From Pseudoxanthomonas sp. J35 (GTDB taxonomy: Bacteria > Pseudomonadota > Gammaproteobacteria > Xanthomonadales > Xanthomonadaceae), in assembly GCF_000513995.1 (NCBI RefSeq), contig NZ_AZVB01000010.1, positions 1-64,000 on the forward strand: DNA of 64,000 nt, in the 5' to 3' direction. Of this stretch, positions 1 to 64,000 are shown piece by piece; within the stretch, counting starts at the first letter, position 1, and each line of letters starts with the position of its first letter. The notes beneath the pieces are model-generated. The model made no database searches, had not been told where the DNA came from, and worked only from the letters and a program-made list of their open reading frames with translations. Both the position numbers and the translations under genes were made by a program.

Positions 1-98
<98 letters not shown>

Positions 99-164
99 GA
101 AGCAACGGCAACCGCAGCCGCAACCGCAACGCAGCGGCGTCGACGGGCGCCGGATGCGCCGGGC

Positions 165-246
165 GTGCGGGGCCTGGGTACTCATGTCCCCCGGTGCCGG
201 CCTGCGGCCGGCACCTCCTCCTTTACTTCGCACCCGGGCCCCGCAC
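165..246 (-). repeat. Long hairpin element beside the hexamer array
   Basis: A 15-bp outer stem pairs 165-179 with 232-246, with one G-T wobble. It encloses a perfect inner hairpin, GGTGCCGGCC (193-202) with GGCCGGCACC (206-215) around a TGC loop. The interior also holds TTTACTTC. On the minus strand the hairpin is followed by the (GCCGTT) array, the same order as in the structured repeats near 12.9 kb and 35.0 kb. The primary sequence differs from those copies, so common family membership is an inference. Confidence 0.7.
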
Positions 247-441
247 ACCCGACGCCCTGCGCGTTGCTGGCGCTCGCTGACGAGCAACGACGCCGACAAC
301 AGCAACAGCGAGAGCCAAGAATCGGAGACCGCAGCCCGGTTTCCGCATGATTGGAGCACCCAGCCCCGGCACGGTGGGCGGGCCGGGGCCCTTCAGGTGG
401 CGACGCTGTCGGGCACCGCCTGGGGCCCGCTGCGACGACCA
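247..441. other. Intergenic stretch, no gene seen
   Basis: Open frames cross this region on both strands, but none has a recognisable domain or convincing ribosome-binding site, and those on the minus strand run through the terminator at 442-475. It seems to be spacer between the hairpin element and the end of the sdh operon. Confidence 0.5.
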
Positions 442-475
442 AAAACAAAGGCCCGGAAAACCGGGCCTTTGTTTT
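442..475 (-). terminator. Rho-independent terminator of the sdh operon
   Basis: AAAACAAAGGCCCGG pairs perfectly with CCGGGCCTTTGTTTT around an AAAA loop, ending in a T-rich tail on each strand. It lies 20 bp beyond the sdhB stop codon. The symmetry would let it work in both directions. Confidence 0.93.
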
Positions 476-495
476 AACCATGCCGGAAGCGGGGA

Positions 496-1281
496 TCAGG
501 AACGGCGCTCCATCATCAGCTTCTTGATCTCCGCGATCGCCAGAGCCGGGTTGAGGCCCTTCGGACAGGTGCGGGTGCAGTTCATGATGGTGTGGCAGCG
601 GTACAGCTTGAACGGATCCTCGAGGTCGTCCAGCCGCGCACCGGTGTCCTCGTCGCGCGAGTCGATGATCCAGCGGTAGGCCTGCAGGAGGATCGCCGGG
701 CCCAGGTAACGCTCACCGTTCCACCAGTAGCTCGGGCAGCTGGTCGAGCAGCAGGCGCACAGGATGCACTCGTACAGGCCGTCGAGCTTCTTGCGGTCCT
801 CCGGCGACTGCAGGCGCTCGCGGTCCGGCGGCGGCGGGGTCTGGGTGCGGATCCAGGGCTTGATCGAGGCGTACTGCGCGTAGAAGTGGGTCAGGTCCGG
901 GACCAGGTCCTTGACCACGTACATGTGCGGCAGCGGGTAGATCGGGACCTCGTCCTTCTTGCAGTCGCCGATCGCCTTGGTGCAGGCCAGCGTGTTCGTG
1001 CCGTCGATGTTCATCGCGCACGAACCGCAGATGCCCTCGCGGCAGGAACGGCGGAAGGTCAGGGTCGGGTCGACCTCGTTCTTGATCTTGATCAGCGCGT
1101 CCAGGACCATCGGGCCGCACTTGTCGAGGTCGAGCTCGTAGGTGTCGGTGCGCGGGTTGGCGCCGTCGTCCGGGTTCCAGCGATACACCTTGAAGGTGCG
1201 CACGTTTTTCGCACCGGCCGGCGCGGGGAAGTGCTTGCCCTTGGTGATGCGGGAATTCTTGGGGAGTGCAAACTCTGCCAT
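496..1281 (-). CDS. sdhB: Succinate dehydrogenase iron-sulfur subunit SdhB
   Basis: 261 aa, the usual length for the electron-transfer subunit of complex II, which passes electrons from SdhA FAD to the membrane quinone site. All cysteine clusters are visible: [15 protein letters not shown] plus a following Cys for 2Fe-2[13 protein letters not shown] for 4Fe-4S, and [14 protein letters not shown] for 3Fe-4S. It is the last gene of the minus-strand operon assembly factor-sdhC-sdhD-sdhA-sdhB, 21 bp after sdhA, and is followed by a strong terminator. Identification is secure. Confidence 0.98.
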
Positions 1282-1302
1282 TGGTCTTTCTCTCGCCCTG
1301 GC

Positions 1303-3096
1303 TCAGTACACGCGTGGCTTGGGCGGCACCACATCCACATCCTTGCTCAGGGTGTACATGTGCACCGGACGGTAGTCGAAGCTGGTCTTGCCGGTCTGGG
1401 CATCGACCGTGACCAGGGTGTGCTTTTGCCAGTTGGCGTCGTCGCGCTCAGGATAGTCCTCGTGCGCGTGCGCGCCGCGGCTTTCCTTGCGCTGTTCGGC
1501 CGAGTTGATCGTGGCGACGGCGTTGAGCAGCAGGTTGTGCAGCTCGTAGGTCTCGATCAGGTCGGAGTTCCAGACCAGCGAGCGGTCGGAGACCTTGACG
1601 TCCTCGAAGCTGGCGAAGATGTCGGCCATCTTCTCGCAGCCTTCCTTCAGCGTCTTGCTGGTGCGGAACACCGCCGCGTCGGCCTGCATGGTGCGCTGCA
1701 TCCGGTCGCGGATGACCGCGGTCGGGGTGCCGCCGTTGGCGTTGCGCAGCCTGTCGAGCTGGGACAGCGCCTTGTCGCAGGCGTCCGAGGCCAGCGGCTT
1801 GTGCGGCGCGCCCTTCCTGATCGTCTCGGCGCAGCGGTTGGCGACCGCGCGGCCGAACACCACCAGGTCCAGCAGCGAGTTGGAGCCCAGGCGGTTGGCG
1901 CCGTGCACAGACACGCAGGCCGCCTCGCCGATGGCGTACAGGCCCGGCACGACCGCATCCGGGTCGTCGCCGACCTTGCGCACCACTTCGCCGTGGTAAT
2001 TGGTCGGGATGCCGCCCATGTTGTAGTGCACGGTCGGGATCACCGGGATCGGCTCCTTGTGCACGTCGACGCCGGCGAAGATACGGGCGCTCTCGGCGAT
2101 GCCCGGCAGCTTCTCGTCGATCACCTCCGGGCCCAGGTGGGTCAGGTCGAGCAGGATGTGGTCCTTGTGCTCGCCGACGCCGCGGCCTTCGCGGATCTCG
2201 ATGGTCATCGAGCGCGAGACCACGTCGCGCGAGGCCAGGTCCTTGTAGTGCGGCGCGTAGCGCTCCATGAAGCGCTCGCCGTTGGAGTTGCGCAGGATGC
2301 CGCCTTCGCCGCGGACGCCCTCGGTGATCAGGCAGCCGGCGCCGTAGATGCCGGTCGGGTGGAACTGCACGAACTCCATGTCCTGCATCGGCAGGCCGGC
2401 GCGCATCACCAGGCCGCCGCCGTCGCCGGTGCAGGTGTGGGCGGAGGTGGCGCTGAAGTAGGCGCGGCCGTAGCCGCCGGTCGCCAGGACCACGCCGTGG
2501 GCGCGGAACAGGTGCAGCGTGCCTTCGGCCATGTCCAGGGCGAGCACGCCGCGGCACACGCCCTCTTCGTCGAAGATCAGGTCCAGCGCGAAGTACTCGA
2601 TCATGAAGCGCGCGTTGTGCGCCAGCGACTGCTGGTACAGCGTGTGCAGCATGGCGTGGCCGGTGCGGTCGGCCGCGGCGCAGGTGCGCTGCGCCGGCGG
2701 GCCCTCGCCGTAGCGGGTGGTCATGCCGCCGAACGGGCGCTGGTAGATCTTGCCTTCCTCGGTGCGCGAGAACGGCACGCCGTAGTGCTCCAGCTCGATG
2801 ATCGCGGGGATCGCCTCGCGGCACATGTACTCGATGGCGTCCTGGTCGCCCAGCCAGTCCGAACCCTTGATGGTGTCGTAGAAGTGGTAGCGCCAGTCGT
2901 CCTCGCCCATGTTGCCCAGCGCGGCGGAAATGCCGCCCTGCGCCGCCACGGTGTGGGAGCGGGTCGGGAAGACCTTGGTCAGGCACACCGTCTGCAGGCC
3001 CTTCTGGGCCAGGCCGAAGGTGGCGCGCAGGCCGGCGCCACCGGCGCCGACGACGACCATGTCGTACTTGTGTTCGGTGATCTTGTAGGCGGACAT
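1303..3096 (-). CDS. sdhA: Succinate dehydrogenase flavoprotein subunit SdhA
   Basis: 597 aa, full length. It oxidises succinate to fumarate in the TCA cycle and carries covalent FAD. The N-terminus has the dinucleotide fold GAGGAGLRA, then [11 protein letters not shown] with the flavin-linking histidine, and later [12 protein letters not shown] and [19 protein letters not shown] typical of SdhA/FrdA. It sits 28 bp downstream of sdhD. The SdhC and SdhD anchors next to it mark it as succinate dehydrogenase rather than a soluble fumarate reductase. Confidence 0.98.
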
Positions 3097-3124
3097 CGGG
3101 TCTGTGTTCCTTGGCTGCCGGCGG

Positions 3125-3508
3125 TCAGTGGGCCAGCGCGATGCGGGCCACGGCGAAGATGCTGACGATCGCGCCGAGCACCGCGATGAACTTCACGCCG
3201 GTCTGCAACACCAGGGCCAGCAGCGAATGATGGATGTAGTCCTCGAGCACGACCTGCAGGCCGAGCTGCGCGTGCCAGAAGGCGGCGACCAGGAAGCCGA
3301 CCAGCAGCACGGCGTTCCACGGGCGGGAGACGGCGTCGGTGGCGGCCAGGTAGTCGCTGCCGACCAGGCCCAGGACGAACCAGACGAACCACAGGCCGAG
3401 GATGACCAGCGCGGTGGCGGTCAGGCGCTGGTGGATGAAGTGCTCCGTGCCGGTCTTGGCCGAGCCCCAGCCACGCACGTTCTTCAGGGGGGTACGGTAG
3501 CGGCTCAT
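3125..3508 (-). CDS. sdhD: Succinate dehydrogenase membrane anchor SdhD
   Basis: 127 aa, three predicted transmembrane segments, with a histidine- and aspartate-containing stretch ([16 protein letters not shown]) that resembles the heme b and quinone region of SdhD. The frame extends further upstream, but the ATG at 3508 is preferred because it overlaps the sdhC stop by 4 bp (ATGA) and gives the family length. With SdhC it anchors SdhAB and forms the ubiquinone site. Confidence 0.93.
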
Positions 3509-3897
3509 GCGGCACCTCCGTTCAGCGCGCAAACCCAGATCAGGGCGGTGATCACCAGGCTGCCCACGACCGACAGCCAGCTGTTGCGCACGAAGGCCGG
3601 GATGCTGAAGCCGATGGCGAAGTCCTGGACGACGTGGCGGACGCCGTTGCACAGGTGGTAGGCGAAGGCCCAGCTCCACCCGAACAGGAACAGCTTGCCG
3701 TACCAGGCGCCGGCGACGCCGGTGAAGCAGGCCCAGGATTCAGGGCCGATCATCAGGGACAGCAGGCCGGCGGCGATGACCAGGGCGCCGGCGGCCAGCA
3801 CCACGCCGGTGGCGCGGTGCAGGATCGAGGTCACCATCTGGATCTGCCAGCGGTACACCTGCAGATGCGGTGACAGGGGGCGTTCGCGACTGCTCAT
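3505..3897 (-). CDS. sdhC: Succinate dehydrogenase cytochrome b556 subunit SdhC
   Basis: 130 aa with three hydrophobic segments. The N-terminus has the SdhC signature RPLSPHLQVYRW followed by SILHRATGV, in which the Ser and Arg belong to the quinone site in known SdhC proteins. HLCNGVRH in the middle matches the heme-ligand region. It overlaps sdhD by 4 bp and lies 57 bp downstream of the small assembly-factor gene. Confidence 0.96.
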   Translation of the reverse strand: MSSRERPLSPHLQVYRWQIQMVTSILHRATGVVLAAGALVIAAGLLSLMIGPESWACFTGVAGAWYGKLFLFGWSWAFAYHLCNGVRHVVQDFAIGFSIPAFVRNSWLSVVGSLVITALIWVCALNGGAA

Positions 3898-3954
3898 GCG
3901 CTGGTATGTCTCGGCTGTGCGGCCGTCATGGCCGCGTGGCTTGTAGGCGCCGCG

Positions 3955-4128
3955 TCAGAAATCGACGCAGCGTCCGTTCTTTTCCCAGTCCCCGTAGCGG
4001 GTAGGTTCGGGGCCCTCGCGCCCGCCGATCTCGCGCGGCAACGCCGGCGTGGCGCCATCGCTGGACGACTGCGTTCCACGTTCCTCGGGCTTCTCCGCCT
4101 CGGGAACGCCAGGGCTTTGGCCTATCAT
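3955..4128 (-). CDS. DUF1674 / SDHAF4-like succinate dehydrogenase assembly factor
   Basis: 57 aa. The C-terminus GREGPEPTRYGDWEKNGRCVDF type motif (residues about 36-57) is diagnostic of DUF1674, the bacterial relative of mitochondrial SDHAF4, which protects or matures flavinated SdhA. A clear AAGGAG lies 5 bp before the ATG at 4128, so this start is well supported although the frame extends further. It is the first gene of the minus-strand sdh operon. Its ATG sits in a CATG that also contains a plus-strand ATG in frame with the divergent ygfZ. The family is recognised from the motif; the role is inferred from SDHAF4. Confidence 0.85.
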   Translation of the reverse strand: MIGQSPGVPEAEKPEERGTQSSSDGATPALPREIGGREGPEPTRYGDWEKNGRCVDF

Positions 4129-4210
4129 GGGACTCCTTGCAACGCACAAAATTTTAAGCCCCGGTTCACCGGCTGACAACCGCCACGCCCACCATCCTTT
4201 GGTATCCCCC

Positions 4211-5056
4211 TTGATTCCCGCGGACTTTTTCGCACTCGACGAGCATACGGTACTCGCCCTCGACGGACCGGAGGCGCTGGTGTTCGCGCAGGCGCAGTTC
4301 GCCAACGACGTGGCTGCGCTGTCACCCGGCCAATGGCAGTGGAACGCCTGGCTCAACGCCAAGGGACGCGTCATCGCCGTGTTCGCCTTGCTGCGCTGCG
4401 GCGACGCCCTGCGCCTGGTCCTGCCCGACCACGATGTCAGCGGACTGGGCGACGCGCTGCGCCGCTTCGTGTTCCGGCGCAAGGTGACCGTCACGCCGCG
4501 CCCGGACCTGCACGTCGCCGGCGCGTTCGCGGCGTCCGCCACCGCCTCCGGCGCCCGGCTGGCCGGCGACGAGGGAGCCGGCCTGGAACTGGATTACGGC
4601 GCCCCCGCCCTGCCCCGCACCCTGCGTCTCGGCCCGGTGGCCGCACCGGCGGATCCGGCCGCGCGCGAAGCCTGGGCCGTGGCCGACCTGCGCCTGGGCC
4701 TGCCACGCCTGCCGGTGTCGCAGCGCGAGCAGTGGACGCCGCAGCAGCTGGCGCTGGACCGGCTGCGCGCCTACAGCGTGAAGAAGGGTTGCTACCCGGG
4801 CCAGGAAATCGTGGCCCGCACCCACTTCCTGGGAAAGGCCAAGCGCGAACCGCTGCTGGTGCACGTGCCCGCGGCCGTGGAAGCCGGCGCGGAAGTGCGG
4901 CAGTCCGGGCGCGCGATCGGCCACGTGGCCAGCGTCGCCGGCAGCGCGCCGCGGCTGGCGCTGGCGGTGCTGCCGCTGGACCGCGGGGACGCGCCACTGG
5001 AAGTGGCCGGCGTGGCCGCCCCGGTCGAGCCCTTCGTCGAAGGCCTGGCGCGCTGA
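4211..5056 (+). CDS. ygfZ: YgfZ/GcvT-like folate-binding iron-sulfur maintenance protein
   Basis: About 281 aa, related to the T-protein of the glycine cleavage system. YgfZ supports repair or maturation of some Fe-S enzymes through folate. The signature KKGCYPGQEIVART, with its conserved Cys, is at 4780-4820. The start is uncertain: an in-frame ATG at 4127 overlaps the divergent assembly-factor start and has no ribosome-binding site, whereas TTG at 4211 begins where family members usually begin (LIPADFFALDEH). No clear Shine-Dalgarno precedes either. Its place next to the Fe-S-rich sdh operon fits its role. Confidence 0.88.
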   Translation: MIPADFFALDEHTVLALDGPEALVFAQAQFANDVAALSPGQWQWNAWLNAKGRVIAVFALLRCGDALRLVLPDHDVSGLGDALRRFVFRRKVTVTPRPDLHVAGAFAASATASGARLAGDEGAGLELDYGAPALPRTLRLGPVAAPADPAAREAWAVADLRLGLPRLPVSQREQWTPQQLALDRLRAYSVKKGCYPGQEIVARTHFLGKAKREPLLVHVPAAVEAGAEVRQSGRAIGHVASVAGSAPRLALAVLPLDRGDAPLEVAGVAAPVEPFVEGLAR

Positions 5057-5058
5057 GG

Positions 5059-6135
5059 TCAGGCGGCCAGCCGCGCGCCGCCGACCGGATCGAAGAAATG
5101 CAGGTGCGCCGGATCGGCGCGCAGGCGCAGCGTGCTGCCCGCTTCGGGCAGGGCCTGCGGCGGCAGCCGCGACACCAGCGGGCGGCCGCCGAAATCCAGG
5201 TGCAGGTAGGCCTCGCTGCCGACCGCCTCGACCACGTCCACCCGCGCCTGCAGGCCCTCCTCCGCCGGCAGCAGGTGTTCCGGGCGTACGCCCAGCGCCA
5301 CCCGCCGGCCCAGCCAGGACGGCGGCACTTCGGCCCCGGGCAGCGGCACCTGGCCCTGCCGGTCCAGCACCAGGCGCAACCCTTCGACCGCCTGCAGTTC
5401 GCCCTCGAGCACGTTCATCGCCGGGCTGCCGAGGAAACCGGCCACGAACAGGTTGGCCGGGCGCTCGTACAGCGCCATCGGCGTGTCGATCTGCTGCACC
5501 TTGCCCGCGTCCAGCACCACGATGCGCTGGCCCAGGGTCATCGCCTCGACCTGGTCGTGGGTGACGTAGACCATGGTCGCGCCGAGGCGCTGGTGCAGGC
5601 GCGCGATCTCGGTGCGGGTGGAATGGCGCAGCTTGGCGTCGAGGTTGGACAGCGGCTCGTCGAGCAGGAACACCGCCGGTTCGCGCACCAGCGCCCGGCC
5701 CAGGGCCACGCGCTGGCGCTGGCCGCCGGACATCTCGCGCGGCTTCTTGCCGAGCATGTCCTGCAGCCCCAGCATCGCCGCCGCCTCGCCGACCCGGCGC
5801 TCCACCTCCGCGCGCGGCAGGCCGCGCAGCTTCAGGCCGAAGGCCAGGTTCTCGGCCACGGTCATGTGCGGGTACAGCGCGTAGCTCTGGAACACCATGG
5901 CGATGTCGCGGTCCTTCGGGGCCACGTCGTTCACCACGCGGTCGCCGATCCTCAGGGTGCCGGAGGTGATCTCCTCCAGCCCCGCGATCATCCGCAGCAG
6001 GGTCGACTTGCCGCAGCCGGACGGCCCAACCAGGACCATCAGCTCGCCGTCGGCGATGTCGAAGGTGGCGCCGTCCACGGCCACCTGGCCGTTGTCGTAG
6101 ACCTTGCGCACCCGGTCCAGCTGCAAACCCGCCAT
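5059..6135 (-). CDS. ugpC: Sugar ABC transporter ATPase, UgpC/MsmK/MalK type
   Basis: 358 aa. Walker A GPSGCGKST, signature MSGGQRQR, Walker B VFLLDEP and the switch His in VTHDQ are all present, followed by the C-terminal OB-fold regulatory domain of the MalK/UgpC/MsmK group. Start at 6135 is set by GGAGG four bases upstream. No permease is adjacent. The sugar ABC transporter at 16552-19558 lacks its own ATPase, so this protein may energise it, as MsmK does for several importers; that pairing is inferred. It converges with ygfZ, with two bases between their stop codons. Confidence 0.92.
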   Translation of the reverse strand: MAGLQLDRVRKVYDNGQVAVDGATFDIADGELMVLVGPSGCGKSTLLRMIAGLEEITSGTLRIGDRVVNDVAPKDRDIAMVFQSYALYPHMTVAENLAFGLKLRGLPRAEVERRVGEAAAMLGLQDMLGKKPREMSGGQRQRVALGRALVREPAVFLLDEPLSNLDAKLRHSTRTEIARLHQRLGATMVYVTHDQVEAMTLGQRIVVLDAGKVQQIDTPMALYERPANLFVAGFLGSPAMNVLEGELQAVEGLRLVLDRQGQVPLPGAEVPPSWLGRRVALGVRPEHLLPAEEGLQARVDVVEAVGSEAYLHLDFGGRPLVSRLPPQALPEAGSTLRLRADPAHLHFFDPVGGARLAA

Positions 6136-6258
6136 CACGCCTCCGCAGGAATACGTATGCGGACACGGTATACGGCGTCCGCGCACGCCGGGATGATGTC
6201 ACGCTGTGGCGGCGATGGCGACCGCCGCCGCGGAGGCGCCCGACCGTGCGCCGCGGCA

Positions 6259-6275
6259 TGGAAGAACCGTTTCCA
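6259..6275. promoter_or_regulatory. Candidate LacI-type operator upstream of zwf
   Basis: TGGAAGAACCGTTTCCA is an imperfect palindrome with TGGAA/TTCCA arms and a central GAACCGTTTC, one base away from the GAAACGTTTC core bound by many LacI-family repressors. It lies in the 294-bp divergent gap between the ABC ATPase and zwf. No protein has been assigned. The rest of the gap shows no clear promoter. Confidence 0.35.
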
Positions 6276-6429
6276 CGGAGACGTTCCTGACCACTGGACA
6301 AGAGGCTTGCCGCACGGCGATATTCCAATGGTTTGCACGCGACCAGGCGTGTCCCCACGCCATCCCCCGCCGCCCTTCCGCGCGCCCGCCAAGGCGGGCG
6401 CCGCGGCCTCCAGAGAATCCACGGACCCG

Positions 6430-7896
6430 ATGTCGAACGCCACGGAAGCCCACCGGATGCATGACACCCTGCTGCTGTTCGGCGCCACCGGCGACCTCGC
6501 GCAGCGCTACCTGTTTCCCTCGCTGCTGCGCCTGCAGGGCGACGGCCTGCTGCCGCCGGACTTCCGCGTGCGCGCCCTGGCCCTGTCGCCGCACGACACC
6601 GGGAAGTTCCGCCAGATCCTGCGTGAGCGCTTCGCCACCCTGTCGCACTACACGCCCACGGCGGAGCAGGTCGAGGAATTCCTGGCGCGGGTGGACTACC
6701 GCTCGGTGGACATGCGCACGCCGGCATCGGTGGCCGAGGCGGTGGCCGACTGCGTCGACCGCCCCTGCGTGAGCTACCTGTCGATCCCGCCGGGCCTGTA
6801 CATCAGCACCTGCGAAGGCCTGGCCCTGGGCGGCGCGTTCAAGGCGCCCAACCGCCTGATGCTGGAAAAGCCGATCGGCCACGACCTGGCCTCGGCGCGC
6901 GAGATCAACGCCACCATCGGCCGGCTGATCGACGAGGACCGGATCTTCCGCATCGACCACTACCTGGGCAAGGCGGCGGTGCAGAACCTGCTGGCCCTGC
7001 GCTTCGCCAACACCCTGCTGGAGGCGGTGTGGAACCGCAACTACATTGACTCGGTCAACATCCTGGTGTCCGAGACCGAGGGCGTGGACGGGCGCAATTC
7101 CTACTACGCCCGCTCCGGCGCGCTGCGCGACATGGTCCAGAGCCACATCCTGCAGCTGCTGTGCCTGGTGGCGATGGAGCCGCCGGCCTCGCTGGCCGCC
7201 GACCGCATCCGCGACGAGAAGGTCAAGGTGCTGCGCGCCCTGCGCCCGTTCACCGCCGCCGAGGCGCAGCGCCACAGCGTGCGCGCCCGCTACATCGCGG
7301 GGACGATCGAGGGCCAGCCGGTGCAGGCTTACATGCCCCCGGATGACAGCGATGTCGAAACCTTCGTCGGCGTCACCGCGCACATCGACAACTGGCGCTG
7401 GGCCGGGGTGCCGTTCCACCTGGCCACCGGCAAGCGCATGGCCGAGCGCTCCACGGTGGTGACGGTGACGCTCAAGCCGGTCACCCACTGGCTGTTCGAG
7501 CGCCCCGATGGCGCGCATGCGGCGCCCAACCGCCTCACCTTCCGCCTGCAGCCGCAGGAGGACATCGAGCTGGGCTTGATGAGCAGCCTGGCCGGCCCGG
7601 AATGGGGCACGCTGGAACTGCATCCGCTGGAGCTGGAACTGTCCTCGCAGACCGGGCAGAACCGCCGCATCGCCTACGAGCGCCTGTTCCTCGACGCCAT
7701 GCACGGCAACCACGCGCTGTTCGTGCGCAACGACGAGGTCGAGGCCGCCTGGGCCTGGATCGACAGCGTGGTCGAGGGCTGGAAGGCCGGCGACGTGCCG
7801 CTGGAGTACTACCCCGCCGGTACCTGGGGCCCGCGCGAGGCGCTGCCGTTCCTGCCGGCGCAGTTCGACGCGATCGTCCCGCGGCGCGAGGCGTGA
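6430..7896 (+). CDS. zwf: Glucose-6-phosphate 1-dehydrogenase
   Basis: 488 aa. It oxidises glucose 6-phosphate to 6-phosphogluconolactone with NADP or NAD. The dinucleotide fold FGATGDLAQRYLFPSLL is at the N-terminus and the active-site signature RIDHYLGK near residue 175. Start at 6430 (MSNATEAHRM) or the next ATG at 6457 is possible; both fit the family. The next gene, glk, starts two bases after its stop, so zwf-glk-pgl form one operon feeding the Entner-Doudoroff pathway. Confidence 0.97.
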   Translation: MSNATEAHRMHDTLLLFGATGDLAQRYLFPSLLRLQGDGLLPPDFRVRALALSPHDTGKFRQILRERFATLSHYTPTAEQVEEFLARVDYRSVDMRTPASVAEAVADCVDRPCVSYLSIPPGLYISTCEGLALGGAFKAPNRLMLEKPIGHDLASAREINATIGRLIDEDRIFRIDHYLGKAAVQNLLALRFANTLLEAVWNRNYIDSVNILVSETEGVDGRNSYYARSGALRDMVQSHILQLLCLVAMEPPASLAADRIRDEKVKVLRALRPFTAAEAQRHSVRARYIAGTIEGQPVQAYMPPDDSDVETFVGVTAHIDNWRWAGVPFHLATGKRMAERSTVVTVTLKPVTHWLFERPDGAHAAPNRLTFRLQPQEDIELGLMSSLAGPEWGTLELHPLELELSSQTGQNRRIAYERLFLDAMHGNHALFVRNDEVEAAWAWIDSVVEGWKAGDVPLEYYPAGTWGPREALPFLPAQFDAIVPRREA

Positions 7897-7898
7897 GC

Positions 7899-8891
7899 AT
7901 GGCCGGCCACCTGCTGATCGCCGACATCGGCGGCACCAACGCCCGTTTCGCCCTGGCCGATCCGGACGCCAGCGTCCCGCTGCTGGACGACAGCGTGCGC
8001 GAGTTCGCGGTCGCCGAGTTCCCGTCGCTGGCCGACGCCGCGCGCCACTACCTGGAACAGGTCGGCGCCGAGGCCCGCCGCGGCGTGTTCGCCGTGGCCG
8101 GGCGCGTGGACGGCGACGAGGCGCGGATCACCAACCACCCCTGGGTGATCTCGCGCACCCGCACCCGCGACATGCTCGGCTTCGACCAGGTGCACCTGGT
8201 CAACGACTTCGCCGCGCAGGCGATGGCGATCAGCCTGTTCCGCGCCGAGGACGTGGTGCCGATCGGCGGCACCGGCTGGGCCCCGGCTCCGCTGAGCGAG
8301 CCGCGCACCTACGCCGTGCTCGGCCCGGGCACCGGCCTGGGCGTGGGCGGCCTGATCATCCGCGACGGCCGCTGCTATCCGCTGGAAACCGAAGGCGGCC
8401 ACGTCAGCTTCCCGCCGGGGACGCCGGAGGAGATCCGCATCCTCGAGATCCTCTCGGCGCAGTTCGGCCGCGTTTCCAACGAACGGCTGATCTGCGGCCC
8501 GGGCCTGGTCAACATCCACCGTGCGCTGTGCGAGATCGCCGGCGTCGATCCGGGCCTGCTCGAACCGAAGGACATCACCGCCCGCGCCGCCGCCGGCGAC
8601 GCCCTGGGCATGCGCGCCGTGGACGTGTTCTGCGCGCTGTTCGGCGCCATCGCCGGCGACCTGGTGCTGACCCTGGGCGCCTGGGACGGTGTGTTCCTCA
8701 CCGGCGGCCTGGTACCGAAGATGCTCGACTCGCTGCGCCATTCCGGCTTCCGCCAGCGCTTCGAGTACAAGGGCCGGTTCTCGCCGAACATGGCCCGCGT
8801 GCCCTCGCTGGCGGTGATGCATCCGCGCGCCGGCCTGCTCGGCGCGGCGGCCTACGCGGTCGACCTGCTGAAGCGCGAGGCGGCGGCATGA
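7899..8891 (+). CDS. glk: Glucokinase (Glk family)
   Basis: 330 aa. It phosphorylates glucose with ATP. Visible motifs are IADIGGTNARFAL (phosphate 1), LVNDFAAQAMAI with the catalytic Asp, LGPGTGLGVGG and ETEGGHVSF, all typical of proteobacterial Glk. Start is the ATG two bases after the zwf stop; an in-frame GTG at 7893 overlapping that stop is an alternative. It overlaps pgl by 4 bp. Confidence 0.96.
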   Translation: MAGHLLIADIGGTNARFALADPDASVPLLDDSVREFAVAEFPSLADAARHYLEQVGAEARRGVFAVAGRVDGDEARITNHPWVISRTRTRDMLGFDQVHLVNDFAAQAMAISLFRAEDVVPIGGTGWAPAPLSEPRTYAVLGPGTGLGVGGLIIRDGRCYPLETEGGHVSFPPGTPEEIRILEILSAQFGRVSNERLICGPGLVNIHRALCEIAGVDPGLLEPKDITARAAAGDALGMRAVDVFCALFGAIAGDLVLTLGAWDGVFLTGGLVPKMLDSLRHSGFRQRFEYKGRFSPNMARVPSLAVMHPRAGLLGAAAYAVDLLKREAAA

Positions 8892-9601
8892 AGGCCGACC
8901 CGCGCGTCGAATGGTTCGAGCACCGCGACGCCGAGGCGTGGATCCACGCCGTCGCGGCGGACATGGAACGCATCCTCGCCGTGGAGCTGGCGATCCGCGG
9001 CGAGGCGCGCATGCTGCTGTCCGGCGGCACCACCCCTGCACCGGTCTACGAGCAGGTCGCGGTCGCGCCGCTGGACTGGCCGAAGGTCACCGTCGGCCTG
9101 GTCGACGAACGCTGGCTGTCGCCGCGCGACAGCGCCAGCAACGCCCGCCTGGTGCGCGAGAGCCTGCTGGAGCGCGCCGACGTCGGCCATTTCGAGCCGC
9201 TGGTGCGCGAAGGCCTGACCCTGGCCGAATCGGTGCACGCGGCCAACCTCGAGGCCAGCCACGCCGCCGACGCCTGCCTGGCCGTGCTGGGGATGGGCAA
9301 CGACGGCCACACCGCTTCGCTGTTCCCCGGCTCGGCCGACCTGGACCGCGTGCTGGCCAGCGACCAGCCCTACGCCGCCCTCGACGCCACCGGCTGCCCG
9401 GTGGCCGGCGAATGGCCGCTGCGCATCACCCTGACCCCGGCCGGCCTGGCCCGCACCCGCCACCGCCTGCTGCTGCTGCGCGGCCAGACCAAGCGCGAGG
9501 TGTTCGAACGCGCGCTAGCCGGCGACGATGTGCGCGAACTGCCGATCCGCGTGGCGCTGGGCCTCGGCATCGAGCCGCTGCGGGTGCACTGGTGCCCCTG
9601 A
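8888..9601 (+). CDS. pgl: 6-phosphogluconolactonase
   Basis: 237 aa, in the glucosamine-6-phosphate isomerase/6-phosphogluconolactonase fold (NagB/DevB type). LSGGTTPAPVYE near residue 45, VDERW near 72 and GMGNDGHTASLFPG near 140 are the family motifs. It hydrolyses the product of Zwf to 6-phosphogluconate. The ATG overlaps the glk stop (ATGA), and the gene closes the zwf-glk-pgl operon 127 bp before edd. Confidence 0.95.
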   Translation: MKADPRVEWFEHRDAEAWIHAVAADMERILAVELAIRGEARMLLSGGTTPAPVYEQVAVAPLDWPKVTVGLVDERWLSPRDSASNARLVRESLLERADVGHFEPLVREGLTLAESVHAANLEASHAADACLAVLGMGNDGHTASLFPGSADLDRVLASDQPYAALDATGCPVAGEWPLRITLTPAGLARTRHRLLLLRGQTKREVFERALAGDDVRELPIRVALGLGIEPLRVHWCP

Positions 9602-9680
9602 CCGCAGCCCCGCGGCGCGTGCGCCCCGTCCTGACCCGACCCATGCACGCCCTGCACGGAGTCGCCTCCCCGGCCCTGCC

Positions 9681-9686
9681 TAGAAT
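9681..9686 (+). promoter_or_regulatory. Possible -10 box upstream of edd
   Basis: TAGAAT lies 42 bp upstream of the edd ATG. The same hexamer precedes eda. No good -35 is visible at the expected distance, so this is a weak promoter call resting on the repeated hexamer and its position. Confidence 0.3.
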
Positions 9687-9728
9687 GGCCGCAGGGCCTT
9701 CCCCCCGGGTTTCACCAGCCATACGCCC

Positions 9729-11642
9729 ATGAACCTGCATCCCCAGATCGAAGCGGTCACCGAGCGCATCCGCAAGCGCAGCGCGCCCTCCCGCGCCGCC
9801 TACCTGGCCGGCATCGAGCAGGCCGTGCGCAACGGTCCCAACCGCACCCGGCTCAGCTGCGCCAACCTGGCCCACGTGTTCGCCGCCTGCGGCGACCACG
9901 ACAAGGCCCGCCTGCGCGGCGCGGCCACGCCCAACCTCGGCATCATCACCGCCTACAACGACATGCTCTCGGCGCACCAGCCGTACGAGCCCTACCCCGA
10001 GCGCATCCGCGCCCTCGCCCGCAGCCTCGGCGCCACGGCCCAGGTCGCCGGCGGCGTGCCGGCGATGTGCGACGGCGTCACCCAGGGGCGCCCGGGCATG
10101 GAGCTGTCGCTGTTCTCGCGCGACGTGATCGCCCAGGGCACCGCGGTCGGCCTCAGCCACGATGCCTTCGACGCCGCCCTGTACCTGGGCATCTGCGACA
10201 AGATCGTGCCGGGCCTGCTGATCGGCGCGCTGGCCTTCGGCCACCTGCCGGCGCTGTTCGTCCCGGCCGGGCCGATGCCGCCGGGCATCCCCAACAAGAA
10301 GAAGGCCGAGGTGCGCGAACGTTACGCCGCCGGCGAGGCCACCCGGGAGGAACTGCTGGAGGTGGAGGCGCAGTCCTACCACTCGCCGGGCACCTGCACC
10401 TTCTACGGCACCGCCAATTCCAACCAGGTGCTGCTGGAGGCGATGGGCGTGCAGCTGCCGGGCAGCTCGTTCATCAACCCGGGCACGCCGCTGCGCCAGG
10501 CGCTGGACGAGGAGGCGGTGCGCCGCGTGCTGCAGATGACCGCGCTGGGCGAGGACTACCGTCCGCTCGGCCGGCTGATCGACGAGCGCGCCATCGTCAA
10601 CGCCATCGTCGCGCTGATGGCCACCGGCGGCTCGACCAACCACACCATCCACTGGATCGCCGTGGCCCGCGCCGCCGGCATCGTCCTGACCTGGGACGAC
10701 ATGGACCAGATCTCGCAGGTGGTGCCACTGCTGGCGCGCGTGTATCCCAACGGCGAGGCGGACGTGAACCGCTTCCAGGCCGCCGGCGGCGTGCCGTTCG
10801 TGTTCCGCGAGCTGCTCGACGCGGGCCTCATGCACGACCTCACCACCGTGGTCCCGGAGGGCATGCGCGCCTATACCCGCGAGCCGCGGCTCGAGGACGG
10901 CATGCTGTCCTCCGCGCCGTCGGCGACCGTGTCGGCCGACGAGACCGTGGTGCGCACCGTGGCGGCGCCGTTCGAGGCGCAGGGCGGCCTGCGCCTGCTC
11001 CGCGGCAACATCGGCCGCGGCCTGATCAAGCTGTCGGCGGTCAAGCCCGAATACCGCTTCATCGAAGCGCAGGCGGTGGTCGTGGACGCGCCGCAGAAGC
11101 TCAACAAGCTGCACGCCGCCGGCGTGCTGCCGCGCGATTTCGTTGCCGTGGTCACCTACCAGGGGCCGCGCGCCAACGGCATGCCGGAGCTGCACTCGCT
11201 GGCCCCGCTGCTGGGCATGCTGCAGAACCAGGGCCGCAAGGTCGCGCTGGTCACCGACGGCCGCCTCTCCGGCGCCTCCGGCAAGATCCCCGCGGCGATC
11301 CACGTGACGCCGGAAGCGGCGCGTGGCGGCGCCATCGGCAAGGTCCGCGACGGCGACATCGTCCGCCTCGACAGCGAGGCCGGCACGTTGGAAGTGCTGG
11401 TCGATCCGCAGGAGTTCGCCGCGCGCGAAGTGGCGCCGAACACCAGCCCGGTCGCCCACGACCTGGGCCGCAATCTGTTCGCCTTCAACCGCGCCAACGT
11501 CGGCCCGGCCGACCAGGGCGCGCTGTCGATCTCCTGCGGCCCGCCCGCCCACGACGGCAGCGCCTGGGACTACGACGCCGAGTACGAACTCGGCTGCGAC
11601 AGCGAGGCCGCACTGGCGCCGCACGATTCGAAGGACGCCTGA
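9729..11642 (+). CDS. edd: Phosphogluconate dehydratase
   Basis: 637 aa, IlvD/Edd family. It dehydrates 6-phosphogluconate to 2-keto-3-deoxy-6-phosphogluconate, the first committed Entner-Doudoroff step. [53 protein letters not shown] and [13 protein letters not shown] are the Edd motifs and include Cys residues of the Fe-S cluster. The length is longer than IlvD and right for Edd. It is followed by eda after 142 bp with its own candidate -10. Confidence 0.97.
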
Positions 11643-11744
11643 GCCCGCACCTGGCGCGCCGCCTGGCGGCGCGCCATCGCCGGCAGCGACCGCGCGCTGA
11701 TGGATGCAGCCGCAACCGACATCCGTCCCCGCAATGGAGGCGGG

Positions 11745-11750
11745 TAGAAT
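11745..11750 (+). promoter_or_regulatory. Possible -10 box upstream of eda
   Basis: TAGAAT lies 34 bp before the eda ATG and repeats the hexamer before edd. No matching -35 is visible. A purine-rich GGAGG just upstream is not at ribosome-binding distance from the chosen start. Confidence 0.3.
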
Positions 11751-11784
11751 CGCCCCACCCCCGCATCCTGGAGTTCCACGCCCC

Positions 11785-12444
11785 ATGAGCATCGCCGACA
11801 CCCAGTCCCAGGCCGAACAGCTGCTGCGCAGGTCCGGCATCCTGCCGGTCGTCACTGCCGACAGCGTCGACGAGGCGCGCAAGCTGTCCGCCGCGCTGCT
11901 CAAGGGCGGGCTCACCGCGATCGAACTGACCCTGCGCACGCCGGCTGCGCTCGACGCGCTGGTCGCGCTGAAGAAGGAACTGCCCGGTATCGCCGTGGGC
12001 ATGGGCACGGTGCTCACCGTCGAGCAGATGCAGAAGTGCATCGAGCTCGGTGCCGACTTCCTGGTCACCCCCGGCACCCCGCCGGAGCTGGCCGATGCGC
12101 TGGCCAAGGCGCAGATCCCGGTCGTGCCGGGTGGCGCCACGCCGACCGAATTCCTCTCGCTGATGGCGCGTGGCTTCCGCGTGTGCAAGCTGTTCCCGGC
12201 CACCGCCGTCGGCGGCATCACCATGCTCAAGGGCCTGGCCGGCCCGCTGGCCGAGCTGAAGATCTGCCCCACCGGCGGCATCACCGAGGACACCGCGGCC
12301 GAGTTCCTCTCCCAGCCCAACGTGGTCTGCGTGGGCGGCTCGTGGATGGTGCCGAAGAACTGGCTCAAGGCCGGCGAATGGGACAAGGTCGAGGCCAGCG
12401 CGGCCAAGGCGGCGGGCATCGTCGCTTCGGTCCGCGCCCGTTGA
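11785..12444 (+). CDS. eda: 2-keto-3-deoxy-6-phosphogluconate aldolase
   Basis: 219 aa, class I aldolase of the KDPG/KHG family that splits KDPG into pyruvate and glyceraldehyde 3-phosphate. GLTAIELTLRTP carries the catalytic Glu, GVGMGTVLT-type and VTPGTP motifs follow, and RVCKLFPA holds the Schiff-base Lys. Start at 11785 gives the family length; the frame continues upstream without similarity. It completes the zwf-glk-pgl-edd-eda set. Confidence 0.97.
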   Translation: MSIADTQSQAEQLLRRSGILPVVTADSVDEARKLSAALLKGGLTAIELTLRTPAALDALVALKKELPGIAVGMGTVLTVEQMQKCIELGADFLVTPGTPPELADALAKAQIPVVPGGATPTEFLSLMARGFRVCKLFPATAVGGITMLKGLAGPLAELKICPTGGITEDTAAEFLSQPNVVCVGGSWMVPKNWLKAGEWDKVEASAAKAAGIVASVRAR

Positions 12445-12457
12445 GAACCCGAAGGTC

Positions 12458-12483
12458 GTAGCCCGGATAAGGCCGCATCCGGG
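12458..12483 (+). repeat. GTAG palindrome (GTAGCCCGGATAAGG type)
   Basis: GTAGCCCGGAT and ATCCGGG form a hairpin headed by GTAG. An inverted relative is at 13106-13136. This matches the REP-like GTAG elements common in Xanthomonadaceae. Confidence 0.75.
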
Positions 12484-12650
12484 AAGGCCTGCAAGGGCAA
12501 CCGGCCGGCCGGTCCCCGAGCGGCGATAGCGCGGCAACCACAACAGCAAAGGCGCATGCCGGCCTCGGACGGGGCCGTAGGCCGCATCCGGGGAGCCATG
12601 CCCTGCTACGCCGCTGCCATGGCTGGCTACGTATGAAGTGCCAGCTTGGA

Positions 12651-12686
12651 GCCCCTCTCCCACCGGGAGAGGGGGTTAGGGAGAGG
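12651..12686. repeat. CCCCTCTCCC/GGGAGAGGGG palindrome
   Basis: CCCCTCTCCC faces GGGAGAGGGGG with a short loop and a second GGGAGAGG after it. Related palindromes occur at 30083-30098, 30221-30242 and 34847-34880, so this is a dispersed repeat family in the window. Confidence 0.75.
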
Positions 12687-12831
12687 TAGGTACACCGGCG
12701 CCGCTGGCCACCCGACCCTCACGCCCCCCCGCTCCGCGCCCAGGCCCACGACCACGGGACGCGGGCGTTCGACGGCACGCGCCAGTCGCGCGCAGATATG
12801 CCGCCTCACCGGGAGGGAGAAGAGGAACGAG

Positions 12832-13026
12832 CGAAGCCACGACCTGAAAGCGACTGAAGACGCGGTAGCGCGGGGGTATGCCGCAAGCAGCACATGGATG
12901 TGCTGCGTTCGCGCGTTGGAGCCAAGGATGGCGGAACCGCGCGATGCGGCATACCCCCGTGCTGCCGCGGCTCCGTCCGAAGCCGACGCGGCCTTTGCCT
13001 TTGCCGTTGCCGTTGCTGTGCTTTTG
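12832..13026 (+). repeat. Structured three-helix repeat, copy A, with hexamer tail
   Basis: Starts with CGAAGCCAC, then an 87-nt core (12872-12958): outer stem GGGGGTATGCCGCA with TGCGGCATACCCCC, inner hairpin GCAGCACAT/ATGTGCTGC (12887-12906) and second stem TCGCGCG (12909-12915) with CGCGCGA (12938-12944). The downstream tag GCGGCTCCGTCCGAAGCC leads into GCCTTT and GCCGTT hexamers (12991-13020). Copies B and C near 34.4-35.2 kb have the same core length and paired substitutions in each helix. Confidence 0.88.
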
Positions 13027-13105
13027 CTATGCACGTAACCCCCAAGAACGCACGCCGCATCCCGGTGACTGCGTGCCATTCCTGGCCAAGCGCCTGTCGC
13101 ACACC

Positions 13106-13136
13106 TCCCCGGATGCGCTGCGCTTATCCGGGCTAC
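13106..13136 (-). repeat. Inverted GTAG palindrome
   Basis: CCCCGGATGCGCTGCGCTTATCCGGGCTAC is a partner of the element at 12458-12483 in opposite orientation. Its terminal CTAC, read on the minus strand as GTAG, supplies the TAG stop codon of the small open frame 13133-13285. Confidence 0.75.
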
Positions 13137-13285
13137 GGATCGAGCGACAGGACGAGGCGTTGGCCGCGCCAGGCCCAGGCCTGCAGGAGGTGCAGCGACA
13201 GCCACCAGGCCAGGTGCACGGCCACGAACAGCAGCAGCGCGATCGCCAGGGGCACGGTCCACAAACGGATGGCCACGCGCGGCAT
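13133..13285 (-). CDS. Small single-pass membrane protein, unknown function
   Basis: 50 aa, starting MPRVAIRLWTVPLAIALLLF and ending in SLDP. One strong transmembrane stretch covers residues about 9-34, with a basic N-terminus. GGAGG lies 4 bp before the ATG, a good ribosome-binding site. It follows the 1058-aa gene on the same strand, 79 bp downstream, with a GTAG palindrome between, and its stop TAG belongs to another GTAG element. I do not recognise a family; the support is the ribosome-binding site and the membrane segment only. Confidence 0.45.
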   Translation of the reverse strand: MPRVAIRLWTVPLAIALLLFVAVHLAWWLSLHLLQAWAWRGQRLVLSLDP

Positions 13286-13297
13286 GCCACCTCCACC

Positions 13298-13334
13298 GTA
13301 GAGCGGGGCTTGCCCCGCTGCTCCCGCCCTCTAC
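13298..13334 (+). repeat. SMAG-type GTAG palindrome
   Basis: GTAGAGCGGGGC and GCCCCGCTGC form a hairpin, closed on the far side by CTAC. It is one of the GTAG-headed REP elements repeated through the window. It lies between the 1058-aa gene and the small membrane protein gene. Confidence 0.8.
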
Positions 13335-13364
13335 CTACCCGGCGGACGCCACCCGGCCCGTCGC

Positions 13365-16300
13365 CTACTGCGTGTCGCCCACCTCGATCCGCACCTTCGC
13401 TCCCGGCCGGTCGATGCGCAGCTCGCCGTTCGACCACTTCGCCGGACGCCCATCGATGGTCGTGGCTCCCGGCGTACCCGCATACGGCCATGGCAGCACC
13501 AGCCCGCCACGCGGGATCCCGCTGCCCGCATCCACCTGCAGATCGAGCCAGCGGCCATCGCGCCGGAGCGAATAACCGAGGCGACCGTGCGGCGTGTACA
13601 GCCCTTCCACCGCCATCCCCTCGCCTTCGAACCAGGCCACCGGCACGCCCGCGGCCAGCACCAGGCTGTCGTCGCGCTCGCGCGCGTAGGCGAACATGTC
13701 CAGCGCCGAGCGCAGGAAGTCCGAGGCCACCCATGCGTGCGGCAGGTCGCCGACGAAGAACGGCTTGCGCGGGGTCGAGGAAACCACCTCGGCCCACTGG
13801 TTCCAGTCCCGTGGCGCGCGATCCCTGAAGAAGTACTCCACCGCCTCCCAGGCGCGCTCGCGCCATCCCAGGCGGACGAAGGCGGCGACGTTGCGCCACT
13901 CGTATGGCGTGTAGTCCTTCCATTCGCGCTGGCCGTCGCGGCGCTGCACGAACTCGTGCCAGTAACGCTCGAAAGTGTTCTCCAGCAGGTCGTGCGGCAG
14001 CCAGTCCTGCTCGCCGCCGGGCGCCAGCGCGATCGTGGTCGAGGTCGGGTCGAAATCGCCGAGCTCGGCCGCGCCAGGCAGGTACCCGATGCCGTGGCGC
14101 CGCGTCGCCGCGCTCAGCGAGGCGGCCAGGTCGGCGCGGAACTCGTCGCGCGCGGCGGCCATCCGCCGGGCATCGTCGTCCCGGCCCAGCGCCCGCGCGA
14201 TCTCGACCGCATCCTTGTAGCCGCGCAGCGCCCAGAAGTTGTCCCAGTACGAGTGCATCGGCTTGGCCGAATAGCCCTCGTGGCTGATCGACACCGGCAT
14301 CATCCCGTAGAACGCCGGGTCGAGCCTGCGGTTGGCATCGGTGCGCTCGCTGGCACGCAGCTGTTCCATGTAGGCGAACGCGCCTGCCACGTGCGGCCAC
14401 ATCTTCTCCAGGAAGGCGCGATCGCCGGTGTAGCGCCAGTACTCGGCGATGTTGAAGACCAGTTCGCCATGGCTGTCGTTCTCCGGTACCGGGTCGCTGC
14501 CGCGGTCGTCGACGCAGCACGGCACCTTGCCGTTGTCGAACTGGAACGGCGCGTACCACTCCAGGTAGCCGCGCACCACCTCGGGCCGGCCGAGGCGCAG
14601 CAGGCCTTCCGAGATCATCGCGCCGTCGCGGATCCAGCTGCGCGAATAGGAGCGCGTGCCCGGCTGCAGCCGCGCACCGACGCGCGAGACCAGCATGTGC
14701 GCCAGCGCGGTATGCACGGTGTCGGCGAAGGCCTGGCCATCCGCGGGCAGGCGCAGCCGGACCTGGCCCAGCAGGTCGCGCCAGTACGCCTCCGCTTCAG
14801 CCGTCGCACGCGCGACGTCGAATCCTTCGGGGATACGGGCCGCACCGGACAGCGGCGCCACCAGCGCGACCTCGCGCGATTCGCCCGGCGCCAGCCGCCA
14901 GCGGTACAGCAGCATGCCCGAGGCCAGGCCGGTGGGATCGTCCACCCCGGCAGCCCCGGGGATGTCCTCGTCGGCCAGCCGCATTACCTCCAGCCCTGCA
15001 TCGAAGGGCGTGGTGAAGCCGGCATCCGGCGCCGGCGCCGCGAACACGCGTGGCCTTCCGTCCACCACCACCGTCCCGCCGGCAATGGCCAGCTGGCGGA
15101 TCGGGCTGATGCCGCCGATGGTGTTGAGGAACTGGCTCGGCGGGTTGACCTGCAGCGGCCGCACCGCCAGGGCAAGCACGAAGTCGCGCGGCTGCGGATG
15201 CGGGTTGGCGAGCCTGTAGCGCGCCACCAGCTGCGAGTCCGCCGCCGTACCCTGGGCGAAAGCGAGCACCTCCAGCATCGGCTTCGCGCCCCCGGCCGCC
15301 TCCGGCAACGTCCAGGTCACCTCCGGCATCGGCAGTCCACCGTCCGGCAGTCCCTGCCCGGTGCGCACGTCGGCCCAGGTGAGCAGCCGGCCGTCGTCGA
15401 CCACGAACGGCTCGATGCTGAAGCCGCCGCGCGCCACCTCGACCGCGCCGTCCTCGCCGATGAGTCCCTGCTCCACTCCGCCATCGATACCGACGATGGT
15501 CCAGTACGGCTGTTCGCCACTGAACCCGCGCGGCAGCCAGCCGCGGGGCAGGTCGGCCGCCACCGCCTTGATGAAGTCGTTCGGATGCGCGGAGAAGGCC
15601 AGCGGTTGCACCTGCGCCTCGGCCAGCGCGTAGCGGCCGCTCTCGAACACCAGCGCGATGCGCCGCGCCTCGGCTTCGGGCAACGCGATCCAGTCCGTCT
15701 TTCCGCGCCCTTCGTCGACGCGGCGCACCTCGCGCCAGCCGTCGCCGCCCAGGTCTTCCAGCTCGATCCGGTAGCGCGCCGGCCGCCGTTCCGCGTCGGC
15801 CCAGTGCAGTCGCAGTCCGCCGAACTCGCGTACCTCGGCCAGGTCCAGCACCAGGCGCTGCTGGCCGCGGGCTTCCCAGGCGGTGGCCAGGTCGCCATCG
15901 ATCGCGCGTCCCGCCGTGGCCTGCGCGGTACTCGCCACCACCGCCATTGCCCGCGGCGGGGTCTGCGGATCCGGCGGCAACGCCTCCAGGGTGAGCTGGT
16001 CGAAGCAGACCGAGCCGGCTCCGCCGGCGTTGTTGTAGACGGTGAACTCGACCTTCGCGCTGCGCCGCAGGACCTTGTCGGGGTCCGGGCCCCAGGCCTT
16101 GTCAATATGGCGCTTGCGGTAGCGCACCCCGGTCCATTCCCCCGGGAAGGCCAGGCGCGGCCGGTTCACCCACCACACGTTGTCGCCGCTGGCATCGACC
16201 AGCTTGAACTGCAGGTCGTTGGCCGGCGAATCGCCGCGCAGGTGGAAGCCGAAGCGGTAGTTCTCCGGGAACTCCAGCGGCAGGTCGCGCTGGAGGCCGA

Positions 16301-16541
16301 CGTAGCCGGACACACCGTTGAAGTCGTAGTCCAGGCACAGCGCGCCGCCCTCGACACCCTCGACCTGGCGGATCGAGCCGCTGACCTGGTTGGAAGTGAC
16401 CACGCGCCACGGCGCCGGATCCTCGAACCCGTCGAGCAGCCTCGGCTGGGCCTGCGCGGATGCCGCCGCGAACCCGGCCGCCACCAGCAGCGCCCACCCG
16501 GCTCCGCGTACCGCGCCAACCACGCCCTTCCGCACCGCCAT
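13365..16541 (-). CDS. Secreted discoidin-domain protein with alpha/alpha-barrel glycosidase-like domain
   Basis: 1058 aa. A signal peptide ending ASAQAQ is followed by a beta-rich galactose-binding-like region to about residue 180. A discoidin/F5-8 region follows (about 200-320, GRAIDGDLATAWEARGQQ), then a large domain from about 600 to 980 with SRSWIRDGAMISEGLLRLGR, NGKVPCCVDDRGSDPVPENDSHGE and YWDNFWALRGYKDA, resembling (alpha/alpha)6 barrels of glucoamylase and debranching enzymes. The substrate is unknown; context suggests beta-glucan oligosaccharides. ATG at 16541 is preferred over GTG at 16550 because GAGG lies upstream. It is last in the transporter operon, 10 bp after the permease stop. 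Confidence 0.8.
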   Translation of the reverse strand: MAVRKGVVGAVRGAGWALLVAAGFAAASAQAQPRLLDGFEDPAPWRVVTSNQVSGSIRQVEGVEGGALCLDYDFNGVSGYVGLQRDLPLEFPENYRFGFHLRGDSPANDLQFKLVDASGDNVWWVNRPRLAFPGEWTGVRYRKRHIDKAWGPDPDKVLRRSAKVEFTVYNNAGGAGSVCFDQLTLEALPPDPQTPPRAMAVVASTAQATAGRAIDGDLATAWEARGQQRLVLDLAEVREFGGLRLHWADAERRPARYRIELEDLGGDGWREVRRVDEGRGKTDWIALPEAEARRIALVFESGRYALAEAQVQPLAFSAHPNDFIKAVAADLPRGWLPRGFSGEQPYWTIVGIDGGVEQGLIGEDGAVEVARGGFSIEPFVVDDGRLLTWADVRTGQGLPDGGLPMPEVTWTLPEAAGGAKPMLEVLAFAQGTAADSQLVARYRLANPHPQPRDFVLALAVRPLQVNPPSQFLNTIGGISPIRQLAIAGGTVVVDGRPRVFAAPAPDAGFTTPFDAGLEVMRLADEDIPGAAGVDDPTGLASGMLLYRWRLAPGESREVALVAPLSGAARIPEGFDVARATAEAEAYWRDLLGQVRLRLPADGQAFADTVHTALAHMLVSRVGARLQPGTRSYSRSWIRDGAMISEGLLRLGRPEVVRGYLEWYAPFQFDNGKVPCCVDDRGSDPVPENDSHGELVFNIAEYWRYTGDRAFLEKMWPHVAGAFAYMEQLRASERTDANRRLDPAFYGMMPVSISHEGYSAKPMHSYWDNFWALRGYKDAVEIARALGRDDDARRMAAARDEFRADLAASLSAATRRHGIGYLPGAAELGDFDPTSTTIALAPGGEQDWLPHDLLENTFERYWHEFVQRRDGQREWKDYTPYEWRNVAAFVRLGWRERAWEAVEYFFRDRAPRDWNQWAEVVSSTPRKPFFVGDLPHAWVASDFLRSALDMFAYARERDDSLVLAAGVPVAWFEGEGMAVEGLYTPHGRLGYSLRRDGRWLDLQVDAGSGIPRGGLVLPWPYAGTPGATTIDGRPAKWSNGELRIDRPGAKVRIEVGDTQ

Positions 16542-16551
16542 CGCCACCACC

Positions 16552-17388
16552 TCAACCCTTGACGCTGCCCAGCAGCAGCCCCTGTATGTAGTAACGCTGC
16601 AGCACCAGGAACAGCAGCAGCACCGGCAGCACGGTCACTACCGCGCCGGCCATCATCATCTCCACGTCCATGATGTGTTCGCGCGAAAGCGAGGCCAGCG
16701 CCACCGGCAGGGTGTAGTGCTCCTGGTCGATCAGCACGATCAGCGGCCACATGAAGTCGTTCCACGCGGCCATGAAGGTGAAGATCGCCAGGGTCACCAG
16801 CACCGGCTTGAGCATCGGCAGCACGATGCGGAAGAAGATCCGCCACTCCCCCGCCCCGTCGATCCGCGCCGCCTCCAGCAGCTCGTCGGGAATCGAGCGC
16901 GCGTACTGCCGCACCAGGAAGATGCCGAACACGCTGGCCAGCGCCGGCGCCACCACGCCGCCGTAGCTGTTGACCAGGCCCAGCTGCTTCATCATCAGGA
17001 ACAGCGGCAGCATCGCCACCTGCGCCGGGATCACCAGCGCCGCCAGCAACAGCTGGAACACCCGCTCGCGGCCGGTGAAACGCAGCTTGGCGAAGGCGTA
17101 GCCGGCCAGGGTATTGAACAGCAGCGAGCCGAGGGTGATCGCCGAGGACACCAGCAGGCTGTTGGCGAAGTTCCTGGCCATGCCGGTGCGCGCGAACATC
17201 TCGCGGTAGCTGTCGAAGCTCGCCTGCGACGGCAGCAGCGGTGGCGGGAAGCGGCTGGCTTCGCCGGCGGGCATGAACGACACCGCCACCATCCACAGCA
17301 GCGGCGCCAGGCTGACCACGGACAGCGCCAGCAGCGCGCCGTTGACCAGCAGTCCGTGCCAGCGCAACTGCCCGACCTCGCGGCTCAT
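16552..17388 (-). CDS. Carbohydrate ABC transporter permease (MalG type)
   Basis: 278 aa with six predicted membrane helices. The EAA loop for ATPase contact reads PDELLEAARIDGAGEWRIFFRIVLPMLKP, split in the window over residues about 180-208. AAGGAG sits 5 bp before the ATG at 17388, which overlaps the stop of the partner permease by 4 bp. It forms the inner-membrane channel with the gene at 17385-18263. Confidence 0.93.
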   Translation of the reverse strand: MSREVGQLRWHGLLVNGALLALSVVSLAPLLWMVAVSFMPAGEASRFPPPLLPSQASFDSYREMFARTGMARNFANSLLVSSAITLGSLLFNTLAGYAFAKLRFTGRERVFQLLLAALVIPAQVAMLPLFLMMKQLGLVNSYGGVVAPALASVFGIFLVRQYARSIPDELLEAARIDGAGEWRIFFRIVLPMLKPVLVTLAIFTFMAAWNDFMWPLIVLIDQEHYTLPVALASLSREHIMDVEMMMAGAVVTVLPVLLLFLVLQRYYIQGLLLGSVKG

Positions 17389-18263
17389 ACCAGCTCCTTG
17401 CGGCGGCCCAGCCGCAGCATCAGCGTGGTCACGCCGAGGATGATCAGGAACAGCAGGAACGCCACCGCCGAGGCGCGACCCAGGTTCCACCACTTGAAGC
17501 CTTCCTCGAACATGAAGTAAAGCACGCTGACCGTGCTCTGCAGCGGGTCGCCACGGGTCATCACGTATGGCTCGGCGAACAGCTGGAAGTAGCCGGACAC
17601 GGTGATCACCCCGACCACCAGCAGCACCGGCCCCAGCTGCGGCAGCGTGATGTGCAGGAACTGCTTCCAGCGCGAGGCGCCGTCGATCCGCGCCGCCTCG
17701 TACAGGTCGCGCGGGATCGCCTGCAGACCGGCGAGGAAGATGACCATGTTGTAGCCGAAGTTCTTCCACACCGCGAACAGGATGATGGTCGGCATCGCCC
17801 AGCGCGGGTCTCCCAGCCAGTCGACCGGGCCGATGCCCACGTGGCCCAGCGCCCAGTTCACCAGGCCGTAGCTGGTGTGGAACAGGTAGCGCCAGATCAC
17901 CGCCACCGCCACCAGGGTGGTCACCACCGGCGCGAACAGCGCGGTGCGGAACAGCGCGCGGAAGCGCGCGGCCGGCGCGTTGAGCAGCAGCGCCGCGCCC
18001 AGCGACACCGCCACCGACAGCGGCACGCCCACCACCACGAAGTAGGTGGTGTTCCACAGCGCCTTCCAGAACATCGGCGCCTGCAGGAGCTCCAGGTAGT
18101 TCCGCAGCCCCACGAAGCGCAGGTTGGCCGGATCGGCCAGCGCGTAGAGGTCGAAGTCGGTCAGGCTCAGCGCCAGCGCCGACAGCACCGGCAGGCCGAA
18201 GAACAGGCCGATCACCAGCAGCGCCGGCGCCGCGAACACCCATCCGGCCAGGGACGGCTTCAT
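17385..18263 (-). CDS. Sugar ABC transporter permease (MalF/UgpA type)
   Basis: 292 aa with six predicted membrane helices and the EAA loop PRDLYEAARIDGASRWKQFL. Its ATG overlaps the binding-protein stop by 4 bp (ATGA), and its own stop overlaps the next permease start, so the three transporter genes are translationally coupled. No ATPase gene is linked; the MsmK-like protein at 5059-6135 is the only candidate in the window. Confidence 0.93.
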   Translation of the reverse strand: MKPSLAGWVFAAPALLVIGLFFGLPVLSALALSLTDFDLYALADPANLRFVGLRNYLELLQAPMFWKALWNTTYFVVVGVPLSVAVSLGAALLLNAPAARFRALFRTALFAPVVTTLVAVAVIWRYLFHTSYGLVNWALGHVGIGPVDWLGDPRWAMPTIILFAVWKNFGYNMVIFLAGLQAIPRDLYEAARIDGASRWKQFLHITLPQLGPVLLVVGVITVSGYFQLFAEPYVMTRGDPLQSTVSVLYFMFEEGFKWWNLGRASAVAFLLFLIILGVTTLMLRLGRRKELV

Positions 18264-19558
18264 GGCGTGCTCCCTCCCGCGGCCGCTGCCCGGTCCCGTT
18301 CGCGCAACCAGCGGCGCTTCTCCAGGATCGCGTCGACCCGCTCGTCCAGCTCGCGCAGCGCCTGGTCCTGCGACTGCCCGCCGCGGACCACGCGTTCGCT
18401 GGCGATGCGCATCTCCTGGGCGATGCGCTCCCATTCCAGCACCCGGGGCGCCGGGCGCACGCGTTCGAGCTGGTCGCGGAACGCGCGCGACAGCTCGTCC
18501 TGCGCCAGCGCCGGGTGTTCCCAGGTGCTGCGCCGCGGCGGCAGGTTGCCGATCAGGGCGTGGAAGCGCTGCTGGATGTCCGGCCGCGACAGGAACTCCA
18601 CCAGCTTCCAGGCCTGCTCCTTGCGCGGCGAATCGCGGAACACCACCAGGCTGGTACCGCCGGCAATGCCCGCGCCCGGCCCGTCCGGCCCCGGCAGCGG
18701 CATCGTGCCCCACTCCCCCGCCAGCGCCGGCGGCTGGCGCTTGCGGAACTCGCGGATGTTCCAGGGGCCGGACAGGTAGAACGCGTAGAAGCCGTTGAAG
18801 AACTCGTCCCACACGTTGGAGATCTGGGTTTCCGACATCTTCGGCGCCCAGCCCTGCTCGAAGATGTTGGCGTAGAACGCCATCGCCCGGCGGAAGCCGG
18901 GGCTCTGGAAGTTGCCGCGGGTGTCGTCGTCGCGCAACAGCGGATCGTCCTGCTGCAGGCCCAGCGACAGCAGCTGCTCGAACTCGTTGACCGGCATCAG
19001 GATCGCGTAGCGGCCGGGGCCGACGTGGCGCTTGACCGCGGCCATCGCCTGTTCCCATTCGGCCCAGTCGCGCGGGGTCCCGGCGACGCCGGCCTCGCGC
19101 AGCAGGTCGCGGCGGTAGAACAGCAGGCGCGTGTCCACGTACCAGGGGATGCCGATCAGCTCCCCGTCGATCACGCTGGTTTCCCACACGCCGGGGAAGT
19201 AGTCGTCCTGCGCGACCACCGCCGACGCATCGACCCTGCCCTGCAGCGGTTCCAGCACGCCAAGCGTGGCGAACTCCGGCAGCCAGGTGTTGCCCAGCTG
19301 GCACACGTCCGGCAGGGTCTCGGCGGCGAAGGCGGTCAGCAGCTTCTCGTGCGCCGCCGACCAGGGCACCTGCTGGATCTCCACCCGGATCCCGCTCTCA
19401 CGCTCGAACTCCGGCAGCAGCGTGGCCACCACCTCGGCCTCGCGCCCCATCGCCCAGAAGCGCAGCGGCTCGTCCTCCTGGCGGCCGCAGCCGGCGAGCA
19501 GCACCGACGCCAGCAGCGCCGCCGCGACGATGCCCAACCGTTCCCGCAACCGGCGCAT
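18260..19558 (-). CDS. Sugar ABC transporter substrate-binding lipoprotein
   Basis: 432 aa, extracellular solute-binding protein family 1. The N-terminus has a basic stretch, a hydrophobic core and the lipobox LLAGC, so it is probably a lipoprotein. LRFWAMGREAEVV and PWYVDTRLLFYRRDLLREAG are typical of maltose- or oligosaccharide-binding proteins. Start at ATG 19558; an in-frame GTG at 19570 overlapping the upstream stop is possible. It lies between the glucanase gene and the two permeases. Confidence 0.92.
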   Translation of the reverse strand: MRRLRERLGIVAAALLASVLLAGCGRQEDEPLRFWAMGREAEVVATLLPEFERESGIRVEIQQVPWSAAHEKLLTAFAAETLPDVCQLGNTWLPEFATLGVLEPLQGRVDASAVVAQDDYFPGVWETSVIDGELIGIPWYVDTRLLFYRRDLLREAGVAGTPRDWAEWEQAMAAVKRHVGPGRYAILMPVNEFEQLLSLGLQQDDPLLRDDDTRGNFQSPGFRRAMAFYANIFEQGWAPKMSETQISNVWDEFFNGFYAFYLSGPWNIREFRKRQPPALAGEWGTMPLPGPDGPGAGIAGGTSLVVFRDSPRKEQAWKLVEFLSRPDIQQRFHALIGNLPPRRSTWEHPALAQDELSRAFRDQLERVRPAPRVLEWERIAQEMRIASERVVRGGQSQDQALRELDERVDAILEKRRWLRERDRAAAAGGSTP

Positions 19559-19566
19559 GCGCCCGC

Positions 19567-21201
19567 TCACTCCGGCGGCTGCGCCCGGTTGCTGGCGGGC
19601 TGGTCGTGCTGCTTCTGCGCCTCGGCGGCCGCCGCGCGCGACTCGGCCACGCCCAGCGCGCGGGCGGCCGCGGAGCCCGGCGCGGCGTCGTCCACCGGCG
19701 CGGCCTCCTCGTCCTCCGGGGCCAGCCAGCCGCCGCGGAAGCCAGCGCGTTCCAGGCCGCGGCGGATGTACGGGTTCTTCTTCATCACCGACCAGACGAA
19801 CTCGTTCCGGTAGTTGGCGATCATCGCCAGGATCGGGCCCTGGTCGATGCCGATGTAGTCGCTGGCCACCCAGCCCTTGCCCGGCACCAGGCGCCCGGTC
19901 TTCAGCGGGATGTCGAACTCGAAGCTGGGATTGAATGAATCCAGGAAGCCGTAGCTGGAGTACAGGTAGTCGCCGTAGCGGCGGTGCATCTCCTCGGTGG
20001 CCGGGATCACCACCTCCGGCGCGAACACGATCGAGGAGATCGCCGCGGTCGGGACGATGGTGCCGTCGTCGAAGTTCTCGCGCAGGCCGGCGCCGCGCGA
20101 GGAATAGTGGCGGAACTCGCGCTCCTCGCCGCGGTAAATCTGGCGGGTGTTCTGCGGGCCGTCGCCGGCGGTCAGGCCCCACACGTTCTCGCCGTAGTCC
20201 TTCCACTTCATCGGGTTGGCGATGGCGTATTCGCGCTGCGCCAGCACGGCGCGGCGGCTGTTGAGGAAGTAGTCGATCCCGCGCGCCCGCATGTACTGGT
20301 CCTGGATGTCGCGGAAGTCGATCCAGACGTGGCTGTACTGGTGGCCGAACAGCGGACCGAACGACAGGTACTCCTGGCCGTAGTACACGCCCCAGTCGTG
20401 GTCGTACGTACGGGTCCACACCGTCCACGCGTCCGGGTCCACCGGGTGCGTGGGCGAACCGAGCGCCAGCACGTACAGCAGCATGGCCTCGTTGTAGCCC
20501 ATCCAGTCGTGCTCGATGAAGCCGCTCTCCGGGAACCAGCCCATCGAGATCAGCGGCTTGCGCTGCTGCAGCCAGGTCCACTCCACCTTGCGGTAGAGCT
20601 GGTCGGCCAGGCGCCGGATCTCGCGCTCGCGCGGGTCCTCGCCCTCGTAGTAGGACTGCGCGAACAGCACGCCCATCATCAGCAGCGCGGTGTCCACGCT
20701 CGACAGTTCCACCCAGCTGTCGTAGCGGTGGCCCTGCTGCATGTCCAGGAAGTGGTAGTAGAAGCCGTGGTAGCCGCCGCGCCCGGTGCGCTGCGGGCCC
20801 TGCGGGATGTCGCGCAGGAAGCGCAGCGTGGTCAGGGTGCGGTCCACCGCCTGGGTGCGGCTGATCCAGCCGTTCTCGATGCCGATCGGGTACGCGGTCA
20901 GGGCGAAGCCGATCGAAGCGATGCTGGCGAATGGCCGCGACGGGTAGCGGTCCGGGGTGAGGCCGTTCTGCTCGTTGGTGACGTCCCAGAAGAACTGGAA
21001 CGTGCGCTTCTCGATGTCGCGGAACAGCGGCGGCAGCTCCGGCCGCGGCGGGCGCTCGGGCAGAACCGGTTCGATCAGGATCACGTCGGGCTTGGGCGGC
21101 GGCGGCGCGGCAGGCGGCGGTGGCGGCTCACGTCCACAGGCGGCCAGCAGCCACATTGCCATGGCCAGTCCCGCCGCGATTCCCAGTTGCCGCCATTTCA
21201 C
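19567..21201 (-). CDS. GH144-like (glucoamylase-family) lipoprotein, probable endo-beta-1,2-glucanase
   Basis: 544 aa. The start is a GTG at 21201 with GAGGG upstream; it gives a lipoprotein signal ending LLAAC, then a Pro-rich linker. The catalytic region (about 55-470) matches the PF10091 'glycoamylase' family: RTFQFFWDVTNEQNGLTPDRYPS, GRGGYHGFYYHFLDM, WVELSSVDTALLMMG and YNEAMLLYVLALGSPTHP. Characterised GH144 members cut beta-1,2-glucan. The C-terminus (about 490-544) is Ala/Gln-rich. It stands between a TonB receptor and an oligosaccharide importer, which fits glucan scavenging. Substrate is inferred. Confidence 0.82.
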   Translation of the reverse strand: MKWRQLGIAAGLAMAMWLLAACGREPPPPPAAPPPPKPDVILIEPVLPERPPRPELPPLFRDIEKRTFQFFWDVTNEQNGLTPDRYPSRPFASIASIGFALTAYPIGIENGWISRTQAVDRTLTTLRFLRDIPQGPQRTGRGGYHGFYYHFLDMQQGHRYDSWVELSSVDTALLMMGVLFAQSYYEGEDPREREIRRLADQLYRKVEWTWLQQRKPLISMGWFPESGFIEHDWMGYNEAMLLYVLALGSPTHPVDPDAWTVWTRTYDHDWGVYYGQEYLSFGPLFGHQYSHVWIDFRDIQDQYMRARGIDYFLNSRRAVLAQREYAIANPMKWKDYGENVWGLTAGDGPQNTRQIYRGEEREFRHYSSRGAGLRENFDDGTIVPTAAISSIVFAPEVVIPATEEMHRRYGDYLYSSYGFLDSFNPSFEFDIPLKTGRLVPGKGWVASDYIGIDQGPILAMIANYRNEFVWSVMKKNPYIRRGLERAGFRGGWLAPEDEEAAPVDDAAPGSAAARALGVAESRAAAAEAQKQHDQPASNRAQPPE

Positions 21202-21337
21202 CCTTGCGCCCTCGATGCCACGCCACTCCCCCGCCCTGCCAGGTTGTCCGCCACGCCGTGGAACGGCGGGGGCGGGAAACGCGACGACCGTCCCCGGCGG
21301 GAGAGGTGGCCGGGGGCGGCCGCCGCGCTTTTCGCGG

Positions 21338-24301
21338 TCACCAGTCGATGCCGATGCCCAGCTTGAACGTGCGGGTCGGCAAGGCGATCGCATTCGGCGT
21401 GCCCCAGAGCGGATTCTGCGGCTCGCCGGCGCCCCCGCGCCAGTCCTCGTACCCGGAGTAGTTCGACCAGTTGAACACGTTCAGCACGTCGAAGCGGATC
21501 CGCAGGGCGATGTCGCTGCCGGTGTCGAACACCTTCTCCATCGCCAGGTCCAGCTGCTTGAAGTCCTCGCGCGGGGTGTAGGCGTCGAAATGGCAGAACG
21601 CCCAGGCCGAGACGTTGCAGTTCTGGTAGTAGCGCGGGGTCGCGTCGGACCACACGCCCTTGCCGGAGAAGGTCAGGCCCCACGGGCCGTCCCAGATGCC
21701 GGTCAGCACCACCCGGTTCTCCGGCACCTTGCCCGGGAACCAGCCGTAGTCCTCGATGAACTCGGCGTTGAACGCGCCCGGCCAGCCGTCGATCGGGCTG
21801 TTCTGCTCCGAATCGGTCCAGGTGTAGGCCAGCGTCGCGCCCCAGCCGGAGTTGCGCGTGTACGGTTTCTCCAGCTTGACGTACACGGCCCTGGTCCGGG
21901 TCTCCAGCGCGTTCTGCGCCAGGATCAGGTTGGAGAACGGCGCGAAGCCCTGCCCCCACGGCGGCGGATCGCTGGCGCCCGGCGGATCCGGCGGGAAGAA
22001 CAGCCCGTCGTCGCGGCGGTTGCCGAGCAGGAAGGCGATGCCGTCGTGGCTGCGCACGTAGGAGTACATCACCTCGGTGTTCCAGTCGTGGCCCCACAGC
22101 TCGAACATGTTGCGCATGCCCAGGCTGTACTGGTCCGAATACGGCACCACCAGGTTGTTGTTGTTCAGGAAGATCTCGCGGCTGCCGGCCACCGAGGAGG
22201 CGCGCAGGAACTCAGGGTCGAGGTAGCGCGGATCCCACTCGCGGCAGGTGGCGTCGACGCCGACCGCGCACGGGTGCATCGGGGTGTTGAAGTTGTAGAC
22301 GTACTGGCCCCAGCTGCCCTTCGATATCTCGTTCTGCAGGTAGTCGAACAGGTTGCGGTCGTACGAGCGGCCGGCGCCGCCGAAGACCACGTGGCGCTGG
22401 TCGGCGTTGAGGTCGTAGGAGAAGCCGAAGCGCGGCGCCCAGTTGTTGCGGTCCGGGTCGCGGTTGCCGCCGGTGCTGATGTAGTCGTTGATGTCGATGC
22501 CCGAGTTGGGCAGGTTGGTGTTGGAGTTCTGCAGCGCGGTGACCACCTCGGCCGGGGTCACGTAGTCCTCGTAGCTGGGCGTGCTCTCCACGTCCCAGCG
22601 CACGCCCAGGTTCAGGGTCAGGTGCTCGTTGACCTCCCAGTCGTCCTGGACGTACAGGCCCAACTGCTTGTTGCCCGAGCTGACCGTGCCGTCGCCGTAA
22701 CCGGCCACCGGCGCGCCGAACTCCACGTGGGTGGGCACCGACAGGCTTTCGTGGATGTCGTAGTAGAACTGCGGGTTGTAGCGGTTCTGCTCGAGGGTCT
22801 CCAGGTCGACCCGCTTGTACTTGATGCCCATCTTCACGGTGTGGCCGGAGAAGCCGGTGAAGGTCAGGTCGTCCTGGAACGACCAGCCCTTCTGGCCCTT
22901 GTCCTGGTAGTTGTCGCCGCCGCCGCTGCGGACGATGGTGTCCCACCAGTTGCCGTCGCTGAGGAAGTAGCCGGGCTCGAAGCGCGCCGGCCGCGGGCTC
23001 CAGAACGCGTCTTCCCATGTCAGGTGCGCGTCGTTGAGCCAGTCGCCGAAGGTCCACTGCCAGCGCAGGTCGACGCGGGTCTCCTCGTTGGTGTTGAGGG
23101 TGGCTGCCGGCGGCAGGCGCTGCCCCTCGACCTGGATGGTCTCGCTCTCGTCGCGGTACTTGCCGGTCAGCTCGAAATAGTGGTTCTCGCCGATCGCCCA
23201 GTCGATCTTGGCGAAATACAGGTCCTCCTTGAACGGCGAGGTATAGGTGCCGGTGCCGAACTGGGCCTGCAGGTCCGGCGGCAGCTGGTCGACGGTGAAG
23301 CCGCGGCCGAGGTTGAAGGTGCGCGGGCTGCTGAACTCCTTGGCCTCGTAGGCGACGAAGAAGTGGGCCACGTCGGGGATGATCGGGCCGCCGAAGGAGA
23401 CGCCGTACTGCTCCTGCTTGCTCACCGCCTTGGTCGCGCCTTCGCGCTCCTCGAAGCGGCTGCGCGAGCGCCAGCCGGTGTGGGTGCGGTCCCAGAAGAA
23501 GCTGCCCTCGAACTCGTTGCTGCCCGAGCGCGTCGCCGCGACCACCGCGGCGCTGCTGAGCTGGTCGTACTCGGCCTTGTAGTTCTGGGTGATGACCTTG
23601 TACTCGCCGATCGCCGACTGCGGGAACGGGTTGCCGCGACTGGTGTCCTGGCCGCTGATGCCGCCGGTGGTGACGTAATTCTTCTGCCCCACGCCGTCGA
23701 TGAACACGTTGACGGCGTTGGCGTTCTGCGCGCCGGAACGCAGCCGGGTGTTGCCGCTGGCGTCGGTGATGAACTGCACGCCCGGCACGGTGTCGGCGAA
23801 GGCGAGGAAGTTGCGGCTGTTCTGCGGCAGCGACTCGATCTGCTTGTTGCTGATGTAGGTGGCGACCTCGGAAGTGCGGGTCTCCACCGCGGTGCCGACC
23901 ACCTGCACCGCTTCCAGAGTGGTGGCTTCGCCCGGCGCGGCGGTCTCGGCCACGCCGCCCACACCCAGGTCCAGGGTCGCGGTCTGGCCGACCTGGACGG
24001 TCAGTTCGCGGGTGGCGGTCTGGCCGGCGGCCTGGACCTCGATACGGTAGGTGCCCGGCGGCAGGCCGGCGACGGCGTAATTGCCGCCGGCGCCCACGCG
24101 CGCGGTGCGGCGCAGGCCGGTGGTGGTGTTGACCACGGTCACCACCGCGTCGGTGGCCGGGGCCGAATCGGCCATCACGTGGCCGCGGATGGTGGCGCCG
24201 GTGCTCTGCGCCATCGCCGGCGCCGCGCCGAACGCGATGCAGGTGGCCAGCGCCGTGGCCAGAAGGCGTCTTGCGGGTCTGCTCTCACGTTTGCCGTTCA
24301 T
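21338..24301 (-). CDS. TonB-dependent receptor with N-terminal carboxypeptidase-regulatory domain (Oar type)
   Basis: 987 aa. A signal peptide ending PAMAQS is followed by a CarboxypepD_reg-like domain (about 35-115, GATIRGHVMADSAPATDAVVTV), a plug containing ESLPQNSRNFLAFADTVPGV, and a long beta-barrel ending in FKLGIGIDW with a terminal aromatic residue. Such receptors import oligosaccharides across the outer membrane in Xanthomonadaceae. It starts 28 bp after the lacI stop and precedes the GH144-like gene by 136 bp, so it is probably co-transcribed and LacI-regulated. The substrate is inferred to be a beta-glucan fragment. Confidence 0.9.
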   Translation of the reverse strand: MNGKRESRPARRLLATALATCIAFGAAPAMAQSTGATIRGHVMADSAPATDAVVTVVNTTTGLRRTARVGAGGNYAVAGLPPGTYRIEVQAAGQTATRELTVQVGQTATLDLGVGGVAETAAPGEATTLEAVQVVGTAVETRTSEVATYISNKQIESLPQNSRNFLAFADTVPGVQFITDASGNTRLRSGAQNANAVNVFIDGVGQKNYVTTGGISGQDTSRGNPFPQSAIGEYKVITQNYKAEYDQLSSAAVVAATRSGSNEFEGSFFWDRTHTGWRSRSRFEEREGATKAVSKQEQYGVSFGGPIIPDVAHFFVAYEAKEFSSPRTFNLGRGFTVDQLPPDLQAQFGTGTYTSPFKEDLYFAKIDWAIGENHYFELTGKYRDESETIQVEGQRLPPAATLNTNEETRVDLRWQWTFGDWLNDAHLTWEDAFWSPRPARFEPGYFLSDGNWWDTIVRSGGGDNYQDKGQKGWSFQDDLTFTGFSGHTVKMGIKYKRVDLETLEQNRYNPQFYYDIHESLSVPTHVEFGAPVAGYGDGTVSSGNKQLGLYVQDDWEVNEHLTLNLGVRWDVESTPSYEDYVTPAEVVTALQNSNTNLPNSGIDINDYISTGGNRDPDRNNWAPRFGFSYDLNADQRHVVFGGAGRSYDRNLFDYLQNEISKGSWGQYVYNFNTPMHPCAVGVDATCREWDPRYLDPEFLRASSVAGSREIFLNNNNLVVPYSDQYSLGMRNMFELWGHDWNTEVMYSYVRSHDGIAFLLGNRRDDGLFFPPDPPGASDPPPWGQGFAPFSNLILAQNALETRTRAVYVKLEKPYTRNSGWGATLAYTWTDSEQNSPIDGWPGAFNAEFIEDYGWFPGKVPENRVVLTGIWDGPWGLTFSGKGVWSDATPRYYQNCNVSAWAFCHFDAYTPREDFKQLDLAMEKVFDTGSDIALRIRFDVLNVFNWSNYSGYEDWRGGAGEPQNPLWGTPNAIALPTRTFKLGIGIDW

Positions 24302-24329
24302 GTTGCGTCCCTCCCAGGATGGTGCAGCG

Positions 24330-25385
24330 TCAGGATTTCTTCTTCTGTCTGCCAAGCGTCGCGGTGGCGGTCTTCTGTCCGCCGCTGGACTGGCGCACGA
24401 CCAGTTCCGGCAGCAGCACGTGGCGTTCGTCCGTGGCCGGTTCGTCGCTCTCGATCTGTGCCAGCAACCGTTTCAATGCGTTGGCGCCAAGCTCGGTGAT
24501 ACTCACCCGCATCGTCGTCAATGACGGGTGAACGAAACGCGCCAGCGGAATGTCGTCGAAACCCGCCAGGGCGATGTCGCGCGGCACCTGCAGCCCGGCC
24601 TGCGCGAACGCGTACAGGCAGCCCAGCGCCATCATGTCGTTGGCCGCGAACACCGCGTCCGGACGTTGCGCCGGGTCGCCGGCGGCGATCGCGCTGCCGG
24701 CGCGGAAACCGGAGGCTTCGTCGAAGTCGCCGGCGAACTCGCTGCCGCGCGCGTCCGGATGCGCGGCGATCGCGTCGCGGAACCCGCGCAGGCGCTCGCG
24801 CGCATCGTGGTTGAGCTCGGGTCCGCCGATGAATGCGATATGGCGGTGGCCGAGCGACAGCAGGTGGCCGGTCATCGCCATCGCGCCGGCATGGTTGTCG
24901 ATCTCGTAGACCGGCCAGGCCGGCTCGGCCTGCCGGGTGCTGATCAGCACCACCGGCAGCGGCTGCGGCAGGTTCTCGGCGAGGAAACCCGGCTGCCCGG
25001 CGTAAGGCGACATCACCAGCAGGCCATCGACCCGTCCGCGCATCGCGCGCAGCGCGGCGGCCTGCTCTTCCGGGTCGCCGTGGTAGCTGGACAGCAGCAG
25101 GTGGCGCCCGGAGGCTCGGGCCACCGAGTCGATCCCGCGGATCAGTTCGGAGAAGAACTCGCCATGCAGGTCCGGCAGGACCACGCCGATGGTCTGGGTG
25201 CTGCGGCTGCTGAGGCTACGCGCCGCCGCGTGCGGGCTGTAGCGCAGCCGGCGCGCGACCTCCAGCACCAGCTGCCGCACCGGTTCGGCCACGTTGGTGT
25301 GGCCGTTGAGCGCGCGCGAGACGGTGGCCACGGAGACATTGGCCTCGCGCGCGACGTCGCGGATCGTGACCGCCTGGCGCCCCAT
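24330..25385 (-). CDS. LacI-family transcriptional regulator
   Basis: 351 aa. The HTH is TIRDVAREANVSVATVSRALNG (residues about 6-27), with the hinge helix HAAARSLSSRSTQTIGVV and a periplasmic-binding-like sensor domain. The C-terminus is rich in Lys/Ser. Start at 25385 has GGAGGGGA upstream; the frame extends further without similarity. It heads the minus-strand glucan locus and has a LacI-type operator inside its own promoter (25427-25440), so it probably represses itself and the locus until a sugar is bound. Confidence 0.95.
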   Translation of the reverse strand: MGRQAVTIRDVAREANVSVATVSRALNGHTNVAEPVRQLVLEVARRLRYSPHAAARSLSSRSTQTIGVVLPDLHGEFFSELIRGIDSVARASGRHLLLSSYHGDPEEQAAALRAMRGRVDGLLVMSPYAGQPGFLAENLPQPLPVVLISTRQAEPAWPVYEIDNHAGAMAMTGHLLSLGHRHIAFIGGPELNHDARERLRGFRDAIAAHPDARGSEFAGDFDEASGFRAGSAIAAGDPAQRPDAVFAANDMMALGCLYAFAQAGLQVPRDIALAGFDDIPLARFVHPSLTTMRVSITELGANALKRLLAQIESDEPATDERHVLLPELVVRQSSGGQKTATATLGRQKKKS

Positions 25386-25424
25386 CCGCTTCCCCTCCGG
25401 TCCGTGCTTTCGGTCGACGGCGCG

Positions 25425-25452
25425 AATGTAATCGTTTACAGGATGAATGCAA
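25425..25452 (-). promoter_or_regulatory. lacI promoter with embedded operator
   Basis: On the minus strand, TTGCAT (-35, 25447-25452) and TACATT (-10, 25425-25430) are 16 bp apart. TGTAATCGTTTACA (25427-25440), a palindrome with a central CG and one mismatched pair, overlaps the -10 and the spacer. This is the classic LacI/PurR/CcpA operator form, and its position would block RNA polymerase. Confidence 0.8.
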
Positions 25453-25965
25453 AGAGCCGTGCCGCATACATTAGCCCAACGCTGGCAATCAGCTACGGCG
25501 TAAATTTGATACTGCAGTGCAGCAATGCAACGGCGACCGCCCGTCATTGCGCCCCGACGCCCCACCCACTGCCACCGGCGGAGTCGCCGGCTGCATGTAC
25601 CGCAGCCCTCCGGCCCGCCACGCGGGCGTTCCGGCCTGCTGGACAGCACCCGGCGCGGCGCGTACCCTTGGCTCACACGTTGGCCGGAAGCAGCGGCCCG
25701 CCGGCAAGGGAACACCAGGGGACAGCCCGTCACATAGGGATATTCCGGGCACCTGCCACTCCCGGCGACCGATCGCTGCCCCTCCCCGCCACACGCAGAC
25801 GACCCCCCGGCTATCGGCCACCGCCCTCCTGCGGTGCCGGGCCTGACTTGATGTGCACGTATTCAAGGCGCCGTCCCCGGCTGTTCCCGGCGACGTCCGC
25901 CACCGCAGGCGCGGCACGCCCGTATGGCGCCGCCCGCCTTCCGTTCCGGGCTGGCTTCCGAGCAG
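25453..25965. other. Intergenic region between lacI and scpA, no gene seen
   Basis: About 510 bp. The first 70 bp are noticeably AT-richer than the surroundings, as expected for a promoter region. The rest has open frames on both strands without domains or ribosome-binding sites. An in-frame upstream ATG for scpA at 25924 is not preferred. Confidence 0.6.
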
Positions 25966-26880
25966 ATGAGTTCCGAACCCGCGCAAGACGCGACCCCGAC
26001 AACGCAGGCGTCCCCCGCCCCGCAGCAGCAGGAGATGCCGCTGGCGGTCGTGCATGGCCAGCCGCTGCTGCAGATCCCGCAGGACCTGTACATCCCGCCG
26101 GACGCGCTGGAAGTCATCCTCGACGCCTTCGAAGGCCCGCTGGACCTGCTGCTGTACCTGATCCGCCGCCAGAACCTGGACATCCTCGACATCCCCGTCG
26201 CCGAGATCACCCGGCAGTACGTGGACTACATCAACGTGATGCAGGACCTGCGGTTCGAACTGGCCGCCGAGTACCTGGTCATGGCTGCGATCCTGGCCGA
26301 GATCAAGTCGCGCATGCTGCTGCCGCGGCCGCCGGCCGAGGAAGGCCAGGAGGAGGACCCGCGCGCCGAGCTGGTGCGCCGCCTGCAGGAGTACGAACGC
26401 TTCAAGCAGGCCGCCGAGGACCTGGACGCCCTGCCCCGCCTGGACCGCGACACCACCCCGGTGCAGGCCTTCGTCCCGGACCGCGCCGTGGTCAAGCTGC
26501 CGCCGCCGGTGGACCTGCGCGAGATGCTGCTGGCCCTGCACGACGTGCTCAAGCGCGCCGAGCTGTTCAGCGGCCACCACATCAAGCGCGAGGCGCTGAG
26601 CGTCCGCCAGCGCATGGGCGAGGTGCTGCAGCGGCTGGACGACGGCCAGTTCCACCGCTTCGAGACGCTGTTCAGCCCGGAGGAAGGCCGCCTCGGCGTG
26701 CTGGTCACCTTCCTCTCCCTGCTGGAGCTGGCCAAGGAACAGCTGCTGGACATCGTCCAGGACGCCCCACTGGCGCCGATCTACGTGCGCTCGCTGGCGG
26801 TCGGCAACACCAACGAACCGCTGCAGTTCCACAGCGAGTTCGACGACGGCGACGCCGCCAACGAGCCGGCCGCGGGCTGA
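25966..26880 (+). CDS. scpA: Segregation and condensation protein A
   Basis: 304 aa, the kleisin subunit of the bacterial SMC-ScpAB condensin. AFEGPLDLLLYLIRRQNLDILDIPVAEIT near residue 45 is the ScpA signature, and the C-terminal winged-helix region (LVTFLSLLELAKEQLLDIVQ) binds the SMC head. The Ala/Pro/Gln-rich N-terminus resembles other Xanthomonadaceae ScpA. The start at 25966 (MSSEP) is chosen over 25924 by similarity. It is followed by scpB after 43 bp. SMC itself is not in the window. Confidence 0.95.
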   Translation: MSSEPAQDATPTTQASPAPQQQEMPLAVVHGQPLLQIPQDLYIPPDALEVILDAFEGPLDLLLYLIRRQNLDILDIPVAEITRQYVDYINVMQDLRFELAAEYLVMAAILAEIKSRMLLPRPPAEEGQEEDPRAELVRRLQEYERFKQAAEDLDALPRLDRDTTPVQAFVPDRAVVKLPPPVDLREMLLALHDVLKRAELFSGHHIKREALSVRQRMGEVLQRLDDGQFHRFETLFSPEEGRLGVLVTFLSLLELAKEQLLDIVQDAPLAPIYVRSLAVGNTNEPLQFHSEFDDGDAANEPAAG

Positions 26881-26923
26881 ACCCGCGGACCTGCCATCCC
26901 ATCCACCAGAACCTGCGAGATCC

Positions 26924-27832
26924 ATGGACCAGGCGCTGATCACCCGCATCGTCGAGGCCGCCCTGCTGGCCGCCAACCAGCCGCTGGCGCTTGCCCAGCT
27001 GCACGGGCTCTTCCCCGAGGACGAGCCGGCCCCGCCGGGCAGCGTCGAGGCGGCGCTGGAACAGCTGCGCGAGGCCTGCGCCGACCGCGGCATCGAACTG
27101 GTCGAGGTCGCCTCCGGCTTCCGCTTCCAGGTCAAGGCCGACGTCCACCCATGGGTGGCGCGGCTGTGGACCGAACGCAAGACCCGCTATACCCGCGCCA
27201 CCCTCGAAACCCTGGCGCTGATCGCCTACCGCCAGCCGATCACCCGCGGCGAGATCGAACAGGTCCGCGGCGTGGCGGTCAGCAGCAACATCATCCAGGC
27301 GCTGGAAGAGCGCGAGTGGATCCGCGTGGTCGGCCACCGCGACGTGCCGGGCCGCCCGGCGCTGTACGGCACCACCAAGGCGTTTCTGGACTACTTCGGC
27401 CTCAAGCGACTGGACGAACTGCCGCCGCTGTCGGAACTGAAGGACATCGGCGAACTGGAACCGCAGCTGCCGCTGGATCCGGACGCGGCCCCGGCCCCGG
27501 CCGGCGTCGCCAACGACGACGCGCCGGCCGCACCGGGCGAAGCGGCGAACGATGCGCCCGCCGGCGAAGGCGCGGACGACGCGACTGCCGCCGGTGCCGG
27601 TGAAGCGGCCGGCGACACCGGCAGCGATGCCAGCGAAGACACGCAGGACGGCGACGAAGCCGTCTCCAACGAATCCACCGGCGACCGCGCCGGCGATGAC
27701 GAACAGGAAGAGCCCGCGGACGCCGACGATGGCGATTCCGGCGAGCCCGCCTCCACACCGCCCGAAGCCGACGAGGCCGAAGGTCCCGCAACACAGGCCG
27801 ACGATGAAACGTCCGGCCGGAGCACCAACTGA
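26924..27832 (+). CDS. scpB: Segregation and condensation protein B with long acidic tail
   Basis: 302 aa. Two winged-helix domains occupy residues 1-170; TLALIAYRQPITRGEIEQVRG and GTTKAFLDYFGL are typical ScpB motifs. Residues about 185-302 form an Ala/Asp/Glu-rich, low-complexity acidic tail, common in this family of organisms and probably disordered. Its stop overlaps the rluB start by one base (TGATG). It dimerises on ScpA in the SMC complex. Confidence 0.95.
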   Translation: MDQALITRIVEAALLAANQPLALAQLHGLFPEDEPAPPGSVEAALEQLREACADRGIELVEVASGFRFQVKADVHPWVARLWTERKTRYTRATLETLALIAYRQPITRGEIEQVRGVAVSSNIIQALEEREWIRVVGHRDVPGRPALYGTTKAFLDYFGLKRLDELPPLSELKDIGELEPQLPLDPDAAPAPAGVANDDAPAAPGEAANDAPAGEGADDATAAGAGEAAGDTGSDASEDTQDGDEAVSNESTGDRAGDDEQEEPADADDGDSGEPASTPPEADEAEGPATQADDETSGRSTN

Positions 27833-29223
27833 TGAACGCACCTACCCCCCGCAAGCCCCTCGGCAAGCTGTCGCTCAAGCGCGGCGAAGAAGCCGCCCCG
27901 GCGCCGAAGCTCGAGGAGCGCCTGCACAAGGTCCTGGCCCAGGCCGGGCTCGGCTCGCGCCGCGCGCTCGAGCAGCGCATCGCCGACGGCCTGATCAAGG
28001 TCAACGGCGAAACCGCCCAGGTCGGCCAGAGCATCCGCAGCGGCGACCGCGTCGAGCTGGACGGCAAGGCCTTCGTCGCCTCGGCCCTGACCGAGCCGGC
28101 GCGCGTGCTGGTCTACAACAAGCCCGAAGGCGAAGTGACCACCCGCGAGGACCCCGAAGGCCGCCCGACCATCTTCGAATCCCTGCCGCGCCTGAAGGGT
28201 GCGCGCTGGATCGCGATCGGCCGCCTCGACATCAACACCACCGGCCTGCTGCTGCTGACCACCGACGGCGAGATCGCCAACGCGATGATGCACCCCTCGC
28301 ACGAGGTCGAACGCGAATACGTGGTGCGCGTGCGCGCCCCGGAAGGCCACGAGAAGGTGCCGGACAACATCGTCGACCGCCTCGCCCGGGGCGTCGCCCT
28401 CGAGGACGGCCCGGCCAGGTTCGACCAGATCGAGCGCATCGGCGGCACCGACTCGCACGACTGGTTCAAGGTCGTGGTCAAGGAAGGCCGCAACCGCGAA
28501 GTGCGCCGCCTGTGGGAATCGCAGGGCTGCCAGGTCAGCCGCCTCAAGCGCACCCGCTACGGCGACATCGGCCTGCCGCGCGAACTGCTGCGCGGCCACT
28601 CGCAGGAACTGCCGGCCGAGCAGGTCGAGGCGCTGCGCAAGTCGCTGGGCCTGGAGGACGCCGGCGCGTCCACCCTGACCCTGCTGCCGGTGATCGGCCA
28701 GCGTCGCGCCGCCAAGGCCACCGTGCACGTCGGCAGCGGCCGCGGCACCGGCCAGGCCTACGTCAACGGCCACAACACCGCCGACGAAGGCCGCGAGCTG
28801 CGCCGCTTCGATCACGTCCGCGAGGACCGTCGTGGCGGCCGCGGCGGCAAGAAGCCGCACGGCGGCCTGACCGTCAGCGGCGAGCAGGCGGCCAAGCAGT
28901 CGCAGAAGCCGTTCAAGCAGCGCAAGCAGAAGGGCGCGCTGAAGCCGCTGCCGGAAGGCAACCCGGCCGCGTTCCGCACCTGGTACGTGCCCGAAGGCGT
29001 GAGCACCGGCCCCAGCGGCCATCGCAACGCAGGCCCGGGCGGCGGCGGCAAGCGCTTCGGCAAGGGGGGCGGCGCTGGCGGCGGCCAGGGCCAGGGCCAG
29101 AACCCGCGCAAGGCCGCGCGTCCGTACGGCCATCCGGGCAACGCCCCGCACTTCCCGTCCGACCACGCCACCCCCGGCAGCCAGGCTCCGGGCGGCAACC
29201 GCGGCCCGCGCGGCCAGGGCTGA
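27832..29223 (+). CDS. rluB: 23S rRNA pseudouridine2605 synthase
   Basis: 463 aa. An S4 RNA-binding domain (about 28-90, LHKVLAQAGLGSRRALEQRI) precedes the RsuA/RluB catalytic domain with the catalytic Asp in IGRLDINTTGLLLLTTDG and the motif EGRNREVRRLWES. Residues about 290-463 form a Gly/Lys/Gln-rich basic tail, longer than in E. coli, likely for RNA contact. It is translationally coupled to scpB and followed by a strong hairpin. Confidence 0.95.
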   Translation: MNAPTPRKPLGKLSLKRGEEAAPAPKLEERLHKVLAQAGLGSRRALEQRIADGLIKVNGETAQVGQSIRSGDRVELDGKAFVASALTEPARVLVYNKPEGEVTTREDPEGRPTIFESLPRLKGARWIAIGRLDINTTGLLLLTTDGEIANAMMHPSHEVEREYVVRVRAPEGHEKVPDNIVDRLARGVALEDGPARFDQIERIGGTDSHDWFKVVVKEGRNREVRRLWESQGCQVSRLKRTRYGDIGLPRELLRGHSQELPAEQVEALRKSLGLEDAGASTLTLLPVIGQRRAAKATVHVGSGRGTGQAYVNGHNTADEGRELRRFDHVREDRRGGRGGKKPHGGLTVSGEQAAKQSQKPFKQRKQKGALKPLPEGNPAAFRTWYVPEGVSTGPSGHRNAGPGGGGKRFGKGGGAGGGQGQGQNPRKAARPYGHPGNAPHFPSDHATPGSQAPGGNRGPRGQG

Positions 29224-29247
29224 GCCCCCGGCGCCGGCAGGCAGATA

Positions 29248-29280
29248 CGGGAACGGCCCGACATCGTCGGGCCGTTCCCG
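29248..29280 (+). terminator. Hairpin terminator after rluB
   Basis: A perfect 15-bp stem, CGGGAACGGCCCGAC with GTCGGGCCGTTCCCG, encloses an ATC loop 25 bp after the rluB stop. Only TT follows, so it lacks a full T-tract, but stem strength and position favour termination. Confidence 0.65.
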
Positions 29281-29341
29281 TTCATGCGGGGTCCCTGTAC
29301 CGCGGGGTTACGCGACGCGGGGCAAAGGCAGCGGTACAAAG

Positions 29342-29365
29342 GCAGCGGGGCAAGCCCCGCTCTAC
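29342..29365 (-). repeat. SMAG-type GTAG palindrome
   Basis: GCAGCGGGGCAAGCCCCGCTCTAC, the inverted form of the GTAG hairpin, lies between rluB and the exported-protein gene. A weaker partner with GTACCGC and GCGGTAC arms is at 29297-29337. Confidence 0.75.
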
Positions 29366-29383
29366 AGGAAGCGCCGCGCGTGC

Positions 29384-29821
29384 TCAGCGCGGCTCGATCA
29401 CGAACTTGCCGAAGGCCACGCCGATGTCCCAGCCCTTGCCGGTGCCGGCCAGCGCCAGCGACACCTCGCCCTTGGTCATCACCTGCGCCTTGCTCGACTT
29501 CACCGCGCCCGCGTGCGCCTCCGCCGCGGCGTAGGTGCCGAGCGTCTCGCGGATGCTGTGCACGCCGGAGAACTCGCCGACGCCGTTCTCGATCCGCGAC
29601 TTGCCGAAGGTGATGCCGCCGCCCTTGGCGCTGACCTTTACCGGCATGCTGGTGCCGTTGTCGCAGGTGACCGTGCCGCTGCCCTGCTGGGTCTTGTAGA
29701 ACGCCGACCACCCGGACATCGAGAAGTGCAGCTTGCAGTCGACATCACCGGCCGCCTGCGCGGCCGGGGCGGCGGCCAGCGCCAGCAGGCCGGCGACCAG
29801 GACTCGGGGGAATCGCATCAT
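29384..29821 (-). CDS. Exported protein of unknown function conserved in Xanthomonadaceae
   Basis: 145 aa. A signal peptide (residues about 1-24, ending AAQAA) precedes a soluble beta-rich domain with two cysteines, VDCKLHFSMSGWSAFYKTQ and GSGTVTCDNG, that could form a disulphide, then KGGGITFGKSRIENGVGEFSGVH and a C-terminal GWDIGVAFGKFVIEPR. GGAGA lies 6 bp before ATG 29821. I recognise it only as a conserved hypothetical; periplasmic location is inferred from the signal peptide. It stands alone between repeat clusters. Confidence 0.8.
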   Translation of the reverse strand: MMRFPRVLVAGLLALAAAPAAQAAGDVDCKLHFSMSGWSAFYKTQQGSGTVTCDNGTSMPVKVSAKGGGITFGKSRIENGVGEFSGVHSIRETLGTYAAAEAHAGAVKSSKAQVMTKGEVSLALAGTGKGWDIGVAFGKFVIEPR

Positions 29822-29949
29822 GTATGCTCTCCGTGACGGGCCGGCACCAGGCCGGCGGGATGGCCGGCCGAGCATATAGCACGGCAATGTCGCGGCCCCA
29901 TGCAGGAAGCCCGCCCCAGGTCGGCAGCGGTTCAGCCGCATCGACGAGC

Positions 29950-29971
29950 CCGTCTCCTTCAGGAGACGGGC
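29950..29971. repeat. Perfect 10-bp hairpin
   Basis: CCCGTCTCCT and AGGAGACGGG face each other around TC. It stands 15 bp before a GTAG palindrome pair and resembles the other CTCTCCC-type palindromes of the window. Confidence 0.75.
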
Positions 29972-29985
29972 GCAGGACGCACCCT

Positions 29986-30063
29986 GTAGAGCCGGGCTTG
30001 CCCGGCTGCCCACGCCTGGCGAAGCGACGTAACGCAAAGGCAGCGGGGCAAGCCCCGCTCTAC
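29986..30063. repeat. Inverted pair of SMAG-type GTAG palindromes
   Basis: GTAGAGCCGGGCTTGCCCGG (29986 onward) faces GCAGCGGGGCAAGCCCCGCT followed by CTAC (ending 30063), separated by about 30 bp. The paired head-to-head arrangement is typical of REP elements mobilised by RAYT transposases. Confidence 0.8.
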
Positions 30064-30123
30064 AGGATGCCCGCGTGCCCATTGCCCCTCTCCCGGAGAG
30101 AGGCGGGAAAGGAGGCGCGACCC

Positions 30124-30200
30124 GTAGAGCCGGGCTTGCCCGGCTGCCCACGCCCGGCAAATCGACGTAACGCAAGGCAGCGGGGCAAGGCCCGCTCTAC
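30124..30200. repeat. Second inverted pair of SMAG-type GTAG palindromes
   Basis: Almost a copy of the 29986-30063 pair, including the spacer words CACGCC and CGACGTAACGCAA, so the two pairs are probably a duplication. Confidence 0.8.
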
Positions 30201-30220
30201 AAAGACGCCGGCACCGATAG

Positions 30221-30242
30221 CCCCTCTCCCCACGGAGAGGGG
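30221..30242. repeat. CCCCTCTCCC palindrome
   Basis: CCCCTCTCC faces GGAGAGGGG around CCAC. It belongs to the same dispersed family as 12651-12686 and ends 12 bp before the stop of the amidase gene. Confidence 0.7.
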
Positions 30243-30253
30243 TTGACAGGGTT

Positions 30254-31054
30254 CTACCCGCGCAGCTCGAATGCGTCCGCGTCCAGCATCGCCGGGAAAT
30301 GCTCGCGGTGCGCCGCCAGCGCCGCCGCCGAGATGGTCGTGGTCGCCACCTGTTCGCGCCCGTGCAACTCCACCTGCGGCTGGCCGAGGAAATCGATCAC
30401 CGCGCTGTCGCCGTCGTAGCCCAGCCCGTTGCCATCGACGCCGACCCGGTTCACCGCCGCCACGTAGCACAGGTTCTCGATGGCCCGCGCACGCAGCAGC
30501 GTCTTCCACGCATGCGCGCGCGGCGCCGGCCAGTTGGCGACGAAGATCTGCAGATCGAAGTCCAGCGCCCCTTCCCGCTCCACGCCGTAGCGGTTGCGGC
30601 AGAACACCGGGAATCGCAGGTCGTAGCAGACCTGCGGATTGATCCGCCAGCCCTTCCACTCCAGTACCAGCCGCTCGCGCCCGGCCGCATAGCGCTTGTG
30701 CTCGCCCGCGTAACGGAACAGGTGGCGCTTGTCGTACCACTGCAGCCCGCCGTCCGGCGTCGCCCACAGCAGGCGGTTGAACACCCCCTCCGGCGTGCGC
30801 AGCTGCACGCTGCCGGTCACCGCCGCGTCGAGGGCCTTCGCCTGCGCACGGATCCACTCCACCGTCGGCCCGTCCATGCCTTCGGCACGGTCGATCGCGT
30901 CGTTGGAGAACCCGCTGGTGAAGGTCTCCGGCAGGATCACCAGGTCGGTCGCGCCGGCCAGCGGCGCAATCAGCGCCCCGTAGTAGTCGCGGTTCGCGGC
31001 CGGGTCGTGCCAGCGGGTGTCGCCCTGGACGAGGGAGATGCGGAGATCGGGCAT
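30254..31054 (-). CDS. yafV: Omega-amidase, YafV/Nit2 type
   Basis: 266 aa, carbon-nitrogen hydrolase superfamily. The catalytic Glu-Lys-Cys are visible in LVILPETFTSGF, YDKRHLF and NPQVCYDLRFPVF. YafV/Nit2 enzymes hydrolyse alpha-ketoglutaramate and alpha-ketosuccinamate left after transamination with glutamine or asparagine. The next gene upstream on the same strand encodes a matching aminotransferase, so the pair probably forms the glutamine transaminase-omega-amidase pathway. Confidence 0.9.
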   Translation of the reverse strand: MPDLRISLVQGDTRWHDPAANRDYYGALIAPLAGATDLVILPETFTSGFSNDAIDRAEGMDGPTVEWIRAQAKALDAAVTGSVQLRTPEGVFNRLLWATPDGGLQWYDKRHLFRYAGEHKRYAAGRERLVLEWKGWRINPQVCYDLRFPVFCRNRYGVEREGALDFDLQIFVANWPAPRAHAWKTLLRARAIENLCYVAAVNRVGVDGNGLGYDGDSAVIDFLGQPQVELHGREQVATTTISAAALAAHREHFPAMLDADAFELRG

Positions 31055-31179
31055 GGTGGGCTTCGGGATTCGGGATGACCGGACATGCGTCCGTTGAAAG
31101 TGGGGACTGGGGATTATTGCTTAGTGAGCGCGGTATTTTCCTGGCTGGCCCGGCATGGAGATTCTGTGTTTGCTTTTTC

Positions 31180-31207
31180 GAATCCCGAATCCCGAATCCC
31201 TAATCCC
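31180..31207. repeat. Heptamer repeat GAATCCC x3 plus TAATCCC
   Basis: Three GAATCCC units and one TAATCCC. An inverted partner GGGATTCGGGAT is at 31065-31076, so the pair brackets the gap between the amidase and aminotransferase genes. The DNA between them is AT-richer than its surroundings. Confidence 0.75.
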
Positions 31208-31217
31208 GGCCCCCCAA

Positions 31218-32375
31218 TCACAACGCCGCCAGGCGTTCCACCGCCGCATCCAGCGTCGCCTCGTTCTTGGCGAAGCACAGCCGCGCCAGGCGCTGGCCGG
31301 GCGGCGGGGCCTCGTAGAACGGCGACAGCGGAATCGCGGCCACGCCCTTTTCCACCGTCAGCCACTTCACGAACTCATGGTCCGGCAGGTCGCTGACTTC
31401 CGAGTAGTCGACCAGCTGGAAGTAACCACCCGGCACCGGCAGCGGCTTCAGCCGCGTGCCCAGCAGCTGCTCGCGGAAGCGGTCGCGCTTGGCCTGGTAG
31501 AACGCGCCCAGCTGCTCGTCGTGCCCAGGCTCGTCGCGGATCATCGCCGCGAACGCATGTTGCGCCGGGGCGAAGGTGCAGAACACGTTGTACTGGTGGA
31601 CCTTGCGGAACTCGGCGGTCAGCGCCGGTGGCGCGACCGCGTAGCCGACCTTCCAGCCGGTGCAGTGGTAGGTCTTGCCGAAGCTGGACACCACGAAGGC
31701 GCGTTCGCGCAGCTCCGGCCAGCGCAGCACCGATTCGTGGCGGCGGCCGTCGAACACGATGTGCTCGTAGACCTCGTCGGACACCAGCAGGATGCCGGTA
31801 TCGCGCAGCAGCTCCGACAGCGCGCGCATGTCGTCGGCCGAGAACATCGCCCCGGACGGATTGTGCGGGCTGTTGATCATCAGCAGCCGGGTCTTCGGGG
31901 TGATCGCCGCGCGCACCCGCTCCCAGTCGACCGCGAAGGTCGCCGGGTCCAGCGGCACGTGCACCGCGCGCGCGCCGGCCAGGTCGATCGCCGGCTCGTA
32001 GCAGTCGTAGGCCGGGTCGAGCACGATCACTTCCTCGCCCGGGCGCACCACCGCGTGGATCGCGTTGAAGATCGCCTCGGTGGCGCCGCTGGTGACGGTG
32101 ACCTCGCTGTCCGGGTCGACCTGCGCGCCGTAGCAGCGCAGTGCCTTGCCGGCGATGGCCTGGCGCAGCGCCGGGATGCCGGTCATCGGCGCGTACTGGT
32201 TGTGACCGTCGCGCATGGCCCTGTCGAGCTCGTCGACCAGCCGCTGCGGCACGGCGAAGTCCGGGAAGCCCTGGCCGAGGTTGACCGCGCCGTGCTCGGC
32301 CGCCAGCTGCGACATCACGGTGAAGATGGTGGTGCCCACCCGGGGCAGCTTGGTCGGTGGGGTCTGCAGCGGCAT
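31218..32375 (-). CDS. ybdL: Methionine/glutamine-type PLP aminotransferase, YbdL-like
   Basis: 385 aa, class I/II fold-type I aminotransferase. NSPHNPSGAMFS, SDEVYEHIVFDG and the PLP-lysine motif SSFGKTYHCTGWKVGY are clear, with VNLGQGFPDF at the N-terminus. YbdL-type enzymes transaminate methionine and aromatic amino acids with ketoacids. Start at 32375 (MPLQTPPTKLPRVGTTIFTVM) matches the family. The omega-amidase gene follows after 163 bp. Confidence 0.9.
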   Translation of the reverse strand: MPLQTPPTKLPRVGTTIFTVMSQLAAEHGAVNLGQGFPDFAVPQRLVDELDRAMRDGHNQYAPMTGIPALRQAIAGKALRCYGAQVDPDSEVTVTSGATEAIFNAIHAVVRPGEEVIVLDPAYDCYEPAIDLAGARAVHVPLDPATFAVDWERVRAAITPKTRLLMINSPHNPSGAMFSADDMRALSELLRDTGILLVSDEVYEHIVFDGRRHESVLRWPELRERAFVVSSFGKTYHCTGWKVGYAVAPPALTAEFRKVHQYNVFCTFAPAQHAFAAMIRDEPGHDEQLGAFYQAKRDRFREQLLGTRLKPLPVPGGYFQLVDYSEVSDLPDHEFVKWLTVEKGVAAIPLSPFYEAPPPGQRLARLCFAKNEATLDAAVERLAAL

Positions 32376-32447
32376 CGTGGTTCGTGGGGGATCGCGTGGG
32401 GGGGACGGCCGAGTGTACGCAATGGCGCCGGCCGGGGATGATGGGGC

Positions 32448-32969
32448 ATGGCGCACAAGTACATTCCAGGCATGAAGCCAGGCGTGGAAACCCGGCCCGC
32501 CGCCGTGCCCGTGGCGGACACCGGCGCGCTGCTGGCCGCCTACCTGGCGGCCCGCTACGAAGTGCACGCGGCCGGCGGCCTGCTGCGGCTGCGGATCGGC
32601 GTGCCGGCGCCGCCGGCGCTGGCGGAAGCGCTGCCGGCCCGCGGCTGGACGCTGGTCACGGCCTGGAACCCGGGCTCCCGGCCCTGCGACGAGGCCGCCA
32701 ACCGCCGGGCCGATGCGGCCCTGCAGGCGGACCTGGACGCCTTGGGCCTGCGCCGCCTGGCGGCCAGCAACAGCGACGGCAGCGGCCAGTGGCACGAGCC
32801 CGGCTGGCTGGTCGCCGACCTGGCTACCGATGATGCGGACGCCCTCGCCCGCCGTTACGGGCAGGCGGGGATCCTGCACTGGTCCGCCGGGACGGCGGTG
32901 CGGTTGCGCATGTACCTGCCGCGGCCGCCTGGGGCCGATTCGCCGTGGGTGGACTGGGTGCGCCCATGA
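32448..32969 (+). CDS. DUF3293-domain protein
   Basis: 173 aa, soluble, no signal peptide. The central [24 protein letters not shown] matches DUF3293, whose function is unknown. Start at 32448 ([10 protein letters not shown]) or ATG 32472. It points toward ccmA, 98 bp away, and away from the aminotransferase. Confidence 0.75.
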
Positions 32970-33053
32970 CGCCCGCTCCTCCGCGCATCGCCGCTAGCCG
33001 ACACGCAGGCGGCGGCAATGCGCCCGGGCAAGCCGCCGCCGCGATGCCGCCGC

Positions 33054-33059
33054 TACAAT
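33054..33059 (+). promoter_or_regulatory. -10 box of ccmA, possible leaderless transcript
   Basis: TACAAT ends 8 bp before the ccmA ATG. Transcription would then begin at about 33066, within a base or two of the start codon. No Shine-Dalgarno precedes the ATG, which fits leaderless translation. No convincing -35 is seen. Confidence 0.5.
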
Positions 33060-33067
33060 GCGCGGCG

Positions 33068-33706
33068 ATGACCGACACCGCTTCCGTCCCGCTGCTGGCC
33101 GCCCATGGCCTGGCGTTCGCCCGCAACGAGGAGCCGGTGTTCGGCCCGCTGGATTTCGCCGTCGATGCCGGCGAGGCGCTGCTCGTGCAGGGCAGCAACG
33201 GCTCGGGCAAGACCACGTTGCTGCGCGTCCTCGCCGGCCTGTTGCGTGCGGATGCCGGCCGCATCGAGATCGAAGGCCGCCCCGCCGATCCGGCGCGCCG
33301 GGCCCACGCCATCGCCTACCTCGGCCATCTGCCCGCGCTGAAGGGCGAGCTGACCGTGCTGGAGAACCTGCACTTCCTGTGCGGGCTGCACGGCAAGCGC
33401 CCGCACCAGCATCCGGAGGATGCCCTTGCCATCACCGGCATGGCCGGCTACGAGGACGCCCCGGCGCGGCAGCTGTCGGCCGGCCAGAAGAAGCGCGTCA
33501 CCCTCGCCCGCATGTGGCTGTCGCCGGCGCCGCTGTGGCTGCTCGACGAGCCCTACGCCAACCTCGACCTGGACGGCATCAACCTGGTCAACCGCATGGT
33601 CTCGGCGCACCTGCGCGACGGCGGCGCCACCCTACTCACCACCCACGGCGCCTATGCCGCGCCGCCGGTGCGCACCCGCATGCTCGAACTGGGAGCGTCC
33701 GCATGA
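33068..33706 (+). CDS. ccmA: Heme ABC exporter ATPase CcmA
   Basis: 212 aa. Walker [19 protein letters not shown], signature [13 protein letters not shown] and Walker [13 protein letters not shown] are present. With CcmB it drives release of holo-CcmE in system I cytochrome c maturation. ATG at 33068 is preferred over the longer frame. It overlaps ccmB by 4 bp. Confidence 0.95.
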
Positions 33707-34392
33707 GCGCCAGCCCCGGCCTGCTCCAGGCCGCCCGCGCCCTGCTCCTGCGCGACCTGCGCCTGGTCTGGCGCCGCCGCGGCGACGCCCTGCAGCCGGC
33801 GCTGTTCGCGCTGCTGGTGGTGGTGATGTTCGGCCTGGTCCTCGGTGGCGAAAAAAAGGTGCTGGAGAACTTCGTCGCCCCGCACGCGATCTGGGTCGCG
33901 GTGCTGCTGGCCGGCCTGCTCTCGCTGGACAGCCTGTTCCGCGGCGACGCCGAGGACGGTTCGCTCGAGCAGTGGATCCTCGCCCCGGTGCCGCTGGCCT
34001 GGCTGGTGACGGTGCGCACCTTCGGCCACTGGCTGACCACCGCCGTGCCGCTGCTGGTCGTGGTGCCCGTGCTGGGCGAGTTCCTGTACCTGCCGCGGGC
34101 GCAGCTGCCGATGCTGATGCTGACCCTGCTGCTGGGCACGCCGGTGCTGAGCCTGCTCGGCGCGGTGGTCGCGGCGCTGACCGTGGGGCTGAAGCGCTCG
34201 GGCATCCTCGTCGCCCTGCTGGCCCTGCCGCTGTACGTGCCGGTGCTGGTATTCGGCGCCGGCAGCGTCGCCGCCAGCGCCCAGGGCCTGGACGCCAGCG
34301 GCTCCCTGCTGCTGATGGCGGCGATGCTCGTGGCCTCCGCCGTGCTGGCCCCGCTGGCCGCCGCCGCCGCGATCCGCATCGCCCAGGGCTGA
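33703..34392 (+). CDS. ccmB: Heme exporter membrane subunit CcmB
   Basis: 229 aa with six predicted membrane helices. [23 protein letters not shown] at the N-terminus and [21 protein letters not shown] are typical CcmB stretches. It partners CcmA, with which it overlaps (ATGA). The operon is then broken by 1.17 kb of repeats before ccmC. Confidence 0.94.
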
Positions 34393-34398
34393 GGGGCC

Positions 34399-34584
34399 AA
34401 AGCCGAAGCCGAAGGCAAATGCGGGGCACGGGCTCCGGACGGGGCCGCCCCCCCCAAGGGGGGCTGGCGCATCGGCTGGCTCCGCCGTCCATGGCTCCGA
34501 CAGCCGACCGCAGCACATCCATGTGCTGCTTGCGCCAGCCCCCCTTGGGACGACGTCTCGGAGGGCGTTGACGACGTGGCTTCG
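34399..34584 (-). repeat. Structured three-helix repeat, copy B
   Basis: On the minus strand it begins at CGAAGCCAC (34576-34584). The 87-nt core is 34458-34544, with outer stem GGGGGGCTGGCGCA/TGCGCCAGCCCCCC, extended to 18 bp by CCAA/TTGG. Inner hairpin GCAGCACAT/ATGTGCTGC and second stem TCGGCTG/CAGCCGA follow. A hexamer-like tail (GCCTTC, GGCTTC, GGCTTT) ends at 34399. Compared with copy C the outer stem swaps TA for CT on one side and AG for TA on the other, preserving pairing. Confidence 0.87.
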
Positions 34585-34643
34585 ATCGACCGCGAAAAGC
34601 ACGCCCCCGCATCGGTCGGGACGCCGATGGGCGCCCGCTCCCT

Positions 34644-34720
34644 GTAGAGTCGGGCTTGCCCGACTCCCACGCTGGACGTGCCCGCACCCGCCAGGAGCAG
34701 CGGGGCAAGCCCCGCTCTAC
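34644..34720. repeat. Inverted pair of SMAG-type GTAG palindromes
   Basis: GTAGAGTCGGGCTTGCCCGACT faces AGCGGGGCAAGCCCCGCT and CTAC. The two arms differ by paired changes (GTCGGGC/GCCCGAC against GCGGGGC/GCCCCGC), showing that hairpin pairing rather than sequence is kept. Confidence 0.8.
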
Positions 34721-34846
34721 AGGAGGCGCGTGGCCGGATAAAGCCTCGGGCCCGCGCCCTGCAATGCCCGGCCGGTCGAGCAATCTTTCCCGCGACGCCG
34801 CTGGCCGCCGGGTGCGCTTCCCTTACCCGGGCCATGCCATCGATAG

Positions 34847-34880
34847 CCCGTCTCCCATCGGGAAAGGGGTTGGGAGAGGG
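34847..34880. repeat. CCCGTCTCCC palindrome
   Basis: CCCGTCTCCC, then GGGAAAGGGG and TTGGGAGAGGG. It is a diverged member of the family at 12651-12686, with the same extra GGGAGAGG at the right. Confidence 0.65.
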
Positions 34881-34958
34881 CCGGGAGCCCGCAACGGTTG
34901 TCGGGACACCCACCCTCACCACTAGCCCTGCCCATCCCGTCAGGCGATGGAAATAAAA

Positions 34959-35184
34959 CGAAGCCACAACCGGAACACGCCCGAAGACGTGGTGCACCGG
35001 GGGTATGGCGCAAGCAGGCCATGGATGGCCTGCGGTCGGCTGTCGGAGTCATGGACGGCGGAGCCAGCCGATGCGCCATACCCCCGGAGTACCGCGGCTC
35101 CGTCCGAAGCCGACCCACCCCAACGCCGTTGCCGTTGCCGTTGCCGTTGCGGTTGCAGTTGCCGTCGCTGTGGCTGTGGCTGTA
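34959..35184 (+). repeat. Structured three-helix repeat, copy C, with (GCCGTT) array
   Basis: Begins CGAAGCCAC. The 87-nt core at 34999-35085 has outer stem GGGGGTATGGCGCA/TGCGCCATACCCCC, inner hairpin GCAGGCCAT/ATGGCCTGC (35014-35033) and second stem TCGGCTG/CAGCCGA. The tag GCGGCTCCGTCCGAAGCC follows, then hexamers from 35125: four GCCGTT, then GCGGTT, GCAGTT, GCCGTC, GCTGTG, GCTGTG and GCTGTA. The inner hairpin differs from copies A and B by a compensated change (GCAC/GTGC to GGCC/GGCC). Confidence 0.88.
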
Positions 35185-35562
35185 GCGGACGCTGAAGCAG
35201 CCACCCACCCGACGCCTGGCCTGCCAACCGGAGCGCAACAGGGATCCAGAACAGCAGAGCCGTGACCCGCTAGCCCGCGCCCCGGGGCGTACGCCGGCAC
35301 CCGGCCCTTCCAGCGCCCTCTGGCCGGCTCGCTCCGCGCCCCGGCCCACGTGCCTTGCGCCCGATCAATGCCTCCGCCCGCCGGCGAGGCGAACATGGAT
35401 ACATGGGATGATGCACTCCCGCCCTGCTCCGCAAGGGGTCGGACACTTTGACCCACCCGTTCCCTTGGCCCGGGGGTCCGAGTCTGGAAAAATGCCTCAT
35501 TCGAGCCTGTCCGGTGGTCCCAGGGCCGCCGGCGCCCAACGCGAGCTGATGCGAACTTCCCC

Positions 35563-36312
35563 ATGAACCCGGTGATCCGCTGGTTCCACCTTCTCGGCTC
35601 ACCGCCGTACTTCGACCGCTTCGCGGCGCGCTGGGCCCCGTGGTGCTGGGGCGCGGCGCTGCTGACCCTGGCCGTCGGCGCCTGGCTGGCCCTGTTCCAC
35701 GTGCCCGCCGACTACCAGCAGGGCGACAGCGCCCGCATCCTCTACATCCATGTCCCCTCGGCCTGGATGAGTCTGTTCGTGTTCGGGCTGATGGCGCTGT
35801 ACGCGGCCATCGCCCTGGTCTGGCGGATCAAGCTGTGCGAGATCCTGGCCATGGCCTGCGCGCCGATCGGCGCCGGCTTCACCGTGATCACCCTGGCCAC
35901 CGGTTCGATCTGGGGCAAGCCGATGTGGGGCACCTGGTGGGACTGGGACCCGCGCCTGACCACCGAACTGATCCTGCTGTTCCTGTACCTGGGCGTGATC
36001 GGCCTGTACCACGCCGGCGACGACCGCCGCGCCTCGGCCCGCGCCGCCGGCCTGCTGGCCATCGTCGGCGTCGCCCTGCTGCCGGTGATCCGCTACTCGG
36101 TCGAGTGGTGGGACTCGCTCCACCAGGGCCAGACCATCCGCGTGTTCGGCCAGTCCAGCCTGGACCCGAGCATGATGGCGCCGCTGTGGTGGATGGTGAT
36201 CGGCACCAAGTTCTGGTTCGCCGGGTCGCTGCTTTCGCGCGCCCGCGCCGACAACCTGCGCCGCGAGGCCGGCAAGGACTGGGTGCGCAAGCTGGCCGGG
36301 GAAGGCGCATGA
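35563..36312 (+). CDS. ccmC: Heme transporter CcmC
   Basis: 249 aa with six membrane helices. The tryptophan-rich WWD motif [11 protein letters not shown] near residue 125, flanked by heme-binding histidines (YIHVPSAW and LYHAG), identifies it. It loads heme onto CcmE in the periplasm. It overlaps ccmD by 4 bp. Because the repeat island separates it from ccmB, it may need its own promoter. Confidence 0.96.
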
Positions 36313-36485
36313 GCTACCTGCCCTACGTGATCGGCGCCTACGCGGTGTTCGCGCTGGTGTTCCTGTGGGATTTCCTGGCGCCGCGCCTGCAGGTGCGGCG
36401 CGAACTGCGTGCCGCGCGCCTGCGCGCGCGGCGCGAACGCAAGCCGGCCGCCACCCCCGGCCCGGCCACGGAGTTGAATCGATGA
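36309..36485 (+). CDS. ccmD: Heme exporter protein CcmD
   Basis: 58 aa, one N-terminal membrane helix ([18 protein letters not shown]) and a basic cytoplasmic tail, the usual CcmD form. It helps release holo-CcmE from CcmC. Coupled by 4-bp overlaps to both ccmC and ccmE. Confidence 0.9.
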
Positions 36486-36946
36486 ATCCGGTCCGCCGCC
36501 GCCGGCTGCTGTTCGTGGCCGTGCTGGTGCTTGCCTCGGGCGTGGCCACCGCCCTGGTCGCCCTGGCCCTGCAGCGCAACGTCGCCTACCTGTACACCCC
36601 GGCCGAGGTGCTGCGCGGCGAGGCCGGCGACCACGCCCGCTTCCGCCTCGGCGGCATGGTCGAGAAGGGCTCGTTCGAGCGCGCGCCCGGCTCGATGGAC
36701 GCGCGCTTCAAGGTCACCGACGGCGATGCACAGCTGCCGGTGGTCTACACCGGCATCCTCCCCGACCTGTTCCGCGAAGGCCAGGCGGTGGTCGCCACCG
36801 GGCGTATGCAGGACGGCGTGTTCGTCGCCGAAAACGTGCTGGCCAAGCATGACGAGACCTACATGCCCAAGGAAGTGGCCGACAAGATGGGCGTCGCCCA
36901 CCAGAAGCACGATGTGCAGGTGCCGGCGGCGGAGGCCGCGCCTTGA
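36482..36946 (+). CDS. ccmE: Cytochrome c maturation heme chaperone CcmE
   Basis: 154 aa. A signal anchor ([20 protein letters not shown]) precedes an OB-fold beta-barrel. The C-terminal [12 protein letters not shown] holds the His that binds heme covalently and the Tyr that ligates it (HxxxY). A 51-bp gap follows before ccmF. Confidence 0.96.
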
Positions 36947-36997
36947 CCGCGGCGCGCGGTGGCGCGCACCGCCACGCGGGCGTGCGCGGAGGCAACC

Positions 36998-38920
36998 ATG
37001 CTTCCTGAACTTGGCCAGGTCCTGCTGGTCCTGGCGCTGCTGGTGGCCTTGCTGCAGGCGGTGCTGCCGATCGCCGGCGCCCAGCGCGGCAATGCCGCGT
37101 GGATGGCGGTCGCGCGTCCGGCCAGCTTCGCCCAGCTGGCGCTGGTCGCCGGCGCCTTCGCGCTGCTGACGTACGCCTTCGTCAGCCAGGACTTCTCGGT
37201 CCGCTACGTGGCGACCAACTCCAACTCGCTGCTGCCTCTGGTCTACCGCTACACCGCCGTGTGGGGCTCGCACGAGGGCTCGCTGCTGCTGTGGACCCTG
37301 GTGCTGGCCTGCTGGAACGGCGCGGTGGCGCTGTTCTCGTGGCGCCTGCCGGAAGCGGTGGTGGCGCGCGTGCTGGGGGTGATGGGCATCGTCGCCTTCG
37401 GCTTCCTCGCCTTCCTGATCTTCACCTCCAACCCGTTCGAGCGGCTGATCCCGGCCGCGGCCGAGGGCCGCGACCTCAATCCGCTGCTGCAGGACCCGGG
37501 CATGATCATCCACCCGCCGATGCAGTACGTCGGCTGGGCCGGGTTCTCGGTGCCATTCGCCTTCGCCATCGCCGCACTGCTGGACGGCCGCATCGATGCG
37601 CGCTGGCTGCGCTGGACCCGGCCGTGGACCAACATCGCCTGGGCGTTCCTGAGCGTGGGCATCGCCCTGGGCAGCTGGTGGGCGTACTACGAGCTGGGCT
37701 GGGGCGGCTGGTGGTTCTGGGACCCGGTGGAGAACGCGGCGTTCATGCCGTGGCTGGTCGGCGCGGCGCTGATCCACTCGCAGGCGGTGACCGAGAAGCG
37801 CGGCAGCTTCGCCGGCTGGACCCTGCTGCTGGCCATCGCCGCGTTCTCGCTGTCGCTGATGGGCACCTTCCTGGTGCGCTCGGGCGTGCTGACCAGCGTG
37901 CACGCGTTCGCCTCCGATCCGGCGCGCGGCCTGTTCATCCTGGTGTTCCTGGGCCTGGTCATCGGCGGTTCGCTGCTGCTGTACGCGCTGCGCGCCGGCC
38001 GCCTCGAAGCCGGGACCGGGTTCCAGCCGGCCTCGCGCGAAACCCTGCTGCTGCTCAACAACCTGTTGCTGGCCAGCGCCTGCGCGATGATCCTGCTGGG
38101 CACGCTGTACCCGCTGCTGGCCGATGCACTCGAGCTGGGCAAGATCTCGGTGGGCCCGCCCTACTTCGGCCTGCTGTTCTCCGTGCTGATGGCGCCGCTG
38201 GTGGCGCTGGTGCCGTTCGGCCCGCTGGCGCGCTGGCAGCGCGACCAGGCCTCGCGCGTGGTGGCGATGCTGCTGCCCTGGCTGGTGGCGGCGCTGGTGA
38301 TGGGCGTGGTCGCCTTCTTCATGGCGCCGCAGGGCGCGTGGAAGAGCGCGTTCGGCGTCGCCGGCGCGGCCTGGGTCATCCTCGGCACGGCGCGCTTCGT
38401 GTGGAGCCGCCTGGCCAATGGCGGGCGCATGACCCCGGAGATGTGGGGCATGGTCCTGGCCCACGTCGGCATCGGCGTGTTCCTCGCCGGCGCGCTGCTG
38501 GTGGAAGCGCAGAACGTGCAGCGCGAGGTGGCGCTGCGGCCGGGCGAGTCGCTGCAGGTCGGTGGCCATGAGTTCGTCTTCCAGGGCGTGGACCAGCTGC
38601 GCGGCCCGAACTACCTGGCCGACCGCGGCCACGTGCTGGTCAAGCGCGGCGGCCGCGAGCTGACCCTGCTGCACCCGGAGAAGCGTGCCTACGCCAGCGG
38701 CGGCCAGGTGATGACCGAGGCCGGGATCCGGCCCGGCCTGTTCGGCGACGTCTACGTGGCCCTGGGCGAGTCGCTGGGCGACGGCGCCTGGGCGGTGCGC
38801 GTCCACATCAAGCCTTTCGTGCGCTGGATCTGGGCCGGCGCGTTCCTGATGGCGCTGGGCGGCCTGGTGACCGCGACCGACCGCCGTTTCCGCCGCATTC
38901 CGCAGGAGAAGTCCCCATGA
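36998..38920 (+). CDS. ccmF: Cytochrome c heme lyase subunit CcmF
   Basis: 640 aa, polytopic. The WWD motif GWGGWWFWDPVENAAFMPW is near residue 240, with conserved histidines in WGSHEGSLLLW and MIIHPPMQYVG. GGAGG lies upstream of the ATG at 36998; a longer in-frame start at 36959 is not supported. CcmF with CcmH ligates heme to apocytochrome c. It overlaps ccmG by 4 bp. Confidence 0.96.
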   Translation: MLPELGQVLLVLALLVALLQAVLPIAGAQRGNAAWMAVARPASFAQLALVAGAFALLTYAFVSQDFSVRYVATNSNSLLPLVYRYTAVWGSHEGSLLLWTLVLACWNGAVALFSWRLPEAVVARVLGVMGIVAFGFLAFLIFTSNPFERLIPAAAEGRDLNPLLQDPGMIIHPPMQYVGWAGFSVPFAFAIAALLDGRIDARWLRWTRPWTNIAWAFLSVGIALGSWWAYYELGWGGWWFWDPVENAAFMPWLVGAALIHSQAVTEKRGSFAGWTLLLAIAAFSLSLMGTFLVRSGVLTSVHAFASDPARGLFILVFLGLVIGGSLLLYALRAGRLEAGTGFQPASRETLLLLNNLLLASACAMILLGTLYPLLADALELGKISVGPPYFGLLFSVLMAPLVALVPFGPLARWQRDQASRVVAMLLPWLVAALVMGVVAFFMAPQGAWKSAFGVAGAAWVILGTARFVWSRLANGGRMTPEMWGMVLAHVGIGVFLAGALLVEAQNVQREVALRPGESLQVGGHEFVFQGVDQLRGPNYLADRGHVLVKRGGRELTLLHPEKRAYASGGQVMTEAGIRPGLFGDVYVALGESLGDGAWAVRVHIKPFVRWIWAGAFLMALGGLVTATDRRFRRIPQEKSP

Positions 38921-39504
38921 CCACCCCGAACCGCGAACCGGCCCCGCAGCAGGGCCTGCCCGTTGTCGCCGTGGTGATCGGCGCGCTGTTCTTCGTCGGC
39001 CTGGTCGGGCTGATGCTGTACGGCGTGATGCGTTCCGGCGACGCCGAGCGCGACGTGCTGCCTTCGGCGCTGATCGACCGGCCGGCGCCGGAGTTCACCC
39101 TGCCGATCCTGCACGACCCGTCGGTGCAGGTCGGTTCGGCCGAACTGCGCGGCGCGCCCTACCTGCTCAATGTCTGGGGCAGCTGGTGCGCGGCCTGCCG
39201 CGACGAGCACCCGGTGCTGACGAAGTTCGCCGAGACCCGTCGGGTGCGCGTGGTCGGCTACAACTGGAAGGACGAACCGGCCGATGCGCTGCGCTGGCTG
39301 GAGCAGTTCGGCAACCCGTTCTTCGTCGTCCTCGCCGACCAGGAAGGCCGCTACGCGCTGGACTGGGGCGTGGCCGGCGCGCCGGAGACCTTCCTGGTCG
39401 ACGGCAACGGCATCGTCCGCTGGAAGCACACCGGCCCCCTGACCGAGCAGGTCGTGGCCGAACGCCTGCTGCCGGCGCTGGAACAGGTGGAGCGCCAGCA
39501 ATGA
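38917..39504 (+). CDS. dsbE: Thiol:disulfide interchange protein CcmG/DsbE
   Basis: 195 aa. An N-terminal membrane anchor precedes a thioredoxin fold with WGSWCAACRDEHPVL (CxxC, here Cys-Ala-Ala-Cys) and the cis-proline region GVAGAPETFLVD. It keeps apocytochrome heme-binding cysteines reduced in the periplasm. It overlaps ccmF and ccmH by 4 bp each. Confidence 0.95.
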   Translation: MTTPNREPAPQQGLPVVAVVIGALFFVGLVGLMLYGVMRSGDAERDVLPSALIDRPAPEFTLPILHDPSVQVGSAELRGAPYLLNVWGSWCAACRDEHPVLTKFAETRRVRVVGYNWKDEPADALRWLEQFGNPFFVVLADQEGRYALDWGVAGAPETFLVDGNGIVRWKHTGPLTEQVVAERLLPALEQVERQQ

Positions 39505-39956
39505 TCCACCTCGCGCGCGCGTTGCTGCTCGGGCTGGCGCTGGCCCTGCCGGCGGCGGGCGGGCGTGCGCAGCCGGCCGGCAACCCGGCGCCGCTGCAGT
39601 TCGCCGACGCCGCCGAGGAGGCGCGCTTCCACGCGCTGACCGCCGAGCTGCGCTGCGTGATGTGCCAGAACCAGTCGCTGGCCGATTCCAACGCGCAGAT
39701 CGCCCAGGACATGCGTCGCGAAGTGCTGGCGCTGATGCGCCAGGGCCGCAGCGACGCGGAGATCAGGCAGTTCCTCGTCGACCGCTACGGCGAGTTCGTG
39801 CTGTACCGCCCCGAAGTGGGCGCGCACACCTGGCTGCTGTGGTTCGGCCCGGGCCTGGTGCTGCTGGCCGGCGCCGGCGTGCTCTGGCACGTGGTCCGCC
39901 GCCGCGCGCGGCAGGCGCCAGCGGCGAGTGGCGACGATGGAGAACAGGAATGGTGA
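39501..39956 (+). CDS. ccmH: Cytochrome c-type biogenesis protein CcmH (CcmH/CycL)
   Basis: 151 aa. A signal peptide is followed by the LRCVMCQNQSLADSNA motif (LRCxxCQ), the thiol site that accepts electrons from CcmG, and a C-terminal membrane helix (WLLWFGPGLVLLAGAGVLW). This is the short CcmH; the TPR part is the separate next gene. They overlap by 7 bp. Confidence 0.95.
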   Translation: MIHLARALLLGLALALPAAGGRAQPAGNPAPLQFADAAEEARFHALTAELRCVMCQNQSLADSNAQIAQDMRREVLALMRQGRSDAEIRQFLVDRYGEFVLYRPEVGAHTWLLWFGPGLVLLAGAGVLWHVVRRRARQAPAASGDDGEQEW

Positions 39957-40981
39957 TCCCGCCGACCGCGCTGTTCGCGGCCGTGGCCACGCTGCTGACC
40001 TTCGGCGTGCTGGCCTGGGTGCTGCGCCCGCTGTGGCGGACCCGTCGCACCTGGATCGCCGGCGTGCTGGCGCTGGGCCTGGCGACGCTGGCACTGTACC
40101 GCGTGGTCGGCACGCCAGCGGCGCTGGACGCGCCGGCCTTCGAGGCGCCGGAGAGCCTCGAAGAAGCGGTCAGGCAGCTGGAGGCCGAACTGCAGCGCAA
40201 CCCCGCGCAGCCGGACGGCTGGGCCCTGCTGGCCCGTTCGCAGGCGGCGATGGGCAACCCGGTCGCGGCACGCAACGCCTACGCGCGCGCGGTGGAGCTG
40301 GCGCCGGACGAGCCCGCCCTGCTGGTCGACGCCGCCGAGTCGCGCGCCCTGGCCGATCCGCAGCGCCACTTCGACGACCAGGCCGTGGCCTGGCTGCAGC
40401 GGGCGCTGGAGCTCGAACCGGCGCACCAGCGCGCGACCTGGTTCCTGGGCGTGGCCCAGCGCCAGGCGCGGCAGCCGGCCGAAGCGGCGAAGACCTGGGA
40501 ATCGCTGCTGCCGGTGGTCGACGCGGCCACCGCGCGCAGCCTGCGCGTGCAGATCGACGAGGCCCGCGCCGAAGCCGGCCTGCCGCCGCTGCCGGCCGGT
40601 GCCGAAGGCGCTGCCGCGCCCGCCGGCACGCATGCGCTGACGGTGAAGGTCGCGCTGGATCCGTCCTTCGCCGAACGCGTGCGCCTGCGTGGCGATGCCA
40701 CCGTGTTCGTGATCGCACGCCTGCCCGACGGCCCGCCGATGCCGGTGGCGGTCGAACGCCATGCACTGGCCGACCTGCCGCTGGAAGTGGTGCTGGACGA
40801 CGGCGACAGCCCGATGCCGACGCAGAAGCTGTCGGCGCTGCAGGAAGTGGAAGTGCTGACGCGGATCTCGGCCAGCGGCAGCGCCGCCCGCGGCGAAGGC
40901 GACCTGGAATCGGCGCCGGTGCGCGTGGCCCTGCCGGCCAGCGGACCGGTCGAACTGGTGCTGGGCGCCCCCGCCCCGTAA
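39950..40981 (+). CDS. ccmI: Cytochrome c maturation TPR protein CcmI
   Basis: 343 aa. Two N-terminal membrane helices precede TPR repeats (residues about 70-190, NPAQPDGWALLARSQAAMGN and LELEPAHQRATWFLG) and a C-terminal periplasmic domain. CcmI presents apocytochrome c to the CcmFH lyase. Last gene of the ccm set. Confidence 0.92.
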   Translation: MVIPPTALFAAVATLLTFGVLAWVLRPLWRTRRTWIAGVLALGLATLALYRVVGTPAALDAPAFEAPESLEEAVRQLEAELQRNPAQPDGWALLARSQAAMGNPVAARNAYARAVELAPDEPALLVDAAESRALADPQRHFDDQAVAWLQRALELEPAHQRATWFLGVAQRQARQPAEAAKTWESLLPVVDAATARSLRVQIDEARAEAGLPPLPAGAEGAAAPAGTHALTVKVALDPSFAERVRLRGDATVFVIARLPDGPPMPVAVERHALADLPLEVVLDDGDSPMPTQKLSALQEVEVLTRISASGSAARGEGDLESAPVRVALPASGPVELVLGAPAP

Positions 40982-41025
40982 CGCTGCGTCGCGCCCCGAC
41001 CGTGGGGCGTGGCGGCCGATGCCGG

Positions 41026-41031
41026 TAAACT
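41026..41031 (+). promoter_or_regulatory. -10 box of metX, possible leaderless transcript
   Basis: TAAACT ends 8 bp before the metX ATG at 41040, the same spacing as TACAAT before ccmA. No Shine-Dalgarno precedes the ATG. The -35 is not clear. Confidence 0.45.
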
Positions 41032-41039
41032 CCGGCCCT

Positions 41040-42182
41040 ATGGTCGCCCCCCCCCACGAATTCATCCCGCCGGGCACGCAGTTCCACGCCCTGCCTTCGC
41101 CCTTCCCGATGAAGCGCGGCGGCGTCCTCCACGGCGCCCGCGTGGCCTACGAGACCTGGGGCACGCTCGCCCCCGGCAAGGACAACGCGCTGCTGATCCT
41201 CACCGGCCTGTCGCCGGACGCCCACGCCGCCTCCAGCGCCGCCGACCCGACCCCGGGCTGGTGGGAGAACATGGTCGGCCCGGGCAAGCCGATCGACACC
41301 GATCGCTGGTTCGTGGTCTGCGTGAACTCGCTGGGCAGCTGCAAGGGCTCCACCGGCCCGGCTTCGGTCGATCCGGCCACCGGCCAGGCCTACCGCCTGT
41401 CCTTCCCCGAACTGTCGGTGGAGGACATCGGCGACGCCGCGGCCGAGGTCGTGCGCGGCCTGGGCATCGGGCAGCTGGCCTGCGTGGTCGGCAACTCGAT
41501 GGGCGGCATGGTCGCCCTGGCCCTGCTGCTGCGCCATCCGGGCATCGCCCGCGCCCACATCAACATCTCCGGCAGCGCCCGCGCCCTGCCGTTCTCGATC
41601 GCGGTGCGTTCGCTGCAGCGCGAGGCGATCCGCCTGGACCCGAACTGGAACAACGGCGAGTACGACGACGCCACGTACCCGGAATCGGGCATGCGCATCG
41701 CCCGCAAGCTGGGCGTGATCACCTACCGCTCGGCGCTGGAGTGGGACGGCCGCTTCGGCCGCGTGCGCCTGGACGAGGCCATCCCGGTGGCCGGCGCCGG
41801 CGAGGAGGATCCGTTCGGGCTGGAATTCCAGGTCGAGAGCTACCTGGAAGGCCACGCACGCCGCTTCGTGCGCCGCTACGACCCCAACTGCTACCTCTAC
41901 CTCAGCCGCTCGATGGACTGGTTCGACCTGGCCGAATACGCCGGTGGCGACGTGCTGGCCGGCCTGGCGAAGATCAAGGTCGAGCGCGCCCTCGCGATCG
42001 GCGCCAGCACCGACATCCTGTTCCCCGTGCAGCAGCAGCAGGAGATCGCCGAAGGACTGGGCCGGGGCGGCGCGCAGGCGCAGTTCCTCGGCATGGACTC
42101 GCCGCAGGGCCATGACGCCTTCCTCGTCGACTTCGACCGCTTTGGCCCCGCCGTCCGCGGCTTCCTCGACCGCCTGGCGTGA
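41040..42182 (+). CDS. metX: MetX-type serine/homoserine O-succinyltransferase
   Basis: 380 aa, alpha/beta-hydrolase fold. The nucleophile elbow is VVGNSMGGMVAL, and the C-terminal DSPQGHDAFLVD carries the catalytic His. The segment LTGLSPDAHAAS resembles that of Xanthomonadaceae enzymes shown to succinylate L-serine for cysteine synthesis rather than homoserine. I cannot settle substrate from sequence alone, so both are given. The neighbouring cysteine-dioxygenase-like gene favours a cysteine role. Confidence 0.88.
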   Translation: MVAPPHEFIPPGTQFHALPSPFPMKRGGVLHGARVAYETWGTLAPGKDNALLILTGLSPDAHAASSAADPTPGWWENMVGPGKPIDTDRWFVVCVNSLGSCKGSTGPASVDPATGQAYRLSFPELSVEDIGDAAAEVVRGLGIGQLACVVGNSMGGMVALALLLRHPGIARAHINISGSARALPFSIAVRSLQREAIRLDPNWNNGEYDDATYPESGMRIARKLGVITYRSALEWDGRFGRVRLDEAIPVAGAGEEDPFGLEFQVESYLEGHARRFVRRYDPNCYLYLSRSMDWFDLAEYAGGDVLAGLAKIKVERALAIGASTDILFPVQQQQEIAEGLGRGGAQAQFLGMDSPQGHDAFLVDFDRFGPAVRGFLDRLA

Positions 42183-42256
42183 CCGGTTTCACAGGAAACA
42201 CTTTTCTAACGGCCGCGGGACTACCCTTGACGCCTATTCAGGAAGAGGCCGCCCGC

Positions 42257-42835
42257 GTGGATTTCCCCGGCAAGCCGAAGCTCGTCAGCACCCTGGACGC
42301 CGCCGTCCGGCTGCAGGACGAAGCCGCCATCACCGCCGCGCTGCGCGAAGCGCTGGTCGCGTTCTTCCACGATCCGGAAGTGCAGCTGCCGGCCGGCGTG
42401 CTGCGCCCGATCCCCGACCACTACGCCCGCCGCGATCTGCACGTCAGCCCGGAGCTGGGCTACAGCGTGGTCGCCATGGCCTGGGGCCCCGGCCAGGGCA
42501 CCCAGGTGCACGACCACGGCCATTCCTGGTGCGTGGAAAGCGTGTGGCAGGGTCGGCTGGCGATCACCCAGTACGAACCGGCCGAGCACGACGGCGACCG
42601 CTGGCGCTTCGACGCCATGGGCACCATCGAGGCCGGCCCTGGCACCGCCGGCAGCCTGATCCCGCCGCACGAGTACCACGCCATCCGCAACGCCTGCGAC
42701 GCGACCGTCGCCGTGTCGGTGCACGTCTACCAGCGCCCGCTGGTGCGCTGCCGGGTCTTCGTTCCCGAGGAGCCGGGCGCCGCGGAAGGCTGGATGCGCC
42801 GCGAGGAACGCGTGCTGGCCACCGACGCGGCCTGA
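42257..42835 (+). CDS. Cysteine dioxygenase-like cupin protein
   Basis: 192 aa, cupin fold. VHDHGHSWCVESVWQGRLAITQYE carries the two His of motif 1, and PPHEYHAIRNACD the third His, as in cysteine dioxygenases that oxidise cysteine to its sulfinate. GTG at 42257 with AGGAAGAGG upstream is preferred; a GTG at 42179 overlapping the metX stop is possible, but the DNA between has low GC and looks untranslated. It lies just after the metX-type gene. Confidence 0.82.
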   Translation: MDFPGKPKLVSTLDAAVRLQDEAAITAALREALVAFFHDPEVQLPAGVLRPIPDHYARRDLHVSPELGYSVVAMAWGPGQGTQVHDHGHSWCVESVWQGRLAITQYEPAEHDGDRWRFDAMGTIEAGPGTAGSLIPPHEYHAIRNACDATVAVSVHVYQRPLVRCRVFVPEEPGAAEGWMRREERVLATDAA

Positions 42836-42858
42836 TAGCCGCCCCCTGCCCCGCCGGC

Positions 42859-42864
42859 TATACT
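42859..42864 (+). promoter_or_regulatory. -10 box of the tRNA-Leu gene
   Basis: TATACT lies 10 bp before the tRNA 5' end, a strong -10 at the distance expected for a tRNA promoter. Confidence 0.6.
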
Positions 42865-42874
42865 CCACGCCCTT

Positions 42875-42960
42875 GCCGAAGTGGCGGAATGGTAGACGCA
42901 GCGGACTCAAAATCCGCCGGTAGCGATATCGTGTGGGTTCGAGTCCCACCTTCGGCACCA
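42875..42960 (+). tRNA. tRNA-Leu (anticodon CAA)
   Basis: 86 nt including an encoded CCA. Acceptor GCCGAAG pairs with CTTCGGC, followed by discriminator A. The anticodon arm is GCGGA-CTCAAAA-TCCGC with CAA at the anticodon position, which reads UUG. A long variable arm (CGGTAGCGATATCG region) marks a class II tRNA, and GGTTCGAGTCC is the T arm. Confidence 0.97.
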
Positions 42961-42966
42961 GCACAC

Positions 42967-42994
42967 AGGCCCGCGCAAGCGGGCCTTCGTGTTT
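42967..42994 (+). terminator. Terminator after tRNA-Leu
   Basis: AGGCCCGC and GCGGGCCT form an 8-bp stem with a GCAA tetraloop, followed by TCGTGTTT, 7 bp after the CCA end. Confidence 0.85.
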
Positions 42995-43056
42995 CACACG
43001 GCAACTTCCGCCGATGTTCCATCCTGCACGCCTCGCCCGATTCGCGGAGCACAGGC

Positions 43057-43341
43057 ATGAACGAGCAACCCGAGCGCCTGCTGGTCGACGACACCGAGAT
43101 CGCGCGGCTCACGCAGCTGGTCAAGGAACTGGACGACGAGGAACAGGTGCGGCTGACGCTGGACGACGGCACGGTCGTCGAGGGCGTGGTGGCGGTGCGG
43201 CCTGCGGTGCAGCTGTTCCGCGATGACGCGGGATCGGGCATGAACGCACTGCTGCGGCTCGACCCGCTGGAGGGCGATATGCCGCCGCGTTATCTGTGGC
43301 TGGACCGCGTGGTGGAAGTGTTCCGCCTGGGTAGCGATTGA
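43057..43341 (+). CDS. DUF3247 small protein (Sm-like fold family)
   Basis: 94 aa, acidic, no signal or membrane segment. ELDDEEQVRLTLDDGTVVEGVVAVRPAVQLF and YLWLDRVVEVFRL match the DUF3247 family of Xanthomonadaceae, for which an Sm-like beta-barrel is known. RNA binding is possible but not shown. It lies downstream of the tRNA and ends at a terminator. Confidence 0.78.
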   Translation: MNEQPERLLVDDTEIARLTQLVKELDDEEQVRLTLDDGTVVEGVVAVRPAVQLFRDDAGSGMNALLRLDPLEGDMPPRYLWLDRVVEVFRLGSD

Positions 43342-43353
43342 GGCACAACTGAC

Positions 43354-43377
43354 GACGCGCGGGATTTCCCGCGCGTC
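43354..43377 (+). terminator. Terminator after the DUF3247 gene
   Basis: GACGCGCGGGA and TCCCGCGCGTC form a perfect 11-bp stem with a TT loop, followed by TGTT, 12 bp after the stop. Confidence 0.8.
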
Positions 43378-43404
43378 TGTTGGCGAACGCAAGATGCCGC
43401 CGCA

Positions 43405-43644
43405 TTACGCGGCGGCGGGTTCGGCACCGCCAAAGTGGCGGGTCACCAGACTGTCGAGGATTTCCTCGCACAGCGTTTCCAGCGCCATGATCCGCACCGT
43501 GCCGTAACGGGCCAGGCGGACGAAGCGCTCGACGTAGATCTCGCAGCCATGCTCGACGGTTTCCAGCATGGTCTTGGTGAATCCGTTGGGGACATGACCG
43601 TGGGTGCCATCCTTGCTGCCACCCACGTAAAGAACGATGCTCAT
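43405..43644 (-). CDS. Small conserved protein, function unknown
   Basis: 79 aa. MSIVLYVGGSKDGTHGHVPNGF leads into ETVEHGCEIYVERFVRLARYGTVRIMALETLCEEI. The N-terminal GGSKDGxxG resembles the start of small hypothetical proteins sometimes found near mobile DNA; no domain is recognised. GAGGAA upstream of the ATG supports translation. The gene is somewhat lower in GC than its neighbours. It faces the DUF3247 gene tail to tail. Confidence 0.7.
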   Translation of the reverse strand: MSIVLYVGGSKDGTHGHVPNGFTKTMLETVEHGCEIYVERFVRLARYGTVRIMALETLCEEILDSLVTRHFGGAEPAAA

Positions 43645-43794
43645 TCGGCCGTTTCCTCTTGTTCTGTACTGCCCTTCGGTCGATGCCGCGCAGTGTGCGC
43701 GGCGAGCCGTTAGAAGGTCGTATAGAACGTGGCAACCAGGCGTTGCCGAGGTGCGTCGCGCAGGTTGCGATTGGCTGACCGGTGCAGCTTGGGT
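43645..43794. other. Short intergenic gap
   Basis: 150 bp that should hold the promoter of the 79-aa gene. A minus-strand TTGCCA near 43730 followed by AT-rich DNA is a possible -35/-10 region but is weak. No gene is seen. Confidence 0.4.
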
Positions 43795-44271
43795 TCAGGC
43801 CAGCGGCGGCTTCGACCACGGCCACCAGCCGCGGCCCGACATCGCGTAGCGGTCGGCCGCGCGTTCGAACGGATTGCGCACCGAGATTCCGCCGCACAGG
43901 AAGTACAGCGGCACGAACAGCGGGCCCAGCAGCATGTACTGGTAGACGTGCGCGCGTTCGTGGTCGCCCAGCCGCACCGGCGGATGCGAACAGCGGCCGG
44001 CGCGGTGCTCGTAGGTGATGCACGAGACGTCCAGGTCCTTGCCGGTGGCGAGGATCACGTTGCCCAGGGTCATCGCCCCGCCCGGCCCCCACGGCCAGCG
44101 CACGAACACAAGCGCGCGGTCGCGGCGGCCCAGGCGCAGGCGCGCACCGGCCGGCATCGCGGCAACGCCGGCGAGCAGCCCGGCGATGCTCCAGGGCAAG
44201 GCCCAGAGGATGCCCAGCAGCATCCCGGTGGCGCGCAGCCAGGCCGGCAACGCCCGGGTACCGGTGCTCAA
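43795..44271 (-). CDS. Membrane protein with HExxH-like motif, possible minimal metallopeptidase
   Basis: 158 aa from a TTG start at 44271 that overlaps the pspC-like stop (TTGA); a longer frame from 44298 is possible. One or two N-terminal membrane helices (LLGILWALPWSIAGLLAGVAA) precede a soluble part with LGDHERAHVYQYMLLGPLFVPLYFL and then NPFERAADRYA. HERAH has the HExxH form and the later Glu could be the third zinc ligand of a gluzincin. No family is recognised. It is coupled to the PspC-domain gene, suggesting an envelope role. Confidence 0.72.
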   Translation of the reverse strand: MSTGTRALPAWLRATGMLLGILWALPWSIAGLLAGVAAMPAGARLRLGRRDRALVFVRWPWGPGGAMTLGNVILATGKDLDVSCITYEHRAGRCSHPPVRLGDHERAHVYQYMLLGPLFVPLYFLCGGISVRNPFERAADRYAMSGRGWWPWSKPPLA

Positions 44272-44477
44272 TCGGCTTCGTTCGGGATCAGCAGCCACAG
44301 CAGCAGGTAGACGAGGATGCCGGGGAAGGCCGCCGACAGCACCGACACGACCACGTAGATGATCCGCAGCCAGGTGGAACTCCAGCCGTAGCGGTGGGCG
44401 ATGCCGCCCATCACGCCTGCGATCATGCGGTCGTTGAGCGAGCGGGAAAGGCCGGTGGTGGGATTGCTGGCATTCAT
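44268..44477 (-). CDS. PspC-domain membrane protein
   Basis: 69 aa. The PspC domain covers nearly all of it: SLNDRMIAGVMGGIAHRYGWSSTWLRIIYVV, a glycine-rich cytoplasmic part and a C-terminal membrane helix ending LLWLLIPNEAD. AAGGAG lies 7 bp before ATG 44477. PspC proteins take part in envelope stress responses, but this short form lacks the leucine-zipper half of E. coli PspC, so a specific role is not assigned. Confidence 0.88.
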   Translation of the reverse strand: MNASNPTTGLSRSLNDRMIAGVMGGIAHRYGWSSTWLRIIYVVVSVLSAAFPGILVYLLLWLLIPNEAD

Positions 44478-44511
44478 GCGCTGGCTCCTTGTAGGGGCTG
44501 GCACGGCCAGT

Positions 44512-44907
44512 CTAGCGCGGTGGCGTAGCCGGCTGGTGATCCTGGCGCAGCTCGCGCAGCTGCGCGCGGAACCAGTCGCCGGCGTCGCGTTCGGGTTGGC
44601 CGGCGCAGGCGACCTTGTAGGGACGGCCGGTGAGGCTGCTGCGGCTGGCGGCGCGCCCGATGAACGCCTCGGCGTCGCCGGACATGCCGCGGCGGCGGGC
44701 CCAGTCGTACTTGCGCTGCAGGTGGGACTGCGCCTCGTCCGCCTCGTGCCAGCGGCCGTTGCGCTGGAAGCGGCAGGCGGAATCGCCGATGCGCGCGATC
44801 AGGGCCTGGATCTCGGCAGCGGCGACGTCGGTGCCCTGCCCGCCCGCGCTTGCGGGGGCCAGCAGGGCCAGCAGGAGCAAGGCGTGGTCGCGACGCATGC
44901 GGGACAT
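44512..44907 (-). CDS. DUF5329 / YfeK-like periplasmic protein
   Basis: 131 aa from ATG 44907. A signal peptide (LLLLALLAPASAGG) leads to EIQALIARIGDSACRFQRNGRWHEADEAQSHLQRKYDWARRRG and AEAFIGRAASRSSLTGRPYKVAC, the conserved core of YfeK-like DUF5329 proteins with two Cys that may form a disulphide. Function unknown. Start at 44907 is chosen so that the GTAG palindrome at 44925 stays outside the gene. Confidence 0.8.
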   Translation of the reverse strand: MSRMRRDHALLLLALLAPASAGGQGTDVAAAEIQALIARIGDSACRFQRNGRWHEADEAQSHLQRKYDWARRRGMSGDAEAFIGRAASRSSLTGRPYKVACAGQPERDAGDWFRAQLRELRQDHQPATPPR

Positions 44908-44924
44908 GGTACGGCCCAGAACCT

Positions 44925-45000
44925 GTAGAGCGGGCTTGCGCCGCTGCTTCTTCGACACGTTGGGGAATCAGGCCGGGGAGTCGGGCGAGCCCGACTCTAC
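44925..45000. repeat. Inverted pair of SMAG-type GTAG palindromes
   Basis: GTAGAGCGGGCTTGCGCCGCTGC faces GGAGTCGGGCGAGCCCGACT and CTAC. It fills the gap between the phaC stop and the YfeK-like gene. Confidence 0.78.
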
Positions 45001-45012
45001 AGGGCGAGCGGG

Positions 45013-46080
45013 TCAGCGGGCGGCGAGCCAGCGGTGGATGGTGCCCGGCACCTCGCGCTGGGCGCGGCCGGACACGTAGATGCCGATATGGCCGCCCTTG
45101 AAGCCCAGCTCGGTGTAATCATCGCTGCCGACCAGGCTGGCCAGCGCCCGCGACGCCGCCGGCGGCACCAGGTGGTCCTGCTCGGCATAGATGTTCAGCA
45201 CCGGCATGTCGACGAAGCCCAGGTCGACCTTCTGCCCGCCGATGCGGGCGGTGCCGTTGACGAAGGCATTGCCCTGGTAGAACTGCTTGATGAAGTCGCG
45301 GAACGCCTCGCCGGCCTGGTCGGGCGAATCGAAGATCCACTTCTCCATGCGCAGGAAATCCTCCAGCGCCTTCGGATTCCCGAAGGTGTCGACCATGCCC
45401 ACGTACTTCTGCAGGTTCAGCCGGAACGGCTTGAGCATCAGGTAGCTGGCGTTCATCAGGTCGGCCGGGATGTTGCCCAGCGCGTCGACGAACAGGTCCA
45501 CGTCCAGGTCGCGCACCCAGCCGGACAGCATGTTGTCCGGGGTCTGGAAGTCGACCGGGGTGACCATGGTGACCAGGTTGCGCACCTTTTCCGGGTGCAG
45601 CGCCGAGTAACACAGCGAGAACGAACCGCCCTGGCACACGCCGAGCAGGTTGATCGGGCCGCCGGAGACCTCGATGAGGTGGTCGACCGCACCGTCGATG
45701 AAGCGGTTGATGTAGTCGTCGAGGGTCAGGTAGCGGTCGGAGCGGTCCGGGTAGCCCCAGTCGATCACGTACACGTCCTGGCCCAGCCCCAGCAGGCCCT
45801 TCACCAGCGAGCGGTCGTGCTGCAGGTCGACCATGTACGGCCGGTTGACCAGCGCATACACGATCAGCAGCGGCGGGCCTTTTGCCCGGGTCGTGCCCTC
45901 GCCCACGAAGCGGTACAGCACGGCCTTGCCGTCGCGCCAGACTTCCTCGCGCTCGCTGGCGCCGTAGTCCACATCGGCCACCTCGCCGAGCACGCGCACG
46001 CCGTCGGCCAGGTGCTTCTGGAACTCCCAGGCCTCGCGGGCCAGGTCCAGCGGGTCGAACTGCAGCGGGCCGGGACTCAT
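45013..46080 (-). CDS. phaC: Class III polyhydroxyalkanoate synthase subunit PhaC
   Basis: 355 aa. It polymerises (R)-3-hydroxybutyryl-CoA into PHB. The lipase-like box GVCQGG places the nucleophile at Cys149; Asp302 (AEQDH) and His331 (KGGHIGIYVS) complete the triad, at exactly the positions of the Allochromatium vinosum enzyme. The short length and PhaE partner define class III. ATG overlaps the phaE stop by 4 bp. Confidence 0.96.
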   Translation of the reverse strand: MSPGPLQFDPLDLAREAWEFQKHLADGVRVLGEVADVDYGASEREEVWRDGKAVLYRFVGEGTTRAKGPPLLIVYALVNRPYMVDLQHDRSLVKGLLGLGQDVYVIDWGYPDRSDRYLTLDDYINRFIDGAVDHLIEVSGGPINLLGVCQGGSFSLCYSALHPEKVRNLVTMVTPVDFQTPDNMLSGWVRDLDVDLFVDALGNIPADLMNASYLMLKPFRLNLQKYVGMVDTFGNPKALEDFLRMEKWIFDSPDQAGEAFRDFIKQFYQGNAFVNGTARIGGQKVDLGFVDMPVLNIYAEQDHLVPPAASRALASLVGSDDYTELGFKGGHIGIYVSGRAQREVPGTIHRWLAAR

Positions 46081-47618
46081 CGGTTACCTCCGCGCTTGCC
46101 GGTGGAGGTGCCCGCCAGGTTGCGGCTGACCCAGTCCTTGATCGAGACGACCTTGGCCGCGGGCGCGGCTTCAGCGGCGGCGCGCCGGGCCGGCTTGCCG
46201 GCGGTCTTGCGGGTGGCCGGAGCAGTTGCCGCCGGCTTGGCGCTGGCCGTGCCGCGCGAAGCGGCGGCCGTCGCGCGCTGGCCCGCGGCCTTGCCCATCG
46301 CGGCCTTGGCGGGTGCGGGTCTGGCCGGGCGCGCAGTCGTGGCGGCGCCCGCCTTCGGTCGCTGCACCGCCTTGCGTGCGGCCTGCTTCGCCACTGCCTG
46401 GCGGGTAGCGGCGCGCGTTTCCGTCGCGGCGGCCTGTGCCTTCGTCGTGGCCTTTGCCGCAGCCTGGGACGTTCGAGCGGGCCTCGGTTTCGCCGGCGCG
46501 GCCTTGGCCAGGGCCTTCAGCGATGCGCCAGCGGCGACGGCCGCCGAAACCGCGCGCTTGGCTGTCGCCTTCTTCGCGACCGTCGCGGCTTTCCGCGTCT
46601 TGCCGGGGGCTCGGGCCTTGCGCGCGCCCGCACTTGCCGTGGCGGGCTTCGCCTCCGCAACGGCAGGCGTTGCCGGTTCCTTCGCCGCCGCTCTCGCCGG
46701 TGCCTGCGGACGCGTGGGCTTCGCGGCCGGTGCCGCGGCCTTTGCCGGTTGCGACGCCTGCGCGCCCGGCTTTGCCGCCGCCCGTCGCGCCGCATGCAGC
46801 GCGCGCTCCAGGTCGGCGACCTTGCGCGCCAAGGCGTCCACTTCGGTGCGGCCGGGCAGGCCCAGCAGGCTGGCGAACTGCTCGGCCTCGCGCTGCAGGC
46901 CAATGCGCAGCCGCATCAGCGCATTGGTCATCCCGCCATAGGCGCGGCGGTATTCGTCCGACAGCGCCAGCTCGGCCCAGGCTTCCTCGGCCGCATCGAT
47001 CCACAGGTCGAACAGCGCCCGCGCCGATTCCAGGGTGCGGCCGTTCTTCTCGCAGTCCTCGAGCATCCGCTCGAAGCGCGCGAACGCCTCCTCCCCCACC
47101 TTCGACAGCAGCGCGTTGAACGCGTCGTTGCGCTCTTCCCACTCCTGCCAGGCCAGGGCCAGCGCCTGCAGGCGCTCCTGGTGCTCGCGCGCCGGGCCGA
47201 AGGTGGGCCGCTGCAGCCACTCGGCGTTCTGCTGGCGCAGCGGCCGCAGCAGCGCCTCCAGCATCGGCCGCACCTGCTCGATCCAGTGCCCGCCGGCGAG
47301 GCCGCCGTGCATCGCCCGCAGCGTCGCCACGAACGGTTCGGTGCCCTCGCCGCCCATCAGGGTGCGCCACGCCGCGGCCACGTCCGCGGCACTGCCGCCG
47401 CCGCTGAAATCCGAGGCCAGGCGCTGCATGCGCTGGTACCAGTCGAAGGCGGTCGGATCGAGGCTGCCGAGGCCGGCCGGCATCGCCGCGCCCGCCCCCC
47501 CCAGTCCCCAGCCGTCGAAGGTGCCGCTGCGGCCAAGCAGCTCGTTCCAGGTGTTCCAGTACTGCCGGGCCAGCGATTCGAAGTCGCCCTGGAAAGGTGG
47601 GAACGGTGCGTTGGCCAT
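46077..47618 (-). CDS. phaE: Class III PHA synthase subunit PhaE with histone-like Lys/Ala tail
   Basis: 513 aa, longer than the roughly 350-aa classic PhaE. Residues 1-280 are the PhaE domain (FESLARQYWNTWNELLGR, LALSDEYRRAYGGMTNALMRLRIGLQREAE). From about 285 to 490 runs an Ala/Lys/Pro/Arg-rich low-complexity region with repeated AKA, KPA and RKA words, like the H1-type tails of PhaF and AlgP. The last 25 residues (VVSIKDWVSRNLAG) are less biased. The tail may bind DNA and tie granules to the nucleoid; this is inferred. It forms the active synthase with PhaC. Confidence 0.92.
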   Translation of the reverse strand: MANAPFPPFQGDFESLARQYWNTWNELLGRSGTFDGWGLGGAGAAMPAGLGSLDPTAFDWYQRMQRLASDFSGGGSAADVAAAWRTLMGGEGTEPFVATLRAMHGGLAGGHWIEQVRPMLEALLRPLRQQNAEWLQRPTFGPAREHQERLQALALAWQEWEERNDAFNALLSKVGEEAFARFERMLEDCEKNGRTLESARALFDLWIDAAEEAWAELALSDEYRRAYGGMTNALMRLRIGLQREAEQFASLLGLPGRTEVDALARKVADLERALHAARRAAAKPGAQASQPAKAAAPAAKPTRPQAPARAAAKEPATPAVAEAKPATASAGARKARAPGKTRKAATVAKKATAKRAVSAAVAAGASLKALAKAAPAKPRPARTSQAAAKATTKAQAAATETRAATRQAVAKQAARKAVQRPKAGAATTARPARPAPAKAAMGKAAGQRATAAASRGTASAKPAATAPATRKTAGKPARRAAAEAAPAAKVVSIKDWVSRNLAGTSTGKRGGNR

Positions 47619-47675
47619 GGACCCTCCGGTATGCCCGCTCGATTCTAGCGCCGCCGGACGGTACGCGGGGCCGCG

Positions 47676-48302
47676 TCAGGGCTTGGGAATGCGCAGGGTC
47701 TTGCTGATCATCAGCGAGCCGGACAGGGCGAACATCAGCACCAGCGGGTGCAGCTGCCAGGGGCCCAGGTGCCAGCGCCCGCCCCACAATTCCGCGCCGA
47801 TGTTGCCGGTGGCCGCGGCGATGGCCAGCACCACCACCAGCAGCAGGCTGGTCGGGATCGGCGTGCCTTCGAAGAACCTGACCTTGTCGCCGCCGCCGGA
47901 CAGCTGCTCGGCGGTGACGTTGTAACGGGCCAGGCGGCTCACCCCGCAGCAGACGAAGTACGACAGCACCAGCCAGTCCCAGCCGCCCTGCATGCCGCAG
48001 GCATAGGCCAGCGCGGCCGGGGCCACGCCGAAGGAGATCACGTCGGCCAGCGAGTCCAGCTCGCGGCCCAGCGTCGAGGCGGATTTGCGCCAGCGGGCCA
48101 CGCGCCCGTCCAGCGCGTCGAAGACAAAGGCCAGCGGCACCAGGGCCATGCCCAGCAGCAGGTCGCGCACGTGCCCGTCCTGCAGGAAGCGCATCGCCGC
48201 GAATACCGCGCCGGTGCCGCAGAAGGCATTGGCCAGGGTGAACCAGTCGGCGAGCCGGAACTCGCGCAGCATCGAGAAGTGACGGCTCATGCGGTCGGCC
48301 AT
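47676..48302 (-). CDS. pssA: CDP-diacylglycerol-serine O-phosphatidyltransferase-like protein
   Basis: 208 aa with several membrane helices. The CDP-alcohol phosphatidyltransferase motif is complete: DALDGRVARWRKSASTLGRELDSLAD (DGxxAR, then GxxxDxxxD). GVAPAALAYACG and CCGVSRLARYNV suit the PssA branch. It would make phosphatidylserine, the precursor of phosphatidylethanolamine. Start ATG 48302; ATG 48290 is also possible. No functional link to the PHB genes is obvious. Confidence 0.85.
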   Translation of the reverse strand: MADRMSRHFSMLREFRLADWFTLANAFCGTGAVFAAMRFLQDGHVRDLLLGMALVPLAFVFDALDGRVARWRKSASTLGRELDSLADVISFGVAPAALAYACGMQGGWDWLVLSYFVCCGVSRLARYNVTAEQLSGGGDKVRFFEGTPIPTSLLLVVVLAIAAATGNIGAELWGGRWHLGPWQLHPLVLMFALSGSLMISKTLRIPKP

Positions 48303-48428
48303 GGTCGGGAGCCGACAGCATAACGGACCGCGGGTGTACGCATGGTGGCGGGGCCGGCTGCGCATGGCAGGACCCGAGGGCGGATGCGGGAACGCCGCCC
48401 CCCCCAGCGGGCCGGCGTCCCGGGCCAA

Positions 48429-50264
48429 TCAGCGCGGCAACGCCAGCTGGCCCGCCTCCACCGCCCCGGCGCCACGGCCGCGGGCTTCGATCACCGCGTC
48501 GGCCGGCAGCGCGGCCTTGCCATCGAGGTAGGCGTCGACACGGTCCAGCGCCGCGTACACGAAGGGCAGCATCGGCGCGTAGCGCGCGCCGTAGGCCGGG
48601 AAGGCCAGGAAGGCGTCGAAGTGCTCGCCATTGCGTACCTGCCAGTAGCGCACCTGGTCGCGGCCGGCGGCGCGGGCGGCGGCCACGTACGGCGCGCTGG
48701 TGAACGCCGGCGGCACCAGGCCGTCGTCGGTGCCGTGCACCACCAGCACCGGCAGGCCGGCGCGCGGCATCGCGGCGCGGGTCTCGGCGATGCCGGCGCG
48801 GACCTTGTCGGCGTCGGCGCCCTGCCCCGTGTAGAGGTCGCGCAGGCACTGCAGGCCCGGCAGGGTGAAGTCCGGCGGCGCCAGCTTCGTGTCGACGATG
48901 CCCACGCCATTGCCCGGCGGGATGCCGGCGGCGTCGGCCCACCACACGTTGCGTTCGTCGGCCGTGGCCGCGCGGGGGGTGAAGTCCGGGTTCTGCGCGG
49001 AGAAGGCGTAGCCGCACGGATGCGCGCCGATGCCGTAGCGGCCGTAGGCCGAGGCGTAGGTCACCACTACCGAGCGCCACAGGTCGAAGCCGACCGACAG
49101 CGCGCCGGCCTGCAGCGCCTCGTCGGTCCAGCCCTTCGCCCGCATCTGCGCGTAGGCCGAACGCGCCTGCGCGGCCACGTCGTCGCCTTCGACCAGGCCG
49201 GCCGCGCGCAACGTCGCGCAGCGGCCCTGCCACAGCGGTTCGACCTGGGCACGCAGCGGCGGTTGCGGCAGGCTCGCGGCCGGCAGCTGCAGCAGCGCGC
49301 ACGGCATCAGCAGCGCCGCCTCGGTGGAGAAGTCGTACAGCGGGCGGCTGCCATGGCCTTCCACGTACACGTTCGGCTCGCCGGCGACCACCGCGTCCAG
49401 CCACTCGCCTTCCAGCTCGGCCGCGCGCAGCACCGCGCCGCCGCCGTTGGAGATCCCGGCGGCGATGATCCGGGTGTTGTCGAAGGTGAACGGCGCCGCC
49501 TGCGGGAAGGCCTCGCCCAGCGCCGACAGCGCGAACTCGGCGGCCTGCTTCACGTGGCGGCCCCAGTCGGCCTCCGGGTTGTCCTGCGAGTGGGCGTGCT
49601 TGAAGGCCACACCCTTCGCGCCCTCGGGGACTTCCGGGGCGAACGCCAGGTCGGTGTCCTTGCCCAGCTGGCCGGTGGTGCCGTCCAGGCGCACGCCGGT
49701 GCCGGCGTCGAGGTCGACGTAGTCGCTGCCGGCGCCCTTGTCGGTATAGGCCACCGCGCAGCCGCGCGGCAGCGCCCACGGCGCGGCCACCGCGATGGCG
49801 CCGTACACGCCGCGCGAGCCGGAGGCCGGGGCCACCACCACGCAGCGCCTGGCCAGGTCGAACGCGTCGGGCACCTGCACCAGCACGCGGTGCGGCTGCT
49901 TCGCGCCCGGTACCGTCGCCAGCGCCGAGTACTCGCGGCCCGGCACGCTGGCCACGCTGCCGTACAGCGAGCCGAAGCCGCCGGTCGGCGACAGGTCGGC
50001 GATGCCGCGCCAGCTGCTCCAGATCGCGCGGCGGCGCAGTTCGTCGGCAGTGGGGTTGGTGGCGTCGGCGAAGGCCGGCGGCACCATCGCGCGCAGGCCG
50101 TCCAGGCCCAGGCCGGCGGTGAGCAGGTCGTCGCTGCCGCGGTGTTCGGTGACGCGTTGGGGTTCGATCATGGGGGCGGCGGCCTGGCGGGTCGGCGTGC
50201 CGCTGCTGCAGGCGGAAAGCAGGCAGGCGCCGAGAAAGGCGGTGAGAACGGAAGAACGGGGCAT
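48429..50264 (-). CDS. 3-hydroxybutyrate oligomer hydrolase
   Basis: 611 aa. ATG 50264 gives a signal peptide with lipobox LLSAC, so it is probably an outer-membrane or periplasmic lipoprotein; ATG 50279 is an alternative. The protein matches the D-(-)-3-hydroxybutyrate oligomer hydrolase family: VVVAPASGSRGVYGAI, the Ser motif IIAAGISNGGGAVL, FDLWRSVVVTYASAYGRYGIG and VVHGTDDGLVPP with NGEHFDAFL supplying the acid and His. It cleaves 3HB dimers and oligomers to monomer. It diverges from bdhA across 136 bp. Confidence 0.9.
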   Translation of the reverse strand: MPRSSVLTAFLGACLLSACSSGTPTRQAAAPMIEPQRVTEHRGSDDLLTAGLGLDGLRAMVPPAFADATNPTADELRRRAIWSSWRGIADLSPTGGFGSLYGSVASVPGREYSALATVPGAKQPHRVLVQVPDAFDLARRCVVVAPASGSRGVYGAIAVAAPWALPRGCAVAYTDKGAGSDYVDLDAGTGVRLDGTTGQLGKDTDLAFAPEVPEGAKGVAFKHAHSQDNPEADWGRHVKQAAEFALSALGEAFPQAAPFTFDNTRIIAAGISNGGGAVLRAAELEGEWLDAVVAGEPNVYVEGHGSRPLYDFSTEAALLMPCALLQLPAASLPQPPLRAQVEPLWQGRCATLRAAGLVEGDDVAAQARSAYAQMRAKGWTDEALQAGALSVGFDLWRSVVVTYASAYGRYGIGAHPCGYAFSAQNPDFTPRAATADERNVWWADAAGIPPGNGVGIVDTKLAPPDFTLPGLQCLRDLYTGQGADADKVRAGIAETRAAMPRAGLPVLVVHGTDDGLVPPAFTSAPYVAAARAAGRDQVRYWQVRNGEHFDAFLAFPAYGARYAPMLPFVYAALDRVDAYLDGKAALPADAVIEARGRGAGAVEAGQLALPR

Positions 50265-50319
50265 GTCGGGACCCGGCATGAGGGATGCTGCCACGCTACC
50301 GGCGGCGGCCCTCCGGCCG

Positions 50320-50336
50320 CATCGTACTTTGGTACC
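50320..50336 (+). promoter_or_regulatory. Candidate activator site upstream of bdhA
   Basis: GCATCGTACTTTGGTAC lies 64 bp before the bdhA ATG. The same 17 bp with two changes lies 67 bp before the GntP-type permease gene (58501-58517). A possible -10, TAAGCT, is at 50360-50365. The local GTACTTTGGTAC is a repeat of GTAC at 8-bp spacing, a form that dimeric LuxR-type regulators can bind. Confidence 0.55.
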
Positions 50337-50400
50337 ACGCCGGTGCCGGGAGGGCTTGCTAAGCTGCCCGGCGACTTTCCAACGCTTCCCGGTAACCCCC

Positions 50401-51159
50401 ATGCGCAGCATCCTCATCACCGGCGCCGCCAGCGGCATCGGCGCGGGCATCGCCCACGAACTGGCCGCCGCCGGCCACCACGTCATCGTCAGCGACCTGT
50501 CGCTCGACGGCGCCGAAGCGGTCGCCGCCGACATCCGTGGCAAGGGCGGCTCGGCCGAGGCCGTGGCCCTGGACGTCACCTCCGACGAGAGCGTGGCCGC
50601 GGCCCTGGCCGCCATCTCCCGCCCGGTCGAGGTGCTGGTCAACAACGCCGGCCTGCAGCACGTCTCGCCGCTGGAGGAATTCCCGATCGCCAGGTGGGAC
50701 TTCCTGGTGCAGGTGATGCTGACCGGCGTGGCCCGCCTGACCCGCGCCGTGCTGCCGGGCATGCGCGAGCGCGGCTTCGGCCGCATCGTCAACATCGGCA
50801 GCATCCACGCGCTGGTCGCCAGCCCGTACAAGAGCGCCTACGTCGCCGCCAAGCACGGCCTGGTCGGCTTCTCCAAGGTGATCGCGCTGGAGACGGCCGA
50901 TACCGACATCACCATCAATACGGTGTGCCCCAGCTACGTGAAGACCCCGCTGGTCGACAAGCAGATCGCCGACCAGGCGCGGACCCGCGGCATCAGCGAG
51001 TCCGACGTGGTCAGCCAGGTCATGCTCAAGCCGATGCCCAAGGGCGTGTTCATCGAGATGGACGAACTGGCCGGCACCACCACCTTCCTGATCTCGCACG
51101 CCGCGCGCAACATGACCGGGCAGACCCTGGTGCTGGACGGCGGCTGGACGGTGCAGTGA
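50401..51159 (+). CDS. bdhA: D-beta-hydroxybutyrate dehydrogenase
   Basis: 252 aa, short-chain dehydrogenase. NAD site TGAASGIGAGIA, then VNNAGLQHVSPLEEFP, catalytic SIHALVASPYKSAYVAAKHG (Ser, Tyr, Lys) and the substrate-loop VCPSYVKTPLVDKQI typical of 3-hydroxybutyrate dehydrogenases. It oxidises (R)-3-hydroxybutyrate to acetoacetate with NAD. Only 4 bp separate it from the response-regulator gene, so they are co-transcribed. Confidence 0.95.
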   Translation: MRSILITGAASGIGAGIAHELAAAGHHVIVSDLSLDGAEAVAADIRGKGGSAEAVALDVTSDESVAAALAAISRPVEVLVNNAGLQHVSPLEEFPIARWDFLVQVMLTGVARLTRAVLPGMRERGFGRIVNIGSIHALVASPYKSAYVAAKHGLVGFSKVIALETADTDITINTVCPSYVKTPLVDKQIADQARTRGISESDVVSQVMLKPMPKGVFIEMDELAGTTTFLISHAARNMTGQTLVLDGGWTVQ

Positions 51160-51163
51160 GCCC

Positions 51164-51829
51164 GTGCCTACCCTGCTGATCGCCGACGACCATCCGCTGT
51201 TCCGCGCCGCGCTGCGCGGCGCGGCGGCCGGCGCCGTGGCCCAGCTGCAGGTGCTGGAGGCCGAATCGCTGGACGGGGTGCTGGCCACGCTGGAAGCGCA
51301 TCCGGACGTGGACCTGGTCCTGCTCGACCTGCACATGCCCGGCAACCACGGCCTGGCCGGGCTGGCCGCGATCCGCGCACAGTTCCCGGCGGTGGCGGTG
51401 GTGGTGGTCTCGGCCAACGACGATCCGCGCGTGGTGCGCCGCGCGCTCGACCACGGCGCCGCCGGCTACCTGCCCAAGAGTTCCGGCCTGGACGAACTGC
51501 GCGAGGCGATCCGCAGCGTCCTGGCCTGCGAGCAGTGGCTGCCGCCGTCGCTGCGCGCGGCGGTGGCGCGCGCGCAGTCCTCGCACCAGGACACCGAGCT
51601 GGCCGCGCGCCTGGCCAGCCTGTCGCCGCAGCAGTTCCGGGTGCTGAGCCTGGTCGCCCAGGGCCTGCTCAACAAGCAGATCGCCGACCGCCTGGACGTG
51701 CAGGAACGCACGGTCAAGGCGCACCTGTCCGCCATCTTCGAGCGCCTGGGCGTGCGCAACCGCACCCAGGCCGGCGTGGTCCTGCGCGAGCTCGAGCTCA
51801 GCGACCCGAGCCGCCAGATCGAAGGCTGA
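51164..51829 (+). CDS. LuxR-family response regulator, CrbR/ErdR/AgmR-like
   Basis: 221 aa from GTG 51164. The receiver domain (1-120) has IADDHPLFRAAL, the phospho-Asp in LVLLDLHMPG, and the Lys of YLPKSS. The C-terminal LuxR HTH is LSPQQFRVLSLVAQGLLNKQIADRLDVQERTVKAHLSAIFERLG. The pairing with the SSS-type hybrid kinase at 52715-56059 resembles CrbS-CrbR/ErcS'-ErdR systems that respond to acetate or alcohol-derived carbon. It is in an operon with bdhA, so it may control 3-hydroxybutyrate use. Confidence 0.9.
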   Translation: MPTLLIADDHPLFRAALRGAAAGAVAQLQVLEAESLDGVLATLEAHPDVDLVLLDLHMPGNHGLAGLAAIRAQFPAVAVVVVSANDDPRVVRRALDHGAAGYLPKSSGLDELREAIRSVLACEQWLPPSLRAAVARAQSSHQDTELAARLASLSPQQFRVLSLVAQGLLNKQIADRLDVQERTVKAHLSAIFERLGVRNRTQAGVVLRELELSDPSRQIEG

Positions 51830-51878
51830 GCGCCTTCCGTGGAACCTCCGCGGCGCGCATCGCCGCCGCGGAGACCGC

Positions 51879-52106
51879 TGGTGAAATTTTCGCCAAGCCT
51901 CTTGACGTCCATGCGCCGCAAGGCGTCGCGGCGGTTATCCACATCTTTGTGCGCAACTGATCCACACCCGGTGTGGAAAACCGCGCACCGCCCCTTCCCC
52001 ATGCTGGCGAAATTTTCGCCATCCATCTTGACAGCATTGCCCCGCAAGCCGCCCCGGCGGTTATCCACACGCTTTTCCATCCGCTTTCCACATCCGGTGT
52101 GGACAA
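51879..52106. repeat. 126-bp tandem duplication carrying DnaA boxes and palindromes
   Basis: Three landmarks repeat at exactly 126 bp: an AT-rich palindrome TGGYGAAATTTTCGCCA (51879-51895, 52005-52021), a perfect DnaA box TTATCCACA (51935-51943, 52061-52069) and a palindrome TCCACAYCCGGTGTGGA (51961-51977, 52087-52103). Box-like 9-mers TGATCCACA (51958), TTTTCCACA (minus, 51972-51980), CTTTCCACA (52084) and TTGTCCACA (minus, 52098-52106) extend the palindromes. It fills the gap between two convergent genes. Confidence 0.85.
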
Positions 52107-52150
52107 GCGCGGCGCGCGTGGAACCTCGCCGGTTGCGACCGGATCCCCGC

Positions 52151-52639
52151 TCAGATCCTCGAATAGCTCCAGGACTTCATGCTGCCGTTCTCGTACGGCA
52201 TGACGCCATGGAAGGCGCGCGGGTCGGCATCGAACACCAGCGGCAGGAAATGGCGGTCGCCGTCCCACAGCGGCAGCTCGGGGATGCGTTCGATCGCGAC
52301 CCATTCCAGCTCGCCCTCGGCATTGCTCTGGAACGGCTCGCCCTCGAACGCGTCGACCAGGAACACGAAGCCCAGCCAGTCCTCGCCATGCTTGCCGAAG
52401 CCCGGCCAGCTGATCGTGCCGCGCAGGCGCATGGCCGTGCATTCGATGCCGGCCTCCTCGCGGATCTCGCGGCGCATGCAGGCGACCACGTCCTCGTCGC
52501 GCTCGATCTTGCCGCCGAGGCCGTTGTACTTGCCCAGCTGGTGGTCGTCGGGACGCGCGTTGCGGTGGACCATCAGTACCTTGCTGCGGTCGGGCGAGAG
52601 GACGTAGCCCAGGGTGGCGACGATCGGCGTATAGGGCAT
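52151..52639 (-). CDS. mutT: MutT/Nudix 8-oxo-dGTP diphosphatase-like protein
   Basis: 162 aa. The Nudix box GGKIERDEDVVACMRREIREEAGI is intact (Gx5Ex7REUxEExGU). LVMVHRNARPDDHQLGKYNGLG before it is typical of MutT-type 8-oxo-dGTP hydrolases that clean the nucleotide pool. Start ATG 52639. It converges on the response-regulator gene across the DnaA-box duplication. Confidence 0.88.
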   Translation of the reverse strand: MPYTPIVATLGYVLSPDRSKVLMVHRNARPDDHQLGKYNGLGGKIERDEDVVACMRREIREEAGIECTAMRLRGTISWPGFGKHGEDWLGFVFLVDAFEGEPFQSNAEGELEWVAIERIPELPLWDGDRHFLPLVFDADPRAFHGVMPYENGSMKSWSYSRI

Positions 52640-52714
52640 GGGCGCACCTGCGGTCGAGGGGGAGCCGGCGATTCTAGCCGGCGCCGCGGCCGTGGCCGGC
52701 CGCGCGCCCTTCTC

Positions 52715-55700
52715 TCAGACGCGGGTGGCGGCGAACATGCGGTCCAGCACCGACTTCAGCGCCAGCGGCCGCACCGGTTTGGGCAGCAGCCCCAGCTCGG
52801 CCTCCTGCACCGCCGCGCGGGTGGCGGCACTGGCATCGGCCGACAGGATCAGGCACGGCGCCGGGCCGTAGCGGCCGCGCAGGCGCCCGGCCAGCAGCAC
52901 GCCGGTGTCGCCGCGGTCCAGGTGGTAGTCGAACAGCCACAGGTCGGCCGGCCGCTGCGCCAGCGCCGCCGCGGCCGCCTCGCCGTCGGCGGCGGTGGCG
53001 ACCTCGCAGCCCCAGCCGGACAGCAGCTGGGCCAGCGCGGACAGCGCGTCGGGATCGTTGTCGACCAGCAGCAGGCGCCGCCCGGCCAGGCCACGCACGC
53101 CCTGGGCCTGCGGACGCGCCACCACCGGCGGCTGCGCCCGGCGCAGTTCCACCGAGAACACCGAGCCGCGGCCCTCGCGGCTGCGCAGGCCCAGCGGCGC
53201 GTCCAGCAGGCGGGCGATGCGGTCGGCGATGGACAGGCCCAGTCCCAGCCCCTGCCCCGGCGCGTCCTCGCCACGGCGGAACTCCTCGAAGATCGCCTGG
53301 CGTGCCGACTCGGGTACGCCCGGGCCGGTGTCGTGCACCTCGATCCGCACCCGCCCGTCGACCCGGCGCACGCCCAGCACCACCCGGCCGCGGCCGGTGT
53401 AGCGCACCGCGTTGCCGAGGAAGTTCTGCAGTACCCGGCGCAGCAGTTGCGGGTCGCTGTGCACCCACAGTGTGGTCGGGCGGTAGGCGAAGGCCAGGCC
53501 GCGTTCGCCGGCCATGGCGCGGAACTGCTCGGCCAGCGGCGCCAGCACCTCGTCCAGCGGGAAGTCGCGCGGCGCCGGCACCAGGCCGCCGGCTTCCAGC
53601 CGCGACATGTCGAGCAGGCCGGTCAGCAGGTCGGAGGTCGAATCGAGCGCGCCGCCGAGCTGGCGCAGGGTCTCGCGCGAGGCGGCCAGGTTGGCCTCCG
53701 GCGTGGCGAACTGCCGCGACAGCGAATCGACGAACAGCTGCGCTGCGTGCAGCGGCTGCAGCAGGTCGTGACCGATCGCGGCGAGGAAGCGGCTCTTGGC
53801 GTCGTTGGCATGCTCGGCTTCCTGCTTGGCCGTCTCCAGCAGCGCGGTGCGCTCGGCCACGCGCTGCTCCAGGGTTTCGTTGGCGCGGATCAGGCCGCGC
53901 TCGGCCTCGCGGAACGCGGTCACGTCGGTGAAGGTGGCGACGAAGCCGCCGCCGGGCATCGGATTGCCGCGGATCTCGACGATGCTGCCGTCGGGGAACA
54001 CGCGCTCGGTCAGGTGCGGGCTGCCGTGGCGCATGAAAGCCAGGCGCCGCTCGACCATGCGCGTGATCTGGCGCGCGTCGGTGCCCACCGGCGCCTGCCG
54101 CCGCAGCGACCACTCGGTGAGGTCGGCGATCGGCCGGCCCACCTGCAGCAGCTCCTCGGGGAAGCCGAACAGCTCGGCATAGCGCCGGTTCCAGGCGACC
54201 AGCCGCTGTTCGCGGTCGATCACGCTGATCCCCTGGCTCATGTTCTGCAGTGCCGCCTGCAGCACCTGCTGGTTGAAGCGCAGGTCCTGCGAGGCCTCGC
54301 CGACGATGGCGGCGACCGTGTCCAGGTCGCCGCTCTCGCGCCGCGCCGCGTCCAGCAGCAGGCGCGCCGAGGCCGATCCCAGCACCGCTGACAGCTCGCG
54401 TTCCACCCGCGCCTCGATCAGCGCCGGTACCGGGCCGCTGCGCGGCGCCTGCGCCAGCAGTTCGGCGACCCGCTCCTCCGGCAGGAAGCGGCGGCCGGCG
54501 TCGCGCAGCGCCTCGGCGCCGAGGTTGCGGCTGGCCCGGTGCGGCGCCTCGCGCCGCCAGGCCATCGCCAGCACCGTGGCCAGGGTGCCGGTGAACAGGC
54601 TCGCGCCCACCGCGCGCCCCAACGGACTCCAGCCGGTCAGGCCGAACAGCGCGTTCGGGGCCAGCCAGCGCTGGCCGAACGGGCCTTCGACGATCCAGTG
54701 CGCGTCCACGCCGGCAGCGGCGGCCAGGGTCGGCGCCAGCAGCACCCAGGCCCAGGTGAGGAAGGCGACGAGCACGCCCAGCACCGCCGCCCGCGGCGAG
54801 GTCTGTGGCCGCCACACCGCGAATGCCAGCACCGGCGCCAGGGTGGCCAGCGCCGAGAACGACAGCGCGCCGACATCGGCCAGCGCCTCGCTGCCGGCCA
54901 CGAGCCGGCTGTAGGCCCAGGCCAGCAGCATGATCGCGGCGATGCCGGCGCGGCGCAGCAGCAGCAGGTCGCCGCGCCGGTCGCCGCCTTCGCCGCGCGC
55001 CCACGCGCCACGCAGCAGGCCCGGCGCGAACCAGTGGTTGCCGATCATCAGGCTCAGGGTGAGCGTGCTGACCACGACCATGCCGGTGGCGGCGCTGAGC
55101 CCGCCGAGGAATGCGAACAGGGCCACGCCTTCGTGTCCCTGCGAGAACGGCAGCGCCAGCGCGTACATGTCCGACGGCACCGCGTCGCCCAGCAGCGCGC
55201 GGCCGGCGTGGGCCAGCGGCAGCGTCGGCGCGGCGATCAGCAGCAGGTACAGCGGGAACAGCCAGCGCGCGGTGCGCACGTCGCGCTCGTCGCGACACTC
55301 GACCACGCCGACGTGGAACTGGTGCGGCAGCACGAACATCGCCAGCGCGCCCAGCAGGACCAGCGGGATGAAGCCGCCCGACGAGGCCGGCGGCGCAGGC
55401 GGCACGTCCGGCAGCGGTCCCAGGCCGAACCAGACGAACGCGCCCAGCACCAGCATCGCCAGCAGCTTGAACAGCGATTCGGCGGCCATCGCCAGCACCA
55501 GGCCACGGTTGTGCTCGGCCGCGCTGGCGCGACGGGTGCCGAACAGCATCGCGAACAGGGCCATGGCCAGGGCCACGTACAGCGCGCCATCGCGCCATAT
55601 CGGACCACCCTCGGCCGCGCTGCGGGTCAGGGTGGCGAAGCTCATCGTCACCGCCTTCAGCTGCAGGGCGATGTACGGAATCAGCCCCAGCGCGGCTACC

Positions 55701-56059
55701 GCGGTGACCGTGGCCGCCAGCCACGCGTCCTTGCCCAGCCGGGTGGCGATCAGGTCGGCCAGCGAGGTGGCGTTGGTCTCGCGCGCCAGCCGCACCAGCC
55801 TGACCATGAAGCCCACGGCCAGCGCATAGAACAGGATCGCGCCGATGAAGGTCGGCGGCAGCGGCCAGCCGTAGCGGGCGGCCTGGGTGACGGTGCCGTA
55901 GAAGGTCCAGCTGGTGCAGTGCACCGCCAGCGACAGCGCGTAGACATGGCGCCAGCGGTCGGCCAGCAGCGCCGGCCGGCGTTCGCCGAACAGCGCGGTG
56001 CCGAACATCAGCGCCAGCCACAGCAGGGCGGCGGGCACCACCACCCAGATGCTCAGCAT
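52715..56059 (-). CDS. SSS-domain hybrid sensor histidine kinase, CrbS/ErcS'-like
   Basis: 1114 aa. Residues about 1-500 form a sodium:solute symporter-like membrane domain (FYGTVTQAARYGWPLPPTFIGAILFY, QLKAVTMSFATL). A PAS domain follows (about 610-720), then HisKA with the phospho-His in IGHDLLQPLHAAQLF (about 760), an HATPase (about 865-960, LGNAVRYTGRG, DTGPGVPE, GLGLSIADR) and a C-terminal receiver (about 990-1110, LLLVDNDPDALS, LWLFDYHLD). ATG 56059 starts the first helix; upstream codons lack similarity. Partner is probably the LuxR-type regulator at 51164. Confidence 0.92.
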   Translation of the reverse strand: MLSIWVVVPAALLWLALMFGTALFGERRPALLADRWRHVYALSLAVHCTSWTFYGTVTQAARYGWPLPPTFIGAILFYALAVGFMVRLVRLARETNATSLADLIATRLGKDAWLAATVTAVAALGLIPYIALQLKAVTMSFATLTRSAAEGGPIWRDGALYVALAMALFAMLFGTRRASAAEHNRGLVLAMAAESLFKLLAMLVLGAFVWFGLGPLPDVPPAPPASSGGFIPLVLLGALAMFVLPHQFHVGVVECRDERDVRTARWLFPLYLLLIAAPTLPLAHAGRALLGDAVPSDMYALALPFSQGHEGVALFAFLGGLSAATGMVVVSTLTLSLMIGNHWFAPGLLRGAWARGEGGDRRGDLLLLRRAGIAAIMLLAWAYSRLVAGSEALADVGALSFSALATLAPVLAFAVWRPQTSPRAAVLGVLVAFLTWAWVLLAPTLAAAAGVDAHWIVEGPFGQRWLAPNALFGLTGWSPLGRAVGASLFTGTLATVLAMAWRREAPHRASRNLGAEALRDAGRRFLPEERVAELLAQAPRSGPVPALIEARVERELSAVLGSASARLLLDAARRESGDLDTVAAIVGEASQDLRFNQQVLQAALQNMSQGISVIDREQRLVAWNRRYAELFGFPEELLQVGRPIADLTEWSLRRQAPVGTDARQITRMVERRLAFMRHGSPHLTERVFPDGSIVEIRGNPMPGGGFVATFTDVTAFREAERGLIRANETLEQRVAERTALLETAKQEAEHANDAKSRFLAAIGHDLLQPLHAAQLFVDSLSRQFATPEANLAASRETLRQLGGALDSTSDLLTGLLDMSRLEAGGLVPAPRDFPLDEVLAPLAEQFRAMAGERGLAFAYRPTTLWVHSDPQLLRRVLQNFLGNAVRYTGRGRVVLGVRRVDGRVRIEVHDTGPGVPESARQAIFEEFRRGEDAPGQGLGLGLSIADRIARLLDAPLGLRSREGRGSVFSVELRRAQPPVVARPQAQGVRGLAGRRLLLVDNDPDALSALAQLLSGWGCEVATAADGEAAAAALAQRPADLWLFDYHLDRGDTGVLLAGRLRGRYGPAPCLILSADASAATRAAVQEAELGLLPKPVRPLALKSVLDRMFAATRV

Positions 56060-56116
56060 CGCCCCTGCCCCGTCACGCCTTCCGCCCCGTGCTGCTCCAC
56101 AAGGCGGACAGCATAA

Positions 56117-56146
56117 CGCGGCGGCGGGCACCGGCCCGCCGCCGCG
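56117..56146 (-). terminator. GC-rich hairpin downstream of the TonB receptor gene
   Basis: CGCGGCGGCGGGC pairs perfectly with GCCCGCCGCCGCG around ACCG, 27 bp beyond the receptor stop and before the kinase gene. There is no T-tract, so intrinsic termination is uncertain. Confidence 0.5.
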
Positions 56147-56173
56147 TCGTTACCTGCCGATGGGCCGGCCCGG

Positions 56174-58417
56174 TCAGAAGTTGTAGCGGACCGAGACGTA
56201 CCAGTTGCGCGGCAGGCCGTAGTACGCGGTCTGGATGTTGCCGACCGAGGCGAACTCCTGGCCTTCGATCATGTAGACCTCGTCGGTCAGGTTGCGCACG
56301 CCGGCGCGCACCTGCCAGTCCATCGACGGCGAGTCCCAGCTGCCGAACGCACCGACCACCGTGTACGCGCCCTGGCTGAGCACGTCGCGGTTGTCGACCG
56401 ACAACCAGGTGCGGCTGCGGTAGGAAGCGTCGGCACCGAGGGTCAGCGCGCCGGCGGTGTCCAGGTTGAAGGTGTGCTGCAGCGACAGGCGGGCGGTGTA
56501 CTCCGGCGAGAACGGCACGTGGTCGTGGTTCACGTTCGGGTCGAAGCCCGGGTACGACGGATCCAGGCGGAAGTCGTCGAAGCGGTCGTAGTCGGCGTCC
56601 AGCCAGCCGAACTGCGCGGCCAGGACGGTGGCTTCGCCGAGGATTGCGCTGCCCTCGAACTCGATGCCCTGGATGTTGAGCTCGGCGGCGTTGAGCACCG
56701 GGAAAGTGCCGACGTCCTGCGAGACGCGGGCCTGGAAGTCCTTGTAGTCGCTCTTGAACGCCGCGACGCTGCCGCGCAGGCGCTTGTCGTCCGAGGTCGC
56801 CTTCAGGCCCAGCTCGTAGGTCCAGACGTACTCGGGGTCGAACTTGGCGTGCTGGGTGTCGTACACGGTGTTGGCGCGGCCGTTGAAGCCGCCGGACTTG
56901 AAGCCGCGGTTGGCCGACACGTAGCCCATCACGTTGTCGCTGAAGGCCTTCTGCAGGCTCACCGACGGGGTGGTCGCGGTCCAGTCGGCCTTGGCCGAGA
57001 ACGCGACGGTCGCGTTGAGGCTGGTGAACGGCGCGCCCCAGAAGGTGCTGGTGCTGCGGTCGTATTCCTTGGTGTCCTTGGTCCAGCGCACGCCGGCGGC
57101 CAGGGTCCAGGTCGGCGCGAACTCCCAGTTGAGGTGGGCGAAGGCGGCCTTGCTGGTGGTGGTCAGGTCGTCATCGATGGTGCGCAGGAACGGGATGCCG
57201 GCGCCGAGCATCGAGAACAGGTCGTCGGCATAGGCTTCCTGGTGCGACGGCACGTTCTCCTTCATGTAGTACGCGCCGAAGGTGGCGTGCAGGTTGCTGC
57301 CGTTGTCGTAGTGCAGCTGGAATTCCTGGCTCTTCTGGTCCTGGTCCAGGGCCACCAGCACGTCGCCGAGCTCGTACTCGGAGGCGTCGATGTCGATGAA
57401 CGAGTGGGTCTTCAGCTTGCGGAAGGCGGTGATGCTCTTCAGCTGCCACTGCGCGTTGAGGTCCCAGTCCAGCGCCAGCGAGGCACCGGAGTGCTCCAGC
57501 TCCTGGCCCTGGTGGTCGGCGAAGGAGGTCCTGGCGGTGCGGTCCCACTTGCCGGTCTGGCCCGGCTGCAGGACGACCACGCCGGCCGGGGCCAGGCTGG
57601 TCTGCAGCAGCGGCGCCATCGGCCGGCCCATGGTCAGGGCGGCGTCCTGCTCGGTGTGGTCGACGGTCAGGGTGGCGCGGAAGCCGTCGGTCGGGGCCAG
57701 CGCCAGCTTGAAGCGCAGCGACCCGGTGTCGTCGTCGTTGAAGCGGCGGCCGGTGTCCGGATCCTTGACGTAGCCGTCGTTGGTGATCTTCGCGCCGGCC
57801 AGGCTCACCGCCACGGTGTCGCTGAGGCGGCCGCTGGCATAGAAGCGGCCTTCGAGGCGGCCGTAGTCGCCGGCGGTCACTTCGACTGCGCCGCCTTCGT
57901 TGTCGAAGGGGTTCTTGGTGGTCAGCTTGATCGCGCCGCCGGTGGAGTTCTTGCCGTACAGTGTGCCCTGCGGGCCGCGCAGGACTTCGACCTGCTGCAC
58001 GTCGAACAGCGAGAACAGCGCGCCGTTGATGCGCGAGTAGTAGACGTCGTCGACGTACATGCCCACGCCCGGATCGAAGGTCTGCAGCGCGTCCGGCTGG
58101 CCGATGCCGCGGATGAAGACGTTGACGCTGTTGGCCGAACCGCGGCCCTGGACGATGTTCATGTTGGGCACGGCGCCCTGCAGGCCATCGATGTTGCTCG
58201 CCTGCAGGTCCTTCAGCTGTTCCTCGCCGAAGGCGCTGACCGCGACCGGCACGTCCAGGATGGACTCGCTGCGGCGGCGGGCGGTGACGGTGACTTCGTC
58301 CAGCGTGGTGGCGGTCGCCTGGGTGCCCTCGGCCTGCGCGGCCTCCTGCGACCAGGCCACCGGCGCGTTGGCGGCCAGCAGGCTGCCGATGACCAGGCTC
58401 AGATACGTTTGCTTCAT
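56174..58417 (-). CDS. TonB-dependent receptor in the 3-hydroxybutyrate locus
   Basis: 747 aa. Signal peptide (VIGSLLAANAPVAWSQ), TonB-box-like TLDEVTVTARRR, a plug (DVPVAVSAFGEEQLKDLQASNIDGLQGAVPNM, VLRGPQGTLYGKNSTGGAI) and a 22-strand-type barrel ending YVSVRYNF. GGAGGGG precedes ATG 58417. It diverges from the GntP-type permease. Siderophore uptake is a general alternative, but its neighbours favour an organic acid or 3HB oligomer. Confidence 0.9.
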   Translation of the reverse strand: MKQTYLSLVIGSLLAANAPVAWSQEAAQAEGTQATATTLDEVTVTARRRSESILDVPVAVSAFGEEQLKDLQASNIDGLQGAVPNMNIVQGRGSANSVNVFIRGIGQPDALQTFDPGVGMYVDDVYYSRINGALFSLFDVQQVEVLRGPQGTLYGKNSTGGAIKLTTKNPFDNEGGAVEVTAGDYGRLEGRFYASGRLSDTVAVSLAGAKITNDGYVKDPDTGRRFNDDDTGSLRFKLALAPTDGFRATLTVDHTEQDAALTMGRPMAPLLQTSLAPAGVVVLQPGQTGKWDRTARTSFADHQGQELEHSGASLALDWDLNAQWQLKSITAFRKLKTHSFIDIDASEYELGDVLVALDQDQKSQEFQLHYDNGSNLHATFGAYYMKENVPSHQEAYADDLFSMLGAGIPFLRTIDDDLTTTSKAAFAHLNWEFAPTWTLAAGVRWTKDTKEYDRSTSTFWGAPFTSLNATVAFSAKADWTATTPSVSLQKAFSDNVMGYVSANRGFKSGGFNGRANTVYDTQHAKFDPEYVWTYELGLKATSDDKRLRGSVAAFKSDYKDFQARVSQDVGTFPVLNAAELNIQGIEFEGSAILGEATVLAAQFGWLDADYDRFDDFRLDPSYPGFDPNVNHDHVPFSPEYTARLSLQHTFNLDTAGALTLGADASYRSRTWLSVDNRDVLSQGAYTVVGAFGSWDSPSMDWQVRAGVRNLTDEVYMIEGQEFASVGNIQTAYYGLPRNWYVSVRYNF

Positions 58418-58500
58418 TTCCCCTCCTCCCGGGTGCATAGCTAGGGCGGCGGGCACATGCCGCCGATGCTGCGCACCTTAGGCGGCCGGCAGGAAGGCGG

Positions 58501-58517
58501 GCATCGTCCGTTGGTAC
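58501..58517 (+). promoter_or_regulatory. Candidate activator site upstream of the GntP-type permease
   Basis: GCATCGTCCGTTGGTAC matches the bdhA site at 15 of 17 bases and lies 67 bp before the permease ATG. A possible -10, GATACT (58543-58548), sits 25 bp beyond, close to the 23-bp spacing at bdhA. Another GGTACC is at 58537-58542. The divergent TonB receptor could share the site. Confidence 0.55.
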
Positions 58518-58584
58518 AGTGGGCCGCCTGCGGGGTGGTACCGATACTGCCGCGACCGCCATGGGAGGCGGGCGGAGTGTATTG

Positions 58585-59988
58585 ATGTCGTTGCTGATCG
58601 TGCTGGCTGCGCTGGCGTTCCTGATGGTGGTCGCCTACCGCGGCTACAGCGTGATCCTGTTCGCGCCGGTCGCGGCCATGGGCGCGGTGCTGCTGACCGA
58701 TCCTTCGCTGGTCGCGCCGATGTTCACCGGCCTGTTCATGGAGAAGATGGTCGGCTTCCTCAAGCTGTACTTCCCGGTGTTCCTGCTGGGCGCGGTGTTC
58801 GGCAAGCTGATCGAGATCTCCGGCTTCTCCAAGGCCATCGTCGCTGCGGCCATCCGCGTGGTCGGGGCCAGGCGGGCGATGCTGTCGATCGTGCTGGTCT
58901 GCGCCCTGCTCACCTACGGCGGCGTGTCGCTGTTCGTGGTGGTGTTCGCGGTCTATCCGTTCGCCGCCGAGCTGTTCCGCCAGAACGACATCCCCAAGCG
59001 GCTGATCCCCGGCACCATCGCCCTGGGCGCGTTCACCTTCACCATGGACGCGCTGCCGGGCACGCCGCAGATCCAGAACATCATCCCCACCGCGTTCTTC
59101 GGCACCACCGCCTGGGCGGCCCCGGTGCTGGGCATCCTCGGCGGCGTCTTCATCCTCGTGCTGGGCATGGTCTACCTGGAGTGGCGCCGCCGCGTGGCCG
59201 CGCGCAACGGCGAGGGCTACGCCAGCGGCATCGAGCTGCGCAACGAGCCGGAGCCGTTCCGCGGCGACCGCCTGGCCCATCCGCTGGTGGCGATCCTGCC
59301 GCTGGTCCTGGTCGGCGTGGCCAACTTCTTCCTGACCCGCTGGATCCCGCAGCTGTACGGCGCCAGCCACGAGTTCCTGCCTTCGGTGGTCGGCACCCCG
59401 GCGCCGGTGGTGCAGGACGTGGCCAAGGTCGCGGCGATCTGGGCGGTCCAGGGCGCACTGCTGGCCGGCATCCTCAGCGTGCTGGCCTTCGCCTGGAAGC
59501 CGGTCGTGGCCAGCTTCGCCGAGGGCACGAAGAACGCGGTCGGCGGCGCCCTGCTGGCCTCGATGAACACCGCCTCGGAGTACGGCTTCGGCGCGGTCAT
59601 CGCCGCCCTGCCCGGCTTCCTCGTCGTGGCCCATGCGCTGGGCGCGATCCCCGATCCGCTGGTCAACCAGGCCGTGTCGGTGACCGCGCTGGCCGGCATC
59701 ACCGGGTCGGCCTCCGGCGGCCTGAGCATCGCCCTGGCGGCGATGGGCGACACCTTCATCGCCAACGCCCAGGCCTACGGCATCCCGATGGACGTGCTGC
59801 ACCGCGTGGCGGCGATGGCCTCCGGCGGCATGGACACCCTGCCGCACAACGGCGCGGTGATCACCCTGCTGGCGGTGACCGGCCTGACCCACCGCCAGTC
59901 CTACAAGGACATCTTCGCCATCACCATCATCAAGACCCTGGCGGTGTTCTTCATCATCGGTGTGTTCTACGCCACCGGCTGGGTCTGA
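58585..59988 (+). CDS. GntP-family permease, probable D-3-hydroxybutyrate transporter
   Basis: 467 aa with about 12 membrane helices. ATG 58585 has GGAG 7 bp upstream; ATG 58561 lacks a ribosome-binding site. FTFTMDALPGTPQIQNIIPTAFFGT and ALPGFLVVAHALGAIPDPLVNQA are typical of GntP-type carriers, a family that includes gluconate and 3-hydroxybutyrate permeases. Gluconate is the alternative substrate. The bdhA-like upstream motif and the PHB genes nearby favour 3-hydroxybutyrate. Confidence 0.87.
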   Translation: MSLLIVLAALAFLMVVAYRGYSVILFAPVAAMGAVLLTDPSLVAPMFTGLFMEKMVGFLKLYFPVFLLGAVFGKLIEISGFSKAIVAAAIRVVGARRAMLSIVLVCALLTYGGVSLFVVVFAVYPFAAELFRQNDIPKRLIPGTIALGAFTFTMDALPGTPQIQNIIPTAFFGTTAWAAPVLGILGGVFILVLGMVYLEWRRRVAARNGEGYASGIELRNEPEPFRGDRLAHPLVAILPLVLVGVANFFLTRWIPQLYGASHEFLPSVVGTPAPVVQDVAKVAAIWAVQGALLAGILSVLAFAWKPVVASFAEGTKNAVGGALLASMNTASEYGFGAVIAALPGFLVVAHALGAIPDPLVNQAVSVTALAGITGSASGGLSIALAAMGDTFIANAQAYGIPMDVLHRVAAMASGGMDTLPHNGAVITLLAVTGLTHRQSYKDIFAITIIKTLAVFFIIGVFYATGWV

Positions 59989-59992
59989 CGGC

Positions 59993-60067
59993 GTAGAGCG
60001 GGGCTTGCCCCGCTGCCCCGGTTTTCCCGGGCTACCCGACGTGGGAGCGGGGCAGGCCCCGCTCTAC
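59993..60067. repeat. Inverted pair of SMAG-type GTAG palindromes
   Basis: GTAGAGCGGGGCTTGCCCCGCT faces GAGCGGGGCAGGCCCCGCTC and CTAC. It starts 5 bp after the permease stop. Its final CTAC, read on the minus strand, gives the TAG stop of the L,D-transpeptidase gene at 60064. Confidence 0.8.
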
Positions 60068-60828
60068 AGGTGGGCTACGGACGACGACGCAGCGCCGCAG
60101 TCGCCGCTGAGCAGGCGCGAACGCTGCAGCCATTCCTTGTCGGGGTAGTAGGCGAACAGGAAGGTGCCGTCGCGCAGGGTGTCGATCAGCTTGCGCGCCA
60201 CCTGCGGGCGCACTGCCGGGCAGCCGAGGCTGCGCCCGAGCCGGCCCTGCAGCTTCGCCGCCACCGGATTCACGTATGGCGCGCCGTGGATGACGATGGC
60301 GCGCTCGCGGGCGCGGTCGTTGAAGCCCGGCTCCAGGCCGCGCAGGCGCAGCGAGTAGCCGTTGCCACCCATGTAGGTTTCCTGCGCGGTGAACGCGCCG
60401 AGGCTGGTCATGAAGCTGCCTTCGGCGTTGGAGAACTTCTTCGCCAGGTTCTCGCCGGTGTTGCGCCCGTGCGCGACCCACTCCTCGAACAGCAGCTGGC
60501 TGCGTGCCAGGTCGAACACCCACATCCGCGGCTCGGTGGAGGGCCGCGAGTAGTCGATCACGCCCAGCCGCCGCGGATCCACGCCCAGCGCCGGATCGCG
60601 CAGCGCGCAGGACATCGCCCGCGCGGCCAGCTCCAGGACTTCGGGGCTGGCGGCCGGCGCCACTTCGGCCAGCCGCGCGGCCAGTCCGGCCCCGGGCAGG
60701 CTCGCCACGGGCGTGGCGACCGGCTGCAGCGACGGGACCGGCTGGGACGCGGGAACCGCCGGCGCGGCCACGGCCAGCAGCGGGAGCAGGGCCAGCCGGC
60801 GGCCGGCGGATATCGGGAACGACTTCAT
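60064..60828 (-). CDS. Murein L,D-transpeptidase catalytic-domain protein (YkuD_2 type)
   Basis: 254 aa. Signal peptide (LALLPLLAVAAPAVPAS), a low-complexity linker, then a catalytic domain with IVIHGAPYVNP and LGRSLGCPAVRP carrying the active-site Cys, the form seen in the YkuD_2 (PF13645) family. It likely modifies peptidoglycan in the periplasm. Start at 60828 (MKSFPISAG) gives the signal peptide. Its stop codon lies in a GTAG repeat. The second L,D-transpeptidase is just upstream on the same strand. Confidence 0.87.
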   Translation of the reverse strand: MKSFPISAGRRLALLPLLAVAAPAVPASQPVPSLQPVATPVASLPGAGLAARLAEVAPAASPEVLELAARAMSCALRDPALGVDPRRLGVIDYSRPSTEPRMWVFDLARSQLLFEEWVAHGRNTGENLAKKFSNAEGSFMTSLGAFTAQETYMGGNGYSLRLRGLEPGFNDRARERAIVIHGAPYVNPVAAKLQGRLGRSLGCPAVRPQVARKLIDTLRDGTFLFAYYPDKEWLQRSRLLSGDCGAASSSVAHL

Positions 60829-60890
60829 CCGGTGCACTTCTGTGGGGGATGGGCCTGGCTTCCCCTGGCCCATGGTCCCAGGCTGGGGCC

Positions 60891-61994
60891 TCAATCGCCG
60901 GATTCCAACAGTGGCTGCGGCGTCTGTTCATCGCCGAGCGGACGGATCGCCGGCAGGTCGGTGACCAGGACCGTGGTGCCGGGGACCAGCACATCGTAAA
61001 GCCGCCGCGCGAATTCGGGCGGAAGCCGCAGCGGCTGGCTCGGACGGGCCAGCAGGTCCTGGGGCTGCGGCGGCGGCGCGGCGGCCGTCTCGTCGCCCGT
61101 TTCGCCGGCCGCTTCACCGCCTGCGGCCGGCGCCCGCACCGGATCGAGGATCGGGTACGCGGTCCAGCGGTGCGAAGGCCGCGTCGGGTCGAGCCGGCTG
61201 GCGCCCTCCCCGCTGCCCTCGCCCATCACGAACAGCGTCGTGCCGCGGAACGCCGTCTCCTCCGACAGCACCTCCATCGCCGCCTCGCCGATCGGCACGC
61301 CATCGCGCAGCACGTAGACGCGCCGGTCGGCCAGGCTCACCACCACGCCGGCCTGGCCTGCGGGCGAGGCCGAATCGTCCCAGCTGTAGCCGGGGCCGCC
61401 GGATTCGGGCACCGCCAGCGGCATGCCCTTGGCCGACACCGGCGCCAGCACCGCCGGATACACCAGGGTGGTCGGCGCCGCGCGCGCGTCGGACACGACC
61501 ACGGTGTCGCCGTTGCGGGTGATCTCGAACAGCTTCGCGGCGAACGCGTTGGGCAGGCGTACGCAGCCGTGCGAGGCCGGATAGCCCGGCAGCGCGCCGC
61601 CGTGCAGGGCGATGCCATCCCAGGTCAGCCGCTGCATGTAGGGCATCGGCGCGTTGTTGTAGAGGTTGGAGCGGTGGTCCCGGTTCTTCTGCAGGATGGT
61701 GAAGACCCCGGTCGGCGTCTCCTTGCCCGGCTTGCCCGAACTGATCGTCGACACGCCGATCGCGATGCCGTTGCGGTAGACGTAGGCGCGCTGTTCGTCG
61801 AGGCTCACCACCAGCACCACCGGGCCGGCCGGCGCGATCTCCGGATGCCACAGGTACTCGCCAGGCTCCAGGTCCAGCGGTCCGCGCGGCGCGTCCTCGG
61901 CCAGGGCCATGCCGGTGGCCAGCAGCCCGACCAGCAGCAGGCCGGCCACGCGCCACATGCGATGCGGCGAGGACGTGCGTTCGGTTGCGGGCAT
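60891..61994 (-). CDS. L,D-transpeptidase (ErfK/YbiS/YcfS/YnhG type) with C-terminal extension
   Basis: 367 aa. Signal peptide (LLLVGLLATGMALAED), then a YkuD domain with VSLDEQRAYVYRNG, the catalytic motif IALHGGALPGYPASHGCVRLPN (His and Cys) and NGDTVVVSD. A second copy-like segment (VVSLADRRVYVLRDGVPIGEA) follows, then a Pro/Ala-rich tail. ATG 61994 is preferred; ATG 61958 is possible. It forms 3-3 crosslinks or anchors proteins to peptidoglycan. It lies 62 bp upstream of the other transpeptidase gene. Confidence 0.88.
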   Translation of the reverse strand: MPATERTSSPHRMWRVAGLLLVGLLATGMALAEDAPRGPLDLEPGEYLWHPEIAPAGPVVLVVSLDEQRAYVYRNGIAIGVSTISSGKPGKETPTGVFTILQKNRDHRSNLYNNAPMPYMQRLTWDGIALHGGALPGYPASHGCVRLPNAFAAKLFEITRNGDTVVVSDARAAPTTLVYPAVLAPVSAKGMPLAVPESGGPGYSWDDSASPAGQAGVVVSLADRRVYVLRDGVPIGEAAMEVLSEETAFRGTTLFVMGEGSGEGASRLDPTRPSHRWTAYPILDPVRAPAAGGEAAGETGDETAAAPPPQPQDLLARPSQPLRLPPEFARRLYDVLVPGTTVLVTDLPAIRPLGDEQTPQPLLESGD

Positions 61995-62119
61995 GGGCAC
62001 CCCGGATGCAGGAACGGCGCGCCGGCGGCGCGCAGGCGGCGCGCAGGCGCGGCCATGATAACGAGGCCGCCGCCGCATCGCCCGGCGCGGAGCGATGCGG
62101 GTCGCGGGCCGGGCGCGGC

Positions 62120-63409
62120 TCAGCCCAGCAGGTGCGCGCGCAGGGCTTCGTAGTCCGGCGGCACCGGTTCGGCGTGGGCCGGTCGCGCCAGCAGTTCCGC
62201 CAGCGCCGGCGGCACTTCCACTTCGTGCCCGACCAGCGGCTCGACCACCGACTCGAACTTGGCCGGGTGCGCGGTCGCGGCCACCGCCCAGTCCCCTTCC
62301 ACCCCGTCAGCGCGCAGGCACTCGAGCACGTGCACCGCGGTGGCGGTATGCGGGCAGAACACCTCGCCATGCACTTCCCAGCGCTCGCGGATGGTCTCGC
62401 GGATGGTGTCGTCGTCCACCGACACCGCGTTGAACGCCTCGCGCAGGGTCGCGTCGTCGCCCCCGTAGAGCCAGCGCAGGCGCTCGAAGTTGCTCGGCGC
62501 GCCCACGTCCATGGCGTTGGCCAGGGTCGCCACGCTGGCGCGCGGCGCGTATTCGTCGCCGGCGAAATACTCCGGCAGCACGCGGTTGGCGTTGGTGGCC
62601 AGCACGATCTGCCCCACCGGCAGGCCCTGCGCGCGGGCGAGGATCGCCGCCAGCGCGTTGCCGAGGTTGCCGGTGGGGATGACGAAGTCCAGCTCGTGGC
62701 CGGTGGCGGCGAAGTGCAGCAGCGAGGCGTGCGCGTAATAGCTCATCTGCGGCAGCAGCCGGCCCAGGCTGATGCTGTTGGCCGAACTCAGCGGAACCTG
62801 CGCCAGCAGTTCGGCGTCGTTGAGCGCGCGCTTGACCAGGGCCTGGCAGTCGTCGAACGAACCGGCCACGCGCAGCGCCGAGACATTGCCGCCGAAGCAG
62901 CCGAGCTGGTGCGCCTGGCGCGGCGACACCCGCCCGTCCGGATACAGCACCACCACGCGCAACCCCGGCTGGCCGTGGAAGGCGGCGGCCACCGCCGCGC
63001 CGGTGTCGCCGGAGGTGGCCACCAGGATGGTCAGCGGACGGTCCTCGTCGCGGCGGATGCGCGCCAGGCAGGCGGCGAGGAAGCGCGCGCCGATGTCCTT
63101 GAACGCCGCGGTCGGGCCGTGGAACAGCTCCAGCACGTGGTCGCCGGGCGTGGCCAGCGGCCGCAGCGGCACCGGGAAGTCGAAGGCCTCGGCGCAGATC
63201 GCCGGCAGCTCCGGCGCCAGCGCGTCGCCTTCGAAGAACGGCGCCAGCAGGCGGGCGGTGGTCGCGGCCAGGCTGTCGCCAGGTTGCAGGTCGCGCCCGA
63301 CCGGCAGCTTCGCCGGCACGTACAGGCCGCCGTCGGGGGCCAGGCCGGCGGCGATGGCCTGGCTGAGGCTGGCGGCCGGCGCGGCATTGCGGGTGGAGAT
63401 GAATTCCAT
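62120..63409 (-). CDS. thrC: Threonine synthase
   Basis: 429 aa, PLP fold type II. The PLP-lysine motif FHGPTAAFKDIGARFLA is clear, with TILVATSGDTGAAVAAAF and FVIPTGNLGNALAA for cofactor phosphate and glycine loops. It turns O-phosphohomoserine into threonine. Start 63409 (MEFISTRN) matches the family. The thrB gene, making its substrate, ends 35 bp upstream. Confidence 0.97.
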   Translation of the reverse strand: MEFISTRNAAPAASLSQAIAAGLAPDGGLYVPAKLPVGRDLQPGDSLAATTARLLAPFFEGDALAPELPAICAEAFDFPVPLRPLATPGDHVLELFHGPTAAFKDIGARFLAACLARIRRDEDRPLTILVATSGDTGAAVAAAFHGQPGLRVVVLYPDGRVSPRQAHQLGCFGGNVSALRVAGSFDDCQALVKRALNDAELLAQVPLSSANSISLGRLLPQMSYYAHASLLHFAATGHELDFVIPTGNLGNALAAILARAQGLPVGQIVLATNANRVLPEYFAGDEYAPRASVATLANAMDVGAPSNFERLRWLYGGDDATLREAFNAVSVDDDTIRETIRERWEVHGEVFCPHTATAVHVLECLRADGVEGDWAVAATAHPAKFESVVEPLVGHEVEVPPALAELLARPAHAEPVPPDYEALRAHLLG

Positions 63410-63444
63410 GCGTTCGGGTTCCGTGTGGGGGATGGCGCGGCCGC

Positions 63445-64000
63445 TCAGAGCAGCACCGCGCCCGGGCAGTCGACCGGCGAGACCCAGGCCTGGCTGTCGA
63501 AGCCTGCCGCGGCGAAGGCGGCCTGCACCAGCGGCGCGGCGGCCTCGGCGCGTTCGCGCGATTCGAACCAGGCGAACACACTGGGGCCGGCGCCGGAGAT
63601 GCTGGCGCCCATCGCCCCGGCGTCCAGCGCCGCGGCCTTGGCCGCGTCGAAGCCGGCGATCAGCGGCGCGCGGCGCGGTTCGACCAGCACGTCGCGCAGG
63701 CCGGCGCGCACCAGCGAGGCGTCGCCGGCATGGCAGCCGGCCAGCACCAGGCCGAGGTTGGCGCTCTGCGCGACGAAGTCCTTCAGCGCGTAACTGCCGG
63801 CCAGCGCCTCGCGGGCGCGCCGCGTTTCCAGCACCGCGTCCGGATGCACCAGCAGGCTGTGCCATTCCTCCGGCACCGGGATCCGCACCAGCCGGTCGGC
63901 GGTGGCCAGCACCAGCCCGCCCAGCAGCATCGGGCCGAGGTTGTCGCCATGGCGGCCGCCGCTGGCCACGGCCTCGCCGGCCAGCGCGAACGGATACAGC
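63445..64000 (-). CDS. thrB: Homoserine kinase (5' end outside the window)
   Basis: Partial: about 185 C-terminal residues, with the reading frame open through the window edge at 64000. [20 protein letters not shown] and the GHMP-kinase motif [16 protein letters not shown] identify it. It phosphorylates homoserine for ThrC. The N-terminal ATP-binding region (PxxxGLGSS) is not in view. Confidence 0.95.

Follow-up and report, generated by a model that had tools for sequence, protein, structure and literature searches.

What is the folded sequence that recurs in the 64-kb window analysed here (the whole stretch of DNA, 64,000 nucleotides of the Pseudoxanthomonas sp. J35 genome, G000; other G numbers denote compared genomes), and what does its fold serve? 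A first-pass annotation, made from the letters of the window, had described a three-copy repeat whose 87-nt core forms an outer stem of 14 bp or more enclosing two hairpins, with paired changes that imply selection on an RNA or single-strand DNA fold. The copies lie where they had been placed, and a covariance model of the repeat (R1) matches them at 12857–12975 (+; copy A), 34440–34559 (−; copy B) and 34984–35102 (+; copy C). Each folds as an outer stem enclosing two hairpins, with predicted energies of −69.9, −72.9 and −66.8 kcal/mol for A, B and C, respectively; the corresponding z-scores in a shuffle test were −8.75, −8.34 and −7.39, and 0 of 200 shuffles equalled the native fold for each copy. 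The paired changes listed for the stems were all found. One correction concerns the outer stem: the alignment holds 27 outer-stem pairs, more than an 87-nt core can accommodate.

In copy A, the left arm (12832–12856, +) starts with CGAAGCCAC (12832–12840) and is conserved in an alignment of 28 copies (A1). The Y-shaped core, of A type, matches R1 at 142.6 bits and carries CATGGATG at tip 1 (12893–12900, +) and GGA at tip 2 (12926–12928, +), and the right tag GCGGCTCCGTCCGAAGCC lies at 12967–12984 (+). The span first annotated, 12832–13026, also includes a hexamer-type tail of GCCTTT/GCCGTT repeats (12991–13019, +). Copies B and C form a single head-to-head pair, with a GTAG-type REP pair between them. 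Copy B, the left half, has a B-type Y-shaped core, with its tip GGAs at 34518–34520 and 34488–34490 of the minus strand and CGAAGCCAC at 34576–34584 (−). The REPIN-like GTAG-type REP pair occupies 34644–34720 of the spacer, the same position as in the other pairs read. Copy C, the right half, is A-type by its diagnostic pair; its left arm (34959–34983, +) starts with CGAAGCCAC (34959–34967), its tip GGAs lie at 35023–35025 and 35053–35055 (+), and its right tag (35094–35111, +) is followed by a (GTTGCC)n-type tail (35125–35177, +). As first noted, CGAAGCCAC precedes all three cores and the GCGGCTCCGTCCGAAGCC tag lies 3′ of A and C, with a diverged version 3′ of B.

Hexamer arrays of the CAACGG/GTTGCC type were seen at 1–100, 12991–13019 and 35125–35177 of the window. 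They lie outside many copies and at both outer ends of some pairs; some copies in G016 and G012 have a repeated portion of the right tag in their place. The window also holds GTAG-type REP pairs (GTAGAGCGGGGCTTGCCCCGCT and variants) at 13290–13322, 29337–29372, 29978–30207, 34636–34727 and 59985–60074.

Beyond the window, BLAST with copy A gave 55 genome matches, including short and opposite-strand pieces. R1 was built with 44 base pairs from 29 sequences, of which the BLAST loci supplied 27 and window copies B and C the other two. Its search of G000 returned 96 matches at E ≤ 0.01, of which 28 were dropped because a stronger match lay on the other strand at the same place. The repeat is therefore present at 68 places, 48 of them scoring at least 90 bits, so that a total of three holds for the window and not for the genome. 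Sixty-eight is probably a lower bound, because scoring covered 150 of the 6236 first-look candidates. Few further copies, or a match to a described RNA family, had been named as observations that would speak against the proposal; copies proved to be many, and the Rfam scan of the repeat placed no family at its gathering threshold, so a known Rfam family was rejected as its identity. The 16 sub-threshold Rfam matches were mostly miRNAs and included RsmW (22.5 bits where the cut-off is 52, E 0.05), which may be a chance match. Close plasmid or phage relatives were likewise rejected, copy A giving 0 matches at blastn sensitivity. A second model, R2, built from 17 sequences of G019, G021 and G032, all from other genera, recovers the G000 copies (best E 1e-13). 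Across 250 genomes of the order, with 14 candidates scored in each, R2 detects the fold in 23, which belong to 10 of 77 sampled genera; four of the 23 genomes are Pseudoxanthomonas and two (G021 and G032) are training genomes.

The repeat core is a three-way junction of 119 positions, each half of a pair measuring 115–120 nt. In alignment A3, which holds 113 distinct copies exclusively from Pseudoxanthomonas genomes, 97.6% of cells are paired versus 78.3% after shuffling; changes on both sides affect 36 of the 44 pairs, with 888 double-change cells versus 254 when shuffled (0 of 500 shuffles). A3 was fitted to the covariance model, which favours the fold; an unfitted alignment of 29 sequences has double changes in 16 of the 44 pairs. 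The 17 sequences from other genera have 92.0% of cells paired, versus 69.4% when shuffled. The covariation first read from three copies is thus strong in the larger Pseudoxanthomonas alignment and appears again outside the genus. Alignments A5 and A6, in which the outer stem is not in register across all genera, and A4, which contains opposite-strand shadows, were excluded from the covariation analysis and replaced by A7, whose structure was derived from its own sequences and is hence biased towards that structure.

The two strands are not equivalent. Wobble cells in A3 number 171 G·U versus 34 A·C (21 versus 5 by pair position, p = 0.0025), and the unfitted MAFFT alignment gave 53 versus 6 cells. 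By position, the excess holds for A-type copies (18 versus 5, p = 0.011) and is not significant for B-type copies alone (12 versus 9). With the sense strand assigned by the model, that strand has the more stable fold in 100 of the 113 A3 copies, in 27 of 29 distant copies (a thirtieth was skipped) and in 13 of 18 R2-found copies; DNA folding parameters favour it in 107 of 113. The fold is strongly supported, and selection on one strand is supported by the G·U excess and the stabler sense strand.

The hairpin tips are nearly constant. GGA is found on the sense strand at tip 1 in 110 of the 113 A3 copies, at tip 2 in 112 and at both in 109; tip 1 reads CANGGANG in 106, and the two tip GGAs are spaced 25–27 nt apart in 106. 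Entropy in the tip 1 columns is 0 to 0.42 bits, versus a mean of 0.74 for paired columns. In copies from four other genera of the family and from another family (G051), the outer stem differs and the tips are of the same kind. Across 45 sequences with 48% mean identity, the invariant columns are solely an AG and CA.GGA.G of tip 1, in an alignment where six G051 rows are out of register and contribute their other tip. By eye, all 29 distant copies have the tip 1 GGA, the tip 2 GGA being absent in two (L313 and L299), and of the 18 R2-found copies that were folded (16 from other genera), 14 have GGA in two predicted tips. This constancy is partly a search bias, because the copies were found with models containing the tip.

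Within the genus, the usual unit is a pair facing head to head. Adjacent copies, defined as less than 800 bp apart (600 bp for G016 and nine other genomes), are (−)(+) in 115 of 121 Pseudoxanthomonas cases, with six same-strand and no (+)(−) cases; by genome, the (−)(+) pairs are 38 of 38 in G012, 26 of 27 in G008, 15 of 15 in G004, 10 of 14 in G000, 17 of 17 in G016 and 9 of 10 in the nine others together. Outside Pseudoxanthomonas the head-to-head rule is looser, because only 8 of 13 adjacent pairs read by eye are (−)(+), while four are same-strand and one is (+)(−) (L343, 792 bp). A-type and B-type copies differ at one diagnostic stem pair. In the complete relative G012, a script assigned all 38 pairs to A+B, one copy, within L237, being atypical; among the A3 pairs, 26 of 32 are A+B (7 of 7 in G000, 14 of 14 in G016) and one is unclassed, and AA or BB pairs were seen in G009, G015, G007 and G004. 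A variants and B variants are linked within G012 pairs by eye, and the pair is therefore inherited as a unit. In G000, the three pairs examined by eye (the window pair, L043 and L154) have a GTAG-type REP pair in the spacer, and so do the 14 aligned G012 pairs, the REP family differing between the two genomes; G016 pairs have gaps of mostly 80–120 bp, and no REP pair was found in those aligned.

A second palindromic repeat (GGCGCGTGGCGACGCGCCAG ... GCCAGCGCCC ... TTCATTCCCGGCGC) interrupts about ten G000 copies, either in the outer stem or in the second hairpin; among L159–L171, it lies upstream of position 948 in L161 and in the core in L166 and L167. It also occurs alone, downstream of other copies (L009, L010 and L030). 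The core of L021 (L021/L039, G000:C28:166947) runs in the opposite direction to its own end sequences, and L029 (G000:C12:34199) has the right-end sequence on both sides, which suggests recombination between stem arms or between copies.

Comparison of orthologous sites indicates that the repeat moves. Between conserved flanks, the B/C site measures 961 bp in G000 versus 232 bp in G003, and 1043 bp versus about 94 bp in G006, G009 and G015. The G000 pair at C32:76309/76748 is likewise absent from the same site in G003, which at the C13:240241 site has a B copy alone; copy A is common to both genomes. Because two pairs are absent at orthologous sites in this close relative, the repeat behaves as a non-autonomous mobile element. 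No target-site duplication was readable by eye at the compared sites, where the flanks have diverged and the ends are not clean. In G012, whose single copies were typed solely by match length, the orientation of A-type copies follows the replichore (22/6 versus 10/21, Fisher p = 0.0006), in a test suggested by the data themselves; GC skew there is negative in 8 of 10 first-half samples and positive in 9 of 10 second-half samples. Splitting the G012 pairs post hoc into two lineages gave p = 0.0024, and pooling all pairs gave p = 0.10. The corresponding trend in G000 is weak and not significant (9 versus 4 on contigs with consistent skew). The G012 bias hints at a replication-coupled, single-strand route of movement.

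A partner gene was sought among Y1 transposases. Y1_Tnp genes are present at E ≤ 0.001 in 15 of 17 genomes of the genus and above the family cut-off in 14 of 17; around 12 such loci in six genomes (up to 1.5 kb on each side), R1 and R2 gave weak matches, the best 29.8 bits, and the stronger of these are classic REP arrays. G005 has 10 repeat copies and no Y1_Tnp match. A RAYT/Y1_Tnp gene was rejected as the obvious autonomous partner, and so was a transposase gene between more distant copies, as L101 and L343 hold ordinary-looking open reading frames by eye. The weak hits at L112 (G012) are a classic REP array adjoining a RAYT-like gene (994–2232), which has 121-bp tandem repeats made up of classic REP pairs on both sides. 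At L111 (G003:C21), perfect 23-bp inverted repeats (AAAGGGGACGG..., 1337–1359 and 2207–2229) flank a Y1 transposase gene and resemble the GGGGWSAS motif of TIRYT elements.

With genes called by a home-made gene caller, the G000 places comprise 27 convergent, 18 same-direction and one divergent spacer (46 classified, 8 unclear), the sole divergent place being one where a called gene overlaps the element; in G012 they comprise 11 convergent, 21 same-direction and no divergent spacers (32 classified, 6 unclear). Divergent spacers are in short supply relative to the 7 of 43 divergent gene pairs in the window (p = 0.003). By eye, unpaired copies in same-direction spacers of G000 oppose the direction of the genes at 13 of 15 places, one of the 15 having two copies on the same strand; a search of these loci with the filter off found no hidden sense partner. 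Pairs in same-direction spacers of G012 have no orientation bias (11 to 10). The 28-copy alignment has no T-run after the stem, the consensus there being GGCTCCGTCCGAAGCC, and the repeat is therefore not an intrinsic terminator. One single copy of A-type length in G012 (3198019–3198133) lies about 400 bp downstream of csrA (C1:3197467–3197622).

How does the repeat relate to known systems? Intergenic mosaic elements (BIMEs) combine several palindromic modules in a mosaic between genes; the Y module and mixed pairs set the repeat apart from them by description. Published REPs, the class with RAYT transposases (compare PMC3116915), are characterised, in the cited sections, as hairpins of 20–40 bp tagged GTAG or CGTC (PMC3733652). 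Like REPs and REPINs as outlined there, the repeat has many intergenic palindromic copies in inverted pairs, mainly in convergent or same-direction spacers, and mixed pairs recall the heterodimers of several REP families (PMC3733652). Unlike them, each half is a 115–120-nt three-way junction and not a tagged hairpin, the GTAG REP pair is a separate module in the spacer (G000 and G012 pairs read), and no RAYT was found adjoining repeat copies at the 12 Y1_Tnp loci of six genomes. Judged by what defines REPs and REPINs, the inverted intergenic dimers are present, while the size, the tag and, at the 12 loci examined, a cognate flanked RAYT are not; the repeat shares their life style and lacks their defining size and tag. 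The terminal inverted repeats (TIRs) of Stenotrophomonas maltophilia TIRYT genes are also long, and one family is portrayed in the cited section as self-complementary and mostly spaced at short distances (PMC3733652); these families may be relatives, likened here by description. Copies of the present repeat do not flank any of the 12 Y1_Tnp loci studied. The regulatory RNAs CsrB, RsmX, RsmY, RsmZ, RsmW and RsmU share GGA in hairpin tips (PMC4950607, PMC7694677, in the passages cited) but come from one or a few loci each, whereas the repeat has up to 112 dispersed copies per genome with two tips each; RsmU is reported, in the passage cited, as limited to Xanthomonas (PMC7694677). No description of this repeat family was found in open-access papers. 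The RNA or single-strand DNA fold of the first-pass annotation is thus retained, and the head-to-head A/B pairing, the mobility, the order-wide spread and the GGA tips are additions to it.

The tips suggest a function. In the cited part of the CsrA literature, the site is RUACARGGAUGU, mostly in six-base hairpin loops closed by AC/GU, and CsrA bridges two sites 10–63 nt apart (PMC7652899). Tip 1 of the repeat resembles this site, CACAUGGAUGUG tips match it closely, and each Y presents two GGA sites in hairpin loops at a bridging distance. G000 has one rsmA/csrA gene of ordinary sequence; among 60 genomes, 56 have the gene and 20 have the repeat. RsmW and RsmU, as reported in the passages cited, provide a precedent for mRNA 3′ ends as sources of RsmA-binding RNAs (PMC4950607, PMC7694677). 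Because the two tips at a bridging distance fit the CsrA site, this precedent exists and rsmA/csrA is present, we tentatively adopt, at close to an even call, the reading that this is a mobile repeat whose predicted transcript would be a two-tip docking site for an RsmA/CsrA dimer. The unit is a non-autonomous mobile intergenic element, in Pseudoxanthomonas usually a head-to-head pair and, among the pairs typed, mostly of an A-type and a B-type half. Read outwards from the pair, each half folds as a Y of a long stem and two hairpins with the GGA tips on the same strand; the sense Y would be exposed in read-through transcripts, and one dimer could bridge its two tips, mostly 25–27 nt apart. Many copies could jointly form a sponge for RsmA/CsrA that is dispersed over the genome, or could dock it at the 3′ ends of mRNAs, and the head-to-head arrangement would give one sense Y for either direction of transcription. 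The wider proposal, an order-wide, self-spreading mobile sponge whose A/B pairs expose one predicted site whichever way transcription runs, is possible and held with less conviction than docking itself.

The strongest points against docking are four. The stems of the repeat are very stable and the tip 1 hairpin has eight pairs, whereas CsrA-selected SELEX hairpins have mostly four or fewer and very stable hairpins may bind poorly according to the section cited (PMC7652899). The unpaired G000 copies mostly oppose their genes, and read-through would therefore carry an antisense Y there. Many genomes have rsmA and no repeat, among them the Pseudoxanthomonas genomes G010 and G011. Finally, the searches are biased towards the tip. 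Also counted against docking are the non-significant G·U excess in B-type copies, the looser pairing outside the genus, the figures for R2-found copies (13 of 18 sense-stabler, 14 of 18 with two GGA tips), a replication-strand bias that is significant for G012 A-type copies and not in G000, and the finding, in the part of the RsmU study cited, that RsmU with its four GGA motifs all altered lost neither its binding to RsmA nor its function (PMC7694677).

Several of these observations would suit a purely selfish REPIN-like or TIR-like element, in which the fold and GGA tips are signals for a trans-acting single-strand transposase (HUH Y1 or other) and serve no host role. High copy number, inverted pairs and insertion polymorphism are what such an element would display; the replichore bias of G012 A-type copies, the Y1_Tnp genes in most genomes of the genus, the preference of DNA-parameter folding for the sense strand and the self-complementary, closely spaced TIR repeats tied to a RAYT-like gene in S. 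maltophilia (PMC3733652, section cited) all point the same way. Against it stand the weak matches alone around the 12 Y1_Tnp genes, the 10 copies of G005 beside no Y1_Tnp match, and a tip sequence that is near-constant across families of the order where the stem is not. Moreover, sense-only tips suit a same-strand transposase poorly, because each single strand of a pair holds one sense and one antisense half. We regard the selfish element as somewhat doubtful in itself and nearly as likely as RsmA/CsrA docking.

The gene context fits a third account, a bidirectional BIME-like 3′-end element that stabilises mRNA ends, limits read-through or binds gyrase or IHF, with the GGA tips irrelevant: convergent and same-direction spacers make up all but one of the classified places in G000 and G012. 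These calls come from a home-made scorer, however, the stem is not followed by a T-run, and conserved tips beside variable stems would be left unexplained; we consider this account unlikely. Template-switch repair keeps inverted repeats perfect, and the long stems would allow the compensatory changes to come from such palindrome repair between arms, with no selection on the fold. Repair is strand-symmetric, however, and predicts equal G·U and A·C, not the observed 171 versus 34 or, in the unfitted alignment, 53 versus 6; it also makes no prediction for loops, whereas the tip 1 columns are less variable than the average of the paired ones. This last explanation is already disfavoured and appears very improbable.

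The usual explanation for intergenic repeats in bacteria is a selfish hairpin of the REP type. The family reported here is larger, recurs with one fold across several genera and families within an order, forms mixed pairs in Pseudoxanthomonas, and keeps bases that are read by a known global RNA regulator. If RsmA does not bind, the constant tips would offer a handle for finding the missing transposase. If RsmA binds, post-transcriptional regulation would have a source in mobile repeats, and direct tests could address which factors antagonise RsmA in these bacteria. If the sponge proposal is true, the tens to more than 100 copies in a genome would determine how much of a global regulator is free, a level that would be tuned as copies are gained or lost.
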